Below, piece after piece: positions 1 to 64,000 of a DNA stretch of 64,000 nt (its first letter is position 1; every line of letters starts with the position of its first letter). A model generated the notes under the pieces. The model was not told the DNA's origin, made no database searches, and was given only the letters and a program-made list of their open reading frames with translations. The stretch is taken from positions 186,001 to 250,000 of the forward strand of contig JAEUPP010000024.1 of assembly GCA_016790075.1 (NCBI GenBank). Direction: 5' to 3'. The position numbers and the translations under genes are program-made. This stretch comes from Rhodanobacteraceae bacterium. GTDB lineage: Bacteria; Pseudomonadota; Gammaproteobacteria; Xanthomonadales; Rhodanobacteraceae.

Positions 1-2224
1 GCGCAAGAATCTGCCGCGCCTGGGCCAGCGCCGCATCCGCCTGGTCGAACTGACCGCGGATCGCATGCGTGGTCGCCAGATTGCGCAGGCTCATGGCCTG
101 ACCCCGGGTGTCGCCGAGTGCAGCGCGCAGGCGCACGGCCCGTTCCAGCTGCTCCTGGGCCGGCTCAAGCTGGCCAAGATGGCGATAGCCCAGGCCTAGC
201 GCATTGGTCACATCAGCGCGCAGGCGGTCGTCTTCGTAGCGGTTGGCCAGCACCAGCGCGCGGACGAGATAATCGTCGACAGCCTGCTTGTGCTGTCCTT
301 GCATGATGGCGAACTTGCCCAGACCAAACCAGGCGTCGGCATTGCGCGGATCAACCGCGACCACGCGCTGCAGGCGGCTCTGCGCCTCGTCCAGATTGCC
401 GCTGCTGCCTTCAGCGCGGGCCAGCAGCAACTGGGTCGGCAGGTCGTCCGGCGCGAGTTTGAGGGCGCGGCGGAACTGTTCGATGGCAGTGGCCGTGTCG
501 GCCAGCAGCAGCGCCGCATAACCCTTGGCTTCAAGTGCGGGCAGATCGTTCTGGCCGGCCAGCGAATCCAATGCGTCGCGCGCGGCAGTTTCAGCTTCGG
601 CAGACTGGCCCAGGCGATCATTGGCGCGAAGGATAATCTGCCACAAGGTGGAATCTCGTCCGGCGGCCGCGGCCGCGGCCAGCAGCGGCGGCGGCCTTTG
701 CGGTTTGCGCAGATCCGCCACCGCGCCAACCGCGGCCAGCACGTCGGCGCTGGGCCAGGTACCGGCTGGGCCGGACTCCCCCAGCGCCAGATGCAGCGCG
801 GTTGCCAGTTCTGTGAGTGCCTGTGGCAGCTCGGCCTCGACGACCCAGGGCGTCGCCGTCTGCCATTCGGGCTCGTCGCGGCCCGGCAGATAACGCGCCA
901 GACGCAACTGGATCTTGTCGCCCTCGCGCGTGAATGTGCCTTCGAGCAGCCGGCGCGCCTGCAGCGCCTCGCCGATACGCGCGCGATAACGCCGCGCCGT
1001 ACGGCTGTCATAACCGAGCTCGCTCAAACCACGTTCGGCGCGTACGGCATCGTTGAGCAGGGCGCTGTTGCCGGCATGGCGCAGGACCAGGTAGTTCCAG
1101 ATCCCGGCGGCCAGTGCGCCATCGCCGTCCCGCGGAGATTCGACGACAAAGGGCAGTGGCAGCAGATCGACCGCGGCTTGCTGCACAGCTGCCGGCGCCA
1201 CCGCAGCCGGCACTACAGGAGTTCCGGGGCCATACCACCACCAGGCCAATCCCGCACTGCCAATGAGGCCGGCTGCCAGCACGGCGACGCCCCAGCCGGG
1301 GGCCATGGCTTGCCGCGGCAGGCCGGGCAGCTTCTCCTGTTCTATCGCCTGCACGACGGCGGCGGCGCTTTGCAGACGCCGCGCCGGTTTCAACTCAAGC
1401 AGTCGCATGCAGAGCCGGACGGCAAAGGTGGGCAGCTCCGGCTTGCTCAGCGCCGGTGACGGTGGTGTGCGCACCATGCGCTGGGCCAGCATTTCCGCGG
1501 CGGTGCCGCCACGGAACGGCAAGGTGCCAGTCAGCATTTCGTAGAGCAGCAGGCCGAGCGCGTACAAGTCGCTGCGGGCATCGATGGGATCAGCACGGGC
1601 CTGTTCCGGCGACAGGTATTCCGGCGTACCTATGATCATGCCGCTTGCGGTCAAGCCGGTGCGGCCGGCCGAGCGGGCGACGCCGAAGTCCGTAATCAGT
1701 GCGTCGCCGGCCTCGTCGATCAGCACGTTGGCGGGTTTCAGATCGCGATGCACAACCTGGCGCTGATGCGCCGCCTGCAAGCCCAGGGCGAGCTGACGCG
1801 TAATCTGCAGCGCCTGCGCCGGCGGCAAATGCCCCTGTTCGGCCAGCAGCTCTTCGAGCGAGCGGCCGGACACGTAGTCCATGCTGATCAGCCAGGCCTG
1901 GCCATGCCGCACCAGGTCGTGAATGCGCACGACATGTGGGCTGGAAACCTGCCGCGCGAGCACCAGCTCCTGGCGGAAACGGTCGAACGCATCGTCGCGA
2001 TGCGCCAGGTCGGGGCGCAGGATCTTGAGCGCTACATCGACCCCGAGCTCGCTGTCCTGGGCCTGATAGACCACCCCCATGCCGCCCATGCCGAGCAGCC
2101 GTGTAATGACGAAACGATCGGCCACACGGTCGCCGGGCCGCAATTCCGCCGACGCGAGCAAACCCGTCACCGTCGCAGCACTGAGCTGCCGGGCAGGTTC
2201 GACAGGCCGGCCGGGCTGGGTCAT
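1..2224 (-). CDS. Serine/threonine protein kinase with C-terminal TPR-like region (3' end beyond window)
   Basis: Reading leftwards from ATG 2224, about 741 codons are visible and the frame is still open at base 1, so the C-terminus is missing. The kinase domain starts near residue 38: glycine loop LGMGGMGVVY (44-53), ATP-binding Lys67 in VALKIL, catalytic HRDLKPAN (from 159), then a DFG motif and the activation-segment motif GTPEYLSPEQ. All catalytic residues are present, so it should be an active Hanks-type kinase. One hydrophobic helix at about 308-330 anchors it in the inner membrane with the kinase domain cytoplasmic. The rest is an extracytoplasmic Ala/Leu-rich region with TPR-like helices (for example ALKLAPDDLPTQLLLARAEG). 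Its ATG overlaps the stop of the FHA-GAF gene as ATGA, so the two are probably co-translated and the FHA protein is a plausible partner or substrate (inference). Confidence 0.93.
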   Translation of the reverse strand, partial: MTQPGRPVEPARQLSAATVTGLLASAELRPGDRVADRFVITRLLGMGGMGVVYQAQDSELGVDVALKILRPDLAHRDDAFDRFRQELVLARQVSSPHVVRIHDLVRHGQAWLISMDYVSGRSLEELLAEQGHLPPAQALQITRQLALGLQAAHQRQVVHRDLKPANVLIDEAGDALITDFGVARSAGRTGLTASGMIIGTPEYLSPEQARADPIDARSDLYALGLLLYEMLTGTLPFRGGTAAEMLAQRMVRTPPSPALSKPELPTFAVRLCMRLLELKPARRLQSAAAVVQAIEQEKLPGLPRQAMAPGWGVAVLAAGLIGSAGLAWWWYGPGTPVVPAAVAPAAVQQAAVDLLPLPFVVESPRDGDGALAAGIWNYLVLRHAGNSALLNDAVRAERGLSELGYDSRTARRYRARIGEALQARRLLEGTFTREGDKIQLRLARYLPGRDEPEWQTATPWVVEAELPQALTELATALHLALGESGPAGTWPSADVLAAVGAVADLRKPQRPPPLLAAAAAAGRDSTLWQIILRANDRLGQSAEAETAARDALDSLAGQNDLPALEAKGYAALLLADTATAIEQFRRALKLAPDDLPTQLLLARAEGSSGNLDEAQSRLQRVVAVDPRNADAWFGLGKFAIMQGQHKQAVDDYLVRALVLANRYEDDRLRADVTNALGLGYRHLGQLEPAQEQLERAVRLRAALGDTRGQAMSLRNLATTHAIRGQFDQADAALAQARQILA

Positions 2225-3147
2225 GGGCGTGAAGTCCGGTCTATGGCCGCCCAGCTCAACGGCGGCCGGGTTGCGGCCGGGGCTGACGACTCATCCAGCG
2301 ACAGCCAGGACTCCATGCGCTTGAGGGCGGCTTCGAGATCAGCGGCAGCCAGCGCCATCGCCGCACGATCGGCAAACGCCTCCAGCAGTTCCGCGTCGAG
2401 CGCGGTGAAATGCTTGGCGGTTTCGTCGCTGTCCGCATAGGCCACGCCCAGCAGCAGGCCGTCATGAATCAGCGGCAGCGCGACCAGCGCGCGTATGCCA
2501 TGAGCGACCACGCTGGCCTGATCACGCAGCCAGGCACACTCGGGCTGGTCGGAAAGAAAAACCGCGCGGCGGTCCTGCATCGCGCGGGAAATGGCGCTGC
2601 GGCTGCCAAGAAAAGCGCGGCCTGACAGCGCCTCGGGCTGCAGTGCGGTGCAGACCCGTACCTCCAGCCGTCCAGCGCTGCCCGCTGCAAGCAGGAAACC
2701 GCGGCGGCAATCAGCCAGTTCGACGATTCCCGCCAGGGTCGTACGCAGCAGGGTCTCCGCATCCGTTTCCTGGTCCAGGCGGCGGGTCCAGGCACTGGAG
2801 CTCTCGCGCTTGCGCACCGACTGGCGGCCAAGCGCCGTCGCCGACGCTTCGTCGAGCTGGCGCAGTTGACAGAACACGTCGCCGATCGCAAACCAGTCGG
2901 TGCCGCGCAGCAGTGCTGTGTCGCTGCGCTTGCCGTCAATACGCACACCGTTCTTGGAGCCCAGATCCGTAACGACCCAGCCCTGCCCGGCCTGATACAC
3001 GATACGTGCATGCTGGCGCGATACCGAGTCGTGGCTCAGCACAATGTCGCAGTCGGACGCGCGGCCCAGCAGAACCCCGGCATCCTCGTTCAGCACGCAC
3101 TGCAGTACCGGTTGACTGGGAGGATGCAGAGTCAGCAATGCGGGCAT
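2221..3147 (-). CDS. FHA and GAF domain signalling protein
   Basis: A 308-residue cytoplasmic protein. Residues about 20-95 form an FHA phosphothreonine-binding domain with the canonical motifs GRASDCDIVL, SVSRQHARI and DLGSKNGVRI. After a linker, residues about 125-280 form a GAF-type domain, a small-molecule or protein sensor fold; no ligand can be assigned. A TTG two codons upstream is possible, but ATG 3147 is preferred; it follows the upstream gene's stop by only 2 bases. The 3' end overlaps the kinase gene by 4 bases. FHA domains bind phosphothreonine, so this is probably an adaptor for the neighbouring kinase. Confidence 0.9.
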   Translation of the reverse strand: MPALLTLHPPSQPVLQCVLNEDAGVLLGRASDCDIVLSHDSVSRQHARIVYQAGQGWVVTDLGSKNGVRIDGKRSDTALLRGTDWFAIGDVFCQLRQLDEASATALGRQSVRKRESSSAWTRRLDQETDAETLLRTTLAGIVELADCRRGFLLAAGSAGRLEVRVCTALQPEALSGRAFLGSRSAISRAMQDRRAVFLSDQPECAWLRDQASVVAHGIRALVALPLIHDGLLLGVAYADSDETAKHFTALDAELLEAFADRAAMALAAADLEAALKRMESWLSLDESSAPAATRPPLSWAAIDRTSRP

Positions 3148-3149
3148 GC

Positions 3150-4004
3150 TCAAGGTGCTCCGTTCAATCGCCCCAGGGTGAACTTCAGCGCATCGGACAA
3201 GCTGATCAACTCCCCTTCGTGGTCGATCAGGTCACGCTGCGAACGCCAGCGATTGGGCAGGGTTTCGTCGCCGACCAGATCCGCCGCATGCTGGTCGAAG
3301 TCCGCCAGCACCGCAATGGCTGCGCCGTAGTTGCCGGCGAGGAAAGCGGCGCGGCTCAGATTGGCGTCCATCTGCAGCACGGCCTTTACCGTGGCGGACA
3401 GGGCCGGGTCGGCAAGGCGGGCGTTGAGCTGGGTGTACAGCGCCGTCGCCTCGGGGGTGTAGTCGGGGTTCAGGTCCTTGATGAAGACGAACTCGGAAAA
3501 ACCGCCGGTGCTGCCCCGCACCCGCACGCTGCCGGCGCTGACCTCACCAGTGATATCACGGAATGCACCGCTGACCGGCGCTTTCATCAACCGATAGGGT
3601 GACCCCGCGCTCCAGATCAGATTGATCGAACGCCACTGCACGTCCACTTCGTTGTCGAAGGCGAGTCCGCAGCCAGCAGGTGGCTCTACCGTCACACGCA
3701 CGGGAAAGGCCGGGTCAATCACCATGTTGACGGGATCCGGCAGACGCGCCGTGATGGCCGCGATCTCGCCGGCATCGAGCACATCCGCGTCAAGTCCGAG
3801 ACAGGCAACGCTGAGGTTCAGCGGATTGTCAAACTGTAGCTCGAAGTCGGAATCGTAAGTCGTCGCGCCGGGGCCAGGCAGGCTGATATCGGCTTTGGCC
3901 TTGTCGCCGATGATGCTGATGACAATGCTTGCATCGGCCACATGCGAACCGATCAGGGCTATCAGCCCAATTGCCAGAATGGTGAAGCGGTGAGATCCGC
4001 GCAT
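3150..4004 (-). CDS. Exported protein of unknown function, first gene of the kinase operon
   Basis: A 284-residue protein with a signal peptide (MRGSHRF then a hydrophobic stretch, likely cut after HVADA). The mature part looks beta-rich with two conserved-looking Cys residues (SVACLGL and PAGCGLAF). The C-terminal third is helical (VKAVLQMDANLSRAAFLAGN, then DALKFTLGRLNG), resembling a repeat of short helices. I do not recognise a named family. The gene immediately precedes the FHA-GAF gene and probably shares its transcript, so it may be a periplasmic input or output of the kinase pathway (inference). ATG 4004 gives the complete signal peptide. Confidence 0.82.
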   Translation of the reverse strand: MRGSHRFTILAIGLIALIGSHVADASIVISIIGDKAKADISLPGPGATTYDSDFELQFDNPLNLSVACLGLDADVLDAGEIAAITARLPDPVNMVIDPAFPVRVTVEPPAGCGLAFDNEVDVQWRSINLIWSAGSPYRLMKAPVSGAFRDITGEVSAGSVRVRGSTGGFSEFVFIKDLNPDYTPEATALYTQLNARLADPALSATVKAVLQMDANLSRAAFLAGNYGAAIAVLADFDQHAADLVGDETLPNRWRSQRDLIDHEGELISLSDALKFTLGRLNGAP

Positions 4005-4288
4005 CGCATGCCCCCCGTGATCGCGCCGCGAGCTGACCCCACCCTAATCGACCGGTCCGCATTCGTCGAGGGTCAAGCATCACGCTTTGGCTGCACTGGG
4101 CGACGTTCCCGTAGCGGCCTGAGTGGAACCCCTCAGGAGAGCTCGATCCCGTCACGTTTATGACGTCGCTGGGCCGAACTCGTGCCACGGACTGGGGGGA
4201 ATCACTCATTGAGCGGATCGCCGCGTCCGTCGAGCATGGTCTCCACCGCACTGCACCTGTCGTGCCCGTGCTTGAGCCGGAGATTCAC

Positions 4289-5725
4289 ATGAAACGTATC
4301 CCCACCCTGCTGCGTCGCTCGGCGCTGCTGGCACTGACCGCCCTGGCAGGCAACGCCAGCGCCCTTACCATCACGCGTGAGTTTTCCGCCAGCTGGTTTG
4401 ACCCCAGCCACTCCGGCCACGGCTTCAGCCTGGAGGTTGTGCCGGCATCACAAGGGAAAAATCTCGTTGTATATTGGTTTACTTTCGACACAAGTGGAAA
4501 ACAGATATGGGTTGTCGGCACCGGCCCGGTAAGCGGCGATCGCGCAACCGTTCGCGTAGCCATCTCCGAGGGTGGCGCTTTCGACAACGGGTTCAACCCA
4601 GGCAGTGTGAGCTCGCGCCCCTGGGGTACGCTCGAATTCGCTTTTACCGGATGCAACGACGGTAGCGTGCGTTTTACCCCGGATGATCCGCGTCTGCCAC
4701 GCGGCAGCATGCCGATCAAGCGGCTGACCAGCCTCTACAATTCCAGTTGCAGCGGCGGCATTTCCGACGACCGTCCAAGCGGCGGCAGCGATCTGCGTAT
4801 CGTCCAGTTCCTGCAGGCCAGCGCAGGCGCGGCGCAGGCCTCGGGCAAGGTGGAATTCGAGCAGCGCAGCACGTCCACCGCGTTCAAGGTCGAAATCGAG
4901 GATCTTGCCGCCGGCGACTACACCGTGCGCGTCGGCGGCACGGTTCGCGGCTCCATTCGCGTCACCGGTCCGGCGGGCGATCTGCGCGGTGAAACCGAAT
5001 GGCGCAGTCCGGCCGATGCAGGCCACGCACTGCTCGACTTTGATCCACGCGGCCAGCGTATCGAAGTGCTGGGCAGCAGCGGAGTCGTGCTCTCGACGAC
5101 CCTGGGCCAGGATGCCGGCGGCGGCGGCGGTGCGGGCGGTGGCGGCATTGCCCCCATCAGCGGCCGCTACGTCATGCACGTAGAGACCCGTGACGACGGT
5201 CCTGAGCTGGAAGCGGAACTCGAAGGTCGTGACGGACGCACACGCTTCTCGGTCGAGGCCGAAGACGTGCCGGTAGGCAACTACACCGTGCGCGTCGCGG
5301 GCAGCGAGCGCGGCACCCTGAGCGTGGTCGCGGTGCCCGGCGGCACTCACGGAGAAATCGAGTTCAGTGCACCGGCGGAGCCTGGCAAGACCCTGCTGGA
5401 TTTTGATCCACGCGGCCAGGTCGTCGAAGTGAGTCGCAACGGCACCACGATCAGCGGCCTGTTCCCGAGCACACCGACAACGGACAACGGTGGCGGCTCC
5501 GGTGGCGGCGGCAGCTCCGGTGGCGGCGGCAGCTCCGGTGGCGGCGGCAGCTCCGGTGGTGGTGGCGGCTCCGGTGGTGGTGGCGGCTCCGGTGGTGGTG
5601 GCGGCTCCGGTGGTGGTGGCGGCTCCGGTGGTGGTGGCGGCTCCGGTGGTGGTGGTGGTGGTGGTGGTGGTGGGGGCGGTGGCGACGATGGCCCCGGCCA
5701 CGGCGGTGCCGATAACGGCGGCTAA
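4289..5725 (+). CDS. Exported repeat protein with Gly/Ser-rich C-terminal tail
   Basis: A 478-residue secreted protein. The frame is open further upstream, but ATG 4289 is chosen because it gives a normal signal peptide (MKRIPTLLRRSALLALTALA, cut near NASA) and has a CGGAG motif just upstream. Residues about 28-155 contain a beta domain opening with ASWFDPSHSGHGFSLEV, a motif I associate with exported proteins of this bacterial group. Two repeats of about 100 residues follow, sharing YTVRV and LLDFDPRGQ. The last 80 residues are almost entirely Gly and Ser, encoded by a tandem array (5489-5680), and end in GPGHGGADNGG. No enzyme motif is visible. A surface or matrix role is inference only. 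Confidence 0.85.
   Translation: MKRIPTLLRRSALLALTALAGNASALTITREFSASWFDPSHSGHGFSLEVVPASQGKNLVVYWFTFDTSGKQIWVVGTGPVSGDRATVRVAISEGGAFDNGFNPGSVSSRPWGTLEFAFTGCNDGSVRFTPDDPRLPRGSMPIKRLTSLYNSSCSGGISDDRPSGGSDLRIVQFLQASAGAAQASGKVEFEQRSTSTAFKVEIEDLAAGDYTVRVGGTVRGSIRVTGPAGDLRGETEWRSPADAGHALLDFDPRGQRIEVLGSSGVVLSTTLGQDAGGGGGAGGGGIAPISGRYVMHVETRDDGPELEAELEGRDGRTRFSVEAEDVPVGNYTVRVAGSERGTLSVVAVPGGTHGEIEFSAPAEPGKTLLDFDPRGQVVEVSRNGTTISGLFPSTPTTDNGGGSGGGGSSGGGGSSGGGGSSGGGGGSGGGGGSGGGGGSGGGGGSGGGGGSGGGGGGGGGGGGGDDGPGHGGADNGG
5489..5680 (+). repeat. In-frame tandem 18-bp repeats encoding a Gly-Ser tail
   Basis: After a partial unit at 5489, three copies of an 18-base unit encoding GGGGSS lie at 5501-5554, then five copies of a variant encoding GGGGGS at 5555-5644, then a run of GGT codons from 5645. 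Units within each type look identical, which indicates recent expansion. Because the unit is a multiple of three, copy-number change would lengthen or shorten the tail without a frameshift. The antisense strand stays open across the array only because of the repeat. Confidence 0.95.
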
Positions 5726-5758
5726 CGCGTTGGCTTCGGTCAAGACCTGTGCCTGTAC

Positions 5759-5777
5759 GGCTGGCAGCTAGCCAGCC
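5759..5777 (+). terminator. Candidate intrinsic terminator after the Gly-rich gene
   Basis: A 7-bp perfect stem (GGCTGGC/GCCAGCC) with a 5-base loop, followed at once by TTCTTCCT. It lies 34 bases past the stop at 5725 and ends 24 bases before the next ribosome binding site. The T tract is interrupted, so termination may be partial. Confidence 0.5.
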
Positions 5778-5813
5778 TTCTTCCTCCCACTCCCTTCCCC
5801 CAAGGAGTTCTCC

Positions 5814-7337
5814 GTGAAACAGAACCGTTGTTTTTCCCAGTTCCCCGCTGGCCCGTTCATTCTGGTGCTGGCCTCTCTGTTGCCCGCCACGGCAGGCGCT
5901 GCAGGCCATGCGCCGCAGGCCACCAATACGATCACGATCAACCGTACCCGCCACTATGACCTGAGTCCGACTACCCTGCTGACGCTGGACGGCCGGCCGA
6001 TAAGTGCGGCGCAGCTGCAGCAGCTCGGCAATGGGTTCAGTACCCAGGTCCGCGTCATCAATGCGCCGGACGGGCTCGCCGGTGGCGACGCCATAGCCGT
6101 GGACCTGCGCACACTCGCCCGGGGACCAGTTACTGCGACAAACCCGCTACAGGTGCTCAATCAACCCGTCAGCACCAACGCCGACACCGTGCTGGTAGGC
6201 CTGCCCGGCGGCGTGGACGCTGTGGCTGTCGGCGACCTGCTGCAGATTTCCGGATACCTCGACAGCAATGGCAGCATCGTGGCGTCGCGGCTGCAAGGCG
6301 CCCTGAATCCGACCACCGACTGGAAGCTGGCCGGACGGGTAAGCAGCTTGAATGGCACGCAGTTCTCCATCGGCGGTCAGCGCGTGGACTACGGCAGCGT
6401 CGTGCCTACGGACTGCGGGCCCGCGCTTCAGGATGGCCAGCTTGTCGAACTGGAAAGCCTGCGCAACCCCGCCTACACACCGGCCGCCACCTTGATCGAC
6501 GTCATCGCTGTGGCCTGTGAAGACTGGGGCATCGACGATCCGCCCGGCGGCGCTGTGTCGGTCGAGGGCGTAGTGTCGCAGCTACCCGATCCGCCAACCT
6601 CACCGCCCAGCTTTCAGCTAGGCGCGATCACCGTCCATAGCACCGCGCAGACCGAATACCGGGGCGGGACCGCCGAGGACATCGATGAAGGGGTAAGGCT
6701 TGAGGCTGAGGGGATCTATGACGCAGCCCAGTCAACCTTGCTGGCAAGGGAAATCCGCTTCGTCCAGGCCCAGGTCCGCTTTCGCGCTCCGCTGCAGCCG
6801 GCCGACATCACGCCCGGCGAACAGCTGGATGTCCTGAACTCCGTTGTGCAATTCTCACCGCAGACACGCGATGAGGACGCGATTGCAGCCAATGGGCTAA
6901 CTGCCCCGCGACAGGTCGAGGTCATCGGATTTGTCGACCGTGACGGTGGTCTGTTCGCCACCCGGCTGCGCGATCGCGGCAATCCGGATGCACAGCGTAT
7001 CGTCCTCTCCGGCCCAGTCGCTTCGATAGCAGCTCCCAACCTGACCATACTGGGCCAGGTCGTCGACACCACGGGCGCCGTATTCCGCGACGCCGCCAAC
7101 CAGCCCATCAGCGCGGCGGCGTTCTTTGCCCAGATACGGGCCGGGTCCATCGTCAAGGCCAGCGAAGCCCGCGTCGATACAGCCACCCAGCGCCTGCGCG
7201 CACTGGAAATGGAGCTCGAGGACGACGGTGTCCCGACTGCTGCGGAACGAGCCGCTGCGGGTGGCCAGAACGGCGTCGCGCTGGGCACGGTCAGCGCGGT
7301 GGCTGCGGACCTGATCTTTGCCGGAAACTTCCAGTAG
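5814..7337 (+). CDS. Exported DUF5666-type repeat protein
   Basis: A 507-residue protein starting at GTG 5814, with an ideal AAGGAG 6 bases upstream (5802-5807). A signal peptide is present (hydrophobic 13-28, cut near GAAG). The mature protein consists of repeated beta modules of 60-80 residues with wording such as LAGRVSSLNGTQFSIGGQRVDY and LQDGQLVELES, which match the OB-fold-like DUF5666 pattern. At least five modules can be discerned. The protein ends in ADLIFAGNFQ, a tail resembling those of the proteins at 8005-12144 and 40136-40723. Function unknown. It probably has its own transcript, since a hairpin precedes it. Confidence 0.85.
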   Translation: MKQNRCFSQFPAGPFILVLASLLPATAGAAGHAPQATNTITINRTRHYDLSPTTLLTLDGRPISAAQLQQLGNGFSTQVRVINAPDGLAGGDAIAVDLRTLARGPVTATNPLQVLNQPVSTNADTVLVGLPGGVDAVAVGDLLQISGYLDSNGSIVASRLQGALNPTTDWKLAGRVSSLNGTQFSIGGQRVDYGSVVPTDCGPALQDGQLVELESLRNPAYTPAATLIDVIAVACEDWGIDDPPGGAVSVEGVVSQLPDPPTSPPSFQLGAITVHSTAQTEYRGGTAEDIDEGVRLEAEGIYDAAQSTLLAREIRFVQAQVRFRAPLQPADITPGEQLDVLNSVVQFSPQTRDEDAIAANGLTAPRQVEVIGFVDRDGGLFATRLRDRGNPDAQRIVLSGPVASIAAPNLTILGQVVDTTGAVFRDAANQPISAAAFFAQIRAGSIVKASEARVDTATQRLRALEMELEDDGVPTAAERAAAGGQNGVALGTVSAVAADLIFAGNFQ

Positions 7338-7377
7338 GCCTGAAAGGGCTGGTGCTCTACACACATCCCCCGGCAAG

Positions 7378-7438
7378 CCCGGCGCGCACGGCTCCAGCCG
7401 TTCGCGCCGGGCGCATGCCGTCCCGGCACCGCATGCGC
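7378..7438 (+). terminator. Two consecutive strong hairpins after the DUF5666 gene
   Basis: The first hairpin (7378-7411) has a 9-bp outer stem (CCCGGCGCG/CGCGCCGGG), one mismatch, a 5-bp inner stem and a 4-base loop. The second (7411-7438) has an 8-bp perfect stem (GCGCATGC/GCATGCGC) around a 12-base loop. They start 40 bases after the stop at 7337. Neither is followed by a T run, so they may be Rho-assisted terminators or mRNA-stabilising structures. Confidence 0.45.
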
Positions 7439-7474
7439 GAACAGCGCGGCCAACAACGGATGAAACCAGCCGGC

Positions 7475-7699
7475 CGATGGACGCAACACCTTCGCGACCG
7501 CTAGCCCGCGGCCTAAGACCAACCGCACACCGGCGCAAACGATCGCCATGCCACCGCCGCCCAATTGGCCATCGATGCGGTATCCATTGATGATCGACCA
7601 GTCCTCTGGCGCGCGCTGCACCTGTTGCTCCGCATGCTTGAAGCTCAGGGCGCCGGCCTCGACCACGCTGAGCAACAGTTTGCGCGGAGCCTCGGCCAT
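7475..7699 (-). pseudogene. Probable relic of a Ser/Thr kinase N-lobe
   Basis: From ATG 7699 the first 75 codons read like the start of a Hanks kinase: NGYRIDGQLGGGGMAIV (residues 38-54) matches the strand plus glycine loop, and LGRGLAVAKVLRP (62-74) matches the VAIK segment with its lysine, at nearly the right spacing. Similarity stops there. The rest of the frame runs antisense through the DUF5666 gene and shows no HRD, DFG or APE motif. I read this as the leftover of a deleted or decayed kinase gene. The surrounding gap (7340-8004) holds no other recognisable gene. Confidence 0.45.
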
Positions 7700-8004
7700 G
7701 CGGGATTTAGGGCCTCGATTTCCGTCAGACCAACACCTCGCACTTCGGCGGCAAGTTCATCCATGCTTCGAGTCACGCACCCAGCGCCGCGATGTCGTGC
7801 GACCTGGCGGCAAGCCTCAACGGGATCGCCATTGACTACGCCCAGGCGCGCACAAAACGACGTCGTACGTTGGCGTATCTTGAAGCGTCGCTGGCGAAAC
7901 CGGCGGACGTTGGGCAGCACCGTCAGCGCGCCAGGCGCTGTCGTTTTGCGGCTCGTTCCACGTATTCAGCAAGAGGAATCGGCGTACACGACGAGGGCTG
8001 AGAT

Positions 8005-11000
8005 ATGCGCGGGTACATGTTCGCTTTGGGGATGGTGATGGCGGGTCCGTCGTTCGCGCAGTCGACGACGACAGAGTGGCCGGCCGGTATTGGATTTCCC
8101 AACATCGCGCGCACGGAGGGGCAACTGCTGGCCGGGCCCTTTGGGGTGACCGACGGTCGCGGCGCGATCATCGCCTGGCACAACGGGGTGTTGTTCACCT
8201 CGCCCGAAGCGCCGTCGAGCAACCCAGGCTCTACGATCCAGGCGCGCATGTGGAACATCAGCGATCCCGCCAATCCACGGATCATCGTCAATGCGCCCGC
8301 GAATGCGCAGGGCTCGCTCGGCTCCTCCCCAATGGCGATCAATGCGCATGGGTATTTTCATGTCGGCCAGAATATGGCGACCGGGGCAGCCGGCCATTGG
8401 CTGGTGCTCGGTTCCGATTGGCCGCCGGAATCGCCATGGTCGTTTCGCGCGACGGCCGGCCAAGTCGGCATCACCCGCGTTGCTTCGCAGCATTTTGGTG
8501 CCGGCGTGCGTGGGCAGCTATTCGCGCCTTGGTTCATCGACGGCAGCTGGTGGAGTTATGGCGATGTCGGTGGTCTGGCGCAGATCTACACCAACGGCGC
8601 CCCGGGAAATCCGGGCAGCACTTTGCAGTCGACGTTCGACCACCTCGGTTTGACCGGCGTTGTCGGCCATCCGTTTCTGCTGGGCAATCTGCTGATTTTC
8701 GCATCCGATCAAAGCCGCACCGGCGTGGCGACTTACGACATCAGCAATCCGCAGCAACCGATCCTGCTCGATGTCCTGCGGCATGGTGGGCCGGGCGGTT
8801 ACTGGCCGGAACTTTGGGCCAGCGAGGGCGAACTGTACCTGGTGTTTCCGTACAACGATAACGGCAACGGCATGCGCGTTGTCGATGTCACCGACCCCAC
8901 CGCGCTGCGCTTCGTTGCTGATATACCGCTACCGCGCCCAAGCGGCTCATCGGGTGCGATGTATGCGCAGTTCCAGGACGAGTTCGCCTTCATTGGCGAT
9001 CACAAGATCGACATGCGCACGCGGACCTCGGTGCGGCAGTTTGCGACCCTGAGCAACAATGTCGATATGAGCCAGTTCGCATTGCCCGTTGGCAATCTTC
9101 TGGTCACCGGTGGCATCGGCAACCCTGGCCAGGGATACGCCATCTTCGCGCATCAGGCGGCGCCCGACACACGACCACCGAGCGTTGCGTACCATATTCC
9201 GCGCGCCGGCCAAACAGGCTATCCGCGCGCCGCACCGATCAGTGTGATCATTCATGAAACCCTGAACACCTTGTCGATCGTCAACGGCGATACCTTCATG
9301 GTTCGTCAGGTGCTGGGACCTGGCACGTATGGGGCACCGTTGGCCGGGCGCTGGACTTTTTCGTTCAACGATGTGCTCACTTTCCAGCCCAACGCTCAAC
9401 TCCCTGCCGATTCGAGTTTTGAGGTGCGCCTCGCCGGCATTACCGACGCCGCCGGCAACGCCATGCCCGCCTACGCCTTTACGTTTTCGACCGGCAACTC
9501 GCTGGGCGGGAATCGCCCACCTGCAGTCACCGGCTTTGCGGCATTGCCGTATCCGGCGACGCCGGGCCAGGTGGTGGACTTCAACGCCACGGCCACCGAT
9601 CCCGACGGCAATCCGCTCGAGTATCGATTCGACTTCGGCGATGGTTCACCTCGTACAGCCTGGTCGGCGACGGCAAGCGCGCAGCGCAGTTACGCCAATG
9701 CAGGCCACTATCGGGCCACGGTTCAAGTGCGCGATCCTTCCGGCGTCGTCGCCACCCGATCGCGGGTTGTGACGGTGCTCGCGCCGTTGCCATCGGCGCG
9801 ACCGAGCACCAGCTCGGCGATCGCTTGCGATGCACCGTTGCGGCGCGTGTGGACGGTGAATCCGGACAGCAACACGATCAGCGTGCTCAATGCCGATACG
9901 CTGGTCAAACTTGCCGAGTATCCAACCTGCGCCGATCCACGGGCACTGGCGCGCACCGGCAACGAAGTTTGGGTGGCATGCCACGACGCCGATCTCGTAC
10001 GTGTGCACAACGCGACTACGGGCGCGGTACTGTCGAGCATCGATGTGGGTTACGGCAGCGCACCCGTCGGCGTGGCGATTTCGCCGGATGGGAACAATGC
10101 CTTCGTCAGTCTCAGCAATCGCGGCGAGCTGCGCCGCTTCAGCGTGGCTACCCGCCAACAAACCGGGTTGTTGGCCCTGGGGCGCACGCCGCGTGGTATC
10201 GCCGTGTCCGCGGATGGCGCGCGTGTGTTGGTGACGAGGTTCCTGTCGCCGCTGCATCACGGCGAAGTGTGGGATGTGAATGCCTCGACGATGCAACTGA
10301 CACGCACCATTCGCATCCCGAAGTTCGGCGACGATGCGAACCGCGACACCACCGCGACCGGGCGCGGTGTCGCCAACTATCTGGCAAATGTTGCCATCTC
10401 GCCGCGTAGCGGACGCGCCTACGTGCCCGCCAACAAACCGAACAGCGAGCGCGGTTTGCTGATCCACGCCAGCCAGGACCTGGATCAGGACAATAGTGTC
10501 CGCAACCTGCTGGTCGAACTCGATCCCGCCGGTGCCACGCCGCAAGAACGATTCCGCCGCGCCATCGATATCGACAACAGCGACTCGGCCAGTGGCGTAG
10601 CATTCTCGCCACTGGGCGACTATCTGCTGGTCACTCTGCAGGGCATGAATGAGTTGCTGGTGCTCGATGCCTTGGCGCTGGAATCCAATGCCGGGTTAGG
10701 CGCGCTGGTGACGCGTGTCGCTGTAGGCGCCGCACCACAGGGAGTGTGTAGCGATGCCGCCACCGGGCGCACTTTCGTCCACAATTTCATGGGCCGCAAT
10801 GTCAGCGCGCTTGAGACCAATGCGCTGTTCAACAGCGGTGACATCCAGGTGGGCTCGAACGCGGTGTCCATGGTGGCGAGCGAAACTCTCGCGCCCGCCG
10901 TGCTCCAGGGCAAGCGGCTCTTCTATCATGCCGGCGATCCGCGAATGAGCGCCGAGGGTTACATCTCGTGTGCGACCTGCCATGTAGATGGCAGCGAAGA

Positions 11001-12144
11001 CGGTCGGGTGTGGGATTTCACCGGGCGAGGAGAAGGCTTGCGCAATACGGTTGTCTTGAACGGGCGGGCTGGAACCGCGCATGGGCGTGTGCACTGGAGT
11101 TCCAATTTCGACGAAATCCAGGATTTTGAAAACGATATCCGCGGCCCCTTCGGTGGTGCCGGCTTTCTGACCGCACAGCAGTTCGCCGCAACCAGCAACA
11201 CGCTCGGTACGCCGAAAGCCGGCTTGAATGCCGATCTGGATGCACTGGCAGCCTATGTTGCCTCATTGGACGACACGCATATTCTGCGCAGCCCGTTCCG
11301 CCAGGCCAATGGCGCCAACACCGCAGCAGCGATCCAGGGCGAGGCCATTTTCGCCCGCGAGAATTGCGCAAGTTGCCACACCCCGCCGCGCTATACCAAC
11401 AGCGCTTTGGCGAACTCGAACTTGAGCGACGTGGGCAGCTTGCGCGCCAGTTCCGGCAGCCGGCTCGGGGCGGCACTCACCGGTATCGATATACCGACAT
11501 TGCGCGGCTTGCATGCGAGTGCGCCCTATCTGCACGACGGTAGCGCAGCGACGCTGGACGATGTTTTCCGCTATAGCGGCGGTGTGACGATTTCCGCCGA
11601 GAGCGGGGTGCGCAGCGGCGGCGCGCAGTTGATCGATAACTTCGTCAATCTCAACAACGACGATACGGTGCGCGGTCGCGCCTATGTACAACTCGAAGCC
11701 GCCGGGCAGCGCTTGACGTTCAACAATGTCGATGGCGGCGGCGGTGGCGCTGCTGCGCTTGAGTTGCGCTTCAGCAACTCGCGCGCGGGTACGCAAACTC
11801 AGGCACTGACCGTGCGCGTCAACGGTATTGCACTGCCGGTTGTCAATTTGCCAGCGGTCGACAACGAGCCGGGTTGGCGCGCAACCAATTGGAGCATGGT
11901 GCGGATCGAAAACTTGACGTTGCTTGCGGGTAATGTCAACAGCGTCGAACTCGAAACCAACGGCTGGTATCTGGCCATCGACGAGATTCTGATCGCGAAC
12001 GCCAACCGGCTCGCTTTGACCCAGGCGCATCGACGCGTACTCGGCCTGCCGACCATCGAGCGCGATGCCTTGTTGGCCTTCTTGCGCGAACTCGACGGAA
12101 CTGCGTCGGTTAGCGATGGCATTTTCCAGAGCGGTTTCGAATGA
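8005..12144 (+). CDS. Giant exported di-haem cytochrome with beta-propellers, Ig-like, PKD and CBM-like domains
   Basis: A 1379-residue protein with a short signal peptide (cut near PSFAQ). In order: an N-terminal beta-propeller-like region (about 25-385, repeats such as TYDISNPQQPILLDV and VVDVTDPTALRFV); an Ig-like domain (393-500); a PKD domain (503-590, with DFGDGSPRT); a YncE-like propeller (612-955, with VAISPDGNNAFVSL); and a di-haem peroxidase/MauG-like cytochrome region with haem motifs CATCH (989-993) and CASCH (1121-1125) and the family signature PTLRGLHASAPYLHDGS. A jelly-roll domain resembling a carbohydrate-binding module (about 1195-1335) interrupts the last part, after which the cytochrome ending (ALLAFLRELDG) resumes. 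The tail SDGIFQSGFE may be a sorting motif. A redox role outside the cytoplasm is clear from the haem sites; the substrate is unknown. Confidence 0.9.
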   Translation: MRGYMFALGMVMAGPSFAQSTTTEWPAGIGFPNIARTEGQLLAGPFGVTDGRGAIIAWHNGVLFTSPEAPSSNPGSTIQARMWNISDPANPRIIVNAPANAQGSLGSSPMAINAHGYFHVGQNMATGAAGHWLVLGSDWPPESPWSFRATAGQVGITRVASQHFGAGVRGQLFAPWFIDGSWWSYGDVGGLAQIYTNGAPGNPGSTLQSTFDHLGLTGVVGHPFLLGNLLIFASDQSRTGVATYDISNPQQPILLDVLRHGGPGGYWPELWASEGELYLVFPYNDNGNGMRVVDVTDPTALRFVADIPLPRPSGSSGAMYAQFQDEFAFIGDHKIDMRTRTSVRQFATLSNNVDMSQFALPVGNLLVTGGIGNPGQGYAIFAHQAAPDTRPPSVAYHIPRAGQTGYPRAAPISVIIHETLNTLSIVNGDTFMVRQVLGPGTYGAPLAGRWTFSFNDVLTFQPNAQLPADSSFEVRLAGITDAAGNAMPAYAFTFSTGNSLGGNRPPAVTGFAALPYPATPGQVVDFNATATDPDGNPLEYRFDFGDGSPRTAWSATASAQRSYANAGHYRATVQVRDPSGVVATRSRVVTVLAPLPSARPSTSSAIACDAPLRRVWTVNPDSNTISVLNADTLVKLAEYPTCADPRALARTGNEVWVACHDADLVRVHNATTGAVLSSIDVGYGSAPVGVAISPDGNNAFVSLSNRGELRRFSVATRQQTGLLALGRTPRGIAVSADGARVLVTRFLSPLHHGEVWDVNASTMQLTRTIRIPKFGDDANRDTTATGRGVANYLANVAISPRSGRAYVPANKPNSERGLLIHASQDLDQDNSVRNLLVELDPAGATPQERFRRAIDIDNSDSASGVAFSPLGDYLLVTLQGMNELLVLDALALESNAGLGALVTRVAVGAAPQGVCSDAATGRTFVHNFMGRNVSALETNALFNSGDIQVGSNAVSMVASETLAPAVLQGKRLFYHAGDPRMSAEGYISCATCHVDGSEDGRVWDFTGRGEGLRNTVVLNGRAGTAHGRVHWSSNFDEIQDFENDIRGPFGGAGFLTAQQFAATSNTLGTPKAGLNADLDALAAYVASLDDTHILRSPFRQANGANTAAAIQGEAIFARENCASCHTPPRYTNSALANSNLSDVGSLRASSGSRLGAALTGIDIPTLRGLHASAPYLHDGSAATLDDVFRYSGGVTISAESGVRSGGAQLIDNFVNLNNDDTVRGRAYVQLEAAGQRLTFNNVDGGGGGAAALELRFSNSRAGTQTQALTVRVNGIALPVVNLPAVDNEPGWRATNWSMVRIENLTLLAGNVNSVELETNGWYLAIDEILIANANRLALTQAHRRVLGLPTIERDALLAFLRELDGTASVSDGIFQSGFE

Positions 12145-12151
12145 TCCGATC

Positions 12152-12175
12152 TGCGCCGCGCGCTGTCGCGGCGCA
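12152..12175 (+). terminator. Candidate terminator after the di-haem protein gene
   Basis: A perfect 8-bp stem (TGCGCCGC/GCGGCGCA) with an 8-base loop, beginning 8 bases past the stop at 12144. No T tract follows. Confidence 0.4.
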
Positions 12176-12771
12176 ACTCCGGAACAAAGCATCAGCCCAT
12201 TGCGCGCGATTCAACGCCGATGTCGTCCACTCCGGTCAATACTCGACGATGTGTTCGATGGTCGCGCCGCTGCATCGGAAGTAGCGGATAGCCAGATCAA
12301 GGCACAGGCCATCGCTCACCCCAACCCGCGTAACGCCGCGCACCAGCAGATCTGCGACATCGACGCTCCGGCGCAGGCGGCGGTGGAGGCACAATTGGCG
12401 TAGCGGAAGGGACTCGCCCGGGCACCGAGACGTCAAAGCGCCGGCGGTGCTGAGATATCGCTACCACGGCAAGAACGGGGGGCGAGTCCATCCGATGACA
12501 TTCCGCGCGGTGAGCTAAAGCCCACGCGGTATTCCCTGATGCTGGCCTGGAACTTTTCGTACAGGGGTATTTGTAAACCCCACGGACAAACCAGATCTGC
12601 CATCGAGCTGGCGTTTTTGACACTCGATCTTGAGTGCCGTCGCATCACCAACGCGAACAACCGACGCCAGGAGCTCGGCTTGGAGGCGACTCAGACACTC
12701 ACTGCCGGGGAATGTGGTGCAATTTGCCGGTCGCGCAACGGAATGCTGGAGTCCAGCACGAATGGCTGCGA
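12176..12771. other. Gap of about 600 bases without a recognisable gene
   Basis: Several short frames are open on both strands, but none has a convincing start, ribosome binding site or recognisable protein, and none continues a neighbouring gene. It separates the plus-strand cytochrome gene from the 3' end of the minus-strand bat operon. A small hairpin (12744-12758, TGCTGG/CCAGCA) lies just beyond the batD stop and could help end that transcript. It may be decayed coding DNA. Confidence 0.5.
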
Positions 12772-14415
12772 TCAGCGGCCATCCCAGAGCGGCGGCAACA
12801 CGCTGCCATCGTCGTTCGCAACCGAACGTGGCGCCCGCGCGAAACCGGAAGCAAACGCCGCAGCCAGCCTAGCCGGCGAGGCGGCGGGGCGCGCAGCGTA
12901 GAGCACGGCCTGAAGCTGCGTGATGGCCTCGCGCTGGGCGGCCGAATTCAATTGTGCGGCGAGTTCGCCCAGGTGGGCGGCGGGCAATCCTTCACTGCGC
13001 GCCCAGGCAAGCAGGCGTCGTGCCGCCGCGGCCGCATCGCCGCTGGCCAGCGCCTGCTCGAAGCTGCGCCGGGTCGGACTGAAGGCAAGCGCTGCTGGCG
13101 CCTTGGCAGCGCGCGGGCTGCGCCGCCACAGCAACAGGGCCACAGTCAAAATCCACAATGAAATACTTGATAAAGCAATAATTTTCCAAAATGGTGAATC
13201 GACCGACGCAGCCATGGCTGGCACGCTGCCCACCGGCGCAGCCACCGCTGGCGCTGCCGCTGTCGCCGCCGCGGCTACCTCGATCGTGATTTCAGCGCTT
13301 CGTGCGGTCGCGGCGCGATCGCTGGCGGTATCCCACCAGGCCAACGACACCGCGGGAATACGCAAGGTGCCCGCCTGTTTGGGCACGATCGCGAACTTTC
13401 GCGTGCGTTCCCCGACGACCCAGCCAGCGTTCTCGCGCGAGCGCGTCAGCGACTTGTCCGGGTACACCTCCGCACCGCTGATTGCCGGCAGGTCGAGTTC
13501 AGGCAGTTGCTCAAAGCCCAGCCCCTGAGCCATCGTGCTCAGCGTGATCGTCAGCGGTTCACCCACGCGCCCCTGCAACTGGCTTTCGCTGTCGAAAGCC
13601 AGTTGCAATGACTGCGCCGGCAACCACGGCCCCGAGCCCGAATCTGCCGGACGTGGGCGGATCTCGATCGCGATCGGCTCCGAGCGCGTGCTGACCGCGC
13701 GACCGCGGCCGTAGAACAACGCATTCGGATCATTCCCGCCTAGCGCCATGCCGCGGAAATTGAGTGCCGGCAATTGCAACGCACCGCTCTTTTGCGCGGT
13801 CATGGCGTAGCGGCGTTCCATCACGCGATAACGCCGGCCGGAACGGTCGGCGTCATAACTACGATCCTGGCCGAGCTTCTGCACGAGGACATCGGGCAGC
13901 GCCAGCTCTTCAACCGCTCCGTCAGTCAGATTGATCGCATAGAAGAACTTCACCGTGACCCGGATTTGCTGCTGCACATAGGCCGACGGCGGATCGGCCG
14001 TGACTTCGAGAAACAGGTCGTCTCCCGGATGGGCTGCATCGACTACCGGCGCTGCGCCAACCGTCACACTGATCGGCTGTGTCTTGGCGTTGCCTATCGC
14101 CAGAGCCGGAATCGTGTACTTGCCTTCGCGTTTGGGGCGCAACCCCACCGCCCACAGCAGAGTACTCGTGGTGCGGCCGTTGACGATGCTGACCGAGCTT
14201 GAACTGGAACGCCCCAGCAGCTCGAAATCGGCTTCAAGCGCACTGAAATCGGGCTCACTGGCCGATTCGTCCGTTTCGACATTGAGAGTGACGGTTTCGC
14301 CCAGCTGAAGACTGTCGCGATCCAGCCAGGCGCGAACCGTCGCCGCCGCCATGCCCTGCCCGGCCAGCATGCAGAGCGCAAGCAGTGTGAACAGCAGAGT
14401 CAGTCGTCGCATCAT
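12772..14415 (-). CDS. batD: BatD-type membrane protein (oxygen tolerance family)
   Basis: A 547-residue protein: signal peptide (MMRRLTLLFTLLALCMLA), a large periplasmic part of Ig-like modules (LGETVTLNVETDESASEPDF near the start), one transmembrane helix at about 410-430 (FWKIIALSSISLWILTVALL) and a helical Arg/Ala-rich cytoplasmic end. This layout matches BatD. It is the last gene of the moxR-bat operon, starting 2 bases after the stop of the VWA-TPR gene. Bat proteins were linked to aerotolerance in Bacteroides, but their molecular role is unsettled; an envelope-stress or complex-assembly role with MoxR is the usual proposal. Confidence 0.88.
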   Translation of the reverse strand: MMRRLTLLFTLLALCMLAGQGMAAATVRAWLDRDSLQLGETVTLNVETDESASEPDFSALEADFELLGRSSSSSVSIVNGRTTSTLLWAVGLRPKREGKYTIPALAIGNAKTQPISVTVGAAPVVDAAHPGDDLFLEVTADPPSAYVQQQIRVTVKFFYAINLTDGAVEELALPDVLVQKLGQDRSYDADRSGRRYRVMERRYAMTAQKSGALQLPALNFRGMALGGNDPNALFYGRGRAVSTRSEPIAIEIRPRPADSGSGPWLPAQSLQLAFDSESQLQGRVGEPLTITLSTMAQGLGFEQLPELDLPAISGAEVYPDKSLTRSRENAGWVVGERTRKFAIVPKQAGTLRIPAVSLAWWDTASDRAATARSAEITIEVAAAATAAAPAVAAPVGSVPAMAASVDSPFWKIIALSSISLWILTVALLLWRRSPRAAKAPAALAFSPTRRSFEQALASGDAAAAARRLLAWARSEGLPAAHLGELAAQLNSAAQREAITQLQAVLYAARPAASPARLAAAFASGFARAPRSVANDDGSVLPPLWDGR

Positions 14416-14417
14416 CG

Positions 14418-16418
14418 TCAGCGTTCTCCGCGCTGCGCACCGCGCTGGCGGCGCTCGTGTTCAAGTTGGAACTTGCGCCGCAACAGGCCACCGGGGTCAT
14501 CCGGCACGCGCTGCAGCCATTGATCGGTCGCCTGACGCTGTTCGCGCTCGGCTTCGGTCTGTGCCGGAACTGCAGCTGCCGCAGACCCGGCTGGCGCATC
14601 AGTTTTTTCGGCAGCATCTGCGCGCCCGGGAGCCGCTTCTTTCTCGCCCTGCTGTTGCAGCGCACGCTGCATCGCTTGCTGAAAAGCCTGCTGCTGCGCG
14701 GCATTCGCCGAGGGCTCGCTGTCCTTACCCGCTTCGGCCTTGCTGTCGTCATGTTCACCCGGCTTGGCCTTGCCGGCGCGGCCCGCCTGGTCCTGACCCT
14801 GCTGCGTTTCGCCGGCAGCGCGTGAGGCGTCGTCCGCCTGCGACTGCGCGCCCGGCTGCCCGCTTTGCGCGGCCTCGCCCTGCTGGCCGGCCTTGCCTTC
14901 CTGCTGCTGACCGTCCTCGCCGGCACTGGCGTCCTGTGCCTGCTGGGCGGCATCGGAGGCATTCTGATTGCCGGACTCCGGCTGGTCCGGCTTGGCGCCG
15001 GCTGTGTCCTGTTTGTCCTTTTCCGATGCGCTCTTGTCCTGCGCCGACTTCTGCTGCTGTTGCTGGCGCAGCCAGCTCTCCACGGCTTGCTTGTTCGCCT
15101 TTGCGTCCGCATGGTCTGGATCACGCCGCAACGCCTCATCCCAGGCCGCCAGGGCTTGCTCATACTGCTGCTGCTGGGCGAGCGCATTGCCGAAGTTGTA
15201 AGCCGCATCGGCACTGGCGCCGGGTGCCCAGTCCGCTGCAGCGCCTGCGGCATCGCCGGTACGGAATTTCGCCGCAGCGCGCAGATCCGGATCACGCGCC
15301 GTCGCTGCGGCGTGCGCCGCGTCACCCTGCTGCAGCGAATGCCAGGCCTGCTGATCGGCACGCTGCCACAGGTCGCGCCATTCCAGTGCCTGCGCACTTT
15401 TCTGTGGCAGCAGGCTGATGACGAGGAAGAACGCGAACACACCGCCGCGGCGGAACCCGGCCAATGCCAACGGCAACAGCAGCAATGCCAGCCACGGACC
15501 GCGGTCACGCAGCTGCGCACTGTCGGCACCGGGTGACTCGACGTTGCGCGCCGCATCCGTCGGCGTCTGGGTCAGCAACGGAGCGAGATCTGCCGCAGCA
15601 CCATCCAGCGCGACGAAACTACCACCGCCAGCCTCAGCTATACGGCGCAGCTGTGCTGCGTCGACACGCGGAACCACAATGCTGCCATCGCTATTTTTCC
15701 AGAAATCCCCCTGTGGCAAGCTCACCGGCGCGCCTTCGGCAGTACCAACCGCCAGTACCGACACACGCACGCCTTGTTGCGCAGCATCGCGCGCCGCGCT
15801 GGCGGCATCGCCGCTGGCAGCACTGCAGATCAGCAGAATCTCGCCGCCACGGCTACCGGACTGGCGAATCAGCTCGACTCCGCGGCGGATCGCGATCGCG
15901 GTTGCGTTGCCGCTTACCGGCATGATGGCAGGATCGAGCTCGCCAACGAGGTTGCGCACCGTAGCCGCATCGTCAGTCATGGGGGCGACGACGAAGGCGT
16001 CGCCGGAGTAGCCCAGCAGGGCGAGCTGCCCGTCCCCCCGGTTGTCGAGCAAGTCGCTGATCGCAAAGCGAGCGCGCGTCAGGCGATTGGGCTTCAAGTC
16101 CACCGCCAGCATGCTGGGGCTCAGCTCCAGGGCGATCACGCGCGCAGCCTGGTTGCGGTACAGCGGCGTCGGCAGCCGCTCCCAGGCCGGGCCGGCCAGC
16201 GCAAGGCAGGCAATAGTCCAGCCCAGGGTCAACAGCACGGCCGGCCAGCGGCGTGGTGTATCGCGGCCGGCCAGCAGATGCGGCAGCAGGTGGGCGTCGA
16301 CGGCGCGTCCCCAACTGCGCTGCAGACCACCATCGCTACGCAGCACAACCCAGAACAGCGGCAGCACGGCGAGCGCCAGCAGCCACCAGGGTCGCAACAG
16401 GACAAACTCGGCCATCAT
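14418..16418 (-). CDS. VWA and TPR membrane protein (BatB/BatC fusion type)
   Basis: A 666-residue protein. Two N-terminal helices (from LLRPWWLLALAVLPLFWVVL, and near residue 60) are followed by a von Willebrand A domain at about 85-290. The expected DxSxS reads ELSPSM, so the first metal-site Asp is replaced by Glu. After a further membrane helix, a TPR region (about 375-450, with AAYNFGNALAQQQQYEQALA) leads into a long Gln/Ala/Lys/Asp-rich tail to 666. This combines BatB and BatC in one chain. The start overlaps batA by 4 bases. Confidence 0.88.
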   Translation of the reverse strand: MMAEFVLLRPWWLLALAVLPLFWVVLRSDGGLQRSWGRAVDAHLLPHLLAGRDTPRRWPAVLLTLGWTIACLALAGPAWERLPTPLYRNQAARVIALELSPSMLAVDLKPNRLTRARFAISDLLDNRGDGQLALLGYSGDAFVVAPMTDDAATVRNLVGELDPAIMPVSGNATAIAIRRGVELIRQSGSRGGEILLICSAASGDAASAARDAAQQGVRVSVLAVGTAEGAPVSLPQGDFWKNSDGSIVVPRVDAAQLRRIAEAGGGSFVALDGAAADLAPLLTQTPTDAARNVESPGADSAQLRDRGPWLALLLLPLALAGFRRGGVFAFFLVISLLPQKSAQALEWRDLWQRADQQAWHSLQQGDAAHAAATARDPDLRAAAKFRTGDAAGAAADWAPGASADAAYNFGNALAQQQQYEQALAAWDEALRRDPDHADAKANKQAVESWLRQQQQQKSAQDKSASEKDKQDTAGAKPDQPESGNQNASDAAQQAQDASAGEDGQQQEGKAGQQGEAAQSGQPGAQSQADDASRAAGETQQGQDQAGRAGKAKPGEHDDSKAEAGKDSEPSANAAQQQAFQQAMQRALQQQGEKEAAPGRADAAEKTDAPAGSAAAAVPAQTEAEREQRQATDQWLQRVPDDPGGLLRRKFQLEHERRQRGAQRGER

Positions 16419-17416
16419 GAGGAGCGTCCCGGCAACAGCGACGCGTAGCGGCGCGGATCGAGCAGCGGCAACAAGGCAAGCAGCAGCGCAGCGCCCAGTG
16501 GCAGGTAGAACAATTCGCGTACCGGCCGATAGCGCTCGCTCTGGTCGGCAGCGGGTTCCAGCCGGTCGATTTCCTGGTAGATACCGGCCAGCTCGGCAGT
16601 ATCCCGCGCGCGGAAAAAGCGGCCTCCGGTCTTGTCAGCGATCTGGGTCAGCAGCGCCGCATCGAGATCGGCCGAAGGATTGACCGTGCGACTGCCGAAG
16701 AAGTCATCGACGCGCATGCGCTCGGAACCCAAACCGATTGTATAAACCCTTACTTTTTCCGAATGCGCCAGTTCGGCCGCCTTGCGCGGATCTATCTCGC
16801 CGGCAGTGTTGACGCCGTCAGTCAGCAACACGACGACGCGCTGTGCTTCAGGCCGGCCGCGCAGGCGCTTGATCGCCAGCCCCAACGCATCACCTATCGC
16901 CGTCTCGCGCCCCGCAAGGCCGACGGCGGATTCATCGAGCTGGGTCTTTACCGTCTTCACATCGAAGGTAAGCGGCGTCAGCAGGTACGCATTCGAGCCG
17001 AACAGGATCAGGCCGACGCGATCACCGGCGCGCCGCGCGATAAAGTCGCCGACGATGACCTGCATGGCCTGAAAGCGCGTCGCCTGGGCGCCGTTCAGGC
17101 TCATGTCGCCGATATTCATGCTGCCCGACACGTCCAGCGCCAGCAGCAGCTCGCGGCCGCTGCGCGGCAGGTCGCTGGCCTCGCCTATCCACTGCGGCCT
17201 GGCGACCGCGGCCACGAGCAGGCCCCAGACCAGCCAGGCGCCGATCCTGCCTACGGCCACGCCGCGCCCCACCGCGGCGACATCCAGCGGATCGAGTACC
17301 CCTGCATAGGGCAGGTGCAGCGCCGCGCCGCGTTCTTCAGTGGCCGGCCGCCAGCGCAGCAGCAGCCAGGGCAGCGGCAGCAGCAGAAACAGCCAAGGCC
17401 AGGCGAATTCAAACAT
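16415..17416 (-). CDS. batA: BatA-type von Willebrand A domain membrane protein
   Basis: A 333-residue protein. ATG 17416 is preferred to an upstream start because it places the membrane helix (FEFAWPWLFLLLPLPWLLL) directly at the N-terminus, as is usual for BatA. A second helix sits near residue 60. The VWA domain (about 85-285) has the intact metal-binding site LALDVSGSM, plus the downstream Thr and Asp motifs (LLTDGVNTAGEID). A C-terminal helix (LPLGAALLLALLPLL) closes it. It overlaps the upstream DUF4381 gene by 8 bases. Confidence 0.92.
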   Translation of the reverse strand: MFEFAWPWLFLLLPLPWLLLRWRPATEERGAALHLPYAGVLDPLDVAAVGRGVAVGRIGAWLVWGLLVAAVARPQWIGEASDLPRSGRELLLALDVSGSMNIGDMSLNGAQATRFQAMQVIVGDFIARRAGDRVGLILFGSNAYLLTPLTFDVKTVKTQLDESAVGLAGRETAIGDALGLAIKRLRGRPEAQRVVVLLTDGVNTAGEIDPRKAAELAHSEKVRVYTIGLGSERMRVDDFFGSRTVNPSADLDAALLTQIADKTGGRFFRARDTAELAGIYQEIDRLEPAADQSERYRPVRELFYLPLGAALLLALLPLLDPRRYASLLPGRSS

Positions 17417-17882
17417 GGGCAAGCTCGCGCGCGAGCACGCGCTCCAGATGGGCACGCGTCAGCGCATGCAACGCATCGACGTCGACCACAGCACGGGGGC
17501 GCCAGAGGGCGTCGTTGAGTACGTCGGCGTAGGCGGAAAAACCATCGCCGTGCCGATCGAGAAAACGTATCCAGTCATCCCCGCGCAGCACCGCCGCCTC
17601 AGCGCTGACCGCACGCGCAAGCCGACGCAGAAACCCCGACAGAGCCGCGAGATAGGCCAGCGCGGCTTCCGCATCCGGCGACGTGGGCCGCAGTGCGTCG
17701 AATTCCGCCAGCAGACGCCGTCGCCGCAGCGCACGTGCGCGCCGGCGCAACAGTGCCCGTATCGCGAAAGCCAGCACCAGCAGCAGCAGCACCGTCAGCA
17801 ACCACCAGCCCGGCGCCGGTGGCCAGGCGGACGGCGGCGGCGGCAGATGGATGTCGCGCAGCGGCGGCCAATTGTCCGTCAT
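17409..17882 (-). CDS. DUF4381 membrane protein of the bat operon
   Basis: A 157-residue protein beginning LRDIHLPPPPSAWPPAPGWW, the signature of DUF4381, followed by one transmembrane helix (about 28-45) and an Arg-rich cytoplasmic helical domain. It is commonly found between the DUF58 and VWA genes of MoxR operons. Its ATG shares one base with the stop of the DUF58 gene (TGATG), implying translational coupling. Function unknown. Confidence 0.88.
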   Translation of the reverse strand: MTDNWPPLRDIHLPPPPSAWPPAPGWWLLTVLLLLVLAFAIRALLRRRARALRRRRLLAEFDALRPTSPDAEAALAYLAALSGFLRRLARAVSAEAAVLRGDDWIRFLDRHGDGFSAYADVLNDALWRPRAVVDVDALHALTRAHLERVLARELAHV

Positions 17883-18862
17883 CAGCCTGTGCTCCGGCGG
17901 GTGGACAGCGCGAGGCTCAGCGGCGCAAGACTGCGCGCGGGATCGTCCCGCGTATCGAGCGTGACCAGGCCCGCACCCAACCGGCGCGCCTGGCGCAGCA
18001 GGATTTCGCGGCGCTGCTCGAAGGCCTGGGTCCAGCGCGCATCGGCGCTACCGCCGAAATCGATGCGGCGGCGCATGCCGCCCACTTCGATCGAATAGCG
18101 GCCGCGCGGCGGCGCACACATTTCCAGCGCATCGGTTGTCACGACGATGCGCACATCGCCATGGCTTGCAAGCCGCGCCAGCGGCGCTTCTGCGGCGGTA
18201 TCCGCACTGAAGCCATCGGTCAGCAGCACGATCAGGGTACCGGGCCGCGCCAGGCGCCGGGTGCGTTCCAGCGCCAACGACAGCGGTTCAGCCACCGCCG
18301 CTACATCAGCGCGTGCAATCGCATCCCAGTCCGCCAGCGCGCGCAGGCAATGCAATGCGCCGCGCGCGCCGCCGGCAGGCCGCACTTCCCCGGTTACGCC
18401 ACTGCCAAACCCCAGCGCACCGACCCGGTCGCCGCCGCGGGTCGCGCTCCAGGCGATCAGGGCAGCCGCACGTGCGGCCTGCACCGACTTGAAGCAGACC
18501 CGTGTGCCGAAGCGCATGCTGGGTGCATGGTCAAGCAGCAGCAGTACGCTGCGTTCGCGCTCCTCCTGAAACACCTTGGTATGTGGCTTGCCGCTGCGCG
18601 CGGTTACACGCCAGTCCATGCTGCGGATATCGTCGCCCGGCTGATAGCCGCGCGACTCGACATAGTCCACGCCCCGGCCGCGAAAGCGTGAGGAACGCAG
18701 GCCCGCCTGGGCGGTAGCAGCCTTGCGCGAAGCGGCAAGAACCAGCGAGCGCGCCGCCAGGCGCTGTGCGATCAGCGTTTCGAGCTCGACCTGCACTGCC
18801 GCAGCGCCGTGCAGCGGTGCGCGCGAAGCGGTAGCGGAACGTGGTACGGGCAAGGCCTGCAT
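17882..18862 (-). CDS. DUF58 domain protein (MoxR partner)
   Basis: A 326-residue soluble protein. The central motif, RGRGVDYVESRGYQPGDD followed by IRSMDW, is diagnostic of DUF58, and the C-terminal half is a VWA-like fold (SVLLLLDHAPSM, then IVLLTDGFS). It lacks the N-terminal membrane helices of longer DUF58 proteins. It lies 11 bases after moxR and is coupled to the DUF4381 gene. Proteins of this kind are thought to act with the MoxR ATPase in assembling or activating envelope complexes. Confidence 0.92.
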   Translation of the reverse strand: MQALPVPRSATASRAPLHGAAAVQVELETLIAQRLAARSLVLAASRKAATAQAGLRSSRFRGRGVDYVESRGYQPGDDIRSMDWRVTARSGKPHTKVFQEERERSVLLLLDHAPSMRFGTRVCFKSVQAARAAALIAWSATRGGDRVGALGFGSGVTGEVRPAGGARGALHCLRALADWDAIARADVAAVAEPLSLALERTRRLARPGTLIVLLTDGFSADTAAEAPLARLASHGDVRIVVTTDALEMCAPPRGRYSIEVGGMRRRIDFGGSADARWTQAFEQRREILLRQARRLGAGLVTLDTRDDPARSLAPLSLALSTRRSTG

Positions 18863-18873
18863 GTGTATGCCGC

Positions 18874-19869
18874 TCAGGGCAGGCTGATGCGCGACAGCAG
18901 TTGCGCAATCACCTGATCGGCGCGTATGCCTTCCGCCTCGGCTTCGTAGCTGAGCAGCACGCGATGCCGCAGCACATCGGCGGCGACGGCATGGATGTCT
19001 TCCGGCAGCACGTAGTCCCGCCCGGCGAGCCAGGCATGCGCGCGCGCGCAGCGATCCAGGGCGATAGTGCCGCGCGGGCTGGCGCCGAAGGCTATCCAGC
19101 GCGCGAGGTCATCGCCATGACGCGCTGCATTGCGCGTCGCTACCACCAGCTCGACGATGTAGCGTTCAAGTGCCGGCGCCAGATGCAGGTCGAGCACCGC
19201 TTCACGTGCGGCGAAGATCTGCGCCTGGGTCAGGCGTTGCGGCGGCGGCGCAGCCGCATGCAACTCGGCGCGTGCACGATCGCGCGCCAGCTTGAGAATC
19301 AGCGCTTCGGCATCCGCGTCGGGATAGCCGATCGCGACATGCATGAGAAACCGGTCGAGCTGCGCTTCGGGCAGCGGATAGGTGCCTTCCTGCTCGATCG
19401 GATTCTGTGTCGCCATGACCAGGAACAGGGGGGGGAGTGGATAGGTCGTGCGGCCTATCGTGACCTGTCGCTCGCCCATGGCTTCAAGCAGCGCGGACTG
19501 CACCTTGGCCGGCGCGCGATTGACTTCGTCGGCGAGAATGACATTGTGGAAAATAGGACCGCGCTGGAATTCAAAGCGGGCTTCCTGCGGCCGGTAGATT
19601 TCGGTCCCGGTCAGATCGGCCGGCAGCAGGTCGGGGGTGAACTGCACACGATGAAAGTCGGCCTCGATACGGCTGGCCAGCTCCTTGATCGCCGTGGTCT
19701 TGGCCAGGCCCGGTGCGCCTTCGACCAGCAGATGGCCGTCGGCGAGCAACGCAACCAGCAGCCGGTCGACCAGATGGCGCTGACCGATGATGCGTCCGGA
19801 AAGATCCTCGCGCAGGGCGCGAAACGTATCGATCAGCGTCGAGGCTTGCTGCGGTTCGGGTAGATCCAT
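18874..19869 (-). CDS. MoxR family AAA+ ATPase
   Basis: A 331-residue ATPase. ATG 19869 is preferred; the open frame extends to a TTG at 19947, but that region has no conserved character. Walker A is VEGAPGLAKTT, Walker B is LADEVNRAPAKVQSALLEAM, sensor 1 is MATQNP, and the MoxR motif GTYPLPEAQLDRFLMH is present. It is the first gene of an operon with DUF58, DUF4381, two VWA proteins and BatD. MoxR ATPases act as chaperone-like factors for VWA-containing partners. Its promoter should lie in 19870-20043, but I see no clear sigma-70 boxes there. Confidence 0.95.
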   Translation of the reverse strand: MDLPEPQQASTLIDTFRALREDLSGRIIGQRHLVDRLLVALLADGHLLVEGAPGLAKTTAIKELASRIEADFHRVQFTPDLLPADLTGTEIYRPQEARFEFQRGPIFHNVILADEVNRAPAKVQSALLEAMGERQVTIGRTTYPLPPLFLVMATQNPIEQEGTYPLPEAQLDRFLMHVAIGYPDADAEALILKLARDRARAELHAAAPPPQRLTQAQIFAAREAVLDLHLAPALERYIVELVVATRNAARHGDDLARWIAFGASPRGTIALDRCARAHAWLAGRDYVLPEDIHAVAADVLRHRVLLSYEAEAEGIRADQVIAQLLSRISLP

Positions 19870-20043
19870 GGACAACTCGTCTGGGAAGGGCGAAGCGGGC
19901 GGCTTTGACCGCGGCGGAACGTGAAAGTTTGCCGTGTTTGCTGCCAATCGGAAATCGGGTCGGGACCGGGTGCAGCCTGCATGGTTGAACTCTGCGCAGG
20001 CGTGCGCCGCGCCGCGCCGGGTCGCCGGCCGGTCTTGTGCAGA

Positions 20044-21207
20044 TCACACCAATTCAATTGCCTCATCAAGCGACAGGGGCTTACCGATCAGATAGCCCTG
20101 GGCGTAGGTGCAGCCTAGCTCCCCCAGCATCTGCAGTTGCGCCGGGGTTTCCACCCCTTCGGCCACGATGTCGCAGCCCAGCGAATTGGCCATGGTAACC
20201 ACCGCGCGTACGATCGCGAGGCAACGCGGCTCGTGCATCTGGCGCACAAAGCCCTGGTCCATTTTCAGCGTATCGAACTCCAGCCTGTGCAGATGGCCGA
20301 GGTTGGAATAGCCAGTACCGAAGTCATCCAGCGCAACCCGGAGTCCCGCCGCATGGCAGCGCGTGATGATGCTGTCGACGCGGACGTAGTCGAGAACCAG
20401 ACTTTCGGTGATTTCGAGCTTGAGCTGCGCCGGATGCAGGCCGTGGGCACGCACGGTCTGCAGAAAGCGGTCCAGCAGCGCATCATCATCGAGCTGACGG
20501 CCGGAAACATTGAGCGCAACGAATACAGGATCGCCCTCGCGGTACTTGCGCAGGCGCTGCAGCGCGCCACAAACCTGATCGAGCACGTAGTCGCCGACCG
20601 GCACGATCAATGAGGTTTCCTCAGCCAGCGCGATGAACTCTGCAGGAGATACCGGACCGCGCTCGGGATGGGTCCAGCGCGTCAGGGCCTCGAATCCGGC
20701 AATGCGATGGTTTGCGATATCCAGGATAGGCTGCAGGCGCACTTCCAGCTCACCCTTGTCCAGGGCCTCCCGCAAATGGCTTTCCAGCCGTATCTTGTCC
20801 AATGCGATTGAGGCGTCGCTGCTGCGCGCTACGGCGACCGGGGCATCGGACTGGCCCGACAGCTGGGCCAATGCAGAACGGTAGCGTGCTATCTGGCTGA
20901 GCAGCAGCGCGCGGACGACGGGATCGGCCGAGGTCAGCCGCTCCGCAAACTGCTTGCGGTCGATAGGCATCAGCACACAGTCTGACAACGCCCGTGCCGT
21001 CGCCGTGCGCGGTGAATCGTCAAGCACGGCCATTTCGCCGAGCAGGTCACCGGGACCCAGCAGGCCCAGGCGCCGCGAGGTGGAACCGTGTTCTGTGGTG
21101 ACTTCGATAGAGCCGCTTTCAAGCAGGAACGCCGATGTCGGCTCGTCCCCTTGCTTGAACAGAACGCTGCCGGCGGGAACGTCGACGCGGAACGAAGACA
21201 CATTCAT
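20044..21207 (-). CDS. Cyclic-nucleotide-binding domain and EAL domain phosphodiesterase
   Basis: A 387-residue cytoplasmic protein. Residues about 5-115 are a CRP-like cNMP-binding domain (FKQGDEPTSAFLLESGSIEV, GDLLGEMAVLDDSPRTATA). Residues about 140-385 are an EAL domain with the catalytic signatures FEALTRW, DDFGTGYSNL, LKMDQGF and EGVET, so c-di-GMP phosphodiesterase activity is expected. No GGDEF domain is present. The layout suggests c-di-GMP breakdown controlled by a cyclic nucleotide. A GGGAG ribosome site precedes ATG 21207. It is insulated from the upstream gene by the terminator at 21291-21318, so its promoter must lie between 21208 and 21290. Confidence 0.93.
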   Translation of the reverse strand: MNVSSFRVDVPAGSVLFKQGDEPTSAFLLESGSIEVTTEHGSTSRRLGLLGPGDLLGEMAVLDDSPRTATARALSDCVLMPIDRKQFAERLTSADPVVRALLLSQIARYRSALAQLSGQSDAPVAVARSSDASIALDKIRLESHLREALDKGELEVRLQPILDIANHRIAGFEALTRWTHPERGPVSPAEFIALAEETSLIVPVGDYVLDQVCGALQRLRKYREGDPVFVALNVSGRQLDDDALLDRFLQTVRAHGLHPAQLKLEITESLVLDYVRVDSIITRCHAAGLRVALDDFGTGYSNLGHLHRLEFDTLKMDQGFVRQMHEPRCLAIVRAVVTMANSLGCDIVAEGVETPAQLQMLGELGCTYAQGYLIGKPLSLDEAIELV

Positions 21208-21290
21208 AGGCAGCTCCCGATGCTATCCGGATGCTAGCAGGGGGCGGTGATCGTCGATACGGCAGAACATCTGCCGCGTCACCGGAAAAC

Positions 21291-21318
21291 AGCGAGGCCG
21301 CCTTGCGGCGGCCTCGCT
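21291..21318 (-). terminator. Strong intrinsic terminator of the Ig-like lipoprotein gene
   Basis: A perfect 12-bp stem (AGCGAGGCCGCC/GGCGGCCTCGCT) with a 4-base loop, followed on the minus strand by GTTTTCC. It starts 25 bases past the stop of the 21344-23986 gene. Confidence 0.88.
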
Positions 21319-21343
21319 GATGTCCGGCACTGCGAACCGTTGT

Positions 21344-23986
21344 TTACGGCACGGTAACCGTCGCGGTACAGGTCTGCGCCGTGTTCAGCGTAACGTTGGC
21401 GCTGACCGGTCCGCTTTGCGCACAACCACCGCTGAAGGTGACCGTACGACCCGGAGCAGCCGGGCAGCCTACGCCGGTCGGAGTCGCCGTCAACTGCACC
21501 GCCGTTCCCTGCGGGAAGGTCGAATTGCACGACACGTTACCACCTCCGGCCGGAGCACTGCAGGCGATACCCACCGGCGCGCTCGCGATGGTCAGGCCAC
21601 AAGCCGTCGGTCCAGCCGCAGTCGGCACGGCCGTCACGTTCAACTGAACCGTAGTCCCGGTTCCGCCGCAGAGTCCCGGCGGAGGCGGCGGGCTCACGTT
21701 TGCGTTGCAAAGATCAATACCTTCAAACCTGACTTCGGTTCTTTCTCCGGAACTCGCTGTGAAGATGCAGCTACCCGAACGCGACGAACCATAGTCGTTG
21801 AGATTGTCGCCATTGATGCTCGCCGTTGTCTGACCCTGGGCATTGGTGACGCCGGCCGGGGTACTAATGCTCACCGCGCCCGTGCACTGCGTATCGATAT
21901 TGATGCCGGGGATCGGGTTGCCCGAGCTGTCGCGAAGCGTCAGAGTGACAGTGCCGCCAGAGCCGCGGAAATAGCTGGGCGAGGCCGTCAGTGATCCACC
22001 TATGCCCGCCTCGGAAATCGTGACGATAGCCCTTTCATCCTCGTCGAAGCCCTCATACGAGAAGACCACACGCGGTCCAGCGGGATTCGGAGGACCAAGG
22101 TCGTCTGCACCAATCGTACGCACCGTAGCCACGGTACAGCCGTTGGTACCGGTCAGGCGCTCGACCGTGCCGGAGTTGGCTATGTTGTCAACAAAACCCC
22201 TGGCGCCACCCGGCAAGGCCTCGAACGCGAACTGCACGGGGATACCCTGCACCGGCGCGCCAAAGTTGTCGATTACGCAAATCGTGACCAGCGACGTGGA
22301 ATTGCCCGGCACATCGGTCGGATTCGTGGTCAACGTCAATTCACGCGCAGCGGCGAAGCGATAGCTACCGATATCGGTAACCTTCTTGAGGTTGCCGTTG
22401 GCACCAACGCCGTCACCTTGGGCATACAGATAGACAAGCTTGCCGAGGCGGTTGTTCGGGTAGTTCAGCAGCGCCGTCGCCACACCGTTGGCATTGGTCA
22501 CACCCAGGACAGCGTTGTTGAAGGTTCCGCTGTCGCGGATATTCGAATCGACTGCACGACCGATCACATAAGGCAGCACAGGGCCGTTGTTGACGCTGTT
22601 GCCGGTGTCGTCGTTGCGGTTGAACGGCACGCTGACGTTGAGGCTGGTCGCGGTATTGATGGTCGTGACCGTGCGTGCACTTTCGAGATCGCGATTGCCG
22701 GGAACCAGATCACCGAACACGAGCAAGGTGTCACCAGGGCCAGGGCGATCGCCGGTACCGGTAAAGCGACCGGTAGGTGCAGTAAACAGCGTGCCGCTTT
22801 CCAGCGGATCACCATCAGCGCCAGCGATAACCATCTGACCCGGGCCGCTGGCAGGGAAACCGGTAGCCGGGAAGTCGATCGCACCGAAGCGGATGTTCGT
22901 ACCCGCCGGAACCGGATTGCCCTGGCGGTCAGTCGCCAGCGCGCTGACGATCAATGAGTAGGTGCCGTTGGGCGTCGCACTCCCGGTAATCCCGTTCTGC
23001 ACCACGGCGTCACGAATCGGCGAGGTGATAGCGAGGCTGAACAGCTTGCCGTCGGATACGACCACGCTGGCCGTGGATACCACAGGATCGCCGATGCCGT
23101 TATCGACGTTGTTGTCGGCCCTGTCGGCAATGGAGCGTATCTGCACCGGCCCCTGTATGGTCCCGGCCCGGAACGAAGCCGAAGCAATGCCCTGCACCGT
23201 ACGGGATTTGACCGTAGTGCCCGTGTTCGATCCGCCAGCCCCCAGGGCGCTCAGCGAACCGTAGTTCGCACCGCCGACAACTTCAAACTGCACATTGTTA
23301 AAAGTCGTATTGCCTGTACCCGGATCCGGCACGAACTGATTGCCGCCGTCGCGCACCACTGCGGAGACGATGGTGCTGTTGGATCCACCCGTTTCCTGCA
23401 GATAGACATGATTCGGGCTTACCTCGGACACGATGGACGCAGGCAGCGTGGAGGCCACATTGGCGACCGAGATCTGTATGGTCTTGGAGATCGTGGTCGG
23501 CGACGCGGTGTCGTTGGCGGTAACCGTCACCGTCGCGACACCAGCCGTGTCGAACGAGTGCACAAACACCGTCGCATGACCGCCGGTTACGTCAACCGGG
23601 CCACTGCCCAGTATGTCGAAAAACTCGTTGCCGCGAACATAGGCCCCCGTGGTGGGGTTGAATTCGGTCTGGGTAGCCGGATCGTCGAGTTTCGAGAACC
23701 CCGCGACCGTAACCGGGTTGATCGACACGGCTACTTTCTGGCCCGAGACCAGATCGCCGTTGGCGCGGCGCCAGGTGATATTCAACTCGGCGATGTAGGG
23801 CGATCCGAGAAACGGCAGGCCGCCCTGCCGGTTCATCGGCAAACTGGTAGCCGTGGTCGTGATCGTCAACGTGCCGCTGGTCACAGGCTGGAACGCTCCG
23901 TCACCACCACTGCCGCCACCGCCGCCGCAACTAGCCAGCATCAGGCCAGCTGTCAGCAGACCGAGGCATCGTTTAAAAGCTCTCAT
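21344..23986 (-). CDS. Large Ig-like (invasin/Big_1-type) lipoprotein
   Basis: An 880-residue exported protein. ATG 23986 is chosen because GGAGAG sits just upstream and it gives a clean lipoprotein signal (MRAFKRCLGLLTAGLMLAS then Cys). A flexible Gly/Ser linker follows the lipidated Cys. The remainder is tandem beta-sandwich domains of about 100 residues with phrases typical of bacterial Ig-like and invasin repeats (ATVTVTANDTASPTTIS, VTNANGVATALLNY, TNAQGQTTASINGDN). The last 150 residues contain more Cys than the rest and may form disulfides. It lies directly downstream of pilQ on the same strand. Surface display as an adhesin or pilus-associated factor is inference. Confidence 0.85.
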   Translation of the reverse strand: MRAFKRCLGLLTAGLMLASCGGGGGSGGDGAFQPVTSGTLTITTTATSLPMNRQGGLPFLGSPYIAELNITWRRANGDLVSGQKVAVSINPVTVAGFSKLDDPATQTEFNPTTGAYVRGNEFFDILGSGPVDVTGGHATVFVHSFDTAGVATVTVTANDTASPTTISKTIQISVANVASTLPASIVSEVSPNHVYLQETGGSNSTIVSAVVRDGGNQFVPDPGTGNTTFNNVQFEVVGGANYGSLSALGAGGSNTGTTVKSRTVQGIASASFRAGTIQGPVQIRSIADRADNNVDNGIGDPVVSTASVVVSDGKLFSLAITSPIRDAVVQNGITGSATPNGTYSLIVSALATDRQGNPVPAGTNIRFGAIDFPATGFPASGPGQMVIAGADGDPLESGTLFTAPTGRFTGTGDRPGPGDTLLVFGDLVPGNRDLESARTVTTINTATSLNVSVPFNRNDDTGNSVNNGPVLPYVIGRAVDSNIRDSGTFNNAVLGVTNANGVATALLNYPNNRLGKLVYLYAQGDGVGANGNLKKVTDIGSYRFAAARELTLTTNPTDVPGNSTSLVTICVIDNFGAPVQGIPVQFAFEALPGGARGFVDNIANSGTVERLTGTNGCTVATVRTIGADDLGPPNPAGPRVVFSYEGFDEDERAIVTISEAGIGGSLTASPSYFRGSGGTVTLTLRDSSGNPIPGINIDTQCTGAVSISTPAGVTNAQGQTTASINGDNLNDYGSSRSGSCIFTASSGERTEVRFEGIDLCNANVSPPPPPGLCGGTGTTVQLNVTAVPTAAGPTACGLTIASAPVGIACSAPAGGGNVSCNSTFPQGTAVQLTATPTGVGCPAAPGRTVTFSGGCAQSGPVSANVTLNTAQTCTATVTVP

Positions 23987-24029
23987 GTCGTCTCTCCAAG
24001 CTCGCAATTACATCGCGTTTTGGCCGCAA

Positions 24030-24048
24030 CGCCAGGACTTGCCTGGCG
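24030..24048 (-). terminator. Candidate hairpin at the end of the pil operon
   Basis: A perfect 7-bp stem (CGCCAGG/CCTGGCG) with a 5-base loop, located 17 bases past the pilQ stop and upstream of the lipoprotein start. There is no T run on the minus strand, so it may only attenuate transcription into the next gene. Confidence 0.4.
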
Positions 24049-24064
24049 AATGCGAGCTCAAGCG

Positions 24065-26338
24065 TTATTTCAGGCTTTCATTCAGAATGCGTGGGGTCAC
24101 AAAGATCAACAGCTCAGCCTTCTCATTGCTGTTTTTCTTGTTACGGAACAGCGCGCCGACGCCCGGAATATCGCCCAGGAACGGCACTTTCTTGATGTCG
24201 TCGCGCGACTCCACTTCGTAGACACCGCCGAGCACCACGGTCTGACCGTCGTCAACCAGCACCGTCGTATTGATTTCGCGCTTGTCGATCTGCGGCACAA
24301 AACCGCCGCCGGGATTCGGCACCAACGCGGCGATGTTGTCCTTCTTGACGTTCAGCGCCAGCACGACACGCTCATCGTTGGTAATCGTCGGCGTGACCTT
24401 GAGCTCAAGCACAGCGTCCTTGAAATTGACGGTCGCCTGCCCGCCGCCGGCGCCTTGCTGGAACGTGACGTAGCCGATTTCCTGGCCTTGCTTGATCACA
24501 GCTTCCTGCTGATTGGCTGTAATTACGCGCGGACTCGATATCACCTCGCCGCGGTTCTCGGTCTGCGCCGCCGAGAGTTCCAGATCGAGCAAGTAGTCTG
24601 CACCCAGTATCGCCAGACCGAAGCTGCCCGCGGGTGAGGCCGCCGGAAGATTGACACCAAGGCGATTGCCCAGCGATGGGTTGAAAATGCCGCGACTCTC
24701 TTCAAACGGCACACGCGGTATGGCAATGGGCGTACCCGAGCGGCCGGTCAGACGATTGTTCAGCGCAATGTTGGCCATGGTATCGGCCGCCACCTGTGTA
24801 CCCGACAGCGAGATCACATTGCCGTGGTTGTCCTCATATCCACCGCTGACGCCGAAGCGAACGCCGAGCTCTTTCGCAAAATCGTCGGTTGCAATCACAA
24901 TGCGCGATTCGATCAGCACCTGCTGTACCGGGCGGTCGAGCGTCAGCACCAGGTCGCGGATTTCGCGGATCTTCTCCGGCGTGTCGTTGACGAGCAGTGT
25001 GTTGGTACGTTCATCATGGGTCACCGATCCACGCGGTGACAGGAAGCCACGGGTGGTGTCGGCCAGCGACGGCGCGGCTGCAGCTCCGCCGGTGCCTGCC
25101 CCCGGTGTGGAGGCGGTCTGCGAGCGCAGCAAAGCGGCGATATCCTTGGCCTTGCCGTAGCTCACCTTGATATAGGCCGAGTCGAGTTCGACGCGCTGCT
25201 CCAGTGCGATACGCGCATCTTCAAGCGCCTGCTCGCGATCAGCAATTTCCTTTTGCGGCGCGACCCAGATCACGTTGTCGCGACGACGCTTGTCGAGACC
25301 TTTGGCCTGCAGCACCAGATCCAGAGCCTGATCCCAGGGCACATTGATCAGACGCAGCGTCACGTTTCCGCTGACCGTATCGGCTACGACGATGTTGAGA
25401 TCGGACACGTCGGCAATCAGCTGCAGCACCGAGCGCGTCGGAATATCCTGGAAATTGAAGGTCACGCGCGCGCCGGTATATTCCGGCTCGGCGTTCTTGT
25501 CCTTTTTCTTCTCCGCATCGGCCTTCTTCGGCGCTATCTCGAGCACGTATTCATTGCCCGACTGATACGCAAGCTGCTCGTACGGACCTTTGGCGCTGAT
25601 TTCAAGGCGTGCACCGGTACCCCGTGCGCGGGCCTCGACAAACTGCACCGGTGTAGCGAAATCGAGCAGATCCAGGCGCTGGGCAAGATTGGACGGCAAC
25701 TGCGCGTTGTAGAGGTCGAGCGTGATGTTGTCACCCTCACGTTTGACGTCCGTCGTCGCGCCCTCGCCGGAGAAGGTCACGACTATGCGGCCTTCCCCAT
25801 TCTTGCCACGGCGGAAATCGATGTTGGCTACCTCGACCCCGCGGGCGGCCACCGCCTTGTTCGGGTCGCTGGAAGCGATCGCCGTGGCGGCGGACGATCC
25901 CGTCACGCCATTGCCTATGGTCAGGATCAGACTATTGCCGTCGATCTTGCTTTCGTAACTTGAAGGACGCACAAGATCGACCACCACGCGGGTGCGGCCA
26001 GCGGCTTCAACGGCAGAAACCGATGTGGTCGCACCGGTATTGATTTCGACGTTGCGCTGACTCAGCGCGCTACGCGTGTCAGCCAGATCCAGTGCGATAC
26101 GCGGAGGCGTATCCGTCGTGAATACCTGCGGATCACTGGGTGTAGAGGAAAGCTGCAGCGTCACTTCCACCTTGCCGCCGGGCAAGGTGTTGTAGCTGAT
26201 CTTTTCGAGCACGTTTTCGGCACTTGCGGCGCCGGAAGCGAACGTGGCCGCGAGCATCAATGCGGGCACGCACCGGCGCAAGAGGCGAGTCAAGGGACCA
26301 AATCCGCGTCCCAGGTTGTAGGCAGCTGTCGTAGTCAT
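24065..26338 (-). CDS. pilQ: Type IV pilus secretin PilQ
   Basis: A 757-residue outer-membrane secretin, the channel through which the pilus leaves the cell. After a signal peptide (cut near GAASA) come two AMIN domains (about 45-240, peptidoglycan-binding type), an STN/N0 domain (NFQDIPTRSVLQLIADVSDLN), an N1 KH-like domain, and the secretin domain with the conserved end (VVLGGVYEVESRDDIKKVPF, GDIPGVGALFRNK, ELLIFVTPRI). ATG 26338 is preferred over a TTG five codons upstream. It is the last gene of pilMNOPQ, 24 bases after pilP. Confidence 0.97.
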   Translation of the reverse strand: MTTTAAYNLGRGFGPLTRLLRRCVPALMLAATFASGAASAENVLEKISYNTLPGGKVEVTLQLSSTPSDPQVFTTDTPPRIALDLADTRSALSQRNVEINTGATTSVSAVEAAGRTRVVVDLVRPSSYESKIDGNSLILTIGNGVTGSSAATAIASSDPNKAVAARGVEVANIDFRRGKNGEGRIVVTFSGEGATTDVKREGDNITLDLYNAQLPSNLAQRLDLLDFATPVQFVEARARGTGARLEISAKGPYEQLAYQSGNEYVLEIAPKKADAEKKKDKNAEPEYTGARVTFNFQDIPTRSVLQLIADVSDLNIVVADTVSGNVTLRLINVPWDQALDLVLQAKGLDKRRRDNVIWVAPQKEIADREQALEDARIALEQRVELDSAYIKVSYGKAKDIAALLRSQTASTPGAGTGGAAAAPSLADTTRGFLSPRGSVTHDERTNTLLVNDTPEKIREIRDLVLTLDRPVQQVLIESRIVIATDDFAKELGVRFGVSGGYEDNHGNVISLSGTQVAADTMANIALNNRLTGRSGTPIAIPRVPFEESRGIFNPSLGNRLGVNLPAASPAGSFGLAILGADYLLDLELSAAQTENRGEVISSPRVITANQQEAVIKQGQEIGYVTFQQGAGGGQATVNFKDAVLELKVTPTITNDERVVLALNVKKDNIAALVPNPGGGFVPQIDKREINTTVLVDDGQTVVLGGVYEVESRDDIKKVPFLGDIPGVGALFRNKKNSNEKAELLIFVTPRILNESLK

Positions 26339-26362
26339 GAAAGTTACCCCCAAATGGGCCTC

Positions 26363-26908
26363 TTATTGGTCACCGAGCGCGATGGACGCCTGGCGCTCCA
26401 TCCAGCCGCCGGCCCCGTTGGGAACCAGCTCGACGAGTTCGATCCGATCTTCGGCAATTCCCGAGATGCGGCCGTAGTTCTGTCCAAGGTAATTATCTTT
26501 GTGCACCCGGTGCACGACGCCTTCCGGATCTTTTACCAGTCCTTCGATCGCGTCGCCGATGCCCAACGTACCGACCATCGAAAGGCCATCGAGCGGATAC
26601 TTCTCCAGCAACTCGGGGGTACGATTCTTGTCCGGCCCCTGCCCGTTGGCGGCTTCCGCCAGCTGTTCCTCGCGCCGCTCCTCCAGACTGGGGCTGAACG
26701 GGTCGCGCAGCTCGACACCCGCTGCATCCAGGTTCTTGTATTCGAAAGTCTCGAATGTCTTCACTACAGGCAGCGGATCAATCGGCGGCCCCTTTTTTGC
26801 TTTTTCCGCAGCGACCCAGTCCTCCAGATCACGCCGTCCCGCGGTACAACCCGCGAGGGTCAGCATGATCAGAGCGGGCACGAACAGCGTTCGTAAGCGC
26901 ATGCTCAT
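26363..26908 (-). CDS. pilP: Type IV pilus inner-membrane lipoprotein PilP
   Basis: A 181-residue lipoprotein with lipobox LTLAG-Cys near residue 21, a disordered linker and a C-terminal beta-sandwich domain (about 75-165: LSMVGTLG, GVVHRVHKDNYLGQNYGRI), typical of PilP. It joins the PilN-PilO complex to the PilQ secretin. Its ATG overlaps the pilO stop by 4 bases. Confidence 0.96.
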   Translation of the reverse strand: MSMRLRTLFVPALIMLTLAGCTAGRRDLEDWVAAEKAKKGPPIDPLPVVKTFETFEYKNLDAAGVELRDPFSPSLEERREEQLAEAANGQGPDKNRTPELLEKYPLDGLSMVGTLGIGDAIEGLVKDPEGVVHRVHKDNYLGQNYGRISGIAEDRIELVELVPNGAGGWMERQASIALGDQ

Positions 26909-27615
26909 TTCGTACCCCCCGTTGCCGGCTTGGCCGGCGCTGCCGGCACAGCGCCCGGCGCCGCCGGTTGCGCTGGCACCGATTCATCGTCGTCAACGTA
27001 GCGATACGTCTTGACCGTTCCCTCAAGCGCCAGCATGCCGCTGCTGGTCAGCGCGGTCCTCGCTGCTGCGCCGGGAGCGGCACCTGCAGGCGGCTGCGGC
27101 CGCAGCGATACATCATGCATGGTCAGGATGACGACGCGTGGCAGCGATGCGACGCCGCTGATGAATGCGCCGAACTGGTGATAGGTACCGACCATGCGCA
27201 AAGTAATGGGCTTTTCGGCATAGAACTCTTTGATCTGCTCCGCACCAGGCTGGAACAAATCGTTCTCGATGCCCGAAGAAAGTGCGGTCTGCGAAATATC
27301 GACCAGCAGTTCCGGCATCTCGGTCTTGCTGGGCAGCTGGCGCAGCATCTGCCGCAGCATGTCCTTCATCTCCTCAAGCTGCTGGCGCAGCGCTTCGAGA
27401 TTGACCGCCTTGGCCTGCTTCTTCGAGAAATCAGCGCGTAGCGTCTGTTCCTGACGTTCCTTGGTCTCGAGGTCTTCCTGCTGGCTGCGGATCTGGAAAT
27501 ACCAGCCGGCCAGGCAGATCAGGCCGAACAGCAGCACGCAGAACGTCATCTTGACGCCCTGGGGCCAGTTGCCTGCATTCTGGAAATCAAGATCACGAAA
27601 ATCCGAGAGCTTCAT
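26905..27615 (-). CDS. pilO: Type IV pilus assembly protein PilO
   Basis: A 236-residue bitopic inner-membrane protein: a short cytoplasmic N-terminus, one transmembrane helix (about 23-42, TFCVLLFGLICLAGWYF), a coiled coil (about 45-95) and a ferredoxin-like periplasmic domain (MVGTYHQFGAFISGVASLPR). The C-terminus is an Ala/Pro-rich tail longer than usual. It heterodimerises with PilN to set the alignment of the pilus machine. It overlaps both pilN and pilP by 4 bases. Confidence 0.96.
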   Translation of the reverse strand: MKLSDFRDLDFQNAGNWPQGVKMTFCVLLFGLICLAGWYFQIRSQQEDLETKERQEQTLRADFSKKQAKAVNLEALRQQLEEMKDMLRQMLRQLPSKTEMPELLVDISQTALSSGIENDLFQPGAEQIKEFYAEKPITLRMVGTYHQFGAFISGVASLPRVVILTMHDVSLRPQPPAGAAPGAAARTALTSSGMLALEGTVKTYRYVDDDESVPAQPAAPGAVPAAPAKPATGGTK

Positions 27616-28270
27616 GGCTTGGCCCCCTGTGGTGCCGGTGCCGCCGGGGTTGCTGCCGGTGCCGGTGTTGCAGCAGGCAAACCGGGCGTTGCAGGCGCGG
27701 CGCCATCAAGGTTCTCCTCAGAGCCGGCCGGCTTGCGCAGCTTTACGTCCATGGAGAAGTCGTAGGGCAGGCCCTTTTCCGCCGTGCGCTTGATTTCGGT
27801 TTTCTTGAGGTCGGGGTGACCTAGCCACGGCGACGCCTCGACGTTGCGCATATAGGTCGCAACGCTGGCGTTGGACTGCGCCAGACCCTCCAGCGTCAGG
27901 ATTTCACCCACCTGCTTGATCGCCGTCAGGCGCACGCCATCGGGGATGGTATGCACGAGCTCATCAAACATATGCACCATCTGGGAACGATTGGCCTGCA
28001 ATTGCTCGATGACCTGCTTGCGCTGCAGGAGCTTGTTGCGCGTCTTCTCGAGATCCTCGATCTCGGTGAGTTTCTTCTCGACTTCCTTGATCTGGGCCGT
28101 CAGATAGCCGTTGCGGTCGATCTGGTTCTCGATACGCGCATCCATCCAGAACATCGCACCGAGAAACGCAGCGACTCCCGCCGCGCCAGCCATCGCCAGC
28201 ATGATCAGAAACTCGCGTTTGCGCACTGCGCGCCGCTCGGCGCGCCAGGGCAATAGATTGATTCTTGCCA

Positions 28271-28271
<1 letters not shown>
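27612..28271 (-). CDS. pilN: Type IV pilus assembly protein PilN
   Basis: A 219-residue protein. ATG 28271 is chosen because the next residues, ARINLLPWR, are the conserved PilN N-terminus that binds PilM. One transmembrane helix (about 20-42), a coiled coil (about 45-90) and a ferredoxin-like domain follow. The last 40 residues are an Ala/Pro-rich tail. The ATG shares a base with the pilM stop (TGATG). Confidence 0.96.
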
Positions 28272-29476
<1,205 letters not shown>

Positions 29477-29566
29477 GCAAATTCAGCTATCGGGGCATGC
29501 GGGGCAGGATCTATACTCTGGCCCAAGTCGCGCCGACTTTGACTGTCATCACATTCCCGGTTCATC

Positions 29567-32104
29567 ATGCGCGTTTTCCTCCGCCTGGCCCGCTATGCGC
29601 TCTATCTCGCGCTCAGCGGAATCGTGCTCGGGTGCCTCGCAATAGGCATCGCTTACTGGCTGATTTCCCCTCGCCTGCCTTCGGTCGAGACGTTGCGTGA
29701 CGTCCGCCTGCAGGTGCCGTTGCGAGTCTACACCGCTGACGACAAGCTGATCGCTACCTTTGGCGAGACGCGCCGCATCCCGGTTGCGATAGAGAACGTG
29801 CCGGCCCAGGTCAAGAACGCGTTCCTCGCCGCAGAAGATGCTCGGTTCTACGACCACCCGGGCTTTGACGTTCAGGGTATTTTCCGCGCGGTCTGGCATC
29901 TCGTGCGCACGGGTGGCGACAAGGGCCCCGGCGGATCGACCATTACCCAGCAGGTCGCGCGCAATTTCTTCCTGAGTCCGGAACAGACCTATACGCGCAA
30001 GATTTCCGAGCTCTTTCTGGCCCTGCGCATCGAACGCGCATTGAGCAAGGACGAGATCCTTTCGTTATATCTCAACAAGATTTTCCTTGGGCATCGCGCC
30101 TACGGGGTCGGAGCCGCCGCAGAGTTTTACTACGGCAAGACGCTGCAACAGCTCGACCTCGGCGAAAGCGCAATGCTCGCATCGCTGCCGAAATTCCCCT
30201 CGACGGGCAACCCGCTCTACAACCGCAAGCGCGCTGAAGAGCGCCGCAACTATGTGCTCGCGCGCATGCACGAGAACAATTTCATCAGCGAAGCCGAAAT
30301 GAAAGCGGCGATGGCCGAGCCCGACAAGGCGTATGCCCACGAACCGCCGATCGAGGTCGAAGCGCCGTACCTGGCCGAGATGGTCCGTGTCGAGGCATTG
30401 GAGCGACTGGGCGCAGATGCCCTGACTGACGGCTATAACATCAGGACCACGATTGATAGCCGCATGCAGGAAGCTGCGAACCAGGCCGTGCGAAGCTCGC
30501 TGATCGAGTACGACCGGCGCCATGGATACCGCGGCGCGGAAGCCCATGTCGAACTGCCGGCCGCGGCGAAACCCGAGGATTTCGCGCGCGAACTCGCGAA
30601 TTTTCGCACCATTGCCGGCCTTGTACCGGCCCTGGTCATCGAAACGGGCAAGGAACACGCGCAGCTTTACCTCGCCGACGGCCAGGCCGTGGTGCTGGAC
30701 AAAAAGGCCATCGAGTGGGCGCGCAGCTATCAGAGCGAGAACAGCCGCGGCCCCTCGCCCAAGAGTGTCGACGCCGTGCTCAAGGTCGGCGACATCGTCC
30801 GCGTCGCCCGCGACAACGAGGAAAACTGGACATTGGCACAATTGCCAGCAGCACAAGCCGCGCTGGTTTCGCTAGATCCGGAGGACGGCGCGTTGCGTGC
30901 GCTCGTCGGCGGCTTCAGCTTCGGTCGCAGCAAGTTCAACCGTGCCACGCAAAGCGCGCGCCAGCCAGGGTCCAGCTTCAAGCCCTTTCTTTACGCGGCA
31001 GCGTTCGAGCACGGATTCACGCCCAGCTCCATCCTCAACGATGCGCCGCTGGTATTTCCTGATCCTTCGCGACCCGATGGGGTCTGGGCTCCCTCCAACG
31101 ACGACGACAAGTTCGAGGGGCCGATGCGCCTGCGCGAGGCACTGATCAAATCGGTGAACCTCATTTCGGTTCGCCTGCTCGACGCAATCGGTGTGCGCTA
31201 TGCCCGCGAGTTCATCACACGCTTCGGCTTGCCGCTGGAGGCAATGCCGGAGAATCTCTCCATGTCACTGGGCACGGCCTCGGTGGCGCCGCTGATGATG
31301 GCGCGCGGCTATTCGGTATTCGCCAACGGCGGCATGCTGGTCGACCCCTATTTCGTCGCAAACATCCGTGACCGCGATGGCAAGGAGGTCTATCTGGCCC
31401 AGGCACCACGCGCTTGCCGCACCTGCCCCGAACGCCTGCTCGACGACGCACGCCTCGCGCGCGAGGCACTACCGACCGTAGCGCCGGCAGGCAGCCCACA
31501 GATGCTGCCCGCGGCGTTGCCCGGATCGAGCCCGCGCTTCAACCCGATTCGCAGCGCAAACGCGGCGGCGGTACCGGTTCCGGCTCCGGCAGAACCGGGC
31601 AAGCCGCGCCTCGCCCCGCGCACCCTGGACGTGCGCACAGCACATCTGGTCACCTCGCTCATGCGCGATGTAGTCCGGCGCGGCACTGGCCGCGCGGCGA
31701 TGGATCTCAAACGCAACGATCTCGCAGGCAAGACCGGCACGACCAACGAACACCGTGACGCCTGGTTCAGCGGCTATAACGATCACATCGTAACCAGCGT
31801 CTGGGTGGGCTTTGACGATTTCAGCTCGCTCGGACGAGGCGAGTTCGGAGCGAAGGCCGCTCTGCCTATCTGGATCGACTACATGCGTGTCGCACTCGAC
31901 GGCAAAGCCGAAACGCCTTTCGTGCCGCCTCCAGGCATCAGCACTGCACGCATCGACCCGGCTACCGGTTATCTGGCATCGAGCGACGATAGCAGCGCCA
32001 TCCTCGAAATCTTCAAGAGCGAGGACATCGAGCGCCTGAGCGCACCGCCGCCGGAAGCAGAACTCGACGACGGCCAGCAGGGCGAGGCTTACGACATCTT
32101 CTGA
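29567..32104 (+). CDS. mrcA: Class A penicillin-binding protein 1A (transglycosylase/transpeptidase)
   Basis: An 845-residue bifunctional peptidoglycan synthase anchored by one N-terminal helix (about 11-32). The glycosyltransferase domain carries catalytic Glu90 in EDARFYDH, GGSTITQQVARN and the KIFLG segment. The transpeptidase domain has SxxK at 469-472 (nucleophile Ser469), SVN at 529-531 and KTGT from 722. Between the domains lies the insert typical of PBP1A (about 300-440). The Pro/Ala-rich stretch near 640-690 is a linker. It is divergent from pilMNOPQ, a conserved arrangement in gammaproteobacteria. Its stop shares a base with the start of the next gene. Confidence 0.97.
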   Translation: MRVFLRLARYALYLALSGIVLGCLAIGIAYWLISPRLPSVETLRDVRLQVPLRVYTADDKLIATFGETRRIPVAIENVPAQVKNAFLAAEDARFYDHPGFDVQGIFRAVWHLVRTGGDKGPGGSTITQQVARNFFLSPEQTYTRKISELFLALRIERALSKDEILSLYLNKIFLGHRAYGVGAAAEFYYGKTLQQLDLGESAMLASLPKFPSTGNPLYNRKRAEERRNYVLARMHENNFISEAEMKAAMAEPDKAYAHEPPIEVEAPYLAEMVRVEALERLGADALTDGYNIRTTIDSRMQEAANQAVRSSLIEYDRRHGYRGAEAHVELPAAAKPEDFARELANFRTIAGLVPALVIETGKEHAQLYLADGQAVVLDKKAIEWARSYQSENSRGPSPKSVDAVLKVGDIVRVARDNEENWTLAQLPAAQAALVSLDPEDGALRALVGGFSFGRSKFNRATQSARQPGSSFKPFLYAAAFEHGFTPSSILNDAPLVFPDPSRPDGVWAPSNDDDKFEGPMRLREALIKSVNLISVRLLDAIGVRYAREFITRFGLPLEAMPENLSMSLGTASVAPLMMARGYSVFANGGMLVDPYFVANIRDRDGKEVYLAQAPRACRTCPERLLDDARLAREALPTVAPAGSPQMLPAALPGSSPRFNPIRSANAAAVPVPAPAEPGKPRLAPRTLDVRTAHLVTSLMRDVVRRGTGRAAMDLKRNDLAGKTGTTNEHRDAWFSGYNDHIVTSVWVGFDDFSSLGRGEFGAKAALPIWIDYMRVALDGKAETPFVPPPGISTARIDPATGYLASSDDSSAILEIFKSEDIERLSAPPPEAELDDGQQGEAYDIF

Positions 32105-32745
32105 TGCCCGGGCGACGCAACTCCTTGCAACACCGAAACAGCGACGGTCGACGCGATGACCAGCGCCAGCGTATTGCGGCTGAGGCAGCACGGCTTATCA
32201 GCGAACTGGGTTTGCGCGACTACCACCAGGCCAAGTTGCGCGCCGCCCAGCGGCTTGGCATTCACGACGAACGCCATCTGCCGCGCAACACCGAAATCGA
32301 AGCCGCTCTGCGCGAGTATCAGCGCCTGTTCGGCGGCGAAGAACGCCTTGGCTATCTGCGGCAACTGCGCACGACAGCAGTCGAGGCGCTGCGTTTTTTC
32401 GAACGTTTCGAGCCACGCCTGGTCGGCGCCGTTCTCGACGGCACGGCAGACCAACATTCGGCTGTCTGCCTGCACCTGCACAGCGACGATCGCGACAGCC
32501 TGCCGCTGTTCCTCGCCGAACACGGCATTCCTTACGACCAGACGGACCGCCAGCTACGCTGGTCTGACGCCGGTGCCGAGCGCTTCGACGCCTATCGCTT
32601 CAGCGCCGACGACATTCCTGTGGACCTGACCCTGCTGCCACTGTCGGCACTGCGCCAGGCACCGCTGGACCGCATCGACGGCAAGCCCATGCGCCGCGCC
32701 AATCTTGCCGCGACGCTGCAACTCCTGCGCGAGACGGATACGTAG
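32104..32745 (+). CDS. Uncharacterised protein coupled to PBP1A
   Basis: A 213-residue soluble protein with no signal peptide. The N-terminal half is helical and highly charged (RIAAEAARLISELGLRDYHQ, AKLRAAQRLG, EIEAALREYQRLF). The C-terminal half looks alpha/beta (VGAVLDGTADQHSAVCLHLH, then VDLTLLPLSALRQAPLD) and ends DGKPMRRANLAATLQLL. The pattern faintly suggests a nucleotidyltransferase-like fold, but I see no complete catalytic triad and assign no function. Its ATG overlaps the PBP1A stop (TGATG), so it is translated from the same mRNA, and the terminator at 32771-32804 follows it. Confidence 0.85.
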   Translation: MPGRRNSLQHRNSDGRRDDQRQRIAAEAARLISELGLRDYHQAKLRAAQRLGIHDERHLPRNTEIEAALREYQRLFGGEERLGYLRQLRTTAVEALRFFERFEPRLVGAVLDGTADQHSAVCLHLHSDDRDSLPLFLAEHGIPYDQTDRQLRWSDAGAERFDAYRFSADDIPVDLTLLPLSALRQAPLDRIDGKPMRRANLAATLQLLRETDT

Positions 32746-32770
32746 TCGACAGCCCGCAACTACATCTGCC

Positions 32771-32804
32771 GACTGAAAACCCGGCCGAAGCCGGGCTTTC
32801 AGTC
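32771..32804. terminator. Bidirectional terminator between the PBP1A operon and gltA
   Basis: A 15-bp stem with a single mismatch (GACTGAAAACCCGGC against GCCGGGCTTTCAGTC) and a CGAA tetraloop. T-rich strands flank the GC core in both directions, fitting its place between convergent genes (stops at 32745 and 32822). Confidence 0.85.
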
Positions 32805-32821
32805 CATGCAACACGCATAGA

Positions 32822-34114
32822 TCAGCGTTTGTCCGCGTTGACGTAGTCGCGCGTCGCTGCACCGGTATAAATCTGACGCGGGCGGCCAATCTTGGCATCG
32901 ACCGTCTCATGCTGCTCCAGCCAATGGGCTACCCAGCCTGCCGTACGCGCAATCGCGAACATGACGGTGAACATCTCGGTCGGGATACCGAGTGCCTTGT
33001 AAATGATGCCGGAATAGAAATCGACGTTCGGGTACAGCTTGCGCTCGACGAAGTACGAATCCTTGAGCGCGGCCTGCTCCAGCTCCATCGCGACGTCGAG
33101 CAGCGGATCGTTGACGCCGAGCTCGCCGAGCACCTTGTGGCACATCTCGCGAATGATGGTCGCGCGCGGATCAAAGTTCTTGTAGACCCGATGGCCAAAG
33201 CCCATGAGGCGGAAGCCAGAGTTCTTGTCCTTGGCCCGTTCCACCGCCTTGCCGACGTTCTTGGCGTCGCCGATCTCTGCCAACATCTTGAGCACCGCCT
33301 CGTTGGCACCGCCGTGTGCAGGCCCCCAGAGCGCGGCAATGCCAGCAGCAACACAGGCATAGGGATTCGCACCGGTCGAACCAACAAGGCGCACGGTCGA
33401 GGTCGACGCGTTCTGCTCGTGATCGGCATGCAATATGAACAGCAGATCGAGCGCCTTCGCCGCAACCGGATTCATCTGCAGCGGCTCGCTCGGCACCTCG
33501 AACATCATATGCAGGAAGCGGGAACAATATTCGAGATTGTTACGCGGATAGCGGATGGGCCAGCCGATCGAATAGCGGTAGGCGGCCGCTGCTATCGTCG
33601 GCATTTTCGCGATCAGACGAATCGCCGCCAGCTTGCGCTGCGCTGGGTCGTTAATATCCAGCGAATCGTGGTAGAAGGCCGCGAGCGAGCCGACTGCAGC
33701 CATGCACATGGCCATCGGGTGCGCGTCGTAATGGAATCCCTGGAAGAAGTTCTTCAGCGACTCACGCATCATCGTGTGATGCGTGACCTCGTGCTCGAAC
33801 TTGGCGAATTCGTCAGCCTTGGGCAGCTCGCCGTTGATCAGCAGATAGGCGACTTCAAGAAAATTGGACTGCTTGGCAAGCTGCTCGATCGGGTAGCCGC
33901 GGTACAGAAGCACGCCCTGATCACCGTCGATAAACGTCACTGCGCTCTTGGTCGCGGCAGTGGACATGAAGCCCGGATCGTAAGTGAAGTAACCCGTATC
34001 CTTGTTCAATTTGCCGATGTCAAAGGCAGGATCGCCCATGGTTCCGGCGACAACCGGCAAGGCAGTCGATCGGTTGGACGCAGCATCGGTAAGGACAACG
34101 GTCTTGTCGGACAC
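32822..34114 (-). CDS. gltA: Citrate synthase (type II)
   Basis: A 430-residue enzyme that condenses acetyl-CoA and oxaloacetate to citrate at the entry of the TCA cycle. GTG 34114 is preferred ([11 protein letters not shown] follows, the usual family N-terminus) because AGGAG lies 7 bases upstream; a TTG two codons earlier is less likely. Catalytic residues are visible: His in [13 protein letters not shown], His in [11 protein letters not shown], and Asp in VDFYSGI. The length and N-terminal domain match the NADH-sensitive hexameric gram-negative type. It is transcribed alone from the promoter at 34207-34212. Confidence 0.97.
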
Positions 34115-34206
34115 GGGCAAACTCCTGGGTCGCTGTATGGGCGCCGCAACGGCTTAGTCGCGGAGGGTGCGCAGCCGGGGCAGCCGGCGGCGCGCGTTGA
34201 TGCGCG

Positions 34207-34235
34207 ATTATCGCACAGGCGTTTGAATCGGAAAC
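34207..34235 (-). promoter_or_regulatory. Predicted gltA promoter with extended -10
   Basis: On the minus strand, TGC precedes GATAAT (34212-34207), forming an extended -10. The region 16 bases upstream (TTTCCG) is a poor -35. The 5' untranslated leader would be about 85 bases. Confidence 0.45.
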
Positions 34236-34321
34236 TGTGCCGACACAGCAGGACGCTGCGGGCCCGGCGTCATCGCTCAGCGGCGCCGTTGTGCAACACG
34301 GCGGGCCGCGGACAATGCCGC

Positions 34322-34363
34322 GCACACGAAAACGCCGACACAGAGGCCGGCGTTTTCGTGTGC
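34322..34363 (-). terminator. Strong hairpin terminator after rpmE2
   Basis: A perfect 16-bp stem (GCACACGAAAACGCCG/CGGCGTTTTCGTGTGC) around a 10-base loop, 42 bases past the rpmE2 stop. The T run sits inside the descending arm. It could act in both directions. Confidence 0.75.
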
Positions 34364-34405
34364 AATGGAACCCGCACCCTGCCCGCGGCGCTCGCCGCGT
34401 GCGGA

Positions 34406-34654
34406 CTATTTCTTGGCAGCGTAGCGGCGGTTGAACTTGTCCACCCGGCCGCCGGTATCGACGATCTTGTGCTTGCCGGTATAGAACGGGTGCGAGGCGC
34501 TGGAAATATCGATCTTGATCAGCGGATATTCCTTACCGTCCTCCCACTTGATCGATTCCTTGCTCTTCATCGTCGAGCGGGTCAGGAACGAAAAATCGGT
34601 GGTCACATCCTGGAACACCACCGGGTGGTACTTCGGATGAATGTCGGCTTTCAT
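34406..34654 (-). CDS. rpmE2: Ribosomal protein L31, type B (zinc-independent)
   Basis: An 82-residue ribosomal protein beginning [16 protein letters not shown] and ending in the L31 motif [20 protein letters not shown]. It lacks the four zinc-binding Cys of type A L31, which identifies it as the C-minus paralogue. In many bacteria this form is induced by zinc limitation and replaces the zinc-containing one, but it can also be the only copy; the window does not show which applies. A GGAG motif precedes the ATG. Confidence 0.96.
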
Positions 34655-34693
34655 GGTGGCTCCAGAACTGAAACGTAGGCGGAAAAGAGCGGC

Positions 34694-34723
34694 ATATTAG
34701 CGTCGACGACGCAGTTCACGCAA
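34694..34723 (-). promoter_or_regulatory. Predicted rpmE2 promoter
   Basis: TTGCGT (34723-34718) and TAATAT (34699-34694) on the minus strand are separated by 18 bases, with a likely start near 34687. No clear Zur-type palindrome was noticed around it. Confidence 0.45.
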
Positions 34724-35007
34724 GCCCGAGGTGATCCGGGAAATCGGCGGCCGGGCACTGCCGATGGTCAACCTGACCTGGCAGCTGAACGACGGTGGCG
34801 GCACAGGCCGGATCAGTCGCGGCGCTGCGGCATAATCCCGCGCCCGCGCCAGACAATCTCACCCCCGACTGGGGCAGGTGCCGAGTCTTTATCCCCTTGT
34901 GCATGCGTCTGCGAAACGGGCGTCTGGCAAGCTCGTGGCGTAAGCAGCGGGTGCATAGCCGCGCCGCTGCGGACACTGGTTCAGATCTCTTTCGAGTAAT
35001 ACCGCCG
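34724..35007. other. Upstream region of the MscK-like gene
   Basis: This stretch lies between divergent genes. A plus-strand frame in phase with the downstream gene is open from 34795, but its residues (Arg/Ala-rich, no signal) do not look like coding sequence and precede a perfect signal peptide, so I treat it as untranslated. No clear promoter or hairpin was found. Confidence 0.5.
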
Positions 35008-38000
35008 ATGAAAGCCTGGCTGCGCGCCCCCGCCCTATTGCTGATGCTAGTCCTGCTGACCGGAACCACCGGCGCAGCGCAGCCCCTGCAGGCCTGGCGC
35101 GAACAGCACATGGAGATCCGCGTCGCACCGGATCCCGAGTTCGCGCCAATCGACAGTATTGATGCAAATGGTCAGCACTATGGTCTTGCCGCGGATTATC
35201 TGCGCCTGATTGGCGAACGTTCCGGTCTGCGCTTCCGCATCGTCCCCGTCAGAACCTGGAAAGACGCGCTGCAAGCACTACGCGAGAAACGCGTGGACCT
35301 GCTGTCGAGCGCCTTCGTCTCGCCACAACGCAGCGAGGTTGCCCTGTTCAGCGCCGCCTATCTACGCCTGCCCTGTGCAGCCTTCGTACGGCGCGCCACC
35401 GACATTACGCGCCTGGACCAGATCGACTCACATCGCCTGGCTATCGCCGAGCAACATGTCTGCCGCGAAGCGCTGATCAAGCAGGCGCCAAACGCGAGGA
35501 TTCAGACGTATGCGTCGACCGCGAAAGCCTTGCAGGCGCTAGCCCAGAACAAGGCGGACGTGCTTGTTGGCGATCTGGTTACCGCTCAGGCAGCCGCCAG
35601 CCGCAGCGGCCTGCGCAATCAGCTCGTCGTACTGGGCCAGATCGGCAGCGATGAAGCGCTAGGCTTTGCGATCCGCAAGGACTGGCCAGAACTCAAACAG
35701 ATCCTCGACGCGACCCTGACGGACATCGATGTCGCTGACGAAACCCGGCTGCGCCAGCGCTGGCTCAAGGATCTGCTGCCGGAAGCGGAAGCCGGCGCGG
35801 CGAGCAGCGCCGACTCTCTGCCGGCCAGCGTTGCAGCGGCGGTGAAGACCACACGCCAGGCGCTGGCAGAGGCCAAGCCCACCGACGCGCAACAGACCGA
35901 GGCGATAAAGAACTTGCTCGATACGGCGCAGGCTGACGACGAGCGCGCGACTGCGCTCGCCAGCGAGCTGCGCACCCAGCGCGCCGCAGCCGCTACCGCG
36001 GAAGCCGACGCGGAAACCCTGGAGCAGGAACTGCTGCAGGACAATACCGCCGCACTGCTGGCCTGGCGCGCCAGCCTGTCCGAGCGCGCCAGTGTGACCC
36101 AGCTTGAGGCACAACGCAGCGACGAGCGCGCCGCATTGGCCGGTGCTCAATCCGACGTCGCGCAACTGCAGGTGCGCGTCGCCGGACAACACGAGCGTCC
36201 GGCGCAGATCCGCGACGAGCTCAAGCAAGCGCAGGCCGACGCGGAGAAAAACCGCCAGCCCGCCGGCGCAGAACATAACGCACCCGCGCTGTTGATCGAG
36301 GCGGATAGGCTGCGGCGCCTGGCAGCGCTACGGCTTGCATTGGCACGCATCGCTTTGCTGGAAGAGGAGCTGCGCAACTACGAGCCACTGCTGCGGCTGG
36401 AATCGGCGCGGCTGCGGCTGCGGCAGCGCGAAGTCAGCGAGCGCCAGCACAAGGTCGATGCGCTGCAGAGCCTGATCCTCGACCGCACACGTGCGCTGGC
36501 ACTCAGCTTGAGCACGCGGCTGCAGGGCGAGGCCGCCGACATGGCGCAACATAACCCGCTGGTGCGTGATGTCGCCCGGCAGAATGCGACGTTCGGGCTT
36601 GAGCTCGTGCAGCGCGTCGCGCAACTGGCGGAAGTTCGTGAGAGCCGCGACGCCTATGCGCGTCTGCGCCGCGAAACAGCGCTGGCTCTCAAGAACACCT
36701 CCGAGCGCGTGAAATACAGCGGTGTCAGTGAGGCAGTCGGCCTGATCCTGCTGGCGGAACGGCGCAAGCTGCAGCCGGTGCCGGTGCTCAAGCGCAAGCT
36801 GGCGGCACTGCAGACCGAACTCGCGCAGACGCGCATCGCATTGGTCGAGCTGCGTGAAGCCGGTGAATGGCTGGCGGATCCTTCGGTCCCGGTAGCCGCC
36901 GAGCTGCGCCGGCTCCCCCCCGACGCCGTAGCCGGCGACAGCATGCTGCGGCAGACGCTGTACCGGCTGTTTGCCACACGCGCTGAAGTCGTGCCCCAGC
37001 TGAGTCTGGTGCAGAACCGGCTGGCCGACAGCCTCGCTGACGCGGAACAGGAACTGACCGGCCTCGTACAGGACACGGCGACCTTGCGCGACCTGCTCGA
37101 CGCACGCCTGTTGTGGACGCCTAGCCACGCGCCGCTCGATCGTCGCGTGCTCGCGGAGTCCGTGCGCGGCGCACTCGACACGCTGCAGCCGGGGCGCTGG
37201 TGGGACACCCTGCGCCAGACAGCGCGCCTGACCTGGTCTGAGCCGTGGCTGCTGCTGTCGGGCAGCGCGCTGTTCGTCGCGCTGTGGTACTGGCGCCGCC
37301 GCGTGCCAGCGCAGCTGGACAGGCTAGCACAGCCGACCCGGCGCATTCGCACCGACCGCTATCGTCTCAGCGGACAGGCCCTGCTGCTGAACCTTGCTGC
37401 CGCCCTGCCCTGGCCCGCGCTGATATGGCTGTTGTCGCGCCTGCTCGCGCGGGCCGGTGAAACCGGCTATCCCTTTGCCGACGCGCTCAGCCTTGCGTTT
37501 GGTGAACTTGTCGCACCACTGTACGCGCTGGAATTCCTGCGCTGGCTCAATGCCGACAAAGGGCTGGCTGCGGCGCATTTCCGCTGGTCGCAGGGACGCC
37601 GCCAGGCGCTGGACCTGTTGCGGCGCTGGATGAAAGGCGCGTTCCTGCCGGTGCAATTTTTCCTTTCTCTTTATTTCTACTATGGCGAACAGCTAGCCAA
37701 TGCGGACCTCGCCCGGGTCGTGTTCGTCTCGGCCAGCCTGCTGATGGCCTGGCTGTGCTGGCGCGTACTCGCGCCGGGTGCCCTGTGGCCGCAGCGCAGC
37801 GGCCAGAACGAACCAGTACGTGCGCGCCAGCTGCTGCGCCTGGTGTTGACAGCGCAAGCCCTCGGTTCCGCCCTGCTCGCGATCGCGGGTTATTTCCTCA
37901 CCGCGATGGCATTGGCGGCTCCGTTCATCGAATCGGCTATCGCGTTCCTCGCCATCAGTGTGCTCAACGGCATGGCGCTGCGCTGGCTATCGCTGGGTGA

Positions 38001-39117
38001 ACGCCGGCTCGCACTCAAGCGGATGGAGGACAAACGCGACGAACTCAGCACGCGCGATGATCCGGACCTCGAATCACGCCCTGAATTTGCCGCTGAAGCG
38101 GAACAGAGCACGCTCGCCAGCATCAACCAGCAGACCCGCCGCCTGCTGCGCGCATTGACCGTAGTCGTGCTCGCCGGCGTGCTGCTGTGGGTCTGGTCAG
38201 GGGTTACCCCGGCGCTGGCCTATCTGGGCGATATCGGAGCCTGGCAGACGAGTTATGTAGCCGATGGCAAGAACGTCACCGTACAGGTCACTCTGCGTTC
38301 GCTGCTGTTTGCTGCCGTAGCGCTGATGCTGACCTGGATAGCGACACGCAACATTCCGGGCCTGCTTGAAATCGGCGTCCTGCGCCGCCTGGACGTCGAC
38401 GCACCGACGCGCTACGCGATTACCGCCGTAGCGCGCTACGCGCTCGCGATCGTCGGCACCGTGCTGGGATTGTCGTTGCTCGGCTTGCGCTGGGGCCAAC
38501 TGCAATGGATGGCCGCCGCGCTGACCGTAGGCCTCGGCTTCGGATTGCAGGAAATCTTCGCCAACTTCGTCTCGGGTCTGATCGTATTGTTTGAACGGCC
38601 GATCCGGGTCGGGGACATCATCACGATCCGGGGAATCGAAGGAACGGTCACGCGCATCCGCACGCGCGCAACCACGATCGTCGACTGGGACAACAAGGAA
38701 GTCGTGATACCGAACAAGACCTTCATCACCGATCAGCTCACGAACTGGACGCTGAGTGACACCACCACGCGTGTCGTGGTCAAGGTCAGCATTGCCTACG
38801 AGAACGATCCCGACCAGGTGCGTGCGCTGTTGCTCGAACTCGCGCGCGCGCATCCTAAGGTGCTCAAGGAGCCGGGTCCGAATTGCTGGTGTGTCGCATT
38901 GGCGGCGAACTCGCTCGACTTCGAGTTGCGTGTATTCGTCGGCACCACCCTGGAACGCAGCGTCGTGCGCAACGACCTGCATAGCGCCATCCTGCGCGAG
39001 TTCCGCGCGCGCAACATCACCATCTCCGCAACGCCGCAGATGGACGTGACCTTGCATCAGCCGGCGGCCGGCGCAACCGCTGCGGCTGCCGTGAACAATG
39101 GGATTCGCGCGGGCTAG
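35008..39117 (+). CDS. MscK-type mechanosensitive channel with N-terminal solute-binding domain
   Basis: A 1369-residue inner-membrane protein. ATG 35008 gives a clean signal peptide (MKAWLRAPALLLMLVLLTG, cut near GAAQ). Residues about 30-260 form a periplasmic binding-protein fold of the SBP_bac_3 type (IRVAPDPEFAPIDSIDANGQ, YGLAADYLRLIGERSGLRFR, LREKRVDLLSSAF, LGFAIRKDWPELKQILD). A long coiled coil (about 265-730) follows, as in the MscK periplasmic region, then about 11 transmembrane helices (from 745). The MscS core begins near 1174 (VGLGFGLQEIFANFVSGLIV, FERPIRVGDIITIRG, VIPNKTFITDQLTNW). The unusual feature is the ligand-binding domain at the front, suggesting gating or modulation by a periplasmic solute. 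Its stop shares the CTAG with the convergent nucleoside hydrolase. Confidence 0.9.
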   Translation: MKAWLRAPALLLMLVLLTGTTGAAQPLQAWREQHMEIRVAPDPEFAPIDSIDANGQHYGLAADYLRLIGERSGLRFRIVPVRTWKDALQALREKRVDLLSSAFVSPQRSEVALFSAAYLRLPCAAFVRRATDITRLDQIDSHRLAIAEQHVCREALIKQAPNARIQTYASTAKALQALAQNKADVLVGDLVTAQAAASRSGLRNQLVVLGQIGSDEALGFAIRKDWPELKQILDATLTDIDVADETRLRQRWLKDLLPEAEAGAASSADSLPASVAAAVKTTRQALAEAKPTDAQQTEAIKNLLDTAQADDERATALASELRTQRAAAATAEADAETLEQELLQDNTAALLAWRASLSERASVTQLEAQRSDERAALAGAQSDVAQLQVRVAGQHERPAQIRDELKQAQADAEKNRQPAGAEHNAPALLIEADRLRRLAALRLALARIALLEEELRNYEPLLRLESARLRLRQREVSERQHKVDALQSLILDRTRALALSLSTRLQGEAADMAQHNPLVRDVARQNATFGLELVQRVAQLAEVRESRDAYARLRRETALALKNTSERVKYSGVSEAVGLILLAERRKLQPVPVLKRKLAALQTELAQTRIALVELREAGEWLADPSVPVAAELRRLPPDAVAGDSMLRQTLYRLFATRAEVVPQLSLVQNRLADSLADAEQELTGLVQDTATLRDLLDARLLWTPSHAPLDRRVLAESVRGALDTLQPGRWWDTLRQTARLTWSEPWLLLSGSALFVALWYWRRRVPAQLDRLAQPTRRIRTDRYRLSGQALLLNLAAALPWPALIWLLSRLLARAGETGYPFADALSLAFGELVAPLYALEFLRWLNADKGLAAAHFRWSQGRRQALDLLRRWMKGAFLPVQFFLSLYFYYGEQLANADLARVVFVSASLLMAWLCWRVLAPGALWPQRSGQNEPVRARQLLRLVLTAQALGSALLAIAGYFLTAMALAAPFIESAIAFLAISVLNGMALRWLSLGERRLALKRMEDKRDELSTRDDPDLESRPEFAAEAEQSTLASINQQTRRLLRALTVVVLAGVLLWVWSGVTPALAYLGDIGAWQTSYVADGKNVTVQVTLRSLLFAAVALMLTWIATRNIPGLLEIGVLRRLDVDAPTRYAITAVARYALAIVGTVLGLSLLGLRWGQLQWMAAALTVGLGFGLQEIFANFVSGLIVLFERPIRVGDIITIRGIEGTVTRIRTRATTIVDWDNKEVVIPNKTFITDQLTNWTLSDTTTRVVVKVSIAYENDPDQVRALLLELARAHPKVLKEPGPNCWCVALAANSLDFELRVFVGTTLERSVVRNDLHSAILREFRARNITISATPQMDVTLHQPAAGATAAAAVNNGIRAG

Positions 39118-40034
39118 GCGCCCAGTGCCGCGGCAATCATGGCCTCGAACCGGGACTGGTCGACATCGAGCACGATGCGCGCGTTAGCGGCCTTGCCGCT
39201 GCGGCCATCCCAGTCGACGACGGTCGCGCCGCGGGTGAGCTGGCCACCGAGCTCGACCGCAACATGGCGATGTTCAGCGCGCCGCACGCAATCCGGGTCG
39301 AGCACGACTGCCATGGCGAGTGCATCGGCGAGCACGATACCGGGACGTTTGCGCTCGCGCATGAAGCCCCGGATCTTGTGCGAAATGGCGTCGTAGAGTC
39401 GCGCCCGTGCATCGCCTGCCGCGAGCCAGCCCTCGAAGCGCTCAAGGGCAATGCCGTGCCGCATGGTCGCCTCCCAGTCGATCAGCTCGAACTGCGGCCA
39501 GCCCGAGAACACGATATGCGCGGCCTCGGGATCAAAGCCAACGTTGAATTCGGCCGGCACCGACGTATTGCCACGGCCTGTTACGGCGCCCCCCATGATG
39601 ACGAGGCGAGCAACACGCTGCGGCAAGCCCGGATCGAGCCTCAGTGCAAGGGCCAGGTTGGTCAGCGGCCCTAGCGCAACCAGGGTCAATTGGCCGGGGC
39701 GTTCCTGGGTAAGACGGATCAGCGCCAGCGCAGCGTGCTCGGTTTCCGCGCGGCGCTGCGGCAATGGCAGACCGGCATCGCCGAAACCATCGGCGCCGTG
39801 CACGAAGGCAGCGTCGGCCGCCGGCAACACGAGCGGCTCAGCACAGCCGGAGAATACCGGCGTGTCCGCCGCGACAAGCTCGGTCAGGCGCAGGGCATTG
39901 GTGACCGTGTGCCCCAGCCCGACATTGCCGGCCGCAATCGTCAACGCAGCCACGTCGGCCTGTGCGTAAGCCATCAGCAATGCCAGTGCGTCGTCGACAC
40001 CGGGATCGGTGTCGATCAGCAATACCTGTTTCAT
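39114..40034 (-). CDS. Inosine/uridine-preferring nucleoside hydrolase
   Basis: A 306-residue enzyme that cleaves the N-glycosidic bond of ribonucleosides for salvage. The N-terminal calcium-binding motif LIDTDPGVDDALALL is diagnostic. Later motifs (VALGPLTNLALALRLDP, IMGGAVTGRGNTSVPAEFN with its substrate-binding Asn) are intact. ATG 40034 is chosen because GAGGAAGG lies just upstream; upstream in-frame starts lack this. No signal peptide is seen, so it is cytoplasmic. It converges on the MscK-like gene with a 4-base overlap. Confidence 0.94.
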   Translation of the reverse strand: MKQVLLIDTDPGVDDALALLMAYAQADVAALTIAAGNVGLGHTVTNALRLTELVAADTPVFSGCAEPLVLPAADAAFVHGADGFGDAGLPLPQRRAETEHAALALIRLTQERPGQLTLVALGPLTNLALALRLDPGLPQRVARLVIMGGAVTGRGNTSVPAEFNVGFDPEAAHIVFSGWPQFELIDWEATMRHGIALERFEGWLAAGDARARLYDAISHKIRGFMRERKRPGIVLADALAMAVVLDPDCVRRAEHRHVAVELGGQLTRGATVVDWDGRSGKAANARIVLDVDQSRFEAMIAAALGA

Positions 40035-40135
40035 GACCTTCCTCATATGCCGTCGCGACAAGCGGCTGCCTGGAATGCAGCCGGACCGGTCAGCATACGC
40101 GATACCGCGGCCAGCAGGAGTAGCGGGCTAGCACC

Positions 40136-40723
40136 TCACTCGAACGAGTCCGTGAACAACAGTGCGCTGTCCCATTCGACGTGATCGAAGTAGCAGTAGC
40201 TATAACCCGGTATGGCGGCGGCTGTCTGGCGATGGATCAGCGACACCCAGGCCGCACCGCTGCCAGGCGGTGCCGAGCGGTTGATCTCCAAGGTCTCAAA
40301 GCCGGCATTGTTCAGCGTGTTCACGGCCGTAGCCGCAAGCAGCACACCGGCACTTGTGTTGCAGTCAGTACGATTCAACACCTGAATGCGCAGTTCGCAG
40401 CTGGCATCAGCCTTGAGCTGCGAGGACACCGCCGCACGCAAGGTAAACGGGCCCGGCGCAAGCTTGACGCACTGCGCCCAGAAGTCCTCGCGTGCACCGC
40501 TGCGGTAGTTGCGTACACGGCCACTGCCGGCCGTGGGCGAGCCGACGCTGGCATCCCAATACAACTCACCACCGGCACCGCTGTCGAGGTACCAACGCCA
40601 ATTGGTCGGTGCCGGCGCCGTAACGGGATCGGTGTCGAAATCGGGATTGCGCAAGGTTGCCAAGGGCGGAGGCAAAGGCTCCATCCAGGCAGCGGCTAAC
40701 AGAAGACTGGCAAGGGCTTGCAT
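40136..40723 (-). CDS. Small exported protein with C-terminal F-x-x-x-F-E tail
   Basis: A 195-residue protein with a short signal-like N-terminus (QALASLLLAAAW). The mature part resembles a beta-sandwich (carbohydrate-binding-like) domain: LRNPDFDTDP followed by W-rich strands, GPFTLRAAVSSQLKADASCE, and a paired-Cys region. It ends SALLFTDSFE, similar to the tails of the proteins ending at 7337 and 12144. It stands alone between recG and the nucleoside hydrolase on the same strand. No enzyme motif is visible; function unknown. Confidence 0.78.
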   Translation of the reverse strand: MQALASLLLAAAWMEPLPPPLATLRNPDFDTDPVTAPAPTNWRWYLDSGAGGELYWDASVGSPTAGSGRVRNYRSGAREDFWAQCVKLAPGPFTLRAAVSSQLKADASCELRIQVLNRTDCNTSAGVLLAATAVNTLNNAGFETLEINRSAPPGSGAAWVSLIHRQTAAAIPGYSYCYFDHVEWDSALLFTDSFE

Positions 40724-40817
40724 GGGCGGCGCTCCCCGGACGAGGCGGTGGCACTATACCCCGAGCTCAGCACTGCTAACCTGCGCGGCCGTCGCGACGC
40801 TGGGACCGCACGTCGGC

Positions 40818-42899
40818 TCAGGCACCGGCGTAGCGAGCTGAAGCACCGACCCAGCGCGCAACGATTCGGTCGGCAAGCTCCGGGTAACCGGCCAGCAGCG
40901 CTTCGCCGACGCGTTGCACGCTGGGCAACAGCGCCGCATCGCGCTGTATGTCGGCGATGCGGAACTCCAGGCGACCGGTCTGGCGCGTACCAAGCATTTC
41001 GCCGGGTCCGCGCAGCTCCAGATCCTTCTCTGCGATGCGAAAACCGTCGCCGGTCTCGCGCATCACGTTGAGACGCGCCTTGGCAAGCTGTGACAGCGGC
41101 GGCTGATACAGCAGCACGCAGCTTGAGGCTATGCTGCCGCGGCCTACGCGGCCGCGTAGCTGATGCAGCTGAGCGAGTCCCAACCGCTCGGCGTTCTCGA
41201 TGACCATAAGGCTTGCATTGGGGACGTCCACGCCGACTTCGATCACCGTGGTCGCAACGAGCACGGCGATATCACCCGCCTTGAATGCGTCCATGATCGC
41301 GCTCTTTTCCCTGGGCTTGAGCCGCCCGTGCACAAGACCAATGCTGAGCCCCGGCAGCGCCGCGCTGAGTTCGACATGCGTGACTTCGGCAGCCTGCGCC
41401 TGCAGCAACTCGGTCTCCTCGATAAGAGTACAGACCCAGTAGACCTGGCGACCGTCCAGACAGGCCGCACGGATGCGCGCAATGACTTCCGCACGGCGCG
41501 CACTCGATACGACGACCGTGGTGACGGGGGTGCGTCCCGGCGGCAACTCGTCGATGATCGACACATCGAGATCCGCATAGGCCGTCATCGCAAGCGTGCG
41601 TGGAATAGGGGTCGCTGTCAGCACGAGCTGGTGCGGAATGCGTTCGCCTTCGCGCCCCTTGTCGCGCAACGCAAGGCGCTGATGCACGCCGAAGCGATGC
41701 TGCTCGTCGATGATGGCAAGCCCCAGCTGGCGAAACTCAACCCCTTCCTGCATCAGCGCATGTGTGCCGACAACAACACCGGCGCCGTCCGCCACGGCCG
41801 CCAGCGCAGCCTTGCGCGCACGCCCCTGCACCTTGCCGGCAAGCCAGATCACGGCTATGCCCAGCGGCTCCAGCCAGGCGCGCAAGGTGCGCAGGTGCTG
41901 CTCTGCCAGAAGTTCGGTCGGTGCCATCAACGCAGCCTGGTGACCAGCTTCAACCGCGTTCAGCGCCGCCAGCGCCGCGACGACGGTCTTGCCTGAACCG
42001 ACATCACCCTGCACCAGCCGCAGCATCGGCTCACTCACCCGCAAGTCGGCTGCGATCTCCGCACCGACGCGGCGCTGCGCCTTGGTCAGGGCGTAGGGCA
42101 AGGCACGCAGCAGTTGACCGCGCAGCGCGCCATCGCCTTCGAGCGCGGGAGCACGTTGCCTGCGCACCGCATTACGCAGCTGTTTCAGACTCAGGTGATG
42201 ACTGAGCAATTCCTCGAACGCGAGCCGTTGCTGCGCCGGATGCACACCGAGCAGCAACTGGGACACATCCGCATCGGGCGGCGGACGGTGCACGAACAGC
42301 AATGCCTTGCGCAACGAAGCGAGGCGCAATCCAGCACGCAGCGAGGGCGGCACGAGTTCAAGCTGTTCCTCGTCGGGCAGGCGTGCCAGCGCGTGCTGAA
42401 TCAGGGTGCCGATGCGTTTCTGGCCTAACCCTTCCGTAGTCGGGTAGACCGGCGTCAAGGTTTCCTCGACGGCCGTGGGCTCATCGCCGACTATGCGCTG
42501 ATACTGCGGGTGCACCATCTCAAGACCGTGCTGGCCACGGCGCACCTCGCCATAACAGCGCAGCCGTGCCCCCGGCTTGAGTTGTTCAAGCTGCGCGCCG
42601 TGAAAATGGAAAAAACGCAGCACCAGCGTGCCCTGCGAACCGTCGCCAAGCGCAACACGCAGTTGCGGACGCCCGCGAAATGAGCGCTCGACGGCCTCGA
42701 TGACTCCCTCGACCTGGGCCGGCTCGCCGTTACGCAGGTCGGCTATCGGCACCAGGCGCGTGCGATCCTCGTAGCGAAGCGGCAGATGAAACCAGAGATC
42801 CTGCAGCACGCTCATGCCAAGCCGGGCCAGGCTTTCGCGCAACGCCGGCCCCACGCCGGGTAGCGCGGTCAGGGGTTGCAGTCCAGGATCGGGCTGCAT
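40818..42899 (-). CDS. recG: ATP-dependent DNA helicase RecG
   Basis: A 693-residue monomeric helicase that remodels stalled forks and branched DNA. An N-terminal wedge/OB domain (about 50-150) is followed by the SF2 motor: Walker A LVQGDVGSGKT, motif II DEQHRFGV, motif III TATPIPRTLAMTAY, and motif VI near HQLRGRVGRG. The TRG region lies after it. Length and motifs are complete. It follows ridA in the rpoZ-spoT-ridA-recG order seen in related bacteria. Confidence 0.97.
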   Translation of the reverse strand: MQPDPGLQPLTALPGVGPALRESLARLGMSVLQDLWFHLPLRYEDRTRLVPIADLRNGEPAQVEGVIEAVERSFRGRPQLRVALGDGSQGTLVLRFFHFHGAQLEQLKPGARLRCYGEVRRGQHGLEMVHPQYQRIVGDEPTAVEETLTPVYPTTEGLGQKRIGTLIQHALARLPDEEQLELVPPSLRAGLRLASLRKALLFVHRPPPDADVSQLLLGVHPAQQRLAFEELLSHHLSLKQLRNAVRRQRAPALEGDGALRGQLLRALPYALTKAQRRVGAEIAADLRVSEPMLRLVQGDVGSGKTVVAALAALNAVEAGHQAALMAPTELLAEQHLRTLRAWLEPLGIAVIWLAGKVQGRARKAALAAVADGAGVVVGTHALMQEGVEFRQLGLAIIDEQHRFGVHQRLALRDKGREGERIPHQLVLTATPIPRTLAMTAYADLDVSIIDELPPGRTPVTTVVVSSARRAEVIARIRAACLDGRQVYWVCTLIEETELLQAQAAEVTHVELSAALPGLSIGLVHGRLKPREKSAIMDAFKAGDIAVLVATTVIEVGVDVPNASLMVIENAERLGLAQLHQLRGRVGRGSIASSCVLLYQPPLSQLAKARLNVMRETGDGFRIAEKDLELRGPGEMLGTRQTGRLEFRIADIQRDAALLPSVQRVGEALLAGYPELADRIVARWVGASARYAGA

Positions 42900-43013
42900 C
42901 GTAGGGATTCTCGCAAGTTCTCGAGTCGGCCTATCAACTCACGATCACCACGGCGACGCTAGTCATCGCATACGGCGCTGGCGCGTATCAAATCCGCGGC
43001 GAACGCAGTTGCC

Positions 43014-43397
43014 CTAGCCGCGCACAAGCACGAGATCAACCTCGACCTGGGCGCCGCGCGGCAAAGCGGCGACGCCGATAGTCGAACGCGCCGGATAGGG
43101 CTGCTGGAAAAACTCGGCCATGACTGCATTGACCGCAGCGAAATTGGCCAGGTCGGTCAGATAAATGCCGACACGTGCAACATCGGCGAAACTCGCTCCC
43201 GCGGCTTCAACGACAGCACGCAGGTTATCGAACACGCGGCGCGCCTGGGCCTCGATATCACCACCAATCAGTTCACCAGTCGCCGGATCGATTGGAATCT
43301 GGCCCGAGGTGTAGATCGTGTTACCGACCTGCACCGCCTGGGAGTAGGGTCCTATGGCCTTGGGCGCGTGATCGCTGGCAATGACGGTACGGGACAT
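43014..43397 (-). CDS. ridA: RidA family imine/enamine deaminase
   Basis: A 127-residue member of the RidA/YjgF group that hydrolyses reactive 2-aminoacrylate-type intermediates. Conserved features include [20 protein letters not shown], the catalytic Arg in [19 protein letters not shown] and the terminal Glu-containing strand. Full length. It lies downstream of spoT on the same strand. Confidence 0.96.
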
Positions 43398-43433
43398 GGC
43401 TCATCCTTAGCTGTTGGGCAAGGCGGCAATTCT

Positions 43434-43511
43434 AGCCCGCATTTCCCACGCCCGTTCGTAGCGGGAGCCGCGTTCCGGCAGACGCCGTAGCAGGGGTGAG
43501 AAATGCGGGCT
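43434..43511. repeat. Long inverted repeat between spoT and ridA (REP-like)
   Basis: A perfect 12-bp inverted repeat (AGCCCGCATTTC/GAAATGCGGGCT) encloses 54 bases that contain further partial complementarity (for example GTAGCGGGAGCCGC, close to a REP-type core). The whole folds into a branched stem. It may be a repetitive extragenic palindrome or act as a spoT terminator and mRNA stabiliser. Confidence 0.55.
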
Positions 43512-43567
43512 GGCGACACGTCAGGGCCGCAGCTGATGACATCCCCGGTGACAAGGCAACCAATGCA

Positions 43568-45733
43568 TTACACCGGATGCCGGTACACGCCATGCACCAC
43601 GCCCAGCCGGCGCACACGGCGTATGACGTCGGCAAGATGCTTGCGGTTACGCACTTCAATCGTGAACACGATGATCGCCGACACGACCCCGCGATCCTGA
43701 TACACCACGTTCTCGATATTGGAATTGCTCTCGGCGATAGCAGCGGCGACTGAGGCCAGCACACCGGGCTTGTTCTGGATATCGACCCGCAGCTCGCACT
43801 TGTAGTCGCCGCTGACGTCACGATCCCATTCCATCGCAATGCAGCGTTCTGGCGACTTGCGGAACTCCGGCACGTTCGGACACTCGAGCCTGTGCACGAC
43901 GACGCCCTTGCCAGCGGACATGAACCCCATGATCTCGTCACCGGGCAGCGGATGGCAGCAGTTGGCAAAGGTCAGCACCCCGCGCTCGGCACCGGTGATG
44001 CGAATGCTCTCGGCCGTGCGCGATACGCGCAGACGTGTCTTGCCACCCTTGAGGCGCAGCAGTTGCGTCGCCACGTGTTCGGCAACGCGGTTGCCCAGTG
44101 CGATATCGGCCAGCAGTTCCTCGAGACGGCGGAACTTCTGCTCGGCGAGATAACGATCCAGCACCTCACCCGGTATGTTTTCCAAGGAAATGCCGACCTG
44201 ATCGAGCGCACGATCCAGCATGCGGTGGCCAAGTTCGACCGCATCTTCGTGCTGCAGGCGCTTCAAGTGGTGGCGGATAGCCGTGCGTGCCTTGGCCGAT
44301 ACAACCCACTCCAGCCACTGCGGATGCGGCTGCGCCGACGGGGCTGTGATGATTTCGACAGTCTGGCCGCTGCTGAGCCGCGTACGCAGCGGCGCAAGTT
44401 TCTTCTCGACGCGCGCGGCGACCGCATGCTGGCCGACCTCGCTGTGCACCGCATAGGCAAAATCCAGCGCCGTCGCATTGCGCGGCAGCGACAGGATCCG
44501 CCCCTTGGGCGTAAACAGGTAAACGTCGTCGGGGAACAGGTCGACCTTGACGTTCTCGATAAATTCCAGCGACGAGGCTGTGCGTGCCTGGCTGTCCACC
44601 AGCCCCTCGACCCATTCGCGCGCACGCGACTGTGCCGCATTGCTCTGGCCTCCGCCGGATTTGTAAGCCCAGTGCGCGGCAACGCCGCGCTCGGCGATGG
44701 AGTTCATTTCCTCGGTGCGAATCTGGATTTCAATCGGCGCACCGAACGGTCCGAACACCACCGTATGCAGCGACTGATAGCCGTTCACCTTGGGAATGGC
44801 AATGAAGTCGCGGAATCGGCCGTCCATGGGCTTGTACAAACCATGCACCGCACCAAGCGCGTGGTAGCAGCGCATAACGCCGTCGGTCACGACGCGGAAG
44901 CCGTAAACGTCCATGACCTGCGCGAACGATTTGTGCTCGTTGCGCATCTTCGTGTAGATGCTGAATGGCGATTTGATACGGCTGACGACGCGCGCGACGA
45001 TGCCCTCGGAGGCCAGGCGCGCCGACAACGCGGCCTCGATCTTGGTCATGGCTTCACGGCGGTTGCCCAGCGCGCTCTTGATGCGCGTCTCTATGACCCG
45101 GTGCCGGTCCGGATACATGGCCCGGAAACCGAGCTCCTGCAGCTCGCCCTTGAACCGGTTCATGCCCAGCCGCTGCGCAATCGGCGCGTAGATTTCCAGC
45201 GTCTCACGCGCGATGCGCCGGCGCGAAGCGGGCTCCATCGCGCCCAGCGTGCGCATGTTGTGCAAGCGGTCGGCGAGCTTGATCAGAATGACGCGCAGGT
45301 CGCGCGCCATCGCCAGCAGCATCTTGCGGAAACTCTCGGCCGCAGCTTCCTGGCGGCTCTTGAAATGCAGCTTGTCGAGCTTGGTGACGCCATCGACGAG
45401 TTCGGCGACAGGTTCGCCGAACTCCGCGGCAAGTTCGGCGCGCGTGAGTTCGGTGTCTTCCAGCGTGTCGTGGAGAATTGCCGCAATGATGGTCTCGTGG
45501 TCGAGACCCAGTTCAGCCATGATCGCGGCGACCGCGACCGGGTGCGTGATGTAAGGCTCGCCGCTCTTGCGTTTCTGCTCGCGGTGCGCATGCGCGCCAA
45601 CTTCGTAGGCGCGTCGCACGATAGCAACCTGCGCCAGCGGCAAGTAGCTATGGAGCTTTTCTTCCAGCGCGCGAACGTAGGCGGGAGGATCGCTCAACGC
45701 CGGCGCCTGCTGCGACATCAGGGCCGTATCCAC
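43568..45733 (-). CDS. spoT: Bifunctional (p)ppGpp synthase/hydrolase
   Basis: A 721-residue RelA/SpoT enzyme. The N-terminal HD hydrolase domain has an intact metal site (ILHDTLEDT; later LADRLHNMRT). The synthetase domain follows (about 240-370; YGFRVVTDGVMRCY, RFRDFIAIPKVNGYQSLHT, EIQIRTEEMN). A TGS domain (VYLFTPKGRILSLP) and a C-terminal ACT domain (YKCELRVDIQNKPGVLASVA) complete it. The intact HD motif makes it the hydrolase-competent SpoT type. GTG 45733 has CGGAG 7 bases upstream and is preferred; ATG 45718 is an alternative. It lies 54 bases after rpoZ. Confidence 0.96.
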   Translation of the reverse strand: MDTALMSQQAPALSDPPAYVRALEEKLHSYLPLAQVAIVRRAYEVGAHAHREQKRKSGEPYITHPVAVAAIMAELGLDHETIIAAILHDTLEDTELTRAELAAEFGEPVAELVDGVTKLDKLHFKSRQEAAAESFRKMLLAMARDLRVILIKLADRLHNMRTLGAMEPASRRRIARETLEIYAPIAQRLGMNRFKGELQELGFRAMYPDRHRVIETRIKSALGNRREAMTKIEAALSARLASEGIVARVVSRIKSPFSIYTKMRNEHKSFAQVMDVYGFRVVTDGVMRCYHALGAVHGLYKPMDGRFRDFIAIPKVNGYQSLHTVVFGPFGAPIEIQIRTEEMNSIAERGVAAHWAYKSGGGQSNAAQSRAREWVEGLVDSQARTASSLEFIENVKVDLFPDDVYLFTPKGRILSLPRNATALDFAYAVHSEVGQHAVAARVEKKLAPLRTRLSSGQTVEIITAPSAQPHPQWLEWVVSAKARTAIRHHLKRLQHEDAVELGHRMLDRALDQVGISLENIPGEVLDRYLAEQKFRRLEELLADIALGNRVAEHVATQLLRLKGGKTRLRVSRTAESIRITGAERGVLTFANCCHPLPGDEIMGFMSAGKGVVVHRLECPNVPEFRKSPERCIAMEWDRDVSGDYKCELRVDIQNKPGVLASVAAAIAESNSNIENVVYQDRGVVSAIIVFTIEVRNRKHLADVIRRVRRLGVVHGVYRHPV

Positions 45734-45787
45734 TGGGTACTCCGCCGAACGATGGACCAGCGTAACCTGCTGGCCCGACCAGAGGTT

Positions 45788-46081
45788 TTACAGATCGTCG
45801 GCGCCACCCTTGAGGTCGTCATCGACTTCGGCCGCCGCCCATTCCAGCGCTTCACGTTCGGCGCGCTCGCGTTCAAGCTTGTCGACCTGTTCGATCAGGG
45901 CATTGTCGACCTTGCCTTCCGCGATTTCGCGCAGAGCGAGCACGGTCGGCTTGTCGTTTTCGGCGCTGACCAGCGAGTCAGCACCTTTGGCAAGCTGGCG
46001 TGCGCGCTTGGTCGCCATCAACACCAGTTCAAAGCGGTTGTCGACGACCTGCAGGCAGTCTTCTACGGTTACTCTAGCCAT
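45788..46081 (-). CDS. rpoZ: RNA polymerase omega subunit
   Basis: A 97-residue subunit starting [20 protein letters not shown], the universal omega signature, with KRARQLAKG and a Glu/Asp-rich tail. It helps assemble RNA polymerase and, with beta-prime, forms a ppGpp site, which fits its place before spoT. ATG 46081 is supported by GAGG upstream; the frame extends further but without conservation. Usually gmk lies directly upstream, but here it is 4.5 kb away. Confidence 0.96.
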
Positions 46082-46327
46082 GTGAACCTCAAAATCAAAA
46101 AAATCAGGCGCTTGGATGCTGGCATTGTAGCCGGCGCCCGCGCCACGGCGCAAACCGAAGTTTGGATCCTAAGGCCAGCGGCGGTGTACACTCCGCAGTT
46201 CGTGCGCGAATCGGGTGCTCGCAACGGTCCTGGCCAGTGTCTGCCGTTCCGGCGCCGGACCGGCTTGATTCTGTAAAGTTCGGCCCGAGATGTCCGAGCC
46301 GCGCCTAGCCACGCAGGAAGCCGTAGC

Positions 46328-47179
46328 ATGCCTTTTCCAACGCGCTGGAAGCCGCTGAAGCAACTGACCCTGGTCGCCCTCAGCGGCCTGCTGGCCAGTT
46401 GCACTATCGCCAAGCCGCGTACCGATGATCCCTGGGAACGCTGGAACCGCAAGGCCTATGCATTCAACGATGCGGCTGACCGCGCGGTGATCCGCCCGGT
46501 CGCCGTCGGCTACCGCAAGATCACCACACCGAACATGCGCCGCGTGCTGAGCAATTTCTTCAGCAACTTGCGCATGCCGGTCACCATGGTCAACAACCTG
46601 CTGCAGGGACGTCCCAAGGACTTCACGCGCAGCACGGGTCGCTTTCTCGTCAATACGACGCTAGGCCTAGTCGGCTTCTTCGATCCCGCCAGCAAGATGG
46701 GGCTGAAGCTGCAGGAGCAGGATTTCGGCACGACCCTGGCCAAGTGGGGCGTGCCGGACGGGCCCTATCTCGTGCTGCCGTTGCTCGGCTCGACGACGGC
46801 GCGCGATGTGTTCCGCTTCCCGGTCGACCGCTTCTCCGATCCCATGTCGTGGTATGCAAGCCATCACGACCTGAAATACAAAGCGCAGTACATGCCGACC
46901 TGGCTGTTCCTGGTCACGCTGCGTTCGCGTGGCATCGATGCCGAAGGCTTGCTCGAAGGCGTCTACGATCCTTATGTGTTTTATCGCGACGCCTATCGCC
47001 AGCAGCGCGTCTACCAGATCTACGACGGCAACCCGCCGGTTGAGGTTATCGAACTGCTGCAAGGCGTTGGCGAGGACTTCGACCCGGAAGAGCTGCTGGA
47101 CGAACAGCGCCGCATCAACAAGCCACTGCCACAACAGAGCACCGCATCCGACACCTTGTCCGGCGACAGCTCGCACTAG
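46328..47179 (+). CDS. mlaA: Outer-membrane lipid asymmetry lipoprotein MlaA (VacJ)
   Basis: A 283-residue lipoprotein with lipobox LLAS-Cys (Cys25). The mature domain has the family motifs DPWERWNRKAYAFND, then NFFSNLRMPVTMVNNLLQG, and DFGTTLAKWGV with GPYLVLPLLGSTTARD. MlaA removes misplaced phospholipid from the outer leaflet and hands it to MlaC. Here it faces the mlaFEDCB operon (convergent), so all Mla components lie within about 4 kb. Divergent from rpoZ. Confidence 0.96.
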   Translation: MPFPTRWKPLKQLTLVALSGLLASCTIAKPRTDDPWERWNRKAYAFNDAADRAVIRPVAVGYRKITTPNMRRVLSNFFSNLRMPVTMVNNLLQGRPKDFTRSTGRFLVNTTLGLVGFFDPASKMGLKLQEQDFGTTLAKWGVPDGPYLVLPLLGSTTARDVFRFPVDRFSDPMSWYASHHDLKYKAQYMPTWLFLVTLRSRGIDAEGLLEGVYDPYVFYRDAYRQQRVYQIYDGNPPVEVIELLQGVGEDFDPEELLDEQRRINKPLPQQSTASDTLSGDSSH

Positions 47180-47311
47180 AACCTACGACGCCCCGAAAGC
47201 GGCTAGCCAGTGTGCTAAGCCCACTCTCAGTTTCCGCTGAGCCACCGGGCGCTCAAAGGCACTCAATCGGACCGGGGCGACTGAACGCAATGTTGATGAG
47301 CATAGCCGGCG

Positions 47312-47641
47312 TCAAGCCGCCGCCGGCTTGCTGTCGGCCATCCCCAGCAAGTCCTCGACTTCGCCGAGCTGCGCCAGCGCACGCAGCGTCGCCGGCAGCG
47401 AGGTGATCGTAAGCTCGGTACCGTGCAAGCCTGCTGCCCGGCGCAGAGCAAGCAACACCGCAAGTCCGGCGCTGTCACTAGCTGCTACACCGGCAAGATC
47501 AAGCTGAGTAACCTCTCCACGCGCAACGGCCGGTCGCGCATCCGCCAGTGCCTTGGCTGCTGTGCCAAATACCAGGGCGCCGGACATCGCAAGCACACCT
47601 GGCGCGGGCGCCGATAACTCCAGTTGCGCAGCCGTACTCAT
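47312..47641 (-). CDS. mlaB: MlaB STAS-domain protein
   Basis: A 109-residue STAS-domain protein (LDLAGVAASDSAGLAVLLAL is the core helix with its Ser/Asp site), the cytoplasmic regulatory partner of the MlaF ATPase. It overlaps mlaC by 4 bases and ends the operon. Confidence 0.9.
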   Translation of the reverse strand: MSTAAQLELSAPAPGVLAMSGALVFGTAAKALADARPAVARGEVTQLDLAGVAASDSAGLAVLLALRRAAGLHGTELTITSLPATLRALAQLGEVEDLLGMADSKPAAA

Positions 47642-48282
47642 TGCGCGGAACGCTTCTCGATGTTTTCCAGTGCCTTGTCGCCCTGAGTTTCCAGGCGCGT
47701 GATCAACTGATCAAGGCCGGATCTTGCGACCTCGGCAGACACCTGATTGCGGTAGTTGGTCACATAGGAAATGCCTTCGATGATGACGTCGTAAGCCTTC
47801 CAGTCGCCGTCCTTGGTCTTGCGAAACGCGTAGTCGACCGGAACACGCTTGCCATCGTCGAGAATGACTTCGGTGCGCACCAGCGAACGCTTGTCGTTGA
47901 GTTCGCCCTTGTACGGCGCGATGTCGATGCGGCCACGCGTGTAGTTGAGCAGACCTTCTGCGTAGCGGTGTGCGATAGAGTTGTAGAACGCTTTGGCGAA
48001 GCGCGTGCGCTGCTCCGGGCTGGCACTACGGGCGTTCTGACCAAGTACCAGGATGGACGCGTAATCGATATCGAAATGCGGCAGCACAATGCCGTCAATC
48101 AGCTTGATCAGCTTGTCGCGGTCATTGCGCAGCTCATCCTTGCGGCCTTCAAGCGCTTTGGCCAAATCGTCGGCAATGCCTTGCACAACCGCGTTAGGAT
48201 CGGCCGGCGCGGCCTGCACCGGCGGCAACGCCGCGAGCAACAGGACAGCAAGTAGCGGCAGCAGTTTGTGAAAAACACTCAT
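47638..48282 (-). CDS. mlaC: Periplasmic phospholipid-binding protein MlaC
   Basis: A 214-residue protein with a signal peptide (cut near VQAAPAD). MlaC motifs: VLPHFDIDYASILVLGQNAR and RFAKAFYNSIAHRYAEGLL, then DWKAYDVIIEGISYVTNYRN. It ferries phospholipid between MlaA and the MlaFEDB complex. It is followed by mlaB with a 4-base overlap. Confidence 0.95.
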   Translation of the reverse strand: MSVFHKLLPLLAVLLLAALPPVQAAPADPNAVVQGIADDLAKALEGRKDELRNDRDKLIKLIDGIVLPHFDIDYASILVLGQNARSASPEQRTRFAKAFYNSIAHRYAEGLLNYTRGRIDIAPYKGELNDKRSLVRTEVILDDGKRVPVDYAFRKTKDGDWKAYDVIIEGISYVTNYRNQVSAEVARSGLDQLITRLETQGDKALENIEKRSAQ

Positions 48283-48291
48283 GGATCGGCC

Positions 48292-48810
48292 TCAATGGTT
48301 CGCGGATTCAGGGGTTGCGGGCGACTCTTCGGCGGCAGGTTTCCTGGTTTGGCTGTCACCGCTGCCGACGAGGTATTTACCGATCAGCTCTTCAAGTTGC
48401 ATGGAACTTTGCGTGAGGATGATCTCGTCGCCGTGCTTGAACATATCCGGCGAGCCGCCCGGTTTCAGGGCAACGTACTGATCGCCCAATAAACCACTGG
48501 TGAATACGGCCGCAGCCGAATCGTCGGGCAGTTGGTCGTATCGTTTGTCGATCGCCAGCGTGACCAGCGCTTCAAGCCGGTCCGGTTCCAGCTGGATATC
48601 GGAAACACTGCCTATACGTACGCCGGCGATTTTCACTGGCGCGCGCAACTTGAGCTGACCCACATTGGTAAAACGCGCCTTCAGCGCATAGGTCGGCCCC
48701 TGGCGGTAGTTGGCGAGGCTGGTCGTTTGCGTCGCCAGGTAACCGAGCGCGGTGAAACCGAGCACGATGAAAAGGCCAGTACCGATCTGGTGGGAACGTC
48801 GTTGGGTCAT
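48292..48810 (-). CDS. mlaD: MlaD MCE-domain protein
   Basis: A 172-residue protein with one N-terminal transmembrane helix (about 9-27) and a single MCE domain (TYALKARFTNVGQLKLRAPV, KIAGVRIGSVSDIQLE) that forms the hexameric periplasmic lipid ring. The C-terminal tail is Ser/Glu-rich. It lies 10 bases before mlaC and 16 after mlaE. Confidence 0.95.
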   Translation of the reverse strand: MTQRRSHQIGTGLFIVLGFTALGYLATQTTSLANYRQGPTYALKARFTNVGQLKLRAPVKIAGVRIGSVSDIQLEPDRLEALVTLAIDKRYDQLPDDSAAAVFTSGLLGDQYVALKPGGSPDMFKHGDEIILTQSSMQLEELIGKYLVGSGDSQTRKPAAEESPATPESANH

Positions 48811-48826
48811 GGCATCACTCGCCGCA

Positions 48827-49597
48827 TCACATCAGGAACGCCGTCATCAGGAAATCGATGGCGAGGGTAAGAATAGAGGAGTACACAACAGTGCGCGTCG
48901 TTGCATATGCGACGCCTTCGCTGGTCGGCGCGGTCGAATATCCCTGGAAAGTCGCAACCAGAGTGACGACCCCGCCGAAAACAGCGCTTTTCCAGACACC
49001 GTTCATCACGTCGGTCCACACATCCACTGCGCCCGTCATGTTCGACCAGAACGTGCCGTTGTCGAGGCCGAGCCAGCTCACCGCGACCAGATGCGCGCCG
49101 AAGATCGCGAGTGCATTGAAAATACTCGCCAGCAGCGGCATCGCGATGATGCCGGCGAGAAAGCGTGGCGCGACCACATAAGCCAGCGGATCGACCGCCA
49201 TCATCTCCATCGCCGCGAGCTGATCCGTCGCACGCATCAGGCCAATCTCAGCGGTGATCGACGTGCCCGCACGTCCTGCGAACAGCAAGGCCGTAACGAC
49301 CGGACCGAGCTCGCGATACAGCGCGATCGCGACTACGGTGCCCACCGAGGCGGTGCTGCCAAAGCGCGACAACACCTCGTACAGCTGCAGACCAAGCACC
49401 AGACCAATGAACAGGCCGCAGGTCATGATGATGATCAGGCTCATCGCACCGACGAAGAAGATCTGACGTATGGTCTCGGTGAAATGACGCAGGCTGCGCG
49501 GCAGTGCTGCGAGCACCTGCAGCAGAAACAGCGCCAGCGCACCAACCTGGGCGAGACCATCGCCAATCAGACTACCGCGAACCGGTTTGTCGCTCAT
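48827..49597 (-). CDS. mlaE: Phospholipid ABC transporter permease MlaE
   Basis: A 256-residue membrane permease with about five transmembrane helices and the MlaE signature ELGPVVTALLFAGRAGTSIT plus AEIGLMRATDQLAAMEMM (the coupling helix). It forms the lipid channel under the MlaD ring. Its ATG overlaps mlaF by 4 bases. Confidence 0.96.
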   Translation of the reverse strand: MSDKPVRGSLIGDGLAQVGALALFLLQVLAALPRSLRHFTETIRQIFFVGAMSLIIIMTCGLFIGLVLGLQLYEVLSRFGSTASVGTVVAIALYRELGPVVTALLFAGRAGTSITAEIGLMRATDQLAAMEMMAVDPLAYVVAPRFLAGIIAMPLLASIFNALAIFGAHLVAVSWLGLDNGTFWSNMTGAVDVWTDVMNGVWKSAVFGGVVTLVATFQGYSTAPTSEGVAYATTRTVVYSSILTLAIDFLMTAFLM

Positions 49598-50424
49598 GCG
49601 CGCCCCTTGGTAAAACCCAGGTCAGCCGCATAATCGCGCGCCGGATAGTGGAACGGCACAGGGCCGTCCGCCTCGCCGCCGAAGAACTGCCGCGTCCAGT
49701 CGGTTTCGCCACGCACCAGTTCCTGAGGCTGCCCGTGCGCGGCGATCTTGCCAGCGGCAATCAGGTATATCTGATCGGCGACACGGCTGACCGCCGACAG
49801 CTCGTGCGCGACGACGATACTCGTCAGTCCCAGCGTTGCGTTAAGCACGCGGATCAACTTGAGCACCTGATTCAGCGCAATCGGATCGAGCCCAACGAAG
49901 GGTTCGTCATAGATCAGCAACATGGGATCGCGCACGATGGCGCGCGCCAGCGCAACACGCCGCGCCATGCCGCCCGAAAGCTCCGCCGGCATCAGGTCCG
50001 CCGCCCCACGCAGGCCGACCGCCTGCAGCTTGAGCAACACGATATTGCGGATCAGCTCTTCCGGCAGCCGCGCATGCTGGCGCAGTGGAAAAGCGACGTT
50101 CTCGAACACGCTGAAATCGGTCAGCAGAGCCGAGTTCTGAAACAGATAACCGATACGCTCGCGCAGGTCGAACAGGCCGTTGCGATCCAGCTGCGCGAGA
50201 TTCTGGCCATCGACGACGATCTCGCCGGCGTCAGGTACGAGCTGGCCAGTCATATGGCGCAGCAAGGTCGTCTTGCCGGTGCCACTAGGCCCCATGATTG
50301 CGGTAATCCGGCCGCGCGGAATGTCTAGGTCGACGCCGTCGAAAATGACTTTGGCGCCCAGTCGGGTGCGCAGGCCGCGGATGCGAACAAGGGCATCGGT
50401 AGACGATGCGGAATCTGCATTCAT
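49594..50424 (-). CDS. mlaF: Phospholipid ABC transporter ATPase MlaF
   Basis: A 276-residue ATPase. Walker A MGPSGTGKTT, signature LSGGMARRVALARA, Walker B LLIYDEPFVGLDP and switch His in VVAHE are intact. ATG 50424 is preferred; the frame extends to 50496 without conservation. It is the first mla gene, 165 bases after gmk; it could share gmk's transcript. Confidence 0.95.
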   Translation of the reverse strand: MNADSASSTDALVRIRGLRTRLGAKVIFDGVDLDIPRGRITAIMGPSGTGKTTLLRHMTGQLVPDAGEIVVDGQNLAQLDRNGLFDLRERIGYLFQNSALLTDFSVFENVAFPLRQHARLPEELIRNIVLLKLQAVGLRGAADLMPAELSGGMARRVALARAIVRDPMLLIYDEPFVGLDPIALNQVLKLIRVLNATLGLTSIVVAHELSAVSRVADQIYLIAAGKIAAHGQPQELVRGETDWTRQFFGGEADGPVPFHYPARDYAADLGFTKGRA

Positions 50425-50589
50425 GGACACGGTATCTGGGCTAGCCTCAACGATAGGGCAGTGGTGGCCGCAAAGTTCACGACCGTGCTTCAACAACTAC
50501 GTAGAGCGGTGCGCGGCCGAACGGTCTGCAGACGGCACAGAAACCCGGCTACCTTAAGCCAAGCCCGGCAGCGGCGAAAGCTTCTGCAT

Positions 50590-51210
50590 TCAGTCGGGTT
50601 TCAGCAGGTCGGCAATCTGCGCCTCGTGACGAGCCAGCTGGTTTTCGCAACGCAGACGCTGACTGGTGACAATGGCCCGGAGTTCCGCCAGCGCCGTCGC
50701 GAAGTCGTCGTTGACGATGATGTAGTCGAATTCGCGGCAATGCGCCATTTCGGCACGCGCCTCGGCAGTGCGGCGGGCAATGACGGCTTCGCTGTCGGAA
50801 CCACGTGAGCGCAGACGGCGCAACAGCTCTTCCCGCGACGGCGGCAGAATGAAGATGCTTATGCAGGGCAGCTTCTTGCGCACCTGCTGGGCCCCCTGCC
50901 AATCGATCTCCAGCAGCACGTCGTGGCCCGCGGCGAAACGCTCGGCGACGGTCGCGCGTGAAGTGCCGTAGAGATTGCCAAATACCTCGGCGTGTTCGAG
51001 AAACGCGTCTTTTTCGATCAGCAACTCGAACTCGGCGCGCTTGACGAAGTGATAGTGGACCCCATCCTTGTCTTTCGGCCGCGGCGGCCGCGTCGTATGC
51101 GAGATCGACAGCACTATGCCTGGCTCGCGCTCCAGCAGCGCGTTGACGAGGCTGGACTTGCCTGCCCCCGAGGGCGCCGCAACGATGAACAGGGTGCCGG
51201 GCATCGTCAT
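50590..51210 (-). CDS. gmk: Guanylate kinase
   Basis: A 206-residue enzyme converting GMP to GDP with ATP. P-loop [12 protein letters not shown]-binding motif [14 protein letters not shown] and the lid ([12 protein letters not shown]) are visible. It starts directly at the yicC stop with no gap, so the two are probably one operon. In many relatives gmk precedes rpoZ-spoT; here the mla genes and mlaA sit in between. Confidence 0.97.
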
Positions 51211-52074
51211 CTACTCAATATTCTGCACTTGTTCGCGCATCTGCTCGATCAGCACCTTGAGCTCGACGGCGGCCTGGGTCGTACGCTGGTCGACCGATTT
51301 GGAGCCCAGCGTGTTGGCCTCCCGATTGAACTCCTGCATCAGGAAATCGAGCCGGCGGCCGTTCGCATCACGCAACTTCAGGATGCGCCGCGCTTCGGCC
51401 AGATGTGCACTCAGCCTGTCCAGCTCCTCGTCCACATCAATGCGCGAGAGCTGCAGCACCAGCTCCTGCTCGAGCCGGGTCGGATCCGTTCCCTGACGGA
51501 AATCAGCAAGCTTGGCCTCCAGTTTCTGCCGCAGCGCTGCACGAATCTCGGGCAGCCACACGCGCACTTGCGCGACGACGGCCGCGATGCCATCGAGCCG
51601 CTCGCCGATGAAGCCGGCCAGACGCTCGCCCTCACGCAGGCGCGTCGCCACCATGTCGTCCAGGGCCTGGTCAAGCAGCGCCAGGGCTTGGGAATGCAGC
51701 TCGCCAGGGTCGACTTCAGGCTTCAATAGCACTCCATCGATGGCAAGCAGATCAACGAATTCGGTACTGAGATTCGGAAAGCGGGGTGCTAGCCGCGCAG
51801 CCGCCTGTTCCAGCTGAGTCAATAACGTTTCGTTGAACTCCAGCACCGCCGCCGCCGCACCATTGCTACGCAAGCGCATGCCGAGGTCCACCTTGCCACG
51901 CGTAAGCTTGGCCGCGACACGCTCACGCAACTGGGACTCCAGGGCGCGTAGCTCTTCGGGCAGCCGTGGGCTCAACTCGAGGTAACGGTGATTGACCGAA
52001 CGCAGCTCACACGACAACAAGCCCAACGGGGTCGCCCGCTCGGCGCTGGCGTAGGCGGTCATGCTGCGGATCAT
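51211..52074 (-). CDS. yicC: YicC family endoribonuclease
   Basis: A 287-residue protein starting MIRSMTAYASAE, the family signature, with SCELRSVNHRYLELSPRLPE near residue 23 and the C-terminal motif RRLDFLMQEFNREANTLGSK. YicC proteins were recently described as endoribonucleases; the acidic conserved residues are present. ATG 52074 is preferred to an upstream GTG. It is divergent from rph, a common pairing. Confidence 0.93.
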   Translation of the reverse strand: MIRSMTAYASAERATPLGLLSCELRSVNHRYLELSPRLPEELRALESQLRERVAAKLTRGKVDLGMRLRSNGAAAAVLEFNETLLTQLEQAAARLAPRFPNLSTEFVDLLAIDGVLLKPEVDPGELHSQALALLDQALDDMVATRLREGERLAGFIGERLDGIAAVVAQVRVWLPEIRAALRQKLEAKLADFRQGTDPTRLEQELVLQLSRIDVDEELDRLSAHLAEARRILKLRDANGRRLDFLMQEFNREANTLGSKSVDQRTTQAAVELKVLIEQMREQVQNIE

Positions 52075-52244
52075 GGCAGTCCCGGTCGGGAAAAGGGCCG
52101 CAATGGTAAACTCGCCGCTCGCTTTCCCCAAGTTCCCGTCTATCACAGGCCTGAACCAAAGCCTGCGGCAAGCGCCTGGCTGCTGCTTGACACGATGGGA
52201 CTCCGTGACCGTGGCTGAACTCCGATTCGTTCCAGAGAGACCTT

Positions 52245-52973
52245 ATGACCTCCGTTCTGCGCCCTTCGGGCCGTGCGTCTGACCAGTTGCGCCCACTATC
52301 CCTGCAACGCCGCTACACCTGCCATGCCGAAGGCTCGGTGCTGATCAGCTGCGGCGAAACGCGGGTGCTCTGCACTGCCAGTGTCGAGGAGAAAGTTCCA
52401 CCGTTCCTGCGCGGCAAGGGCGAAGGCTGGGTCACTGCCGAGTACGGCATGCTGCCGCGAGCAACCAAGGAACGCACCCAGCGCGAGGCCGCCCGTGGCG
52501 GTCAGGGCGGACGCACCATGGAGATCCAGCGCCTGATCGGTCGCAGCTTGCGCGCCTGTGTTGATCGCGTAGCCCTGGGGGAGCGCACGATCACACTGGA
52601 CTGCGACGTGCTGCAGGCGGACGGCGGCACGCGCTGTGCTGCGATCACCGGCGCCTATGTCGCCCTGGTTGACGCCGTCCGCTCCCTTCAGGACAAGCGT
52701 CTGATCAAGAAAGAACCCATCTTCGGCGCGATCGCCGCGGTTTCTGTCGGCATCGTCAACGGCGTGCCCGTACTTGATCTCGACTATGCCGAAGACGCGA
52801 ATTGCGATACCGACATGAACGTCGTCATGAACGACGGCGGCGGATTTATCGAACTGCAGGGCACGGCCGAGGGGCACGCATTCCGGGCCGACGAACTGCA
52901 GAGCATGCTCAGCCTGGCCAGCAAAGGTATAGCTGAACTCATCGCCGCCCAGCGCCACGCGCTGGGCGGCTGA
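52245..52973 (+). CDS. rph: Ribonuclease PH
   Basis: A 242-residue phosphorolytic 3'-exoribonuclease that trims tRNA precursors. It opens [18 protein letters not shown] and carries [23 protein letters not shown] and [12 protein letters not shown], the phosphate-binding and active-site segments, then [15 protein letters not shown]. Full length without truncation. First gene of an rph-rdgB-hemW cluster; the gap to rdgB is 13 bases. Confidence 0.97.
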
Positions 52974-52986
52974 ACCCGGCTAGCGC

Positions 52987-53604
52987 GTGAAAACCATCGT
53001 GCTGGCCAGTGGCAACCAAGGCAAGCTCGTCGAGCTAGGCACGCTGCTGGGCGCGCTTGATCTCACCGTGGTCGCCCAGGGCGATCACGGCGTCGCCGAC
53101 TGCGACGAAACCGGTCTCACCTTTGTGGAAAATGCACTAATCAAGGCACGGCATGCGGCGCGTGCAACGGGCCTGCCTGCCCTCGCCGACGATTCGGGAC
53201 TATGCGTAGCCGCGCTGGCCGGAGCACCAGGACTGTATTCGGCACGCTACGCCGGCCGCCACGGCGACGACGCGGCCAACAACAAGCGCCTGCTGGCAGA
53301 ACTGCACGACGTTTCAGAGACAGAGCGCGACGCCTACTTCTACTGCTGCCTGGTATTGCTGCGTCATGCGGCAGACCCGTCGCCTATCATTGCGGAAGGG
53401 CGTTGGCATGGTCGAATACTGCGGCAACCACGTGGTGACCGCGGCTTCGGCTACGACCCCTTGTTCCAGCCGCTGGATAGCGCCGCTTCCGCAGCGGAAC
53501 TCGATATCGACGACAAAAACCGCCTCAGCCATCGCGGCCAGGCCATGGTCCTGTTGCGCGACCAGCTCCAGCGCGAACCATGGCGGATGCTCAAGACACC
53601 GTGA
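52987..53604 (+). CDS. rdgB: XTP/dITP pyrophosphatase (RdgB/HAM1)
   Basis: A 205-residue house-cleaning enzyme that hydrolyses dITP and XTP. It starts at GTG 52987 (KTIVLASGNQGKLVEL, the canonical N-terminus), with FVENALIKARHAARATGLPA, LADDSGLCVAAL, and GYDPLFQP near the end. The ribosome site is weak, which suggests coupling to rph. It overlaps the hemW start. Confidence 0.96.
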   Translation: MKTIVLASGNQGKLVELGTLLGALDLTVVAQGDHGVADCDETGLTFVENALIKARHAARATGLPALADDSGLCVAALAGAPGLYSARYAGRHGDDAANNKRLLAELHDVSETERDAYFYCCLVLLRHAADPSPIIAEGRWHGRILRQPRGDRGFGYDPLFQPLDSAASAAELDIDDKNRLSHRGQAMVLLRDQLQREPWRMLKTP

Positions 53605-54758
53605 ACGCCCCACCACTCGCGCTCTACATTCATATCCCCTGGTGCGTACGCAAATGCCCGTACTGCGACTTCAACTCGCATACGGCGCCTGGCGGCTTGC
53701 CGGAACGCGACTATGTCGCTGCCGTACTGGCCGACCTCGACCTCGACTTGCGCGACTACAGTGCAGCCCTGGCGAATCGCTCCATCATCAGCGTGTTCTT
53801 CGGCGGTGGCACGCCCAGCCTGTTTTCACCGGCGGCAATAGCGGCGCTGCTCGATGGCGTACGCCTGCGGCTGCATTTGGCCGCAAGCGCAGAAATCACA
53901 CTGGAAACCAATCCAGGTACGGTCGAACACGGTCGGTTTGAAGATTACCGCCACGCTGGCATCAATCGCCTCAGCCTTGGTGTACAGAGCTTCGATGATG
54001 ACAAGCTTGTCCGCCTGGGCCGCATCCACAGTTCGGCAGAAGTGCGCACAGTGATTGCACTTGCCCGCGATGCGGGCTACGACAACATCAATCTCGATCT
54101 CATGTACGCCCTGCCACAACAGGATCTCGCCGGAGCGCTGGCCGACATAGACACGGCGATCGCGCTGGCCCCCAGCCATATCTCCCACTATCAGCTGACC
54201 CTGGAACCCAACACGGCTTTTGCGCGTACGCCGCCGCCGCTGCCCGACGACGACCTCGCCTGGGACATGCAGGAAGCCTGTCAGCAGCGCCTGGCCGCTG
54301 CAGGCTTCGAGCACTACGAAACCTCGGCCTATGCGCGTGCCGGACGCCGCAGTGTCCACAATATCAACTATTGGCAATTTGGCGATTATCTTGGAATAGG
54401 TGCGGGTGCACACGGCAAGCTGACGGATGCGGCGACCGGCACGCAGCGACGGCGCTGGAAAGTCCGCGCGCCCAAGGCCTACCTCTCACATGCAGGCTCT
54501 GCGCGCGGCATAGGCGCCGACGAGGTGATTGCCGCTGAACAATTGCCGTTCGAGTTCATGCTCAATGCGCTGCGTCTTGAACAGGGTTTTCCACGCAGCC
54601 TGTTCACTGCGCGCACGGGACTGACCGAAGCACGCATGGACGCGGCCCTGGATCAGGCTCAACGCCGCGGCTGGCTGACGCTGACAGCGGACTGGGTACG
54701 CCCTACCGACCTCGGCAAGCGCTTTCTGAACGACACTATCGCCCTGTTCCTGCCCTGA
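53580..54758 (+). CDS. hemW: Radical SAM haem chaperone HemW
   Basis: A 392-residue radical SAM protein. The cluster motif is C22-x3-C26-x2-C29 followed by Asp-Phe (CVRKCPYCDF), the HemW version rather than the CxC of HemN, so coproporphyrinogen oxidase activity is not expected and haem trafficking is. SAM motifs FFGGGTPSLF and LETNPGTVE and the C-terminal HemW domain are present. ATG 53580 overlaps rdgB by 25 bases. GTG 53601, which forms a GTGA overlap with the rdgB stop, is an equally plausible start. Confidence 0.94.
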   Translation: MADAQDTVNAPPLALYIHIPWCVRKCPYCDFNSHTAPGGLPERDYVAAVLADLDLDLRDYSAALANRSIISVFFGGGTPSLFSPAAIAALLDGVRLRLHLAASAEITLETNPGTVEHGRFEDYRHAGINRLSLGVQSFDDDKLVRLGRIHSSAEVRTVIALARDAGYDNINLDLMYALPQQDLAGALADIDTAIALAPSHISHYQLTLEPNTAFARTPPPLPDDDLAWDMQEACQQRLAAAGFEHYETSAYARAGRRSVHNINYWQFGDYLGIGAGAHGKLTDAATGTQRRRWKVRAPKAYLSHAGSARGIGADEVIAAEQLPFEFMLNALRLEQGFPRSLFTARTGLTEARMDAALDQAQRRGWLTLTADWVRPTDLGKRFLNDTIALFLP

Positions 54759-54780
54759 GCATCCAAGTCGCAGAAAGCCC

Positions 54781-54969
54781 ATGCTTGAATTCGTCCGCTT
54801 GCATTGCCCGCACTGCGGGGAATCGTTTGACTCCCGCGTCGACCTGTCGGCGGGCGATCAGGACTACATCGAGGACTGCGCCGTCTGCTGCCGGCCGATT
54901 ACGGTACTGGTCCGCGTCGGCACGGACTGCGAGCTGCTCGGCGTTCAGACCCGACGTGACCAGGATTGA
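54781..54969 (+). CDS. CPXCG-motif cysteine-rich small protein
   Basis: A 62-residue protein with two Cys pairs, CPHCG (residues 9-13) and CAVCC (33-37), followed by RPITVLV. This matches the Cys-rich CPXCG family, a small zinc-ribbon-like protein of unknown role common in gammaproteobacteria. It lies 22 bases after hemW. Confidence 0.87.
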   Translation: MLEFVRLHCPHCGESFDSRVDLSAGDQDYIEDCAVCCRPITVLVRVGTDCELLGVQTRRDQD

Positions 54970-55110
54970 GTCCATCGCCGCCTGGAAAACCCGTGACCCG
55001 GTCGGATTTGGCTCCAGGCTTCCTGATCTGGCCGTCAAACGGCTGCTACTGGCTGGCGTAACAAAGCCAGGCATACAATCGGCCGACGAGGGGGAATCAG
55101 GGGTTTCGCC

Positions 55111-57543
55111 ATGCAACGTGCGGATACGGCATCGGCGCCGCGCCCGGACAGTGATGTGTCGTTGATAAGTCTGAATTCGCGCAGTGGTATGCCGCCGCGA
55201 GTGCGCACGTTGCTGGAAGGCATACTCGCCCTGGCTTCCGGCATGATTGAACGCTGGCTGTCACTGAGCTTGAACGAGTGCGAGCAGCAGCTGTTCAAGC
55301 TGGCGGAGAAAGCGCGCAACGGCAACGAACAGCAGTCCGTGTTTGAATCGCTGCGCGAAGTCAAACGCGGCCGCGCTGATATCGCACCGCGCTTCATGCT
55401 GCATTTGGAATCGGCTCTGGCCCGGATTGGCGATACGCCCGCAGTCCCCGCCGCAGCGACCAGGAAATTTCAGGAACTCGCGCTAGTCGAGACCCACGCC
55501 CTGGAAGAAAACATTGCCCTGCAGGAAATAGCGACCAAGGCGGAGATCCGCCACAGCCAGGTGCTCTACGCCCTGGGCCACCGCTTCGCCGTGCTTGTAG
55601 GCGCTCCCGCCTTCGATGCGGAAAGCCTGCCGGTCGGACCCAATCAGCTTTGCGAATCACTGCGCTTTGCCACAGCCTGCCTTGGCATCTCGCTCGAACA
55701 TCGCCTGCTGCTCTGCCGCCAGTTCGATCGCGTAGGCATGGCCGAGGCTGCCGTACTTTACAACGCGATCAACGATTATCTGGTTGACAAACGCATCCTG
55801 CGCCATCTGCAGGTCGCGTCGCGCTTCAGCACGCCGGCGCCCAGTTCGGCCAATGCAGCGGCACCGAAAACTGCTGCCCGTACGGAACCGGGCCAGCCCC
55901 CCGCAGTGGCCGCAAGCGGCCCTGCTGCATCGATCACAGCAACGACACCGCAGGCGGCAATCACTGCCCCACCGAAACAGGCCTACTCGGGGACAAGTGG
56001 GGACGTACGCGACTCGGAGCTGTTTGACACGCTGCGCGAGCTACTGGCCGGACGCCGCCAGATGCTGGGCGCGCCGGCGCCGGATCCGGCGTCGCTATCA
56101 AGTTATCTCGCAACCGGCGAGGATCTGCAGGCCGTACTCGGCAGCCTGCAGAGCAAACCGGCTGCACCGCTGGTGCTGGGTGGACGGGTAGTCCAGCGCA
56201 GTATTTCGCACCTGAAGCAAGACCTGCTCAATCAATTGCGCCAATTCACGCCAGACGGTCGGCCGCCGCAGCTCAGCGACGTCGACACCGACACACTCGA
56301 CCTTGTCGGCATGCTGTTCGACTTTATCGCGAGGGACATGCGGCCGACCGGCGCGACGCAGTCGCTGCTGACCAAGCTGCAGGTGCCGGTGCTGCGCGTC
56401 GCATTGCGTGACAAGAGCTTCTTCACGCGACGCAGCCATCCGGCGCGCCAGTTGCTCAATGCGATCGCCGAGACCGGCCAGTACTGGATAGACGAAAGTG
56501 AAAATGACACCGATCGCGTGCTGGTCGAAAAGATGCAACTGCTGGTCGATCGTGTCGGTGCCGAGTTTGACGGCCGCGACGAGTTGTTCGACGAACTGCT
56601 GACAGACCTCAGCCGCCATATGGGCACACTGGCGCGCAAGGCCGAAGTGGCCGAACGCCGGCATGTGGACGCGGCCAAGGGTCGCGAGCGCCTCGATGTC
56701 GCGCGCGAAAGCGCCGTACAGGCCGTGAGCGAACGGCTGCGCGAGCGCAAGGTCACGCGCCTGGTCCGCGCACTGCTGGAGCAGGCCTGGACGGATGTGC
56801 TGGCCCTGACGCTGCTGCGCCAGGGCGCCGATTCCGACACGTACAAACAACGCATCGAGGTTGTCGACCAGCTCGTCAGCGGCACGTCCGCCGACAATCC
56901 GCAGCTACGCAGTGAACTCGAGCAAGGCCTGGCCCAGGTCGGTTTCCACAGCGACGAAATCAACGGCATGCTGGCGCAGCTACTCGGCGGCAGCGAAGCC
57001 GTCAGGGACGACAACACGGCAAGCCGTACCGAACTCGCACTCAAGCTCAAGGCCCGGACACGGCTGGGCGAAGAGACCCCTGCAACTACAACTACAACTA
57101 CAACTACAACTGCAACTGCAGCAGCAGCAGCAGCAGCAACAGTGTCCAGTCCAGCCACGCGAGACACCGCGGCGGGCACGACAGTTACCCGTAGCCCCGG
57201 CCCAGCCGCGCTGGAATTGAACGCCGACGAACGGCAAGCGCTGGAACGCCTCAAGACCGTTCCCTTCGGCACCTGGTTTGAATTCGTGTTGAACCAGCAG
57301 GGAGACACGGTGCGCCGCAAGCTGTCCTGGTTCTCGACGGTGACCGGACGCTGCCTGTTCGTGAACCAGCGTGGCGCCAGAGCCGAAGAGCGAACGCTCC
57401 AGCAGCTCGCCCGCGATATGGTGCGCAAACAGGCAAAGGCCCTCATTGAAGAACGCGATTCATTGGTCGACCGCGCGTGGCACGCGATCACGAACACGCT
57501 AAGGCAGATTTCCGGCAAATCCGTCCCACAGCCCGCCACATAG
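55111..57543 (+). CDS. DUF1631 protein with low-complexity linker
   Basis: An 810-residue cytoplasmic protein of the DUF1631 family: helical throughout, with the conserved early block GILALASGMIERWLSLSLNE and a middle block (SYLATGEDLQAVLGSLQ, ISHLKQDLLNQLRQFTPDG). A Thr/Ala homopolymer (about 657-678) separates the helical part from a C-terminal domain (LKTVPFGTWFEFVLNQQGD, TGRCLFVNQRGARAE) that resembles PilZ-like modules. Some databases name the family after thymidine phosphorylase, which I consider unfounded. It precedes a stand-alone PilZ gene by 10 bases. A c-di-GMP link is inference. Confidence 0.85.
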   Translation: MQRADTASAPRPDSDVSLISLNSRSGMPPRVRTLLEGILALASGMIERWLSLSLNECEQQLFKLAEKARNGNEQQSVFESLREVKRGRADIAPRFMLHLESALARIGDTPAVPAAATRKFQELALVETHALEENIALQEIATKAEIRHSQVLYALGHRFAVLVGAPAFDAESLPVGPNQLCESLRFATACLGISLEHRLLLCRQFDRVGMAEAAVLYNAINDYLVDKRILRHLQVASRFSTPAPSSANAAAPKTAARTEPGQPPAVAASGPAASITATTPQAAITAPPKQAYSGTSGDVRDSELFDTLRELLAGRRQMLGAPAPDPASLSSYLATGEDLQAVLGSLQSKPAAPLVLGGRVVQRSISHLKQDLLNQLRQFTPDGRPPQLSDVDTDTLDLVGMLFDFIARDMRPTGATQSLLTKLQVPVLRVALRDKSFFTRRSHPARQLLNAIAETGQYWIDESENDTDRVLVEKMQLLVDRVGAEFDGRDELFDELLTDLSRHMGTLARKAEVAERRHVDAAKGRERLDVARESAVQAVSERLRERKVTRLVRALLEQAWTDVLALTLLRQGADSDTYKQRIEVVDQLVSGTSADNPQLRSELEQGLAQVGFHSDEINGMLAQLLGGSEAVRDDNTASRTELALKLKARTRLGEETPATTTTTTTTTATAAAAAAATVSSPATRDTAAGTTVTRSPGPAALELNADERQALERLKTVPFGTWFEFVLNQQGDTVRRKLSWFSTVTGRCLFVNQRGARAEERTLQQLARDMVRKQAKALIEERDSLVDRAWHAITNTLRQISGKSVPQPAT
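57083..57141 (+). repeat. Microsatellite (ACAACT units then CAG run) inside the DUF1631 gene
   Basis: Repeated ACAACT hexamers pass into CAACTG and then CAG units, encoding a Thr run followed by an Ala run. The units are multiples of three, so slippage would alter linker length without breaking the frame. Confidence 0.9.
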
Positions 57544-57553
57544 GGAACCTCCG

Positions 57554-57901
57554 ATGGTCGAACATCGCCGAGCGCCGCGCCGCCGCGCCGAGGACGTCAT
57601 CCAGGTGACGAATGCCATTACGGGCGACGCCGCCGGCCGCATTTGCAACCTCTCGATCGACGGCATGATGCTCGTGACCGAGCGGCCGGCGCGCGAGGAT
57701 GCGCTATACCAGTACTCGTTCCAGTTGCCGGACGAACGCGGCCAGCCGCAGCAGGTCGAGATAGGCATGCACGAGCAATGGACCGAACCGGCGACCGTGC
57801 CGGGTCAGCATTGGGTCGGCCTGCGCTTCATCGATCTGAGTCCGGAAGACCACGCTATCGTGCAGGGCTGGCTGGATCGCGGCCGGGAACACTGGGAGTA
57901 A
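57554..57901 (+). CDS. PilZ domain c-di-GMP receptor
   Basis: A 115-residue single-domain protein. The N-terminal RRAPRRRAED supplies the RxxxR motif and NLSIDGMMLV the (D/N)xSxxG motif, so c-di-GMP binding is expected. GQHWVGLRFIDLSPEDHAIV closes the fold. GGGA upstream of ATG 57554 is the ribosome site. It sits between the DUF1631 and ApbE genes with gaps of 10 and 8 bases, likely one operon. Confidence 0.92.
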   Translation: MVEHRRAPRRRAEDVIQVTNAITGDAAGRICNLSIDGMMLVTERPAREDALYQYSFQLPDERGQPQQVEIGMHEQWTEPATVPGQHWVGLRFIDLSPEDHAIVQGWLDRGREHWE

Positions 57902-57909
57902 ACCGCCCG

Positions 57910-58995
57910 ATGAGTCGTTGGCTGACTTTCGCCGCACTCGCCAGCGCACTGCTGCTGGGAACGGTCTGGCTATATCGGAAGCAGCTGCAGGCGCCTCACC
58001 AAGCGAGTTTCGTCATCTTCGGCGGACTGACCGAAGTTGAGCTGCGTGGCACCTCGAAGGAAACCGCTGCTACTGTCTTCGGTGCAATCGGCGAACTGCT
58101 GCAGCGTGATCAACGTGCCTGGCATCCCTGGGAAATCAGCGATCTCATGCGGCTCAATGCGGCGATAGCGCAGGGTGAGCCCTACCGCGCCTCGCCCGAA
58201 CTCAGCGGCCTGTTGCGCAGCGCACAACAAGCCTATCTGGCCAGCGATGGCCTGTTCAACGCAGCCATCGGCAGCCTTATCCACCTCTGGGGATTCCATA
58301 CCAGCAACTTTCCCATCACTGCGCCACCGCCGCCGCAACAAAACATCGACGCGACGCTGGCAACACAGCCGCGCATGGACCAGCTCACAATCGCCGAGGA
58401 CGGCACCGTGACATCGACGAACCGTGCCATCCAGCTCGATCTCAATGGTTTGGCCGAAGGTTATGCGGTCAAACAGATCGCCGAACTGTTGCAGCACCAT
58501 GGTGTTGCCCATGCATTGATCAATGTAGGCGGCGACGTGTTCGCGCTTGGCCGCGCCGGCGATCGTCCATGGCGAGTGGGCATACGTTCGCCACAACACG
58601 AAAATTTCGCCGGTGTCGAACTGCGCAGCGGCGAGGCACTGTTCACTTCGGGCAGCTACAACAAATACCGCGAGGATGCGGGCCAGCGCTGGGGGCACGT
58701 GCTCGATCCGCGCACCGGTCACCCGGCACGCGGTGTAATGGCAGCGAGCGTGATCCATGGCGATCCAGTGATCGCCGACGTCGCCACGACCTCGCTGATG
58801 ATCGCGGGAACGGACAATTTCGAGCGCATAGCGCGCCGCCTCGGCGTCGCCTGTGCGCTACTCATCACCGACAACGGCATGGTGTGGATGACGCCAGCCA
58901 TGCAACAGCGGCTGGTCTTTCCGGTTCCGCCCGCAAGCGTTGAGATCACGCCGTCGCTGGGAGCCGAGTGCAGTACCAAGCCGCCAGCGACCTGA
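57910..58995 (+). CDS. apbE: FAD:protein FMN transferase (ApbE)
   Basis: A 361-residue periplasmic enzyme that attaches FMN covalently to Thr residues of Rnf/Nqr-type subunits. ATG 57910 gives an N-terminal anchor (SRWLTFAALASALLLGTVWL). Family motifs: LDLNGLAEGYAVKQ, LINVGGDVFALG, LFTSGSYNKYRED, and HVLDPRTGHPARGV with the metal-binding Asp/Thr region DVATTSLMIAG. Complete. No flavinylated partner is seen in the window. Confidence 0.95.
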   Translation: MSRWLTFAALASALLLGTVWLYRKQLQAPHQASFVIFGGLTEVELRGTSKETAATVFGAIGELLQRDQRAWHPWEISDLMRLNAAIAQGEPYRASPELSGLLRSAQQAYLASDGLFNAAIGSLIHLWGFHTSNFPITAPPPPQQNIDATLATQPRMDQLTIAEDGTVTSTNRAIQLDLNGLAEGYAVKQIAELLQHHGVAHALINVGGDVFALGRAGDRPWRVGIRSPQHENFAGVELRSGEALFTSGSYNKYREDAGQRWGHVLDPRTGHPARGVMAASVIHGDPVIADVATTSLMIAGTDNFERIARRLGVACALLITDNGMVWMTPAMQQRLVFPVPPASVEITPSLGAECSTKPPAT

Positions 58996-59044
58996 TTCAC
59001 GGAGAGGCCGAATCCAGAGCAGCTTCGATCCGGCCGGACATTCC

Positions 59045-59857
59045 CTAGTAACGCGCTTTGACAAATAGCGATGGCCCGTTCAACCGCACATTGATTTCGC
59101 CGTCGAAGCTGCGCTTGTCCGCTTCGATGGCAATGCGCTGGGCGCCGTATTCGGCACCAAAGCCCAAATGCTGCCACGGGAAGTACTCGAAACCGAGCGA
59201 GACGTTGTAGATATGTCCGCGCAGCGTGCCACTGTTCTTGCGCACCCCGGAGATATCGGCATAGAGGCGTGCGGTTTCGCTGAATGCATGGCGCCAGCCC
59301 AGCTCGACCAGCGGCGCCCAGGCTGAAGCACTGTCCCGCAGATCAAGTTGTTGCAGGTTGCCATTGAGTGTCCCCTGACCGGCGACCTCGCCGGCGATGC
59401 GGTAGTAGCCACCGCCCAGGCCCAGGCCCCAGACATCCCGGTCACCAGCCGGCACCCACCAGCGCCAGGCCACACTCGCAAAATCAAGATCGAGCTTGCC
59501 GTAGACCTCGGCCTCGACATTGAACGTGCTGCCGTCGTAATTGATGCTGCGAGTCAGCCGCTCCGACGCACTGCGGTGGAAACGGTAGGCGTCAATCTCG
59601 ATCCCCTGGCTGTCACCGACAAGGAAGCCGAAACGCGTACGCCCGACGGTACGGTCCTTGGTCAGACCGAAATCATCCTCGAAGTTGACGTCGGTACCGA
59701 TCACACCGTTGTCGCCGTCGATGCGCGCATCCGCGTCACTGTCTGCCTGATAGGCGCCAAGTGAGAGATAGAAACGATCCAGCGCCAGCGGTTTCTCGGC
59801 ACGGACGGCCGGAGCAAATGCGGCGAGTACGAATAACGGCAGATAGCGCCTTTGCAT
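59045..59857 (-). CDS. Outer-membrane beta-barrel protein
   Basis: A 270-residue protein with a signal peptide (cut after AVRA) and alternating amphipathic strands (RFYLSLGAYQADSD, RTRFGFLVGDSQGIEIDAYR, VWGLGLGGGYYRI). The C-terminus SLFVKARY ends in an aromatic residue, as needed for Bam recognition. About 10 strands are likely. It has no enzymatic motif and the function is unknown. It is convergent with apbE. Confidence 0.85.
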   Translation of the reverse strand: MQRRYLPLFVLAAFAPAVRAEKPLALDRFYLSLGAYQADSDADARIDGDNGVIGTDVNFEDDFGLTKDRTVGRTRFGFLVGDSQGIEIDAYRFHRSASERLTRSINYDGSTFNVEAEVYGKLDLDFASVAWRWWVPAGDRDVWGLGLGGGYYRIAGEVAGQGTLNGNLQQLDLRDSASAWAPLVELGWRHAFSETARLYADISGVRKNSGTLRGHIYNVSLGFEYFPWQHLGFGAEYGAQRIAIEADKRSFDGEINVRLNGPSLFVKARY

Positions 59858-59971
59858 GATCTTGTCCTTGAATTACCAGATGCGTCGTTCAGCGGCAGAG
59901 TTTCCTGCTGCAAACCGGATTTTCGCACGCCAGCGGTACAGACAGCGCCTGCGCCCACGCGATACGGCGCT

Positions 59972-60712
59972 TCAGGGCTTGCGCGTGCGCCGCAGCCGAG
60001 TGAACTCGGAAAACTCCCACTGGCGCAGACCAAGCATCAGGCTGAAGCCGTCGCGTTCGCGCAGCGGAAGGCGCGCATCCTGGCGGGCAAGCTCATCGAA
60101 TTCCTGCGCCAGCCGGATCAGCGCCGTTTTCATGCGCGTGCGTGAACTCATCGACAGCATTCCGCTCAGAAAGCGGAACTCATCGCCCACCCCATCAAAG
60201 GCACCGCGCAGGAACTCTCCGGCCACCCGGGCCAGAAAAAATTCGTGAACGGGCCCATCCTTGCGCCAGGCAAAGTTGCGCGCCGTCAGCTTCTTGACAC
60301 GCCGTGGCGGCCGGTAGTCAACGATGCCCAGTTGATCCAGACGCAACAACAGGCTGACCAGACGTGACTCATCGAACTCATAGGCGCCCGTAATCTCCGC
60401 AAGCTTCCAGTCATTGACCAGCAGATACGTCAGCAGCAGCAATTGCGGGTCGCGCACCAGCGCGCGTTCCTGGGTTTCGCTGAGCTCCTGCAGCGCGGCC
60501 GGCGCCTGCCCGCCATCGACGAGATCGGAAAGGCTGAGATCAAGCACCTCGCAGATCCGATCCAGCCGGCCGAGCGAGAAATCACCGCGGCTCAGATCAC
60601 GTTTGATCGTCGGCTCGCTAAGATTCAGCAGCTCGGCCAACTGCCGATAGGTCATGCCACGCTGGCGCAGCACGCTGCGTATGTTGCGCACTAGAGTCTG
60701 GCCCGCGCTCAT
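59972..60712 (-). CDS. XRE-family transcriptional regulator
   Basis: A 246-residue regulator. An N-terminal Cro/CI-type helix-turn-helix (RNIRSVLRQRGMTYRQLAEL, SEPTIKRDLSRGDFSL, about 7-60) is followed by a helical C-terminal domain (LLLTYLLVNDWKLAEITGAY, RQWEFSEFTRLRRTRK) found in a widespread uncharacterised subgroup. ATG 60712 is preferred over an upstream frame extension, with AGGGA about 9 bases before. An inverted repeat (60725-60745) in its promoter suggests autoregulation. Confidence 0.9.
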   Translation of the reverse strand: MSAGQTLVRNIRSVLRQRGMTYRQLAELLNLSEPTIKRDLSRGDFSLGRLDRICEVLDLSLSDLVDGGQAPAALQELSETQERALVRDPQLLLLTYLLVNDWKLAEITGAYEFDESRLVSLLLRLDQLGIVDYRPPRRVKKLTARNFAWRKDGPVHEFFLARVAGEFLRGAFDGVGDEFRFLSGMLSMSSRTRMKTALIRLAQEFDELARQDARLPLRERDGFSLMLGLRQWEFSEFTRLRRTRKP

Positions 60713-60724
60713 GGCATGGTTCCC

Positions 60725-60745
60725 TGGTATCAGATATCGATACCA
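60725..60745. promoter_or_regulatory. Palindromic operator candidate upstream of the XRE gene
   Basis: A perfect 7-bp inverted repeat (TGGTATC-N7-GATACCA), 12 bases before the start codon. A TTGTCT box (60753-60748) 17 bases from a weak -10 (TGATAC) overlaps it, so binding here should block transcription. Confidence 0.5.
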
Positions 60746-60914
60746 AATCAGACAACAGGGATAAACGACGCGCAAGGATCGGCTAATGTACTCTGCGCGG
60801 CCGCAACGGCGAATCGGCCGGCGCAGTCCTGCTGCATCAAGCCGGCGCCAGTCCCCGGCTCGGCCAGCGCGGCTAGTGGACAGCGCCTCGGATGCCTGGA
60901 CTAAGTCGTTGATT

Positions 60915-60990
60915 TGGTGCCGGCTGTCAGAATCGAACTGACGACCTACTGATTACAAATCAGTTGCTCTACCAACTGAGCTAAGCCGGC
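60915..60990 (-). tRNA. tRNA-Thr (anticodon UGU)
   Basis: A 76-base cloverleaf including an encoded CCA. The acceptor stem GCCGGCT/AGCCGGC, D-arm GCTC/GAGC, anticodon stem ACTGA/TCAGT with loop TTTGTAA (anticodon TGT, reading ACA and related Thr codons) and T-arm GTCAG/CTGAC with TTCGATT all pair perfectly. Confidence 0.98.
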
Positions 60991-61002
60991 GCGGCCGCGC
61001 GG

Positions 61003-61031
61003 ATTGTAGGCGCGGCGAGGGCATGGAGCAA
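61003..61031 (-). promoter_or_regulatory. tRNA-Thr promoter
   Basis: TTGCTC (61031-61026) and TACAAT (61008-61003) on the minus strand, 17 bases apart, place the start about 6 bases before the tRNA 5' end. Confidence 0.7.
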
Positions 61032-61044
61032 TGAGCAGAAGCAA

Positions 61045-61974
61045 TCAGCCGCGGGGATGGTGCTGGGCATGCAGGCGCTTGAGGCCTTCGCGCGCGACAT
61101 GGGTATAGATCTGCGTCGTCGACAGGGAGCTGTGCCCTAGCAGCAGCTGCAACGCGCGCAGGTCGGCGCCGTGATTGAGCAAATGGGTCGCAAATGAGTG
61201 GCGCAGCACGTGCGGGGAGATGCGCTGACTGGCGATGCCAGCAACCAGTCCGTGTTTCTTGACCATGACCCAGAACATCTGCCGCGTCATGCCGCTGGCA
61301 CGCACGGTGACGAAGACCGCCTCGACCGTGCGCCCGCGCGTCAGCAGCGGGCGTGAGGCAGCGACATAACGCTCCAGCCAGTGCTGCGCTTCCTCGCCCA
61401 GCGGCACCAGGCGGTCCTTGCCGCCTTTGCCGGTGACACGCAGTACGCCCTGGCGCAGGTTGATCTGGTCGGCACGCAGACCCACCAGTTCGCTGACGCG
61501 CAGGCCAGTCGCGTACAACAGCTCGAGCATGGCGCGATCACGCAACCCCAGCGGCGTAGCGATGTCGGGGGCTCGTATCAGGCCCTCGACCTCACTCTCG
61601 CTCAACGCCTTGGGCAGGGCACGCGGCAGCTTGGGTGCATCCAGCAACAGGGTAGGATCGGCGTCAGCAGCGCCGATACGTATCATTAATTTGTAATAAC
61701 GCCGCAATGTGGAAAGAAGCCGGGCGTTCGAGCGCGCGGTGTATTTTGCCGCCGTACGCGCGGCGAGGTAGCGGTACAGCAGTTCACGCGAGGCCGAAGC
61801 CAGGCTGCTGCCATGACCGCCCAGCCAGCGCGCGAAACCGGTCAGATCACTGCGATAGCTCGCGAGCGTGTTTTCCGCCAGACCATATTCGGACCAGGCC
61901 TGCTCGATAAAGCGCTCGATAGCAGCGCGGTCGGTTTCGGTCAGCGGCGGGCTGGCGGACTCACTCATCGGCAT
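61045..61974 (-). CDS. xerD: Site-specific tyrosine recombinase XerD
   Basis: A 309-residue recombinase that, with XerC, resolves chromosome dimers at dif. The N-terminal SAM-like core-binding domain is followed by the catalytic domain with ATGLRVSELVGL (Arg), KGGKDRLVPLG (Lys), SPHVLRHSFATHLLNHGADL (His-x-x-Arg), LLGHSS (His) and the nucleophile Tyr in TTQIYTHVAREGL. Length and XerD-like SESEVEGLI wording mark it as the chromosomal enzyme rather than a phage integrase. ATG 61974 is used; ATG 61968 is possible. Confidence 0.95.
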   Translation of the reverse strand: MPMSESASPPLTETDRAAIERFIEQAWSEYGLAENTLASYRSDLTGFARWLGGHGSSLASASRELLYRYLAARTAAKYTARSNARLLSTLRRYYKLMIRIGAADADPTLLLDAPKLPRALPKALSESEVEGLIRAPDIATPLGLRDRAMLELLYATGLRVSELVGLRADQINLRQGVLRVTGKGGKDRLVPLGEEAQHWLERYVAASRPLLTRGRTVEAVFVTVRASGMTRQMFWVMVKKHGLVAGIASQRISPHVLRHSFATHLLNHGADLRALQLLLGHSSLSTTQIYTHVAREGLKRLHAQHHPRG

Positions 61975-62092
61975 AGGCAAAATCAGGAGCCGCAGAGTAG
62001 CCGAATTCTGCGCCTGTGACGAAACGCCCGGATGACAGCCTCGGGGAATCCCTGCATGCTTGCACGATGATCACAACTGTCAACCGCTGCGC

Positions 62093-62518
62093 ATGAATGA
62101 CGCAACACCCCGTCCGGCCCATCTGGGTCTGCGCGTTGCCGCCGCGATTTACGACTTTTTCCCGCTGCTCGCGCTCTGGATGGCAACTGGTGCAGTCGCG
62201 CTGCTGGCCACGCGCGGCAAGCTCGATCCCCACGCCTGGTGGTATTTCCCGACGCTGGTGCTGGTTACCGCCAGCTACTATCTGCTGTCCTGGCGCTATG
62301 GTGGTCAGACCATAGGCATGCGCGCCTGGCGTCTGCGCGTTGTCGACCGCAACGGCACCTCACCAGGCTGGACCGCAGCGCTGCTGCGTTTTGTCGTAGC
62401 CCAGGTATCCCTCGCTGCACTGTGCCTCGGCTTCGTCTGGTGCCTGTTCGAACGCGAACGCCGCAGCTGGCACGATCTCGCCAGCGGCACACGCGTGTTG
62501 CAGCTGCCGAAACGATAG
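62093..62518 (+). CDS. RDD family membrane protein
   Basis: A 141-residue membrane protein of the RDD family with three to four helices (FFPLLALWMATGAVALLA, WYFPTLVLVTASYYLLSW, FVVAQVSLAALCLGFVWCLF) and the motif GQTIGMRAWRLRVVD. ATG 62093 is preferred; the upstream extension has no character. Role unknown, possibly ion transport. It is divergent from xerD. Confidence 0.88.
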   Translation: MNDATPRPAHLGLRVAAAIYDFFPLLALWMATGAVALLATRGKLDPHAWWYFPTLVLVTASYYLLSWRYGGQTIGMRAWRLRVVDRNGTSPGWTAALLRFVVAQVSLAALCLGFVWCLFERERRSWHDLASGTRVLQLPKR

Positions 62519-62529
62519 GACCCCTCAAC

Positions 62530-62946
62530 ATGCTCGCTCATATTCTGTTCGCCGCCGGCGGCGCCATCTTCGGTGTGCTTGGCACCTTGCATCTGGTCAT
62601 CACCTTCCGCGGCAGCAGGCTGCACCCCTATGACGCGGCGGTGCGCGATGCCATGCAGGCCACCACGCTGCGCATGACCCGCGACACCTCGCTGTGGAAA
62701 GCCTGGATTGGTTTCAATGCCAGCCACAGCATGGGTGCTATGGTGTTCGCCGCCTTTGTGCTGCTGCTCGCCATCGGTTACGGCGATTTCCTGCGCAGCG
62801 CACCCCTGTTCGCCTGGCTCGCACTGGCCAATTCTGCCGCCTGGCTGATCGTCGCGCAGCGCTACTGGTTCCGCATTCCGCGCAACGGGCTTGCCCTCGC
62901 TACCACCTGTTTTCTGATTGCCGCGCTGATGTACAGCTTCGGTTAG
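62530..62946 (+). CDS. Four-helix membrane protein of unknown function
   Basis: A 138-residue protein with four predicted helices (about 1-22, 60-80, 88-108 and 118-137). Conserved-looking blocks are GVLGTLHLVITF, WKAWIGFNASHSMGAM and RIPRNGLALATTCF. It resembles a family known only by leptospiral locus names. It starts 11 bases after the RDD gene, with AGGA upstream, and ends 9 bases from lptG, which is convergent. Confidence 0.8.
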   Translation: MLAHILFAAGGAIFGVLGTLHLVITFRGSRLHPYDAAVRDAMQATTLRMTRDTSLWKAWIGFNASHSMGAMVFAAFVLLLAIGYGDFLRSAPLFAWLALANSAAWLIVAQRYWFRIPRNGLALATTCFLIAALMYSFG

Positions 62947-62955
62947 ATCGCAACT

Positions 62956-64000
62956 TCAGCTCGCGCGCCGGAAATAAACCACCGCCGCAACGATCAGCAG
63001 CAACGCAGGCAATGCCGTGGCAAGCGCAAGATTCATCCCGTAGACAGCCCCCAGGCTGACGAACGAGCGCTGCAGGAAATACCAGGCTATCGACACCACC
63101 ATGCCGATGAAGATGCGCTTGCCCATGCCGCCGCTGCGCAGCGTGCCGAAAGCGAACGGCAGCGCGCACACGACCAGCACGAATACATTGAACGGCCACA
63201 ACAGACGCGCCCAGTAGGCCATTTCAAAACTCGACGCATCCTGCTGGTTGCGCTGCAGATAGCGGATATTGCGCCGCAGATCGTTGACCGACTGGTAGGC
63301 CGGTTGCACGATCGACAGCGCGAGCATGCGTGGATCCAACCCCGATTTCCAATGCTTGCTGGCATCAGTAGTGCTCCTGGCCTCTGCCGGCCCGAACTCG
63401 GTGCGGCGCACTTTTTCCATGGTCCATTCACCAGCGCGATGCAACGCGCTGTCCGCGAATGCGATCGACAACAGCTGGCCTTGGGGCGTGAACTCGAACA
63501 CGCGCACGTCAGCCAGCCTCACTTCACGCACTCCGTCGACCTGCCGCGTCGTGCCCTGCTTGGCATTGATGAAGGTGTCACCGTCGCGGGCCCAAATGCC
63601 GCCGCTACGCCGGCCTATCGCAACGTCGTTGGACTTGGCTTGCAGCGCGAACGACTGGGCCTGCTGCTCGGCCATGGGAGCCAGGGTCTCGCCCATGGCC
63701 GCGACCAGCAGGATCGCAAGCGCCAGGGACAACGCCGCAGAAAGACAGATCCGCAACTTGGACATGCCAGCCGCGCGCAGCGCCGTCAGCTCGCCGCTGC
63801 CGGCCAGGGTACCCAGTCCCAGCAGTGAACCAATCAGCGCAGCATTGCCGAACCACTCGTAACCGCGCCGCGGCAAGGTCAGGAAAATCTGCACCGTGAC
63901 CGTGCCGAGGCCGTAGTTGCCCTTGCCTATATCGGTGGCTTCGCTGACGAAAGCGCGCGCGGCATCAAGGCCGACGAGTAGCAACCAGGTCATCAATACG
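62956..64000 (-). CDS. lptG: LPS export permease LptG (5' end beyond window)
   Basis: The visible 348 codons are nearly the whole protein; the first about 15 residues lie beyond base 64000. Helices of the YjgP/YjgQ permease family (GNAALIGSLLGLGTLAGSGE, LTALRAAGMSKLRICL) precede a beta-jellyroll periplasmic domain (about 115-255) and three further helices (FNVFVLVVCALPFAFGTLRS). LptG pairs with LptF and the LptB ATPase to extract LPS from the inner membrane. lptF presumably lies just outside the window on this strand. Confidence 0.94.
   Translation of the reverse strand, partial: VLMTWLLLVGLDAARAFVSEATDIGKGNYGLGTVTVQIFLTLPRRGYEWFGNAALIGSLLGLGTLAGSGELTALRAAGMSKLRICLSAALSLALAILLVAAMGETLAPMAEQQAQSFALQAKSNDVAIGRRSGGIWARDGDTFINAKQGTTRQVDGVREVRLADVRVFEFTPQGQLLSIAFADSALHRAGEWTMEKVRRTEFGPAEARSTTDASKHWKSGLDPRMLALSIVQPAYQSVNDLRRNIRYLQRNQQDASSFEMAYWARLLWPFNVFVLVVCALPFAFGTLRSGGMGKRIFIGMVVSIAWYFLQRSFVSLGAVYGMNLALATALPALLLIVAAVVYFRRAS

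Follow-up and report, generated by a model that had tools for sequence, protein, structure and literature searches.

A Venus-flytrap domain fused to an MscK-type channel in Tahibacter suggests possible tuning of channel opening by a dissolved molecule, probably an amino acid

The window, a stretch of 64,000 nucleotides from a Rhodanobacteraceae bacterium, carries on its forward strand an open reading frame (34795-39117) in which an ATG at position 35008 begins a protein of 1369 amino acids (35008-39117, +). The protein consists, in order, of a signal-peptide-like start, an SBP_bac_3 Venus-flytrap domain (VFT), MscS_porin, MscS_TM and an MscS core, as identified with Pfam (Table 1). The VFT is matched by PF00497 at 69.1 bits (E 3.9e-19; cut-off 26.4), which agrees with the preliminary description of an SBP_bac_3-type domain at about residues 30-260. 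Downstream of the VFT, MscS_porin (PF12795) scores 36.5 bits, barely above its cut-off of 34.4, and MscS_TM (PF12794) scores 221.7 bits (E 1.6e-65). In the core, MS_channel_2nd (PF00924, residues 1183-1248, 81.9 bits) and MS_channel_3rd (PF21082, residues 1256-1339, 47.0 bits) lie above their cut-offs, while MS_channel_1st, at 20.4 bits, falls slightly under its cut-off of 23.1. Both families proposed earlier for a domain search, PF00497 and PF00924, are therefore found above cut-off. With its beta and C-terminal domains, its combination of MscS_TM and MscS_porin and its glycine-rich pore helix, the protein belongs to the MscS superfamily and is of the MscK/MscM type.

Table 1. Features of the fusion gene and their positions in the window (residue numbers refer to the 1369-residue protein)
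Feature	Position	Strand	Basis or occurrence
Predicted N-terminal signal peptide, residues 1-24	35008..35079	+	By eye: basic start, hydrophobic core, GAA/Q end
SBP_bac_3 Venus-flytrap domain, residues 28-258	35089..35781	+	Pfam PF00497 37-254; model; nearest fold 7ejg
Asp42 (LAOBP Asp11), ligand side-chain contact	35131..35133	+	14/14 fused, 44/55 other SBP domains
Trp84 (LAOBP Phe52), aromatic sandwich	35257..35259	+	8/8 Tahibacter; fused (n=14): 12 Trp, 1 Phe, 1 Ala
Arg108 (LAOBP Arg77), alpha-carboxylate contact	35329..35331	+	14/14 fused, 43/55 other SBP domains
Cys123, possible partner of Cys152	35374..35376	+	8/8 Tahibacter, 0/6 other fused
Cys152, possible partner of Cys123	35461..35463	+	8/8 Tahibacter, 0/6 other fused
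Asp189 (LAOBP Asp161), alpha-amino contact	35572..35574	+	Fused: Asp 12/14, Glu 1, Asn 1; Asp 7/55 others
Ala/Ser/Gly/Pro-rich linker, about residues 259-275	35782..35832	+	Nearly no regular structure in model
Periplasmic helical region (MscS_porin and subsequent helices)	35833..37107	+	Pfam 285-520; model helices; alignment to 7uw5
MscS_TM membrane domain, residues 746-1079	37243..38244	+	Pfam
MscS core (pore helix, beta domain, C-terminal domain), residues 1142-1339	38431..39024	+	Pfam (match to 1142-1181 under its cut-off); PDB MscK/MscM matches
Pore-helix glycines Gly1175/1177/1179	38530..38544	+	Aligned to MscK positions 922/924/926 (7uw5)

No stop or frameshift separates the VFT from the channel domains in the window's open reading frame, and no GC step was seen at their junction. 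The same uninterrupted frame is present in seven other Tahibacter genomes at 61-82% identity, and these relatives have hydrophobic, signal-peptide-like starts near the same place, judged by eye. An assembly artefact or frameshift was rejected on the grounds that the frame is intact in all eight Tahibacter genomes searched, the window's own included. The joining of SBP and channel in one unbroken frame, as first described, is thus confirmed by a single open reading frame that recurs in relatives. Neither of the two findings named beforehand as refuting it, a missing SBP_bac_3 match or a stop or frameshift ahead of the channel, was encountered.

The channel portion was compared with that of Escherichia coli MscK using a query starting at residue 264. 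MscK residue 53 already stands opposite residue 285 of the fusion protein, which upholds the earlier statement that E. coli MscK is without a VFT domain. When the whole protein is compared with the NCBIfam MscK profile, the match begins at residue 272, corresponding to profile position 34. The score for the MscK equivalog NF008438 is 596 bits against a cut-off of 991, so the protein is MscK-type and is not filed as an equivalog. The periplasmic helical region is the counterpart of the MscK periplasmic domain. At the pore glycines, the aligned 7uw5 chain has Ser at position 924, as it represents the G924S mutant (PMC9653487).

Beyond Tahibacter, the fusion was found intact in one other gammaproteobacterium and in five genomes of a second Lysobacterales family, the latter answering the suggestion that this order be surveyed for the same architecture. 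A total of 14 fused proteins (8 from Tahibacter and 6 others) were compared. The remaining 14 MscK-bearing genomes in the same-family sample are without the VFT fusion, and one of these has an MscK gene without the VFT at the same locus. No extra N-terminal SBP was found on the other large MscK-gene frames (L025, L053, L054, L055 and L057). Since relatives carry MscK genes that lack the VFT, channel function as such does not depend on the domain. In three of the seven Tahibacter genomes searched for PF00924, including the window's genome, the fusion is the sole protein of this family found, and each of the three has one MscL. A description of a VFT-MscK fusion was not found in the open-access PubMed Central literature, judged partly from titles and the beginnings of abstracts, a scope that leaves its absence unproven.

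The predicted model of the VFT has a pLDDT of 95.2 and the two-lobed SBP fold. Its nearest solved structure is the periplasmic domain of RmcA (7ejg; TM 0.89, 31% identity), and the closest relatives in the structure list are the receptor-type domains of RmcA and BvgS, with EvgS lower in the list and transport SBPs not leading. Several ABC binding proteins also occur among the matches. Relatives of the VFT were located at 36 loci without a channel; seven of these were scanned with Pfam and all seven encode signalling proteins. Capture of a transport SBP from an ABC system is not favored, given the lead of receptor VFTs in the structure list and the signalling outputs of the seven scanned relatives. 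A search for a donor of the VFT covered the window's genome together with 60 relatives and showed no close one; outside the genus, the top SBP match reaches 31% identity (G052, E 4.8e-36).

The ligand pocket was compared between the 14 fused proteins and 55 other SBP domains using LAOBP numbering as the reference, with ligand-contact roles taken from the literature (PMC5431781). Arg108, Asp42 and Asp189 are invariant across the eight Tahibacter proteins, and the presence of Arg108 with Asp189 in all eight matches the Arg/Asp pair of amino-acid-binding SBP_bac_3 domains. An acidic residue stands at position 189 in 13 of the 14 fused proteins and in 8 of the 55 other SBPs, a count in which the fused proteins are related and hence not independent; the fusion MO_133 has Asn there. 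In the alignment, RmcA has counterparts of Asp42, Trp84, Arg108 and Asp189. At the position of LAOBP S72, where Ser or Thr contributes to ligand binding in LAOBP and CdgH (PMC5431781), neither residue is present and all eight Tahibacter proteins have Phe103; Ser or Thr occupies this position in 22 of the 55 other domains, and RmcA has Met. Judged by its residues, the pocket is largely intact and of the amino-acid type, with one main contact missing. The structure prediction and pocket comparison called for previously therefore give a confident SBP fold in which the main amino-acid contacts but one are kept. Cys123 and Cys152 may form a disulfide in the Tahibacter VFTs.

Trees of the two parts give differing pictures of the origin of the fusion. 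The SBP tree requires three changes of the fused label and the 14 fused SBPs form one clade in only 2% of bootstrap trees, yet a constraint that unites them is not rejected (p-AU 0.475). The channel trees need five or four changes between fused and unfused states, and a constraint that groups the 13 Lysobacterales fusions is rejected (p-AU 5e-5). The latter result comes from a quick LG+G4 tree built on columns from residue 520, with nine long or peripheral rows removed beforehand and MO_133 outside the group. For the earlier channel tree, duplicates and fragments were dropped beforehand (loci 15-20, 47, 48, 50-69, 94 and 121). The fusion may go back to one ancient event followed by repeated losses, to more than one gain, or to transfer of the domain.

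The reading proposed here, to which a probability of about 0.5 is assigned, is that of an MscK-type channel bearing a VFT on every subunit, whose tension threshold would be modulated by an amino-acid-like ligand. Seven subunits, as in E. coli MscK, would assemble into a channel that has a gating ring in the periplasm. Binding of a small amino-acid-like ligand would close the flytraps, and this closure would change how the ring packs or how freely it moves, thereby shifting the membrane tension at which the pore opens, making the channel a tension sensor with chemical gain control. Gating of E. coli MscK is reported to require external K+ as well as tension, with the ion acting from the periplasmic side, and the ring in the periplasm to dilate when the channel opens; binding of K+ to this ring is put forward as a proposal in the 2022 structure paper (PMC9653487). 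The preliminary description had suggested that an external solute tunes osmotic release. That suggestion, though unproven, is strengthened in that the VFT is nearest to receptor-type domains, its pocket is mostly kept and E. coli MscK is co-gated by an ion from the periplasmic side. Of the preliminary description, the structural half, the fusion, stands on the Pfam matches and the intact frame, whereas the regulatory half has to contend with a linker that looks loose. Residues 255-284 are poorly conserved (pN/pS 0.69), and the linker has almost no regular structure in a shallow periplasmic model (9 sequences, mean pLDDT 75.6), the low-confidence stretch of which includes the end of the VFT and so is not specific to the linker. 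Linkers in BvgS, by comparison, are described as helical (PMC5829827). In E. coli MscK the resolved ring comprises no more than the C-terminal portion of the periplasmic domain, so the VFT may also sit far from it.

The loose linker and the location of the VFT at the far N-terminal end would also fit a docking or scavenging module that captures a solute or a partner close to the channel and leaves gating unchanged, and SBP_bac_3 domains widely serve transporters. This role is considered unlikely, as the domain is joined to a channel and not an importer, its closest relatives of known structure are receptors and the scanned non-channel relatives have signalling outputs. Alternatively, the VFT could need no small ligand and respond through its conformation to pH, ions or the state of the envelope, as some BvgS-family VFTs may. 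In BvgS, VFT2 is reported to be closed and membrane-proximal and VFT1 mobile, with periplasmic conformation setting the output (PMC4352136); the nearest solved structures include domains of BvgS and EvgS, and Phe103 replaces the pocket serine. The invariance of Arg108, Asp42 and Asp189 in Tahibacter nevertheless points to a ligand, as does the reported recognition of L-arginine by RmcA, the nearest fold relative, through its periplasmic VFT (PMC9028604, PMC8846402), and ligand-free operation is accordingly judged improbable.

The changes of state in the channel trees, together with the unfused orthologue at the same locus, indicate that the VFT comes and goes in evolution, which speaks for a functionless leftover or neutral addition. 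This explanation is already disfavored and is regarded as very remote. Over 28 Tahibacter pairs the pN/pS of the VFT is 0.344, indicating purifying selection that is stricter than in the porin (0.455) and TM (0.393) parts, with the MscS core lower at 0.223, and 111 of 230 VFT positions are invariant within the genus. Decay of the VFT is likewise disfavored by its pN/pS.

A bolder version of the ligand-tuned channel, offered tentatively, has ligand and tension truly gating the pore together. The protein would then be a bacterial equivalent of the glutamate receptors that uses an MscS pore, its opening threshold set by an amino acid that is self-released or comes from outside. If so, an amino acid would tune what is in some Tahibacter the sole MscS-type valve, and the VFT could be an autoreceptor for solutes released via the channel. 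With a ligand domain that can be recognized, removed and mutated, the channel would open the coupling of an external ligand to tension, as proposed for MscK-type channels, to direct experiment, with natural fused and unfused orthologues on offer at one locus. It would also tie nutrient-type receptors to osmotic release.

The fusion protein shares with E. coli MscK (7uw5) and MscM the MscS_porin, MscS_TM and MscS core domains, the pore glycines and a large periplasmic part. With RmcA (7ejg), BvgS and EvgS it shares the VFT fold as a periplasmic sensor. The outputs of such receptors are c-di-GMP enzymes or histidine kinases, whereas here the output is an ion channel, and no kinase domain of the BvgS type occurs among the Pfam hits of the fusion protein up to E 0.1. 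Synechocystis GluR0 and the ionotropic glutamate receptors also place an SBP-class ligand-binding clamshell on an ion channel, and in these proteins a K+-channel-like pore loop interrupts the clamshell. In contrast, the clamshell of the fusion protein is continuous (37-254) and lies ahead of an MscS-type pore, an arrangement other than that of GluR0. A role in cell volume control has been reported for GluR0 (PMC13099474). The likeness to GluR0 and glutamate receptors is an analogy between channels that are not homologous, and the fusion would represent another route by which an SBP clamshell became joined to an ion channel.

In the preliminary description an SBP_bac_3-type domain was fused to a channel in one frame, and this is borne out by the 1369 residues read without a break from the start codon and by the Pfam match at residues 37-254. 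NCBIfam assigns residues 272-1356 to MscK with 596 bits, followed by MscM with 407 bits; the MscK score does not reach the 991 bits set for the equivalog. The glycines of the pore helix are kept, by alignment, at the positions of MscK 922, 924 and 926, the N-terminal start has, judged by eye, the look of a signal peptide, and no GC step is found across the junction between the Venus-flytrap domain (VFT) and the channel. The protein thus belongs both to the MscS superfamily, in which its layout is MscK-type, and to the SBP_bac_3 domain family, but not to the glutamate receptors.

Features of the fusion gene and its surroundings (window nucleotides or protein residues), with pN/pS by protein region over 28 Tahibacter pairs
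Feature	Position	Evidence or counterpart	pN/pS
Frame of the fusion gene	34795-39117 (+)		
Start codon (ATG)	35008		
Putative signal peptide			0.792
SBP_bac_3	residues 37-254	Pfam, E 3.9e-19	
VFT			0.344
Asp42	residue 42	LAOBP Asp11; 14/14 fused proteins	
Phe45, Trp84	residues 45, 84	LAOBP aromatics	
Phe103	residue 103	LAOBP Ser72	
Arg108	residue 108	LAOBP Arg77; 14/14 fused proteins	
Asp189	residue 189	LAOBP Asp161	
Cys123	35374-35376		
Cys152	35461-35463		
Linker			0.690
MscS_porin	residues 285-520	Pfam	0.455
Residues 521-745	residues 521-745		0.424
MscS_TM	residues 746-1079	Pfam, E 1.6e-65	0.393
MscS beta and C-terminal domains	residues 1183-1339	Pfam	
MscS core			0.223
213-aa protein	32104-32745		
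195-aa protein	40136-40723 (-)		

The fusion gene is flanked, both on the opposite strand, by gltA and by an inosine-uridine nucleoside hydrolase gene assigned by Pfam; because of this orientation it is probably transcribed alone. The names gltA and, nearby, mrcA, recG, ridA and spoT are presumptive, taken from the translations. An unfused orthologue in G022, a genome of the same family, lies in the same order as in the window (mrcA, conserved hypothetical gene, gltA, mscK, nucleoside hydrolase, recG, ridA), mscK and the hydrolase gene being about 2 kb apart, and G015 retains gltA, mscK, hydrolase and recG with more sequence between them. The 213-aa protein between mrcA and gltA recurs in all five Tahibacter loci long enough to cover it (L061-L065, 69-90% identity), with a 57% identical copy in G022, and the 195-aa protein in Tahibacter loci L060-L065 (54-86%); neither has a Pfam match up to E 0.01.

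Among 61 related genomes, the fusion occurs in 8/8 of the window's genus, Tahibacter, including T. aquaticus, T. harae, T. soli, T. caeni and two MAGs, the seven other copies being 61-81% identical; the best matches outside the genus either start no earlier than residue 258 or hit an SBP or an MscS protein separately. An MscK match (E <= 1e-60) is present in 22 of the 147 genomes of the family sample: the eight Tahibacter copies are all fused, the other 14 matches (two partial) start at residue 257 or later, and an SBP profile search of 13 of those 14 genomes found none. The wider samples, which include fragments whose N-terminus is not visible (e.g. G040, G989, G417), gave matches in 30/299 genomes of the order (eight fused: three Tahibacter and five of a second Lysobacterales family, f12), 49/369 of the class (three fused: two Tahibacter and G400, the MAG MO_133.B26) and 84/398 of the phylum (two fused, both Tahibacter). 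The survey of other Lysobacterales proposed in the preliminary description returned the same architecture in five f12 genomes; searched directly, f12 has a match in 5/9 genomes, with a fused copy in all five. One of these five genomes carries an unfused copy as well, and one is 7% contaminated. Fused and unfused MscK-type genes occur together in G938 (L106, L149) and G400 (L021, L039). Over the MscK frames collected, the SBP profile matched 16, representing 14 distinct proteins, and none of the 59 others, among which are duplicates, fragments and a truncated piece of the window's own fusion gene. A scan of genome contigs for the SBP type returned 44 loci, with the channel at eight and absent at 36.

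This pattern could reflect an old fusion followed by losses, repeated gain of a similar module, or transfer. In a channel tree of 58 proteins the fused/unfused label takes five changes, at least four of them forced by the starred branches. For the channel, one group of the 13 Lysobacterales fusions is rejected (p-AU 5e-5). In the SBP tree a single clade of all 14 fused proteins is not rejected (p-AU 0.475); the free tree takes three label changes, the fused clade appears in only 2% of bootstrap trees, and the Tahibacter SBPs group with those of G922 and G932 (support 98/69).

AlphaFold2 models the VFT from 43 sequences with mean pLDDT 95.2, and the nearest Foldseek match is the RmcA periplasmic domain (7ejg, E 7.4e-26, TM 0.89, 31% identity), followed by BvgS and then ancestral and bacterial amino-acid SBPs; the top phmmer matches are likewise BvgS and 7ejg. 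RmcA is reported to recognise L-arginine via this domain (PMC9028604, PMC8846402). The contacts common to amino-acid SBPs, described for LAOBP in PMC5431781 as Arg77, Ser72, Asp11, Asp161 and two aromatics, were placed by alignment. In two f12 proteins Phe45 is replaced by Leu and Trp84 by Ala or Phe; Phe103 departs from the Ser/Thr pattern, and RmcA likewise has Met. At position 189 the 14 fused proteins have Asp (12), Glu (one) or Asn (one); they are mutually related, so that these residue counts are not 14 independent events. The 55 other SBP domains, seven of which were Pfam-scanned, have Asp there in seven cases and Glu in one. Asp189 and Arg108 point to a predicted ligand whose amino and carboxyl groups are free; arginine would be the first candidate, solely on the strength of RmcA. 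The pair Cys123 and Cys152 is present in 8/8 Tahibacter and 0/6 other fusions, suggesting a putative genus-specific disulfide. By pN/pS, the VFT is constrained more than the other periplasmic and outer membrane-domain parts and less than the MscS core.

PF00924 proteins were surveyed in seven Tahibacter genomes, with G002 left out. In the window's genome (G000, 95.65% complete), G005 and G007 the fusion is the sole PF00924 (MscS-family) protein found, so in some species the only MscS-type valve appears to bear the predicted sensor; the other four have 2, 2, 2 and 3, and MscL is present once in each of the 7/7 genomes. E. coli has six MscS-family proteins, far more than the single one found in each of G000, G005 and G007.

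Tension opening of E. coli MscK is reported to require K+ or similar ions, sensed periplasmically, and the periplasmic ring of the heptamer, tied to the membrane domain, to dilate on opening (PMC9653487). The VFT is attached at the start of the MscK-like periplasmic region, where its closing on ligand could change how the ring packs and move the tension threshold. The linker between VFT and helices is predicted to have almost no regular structure in a shallow model that is weak evidence (nine sequences, mean pLDDT 75.6) and whose low-confidence stretch includes the VFT end, well predicted in the deeper model; together with the linker's loose conservation by pN/pS, this would count against rigid VFT-channel coupling. 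No description of a VFT-MscK fusion was found in the open-access literature, judged by titles and abstract beginnings. GluR0 is reported to influence cell volume (PMC13099474). The fusion would resemble MscK in being co-gated by tension and an external solute and, with the clamshell-on-channel arrangement of GluR0 and iGluRs, a cross of MscK and these receptors.
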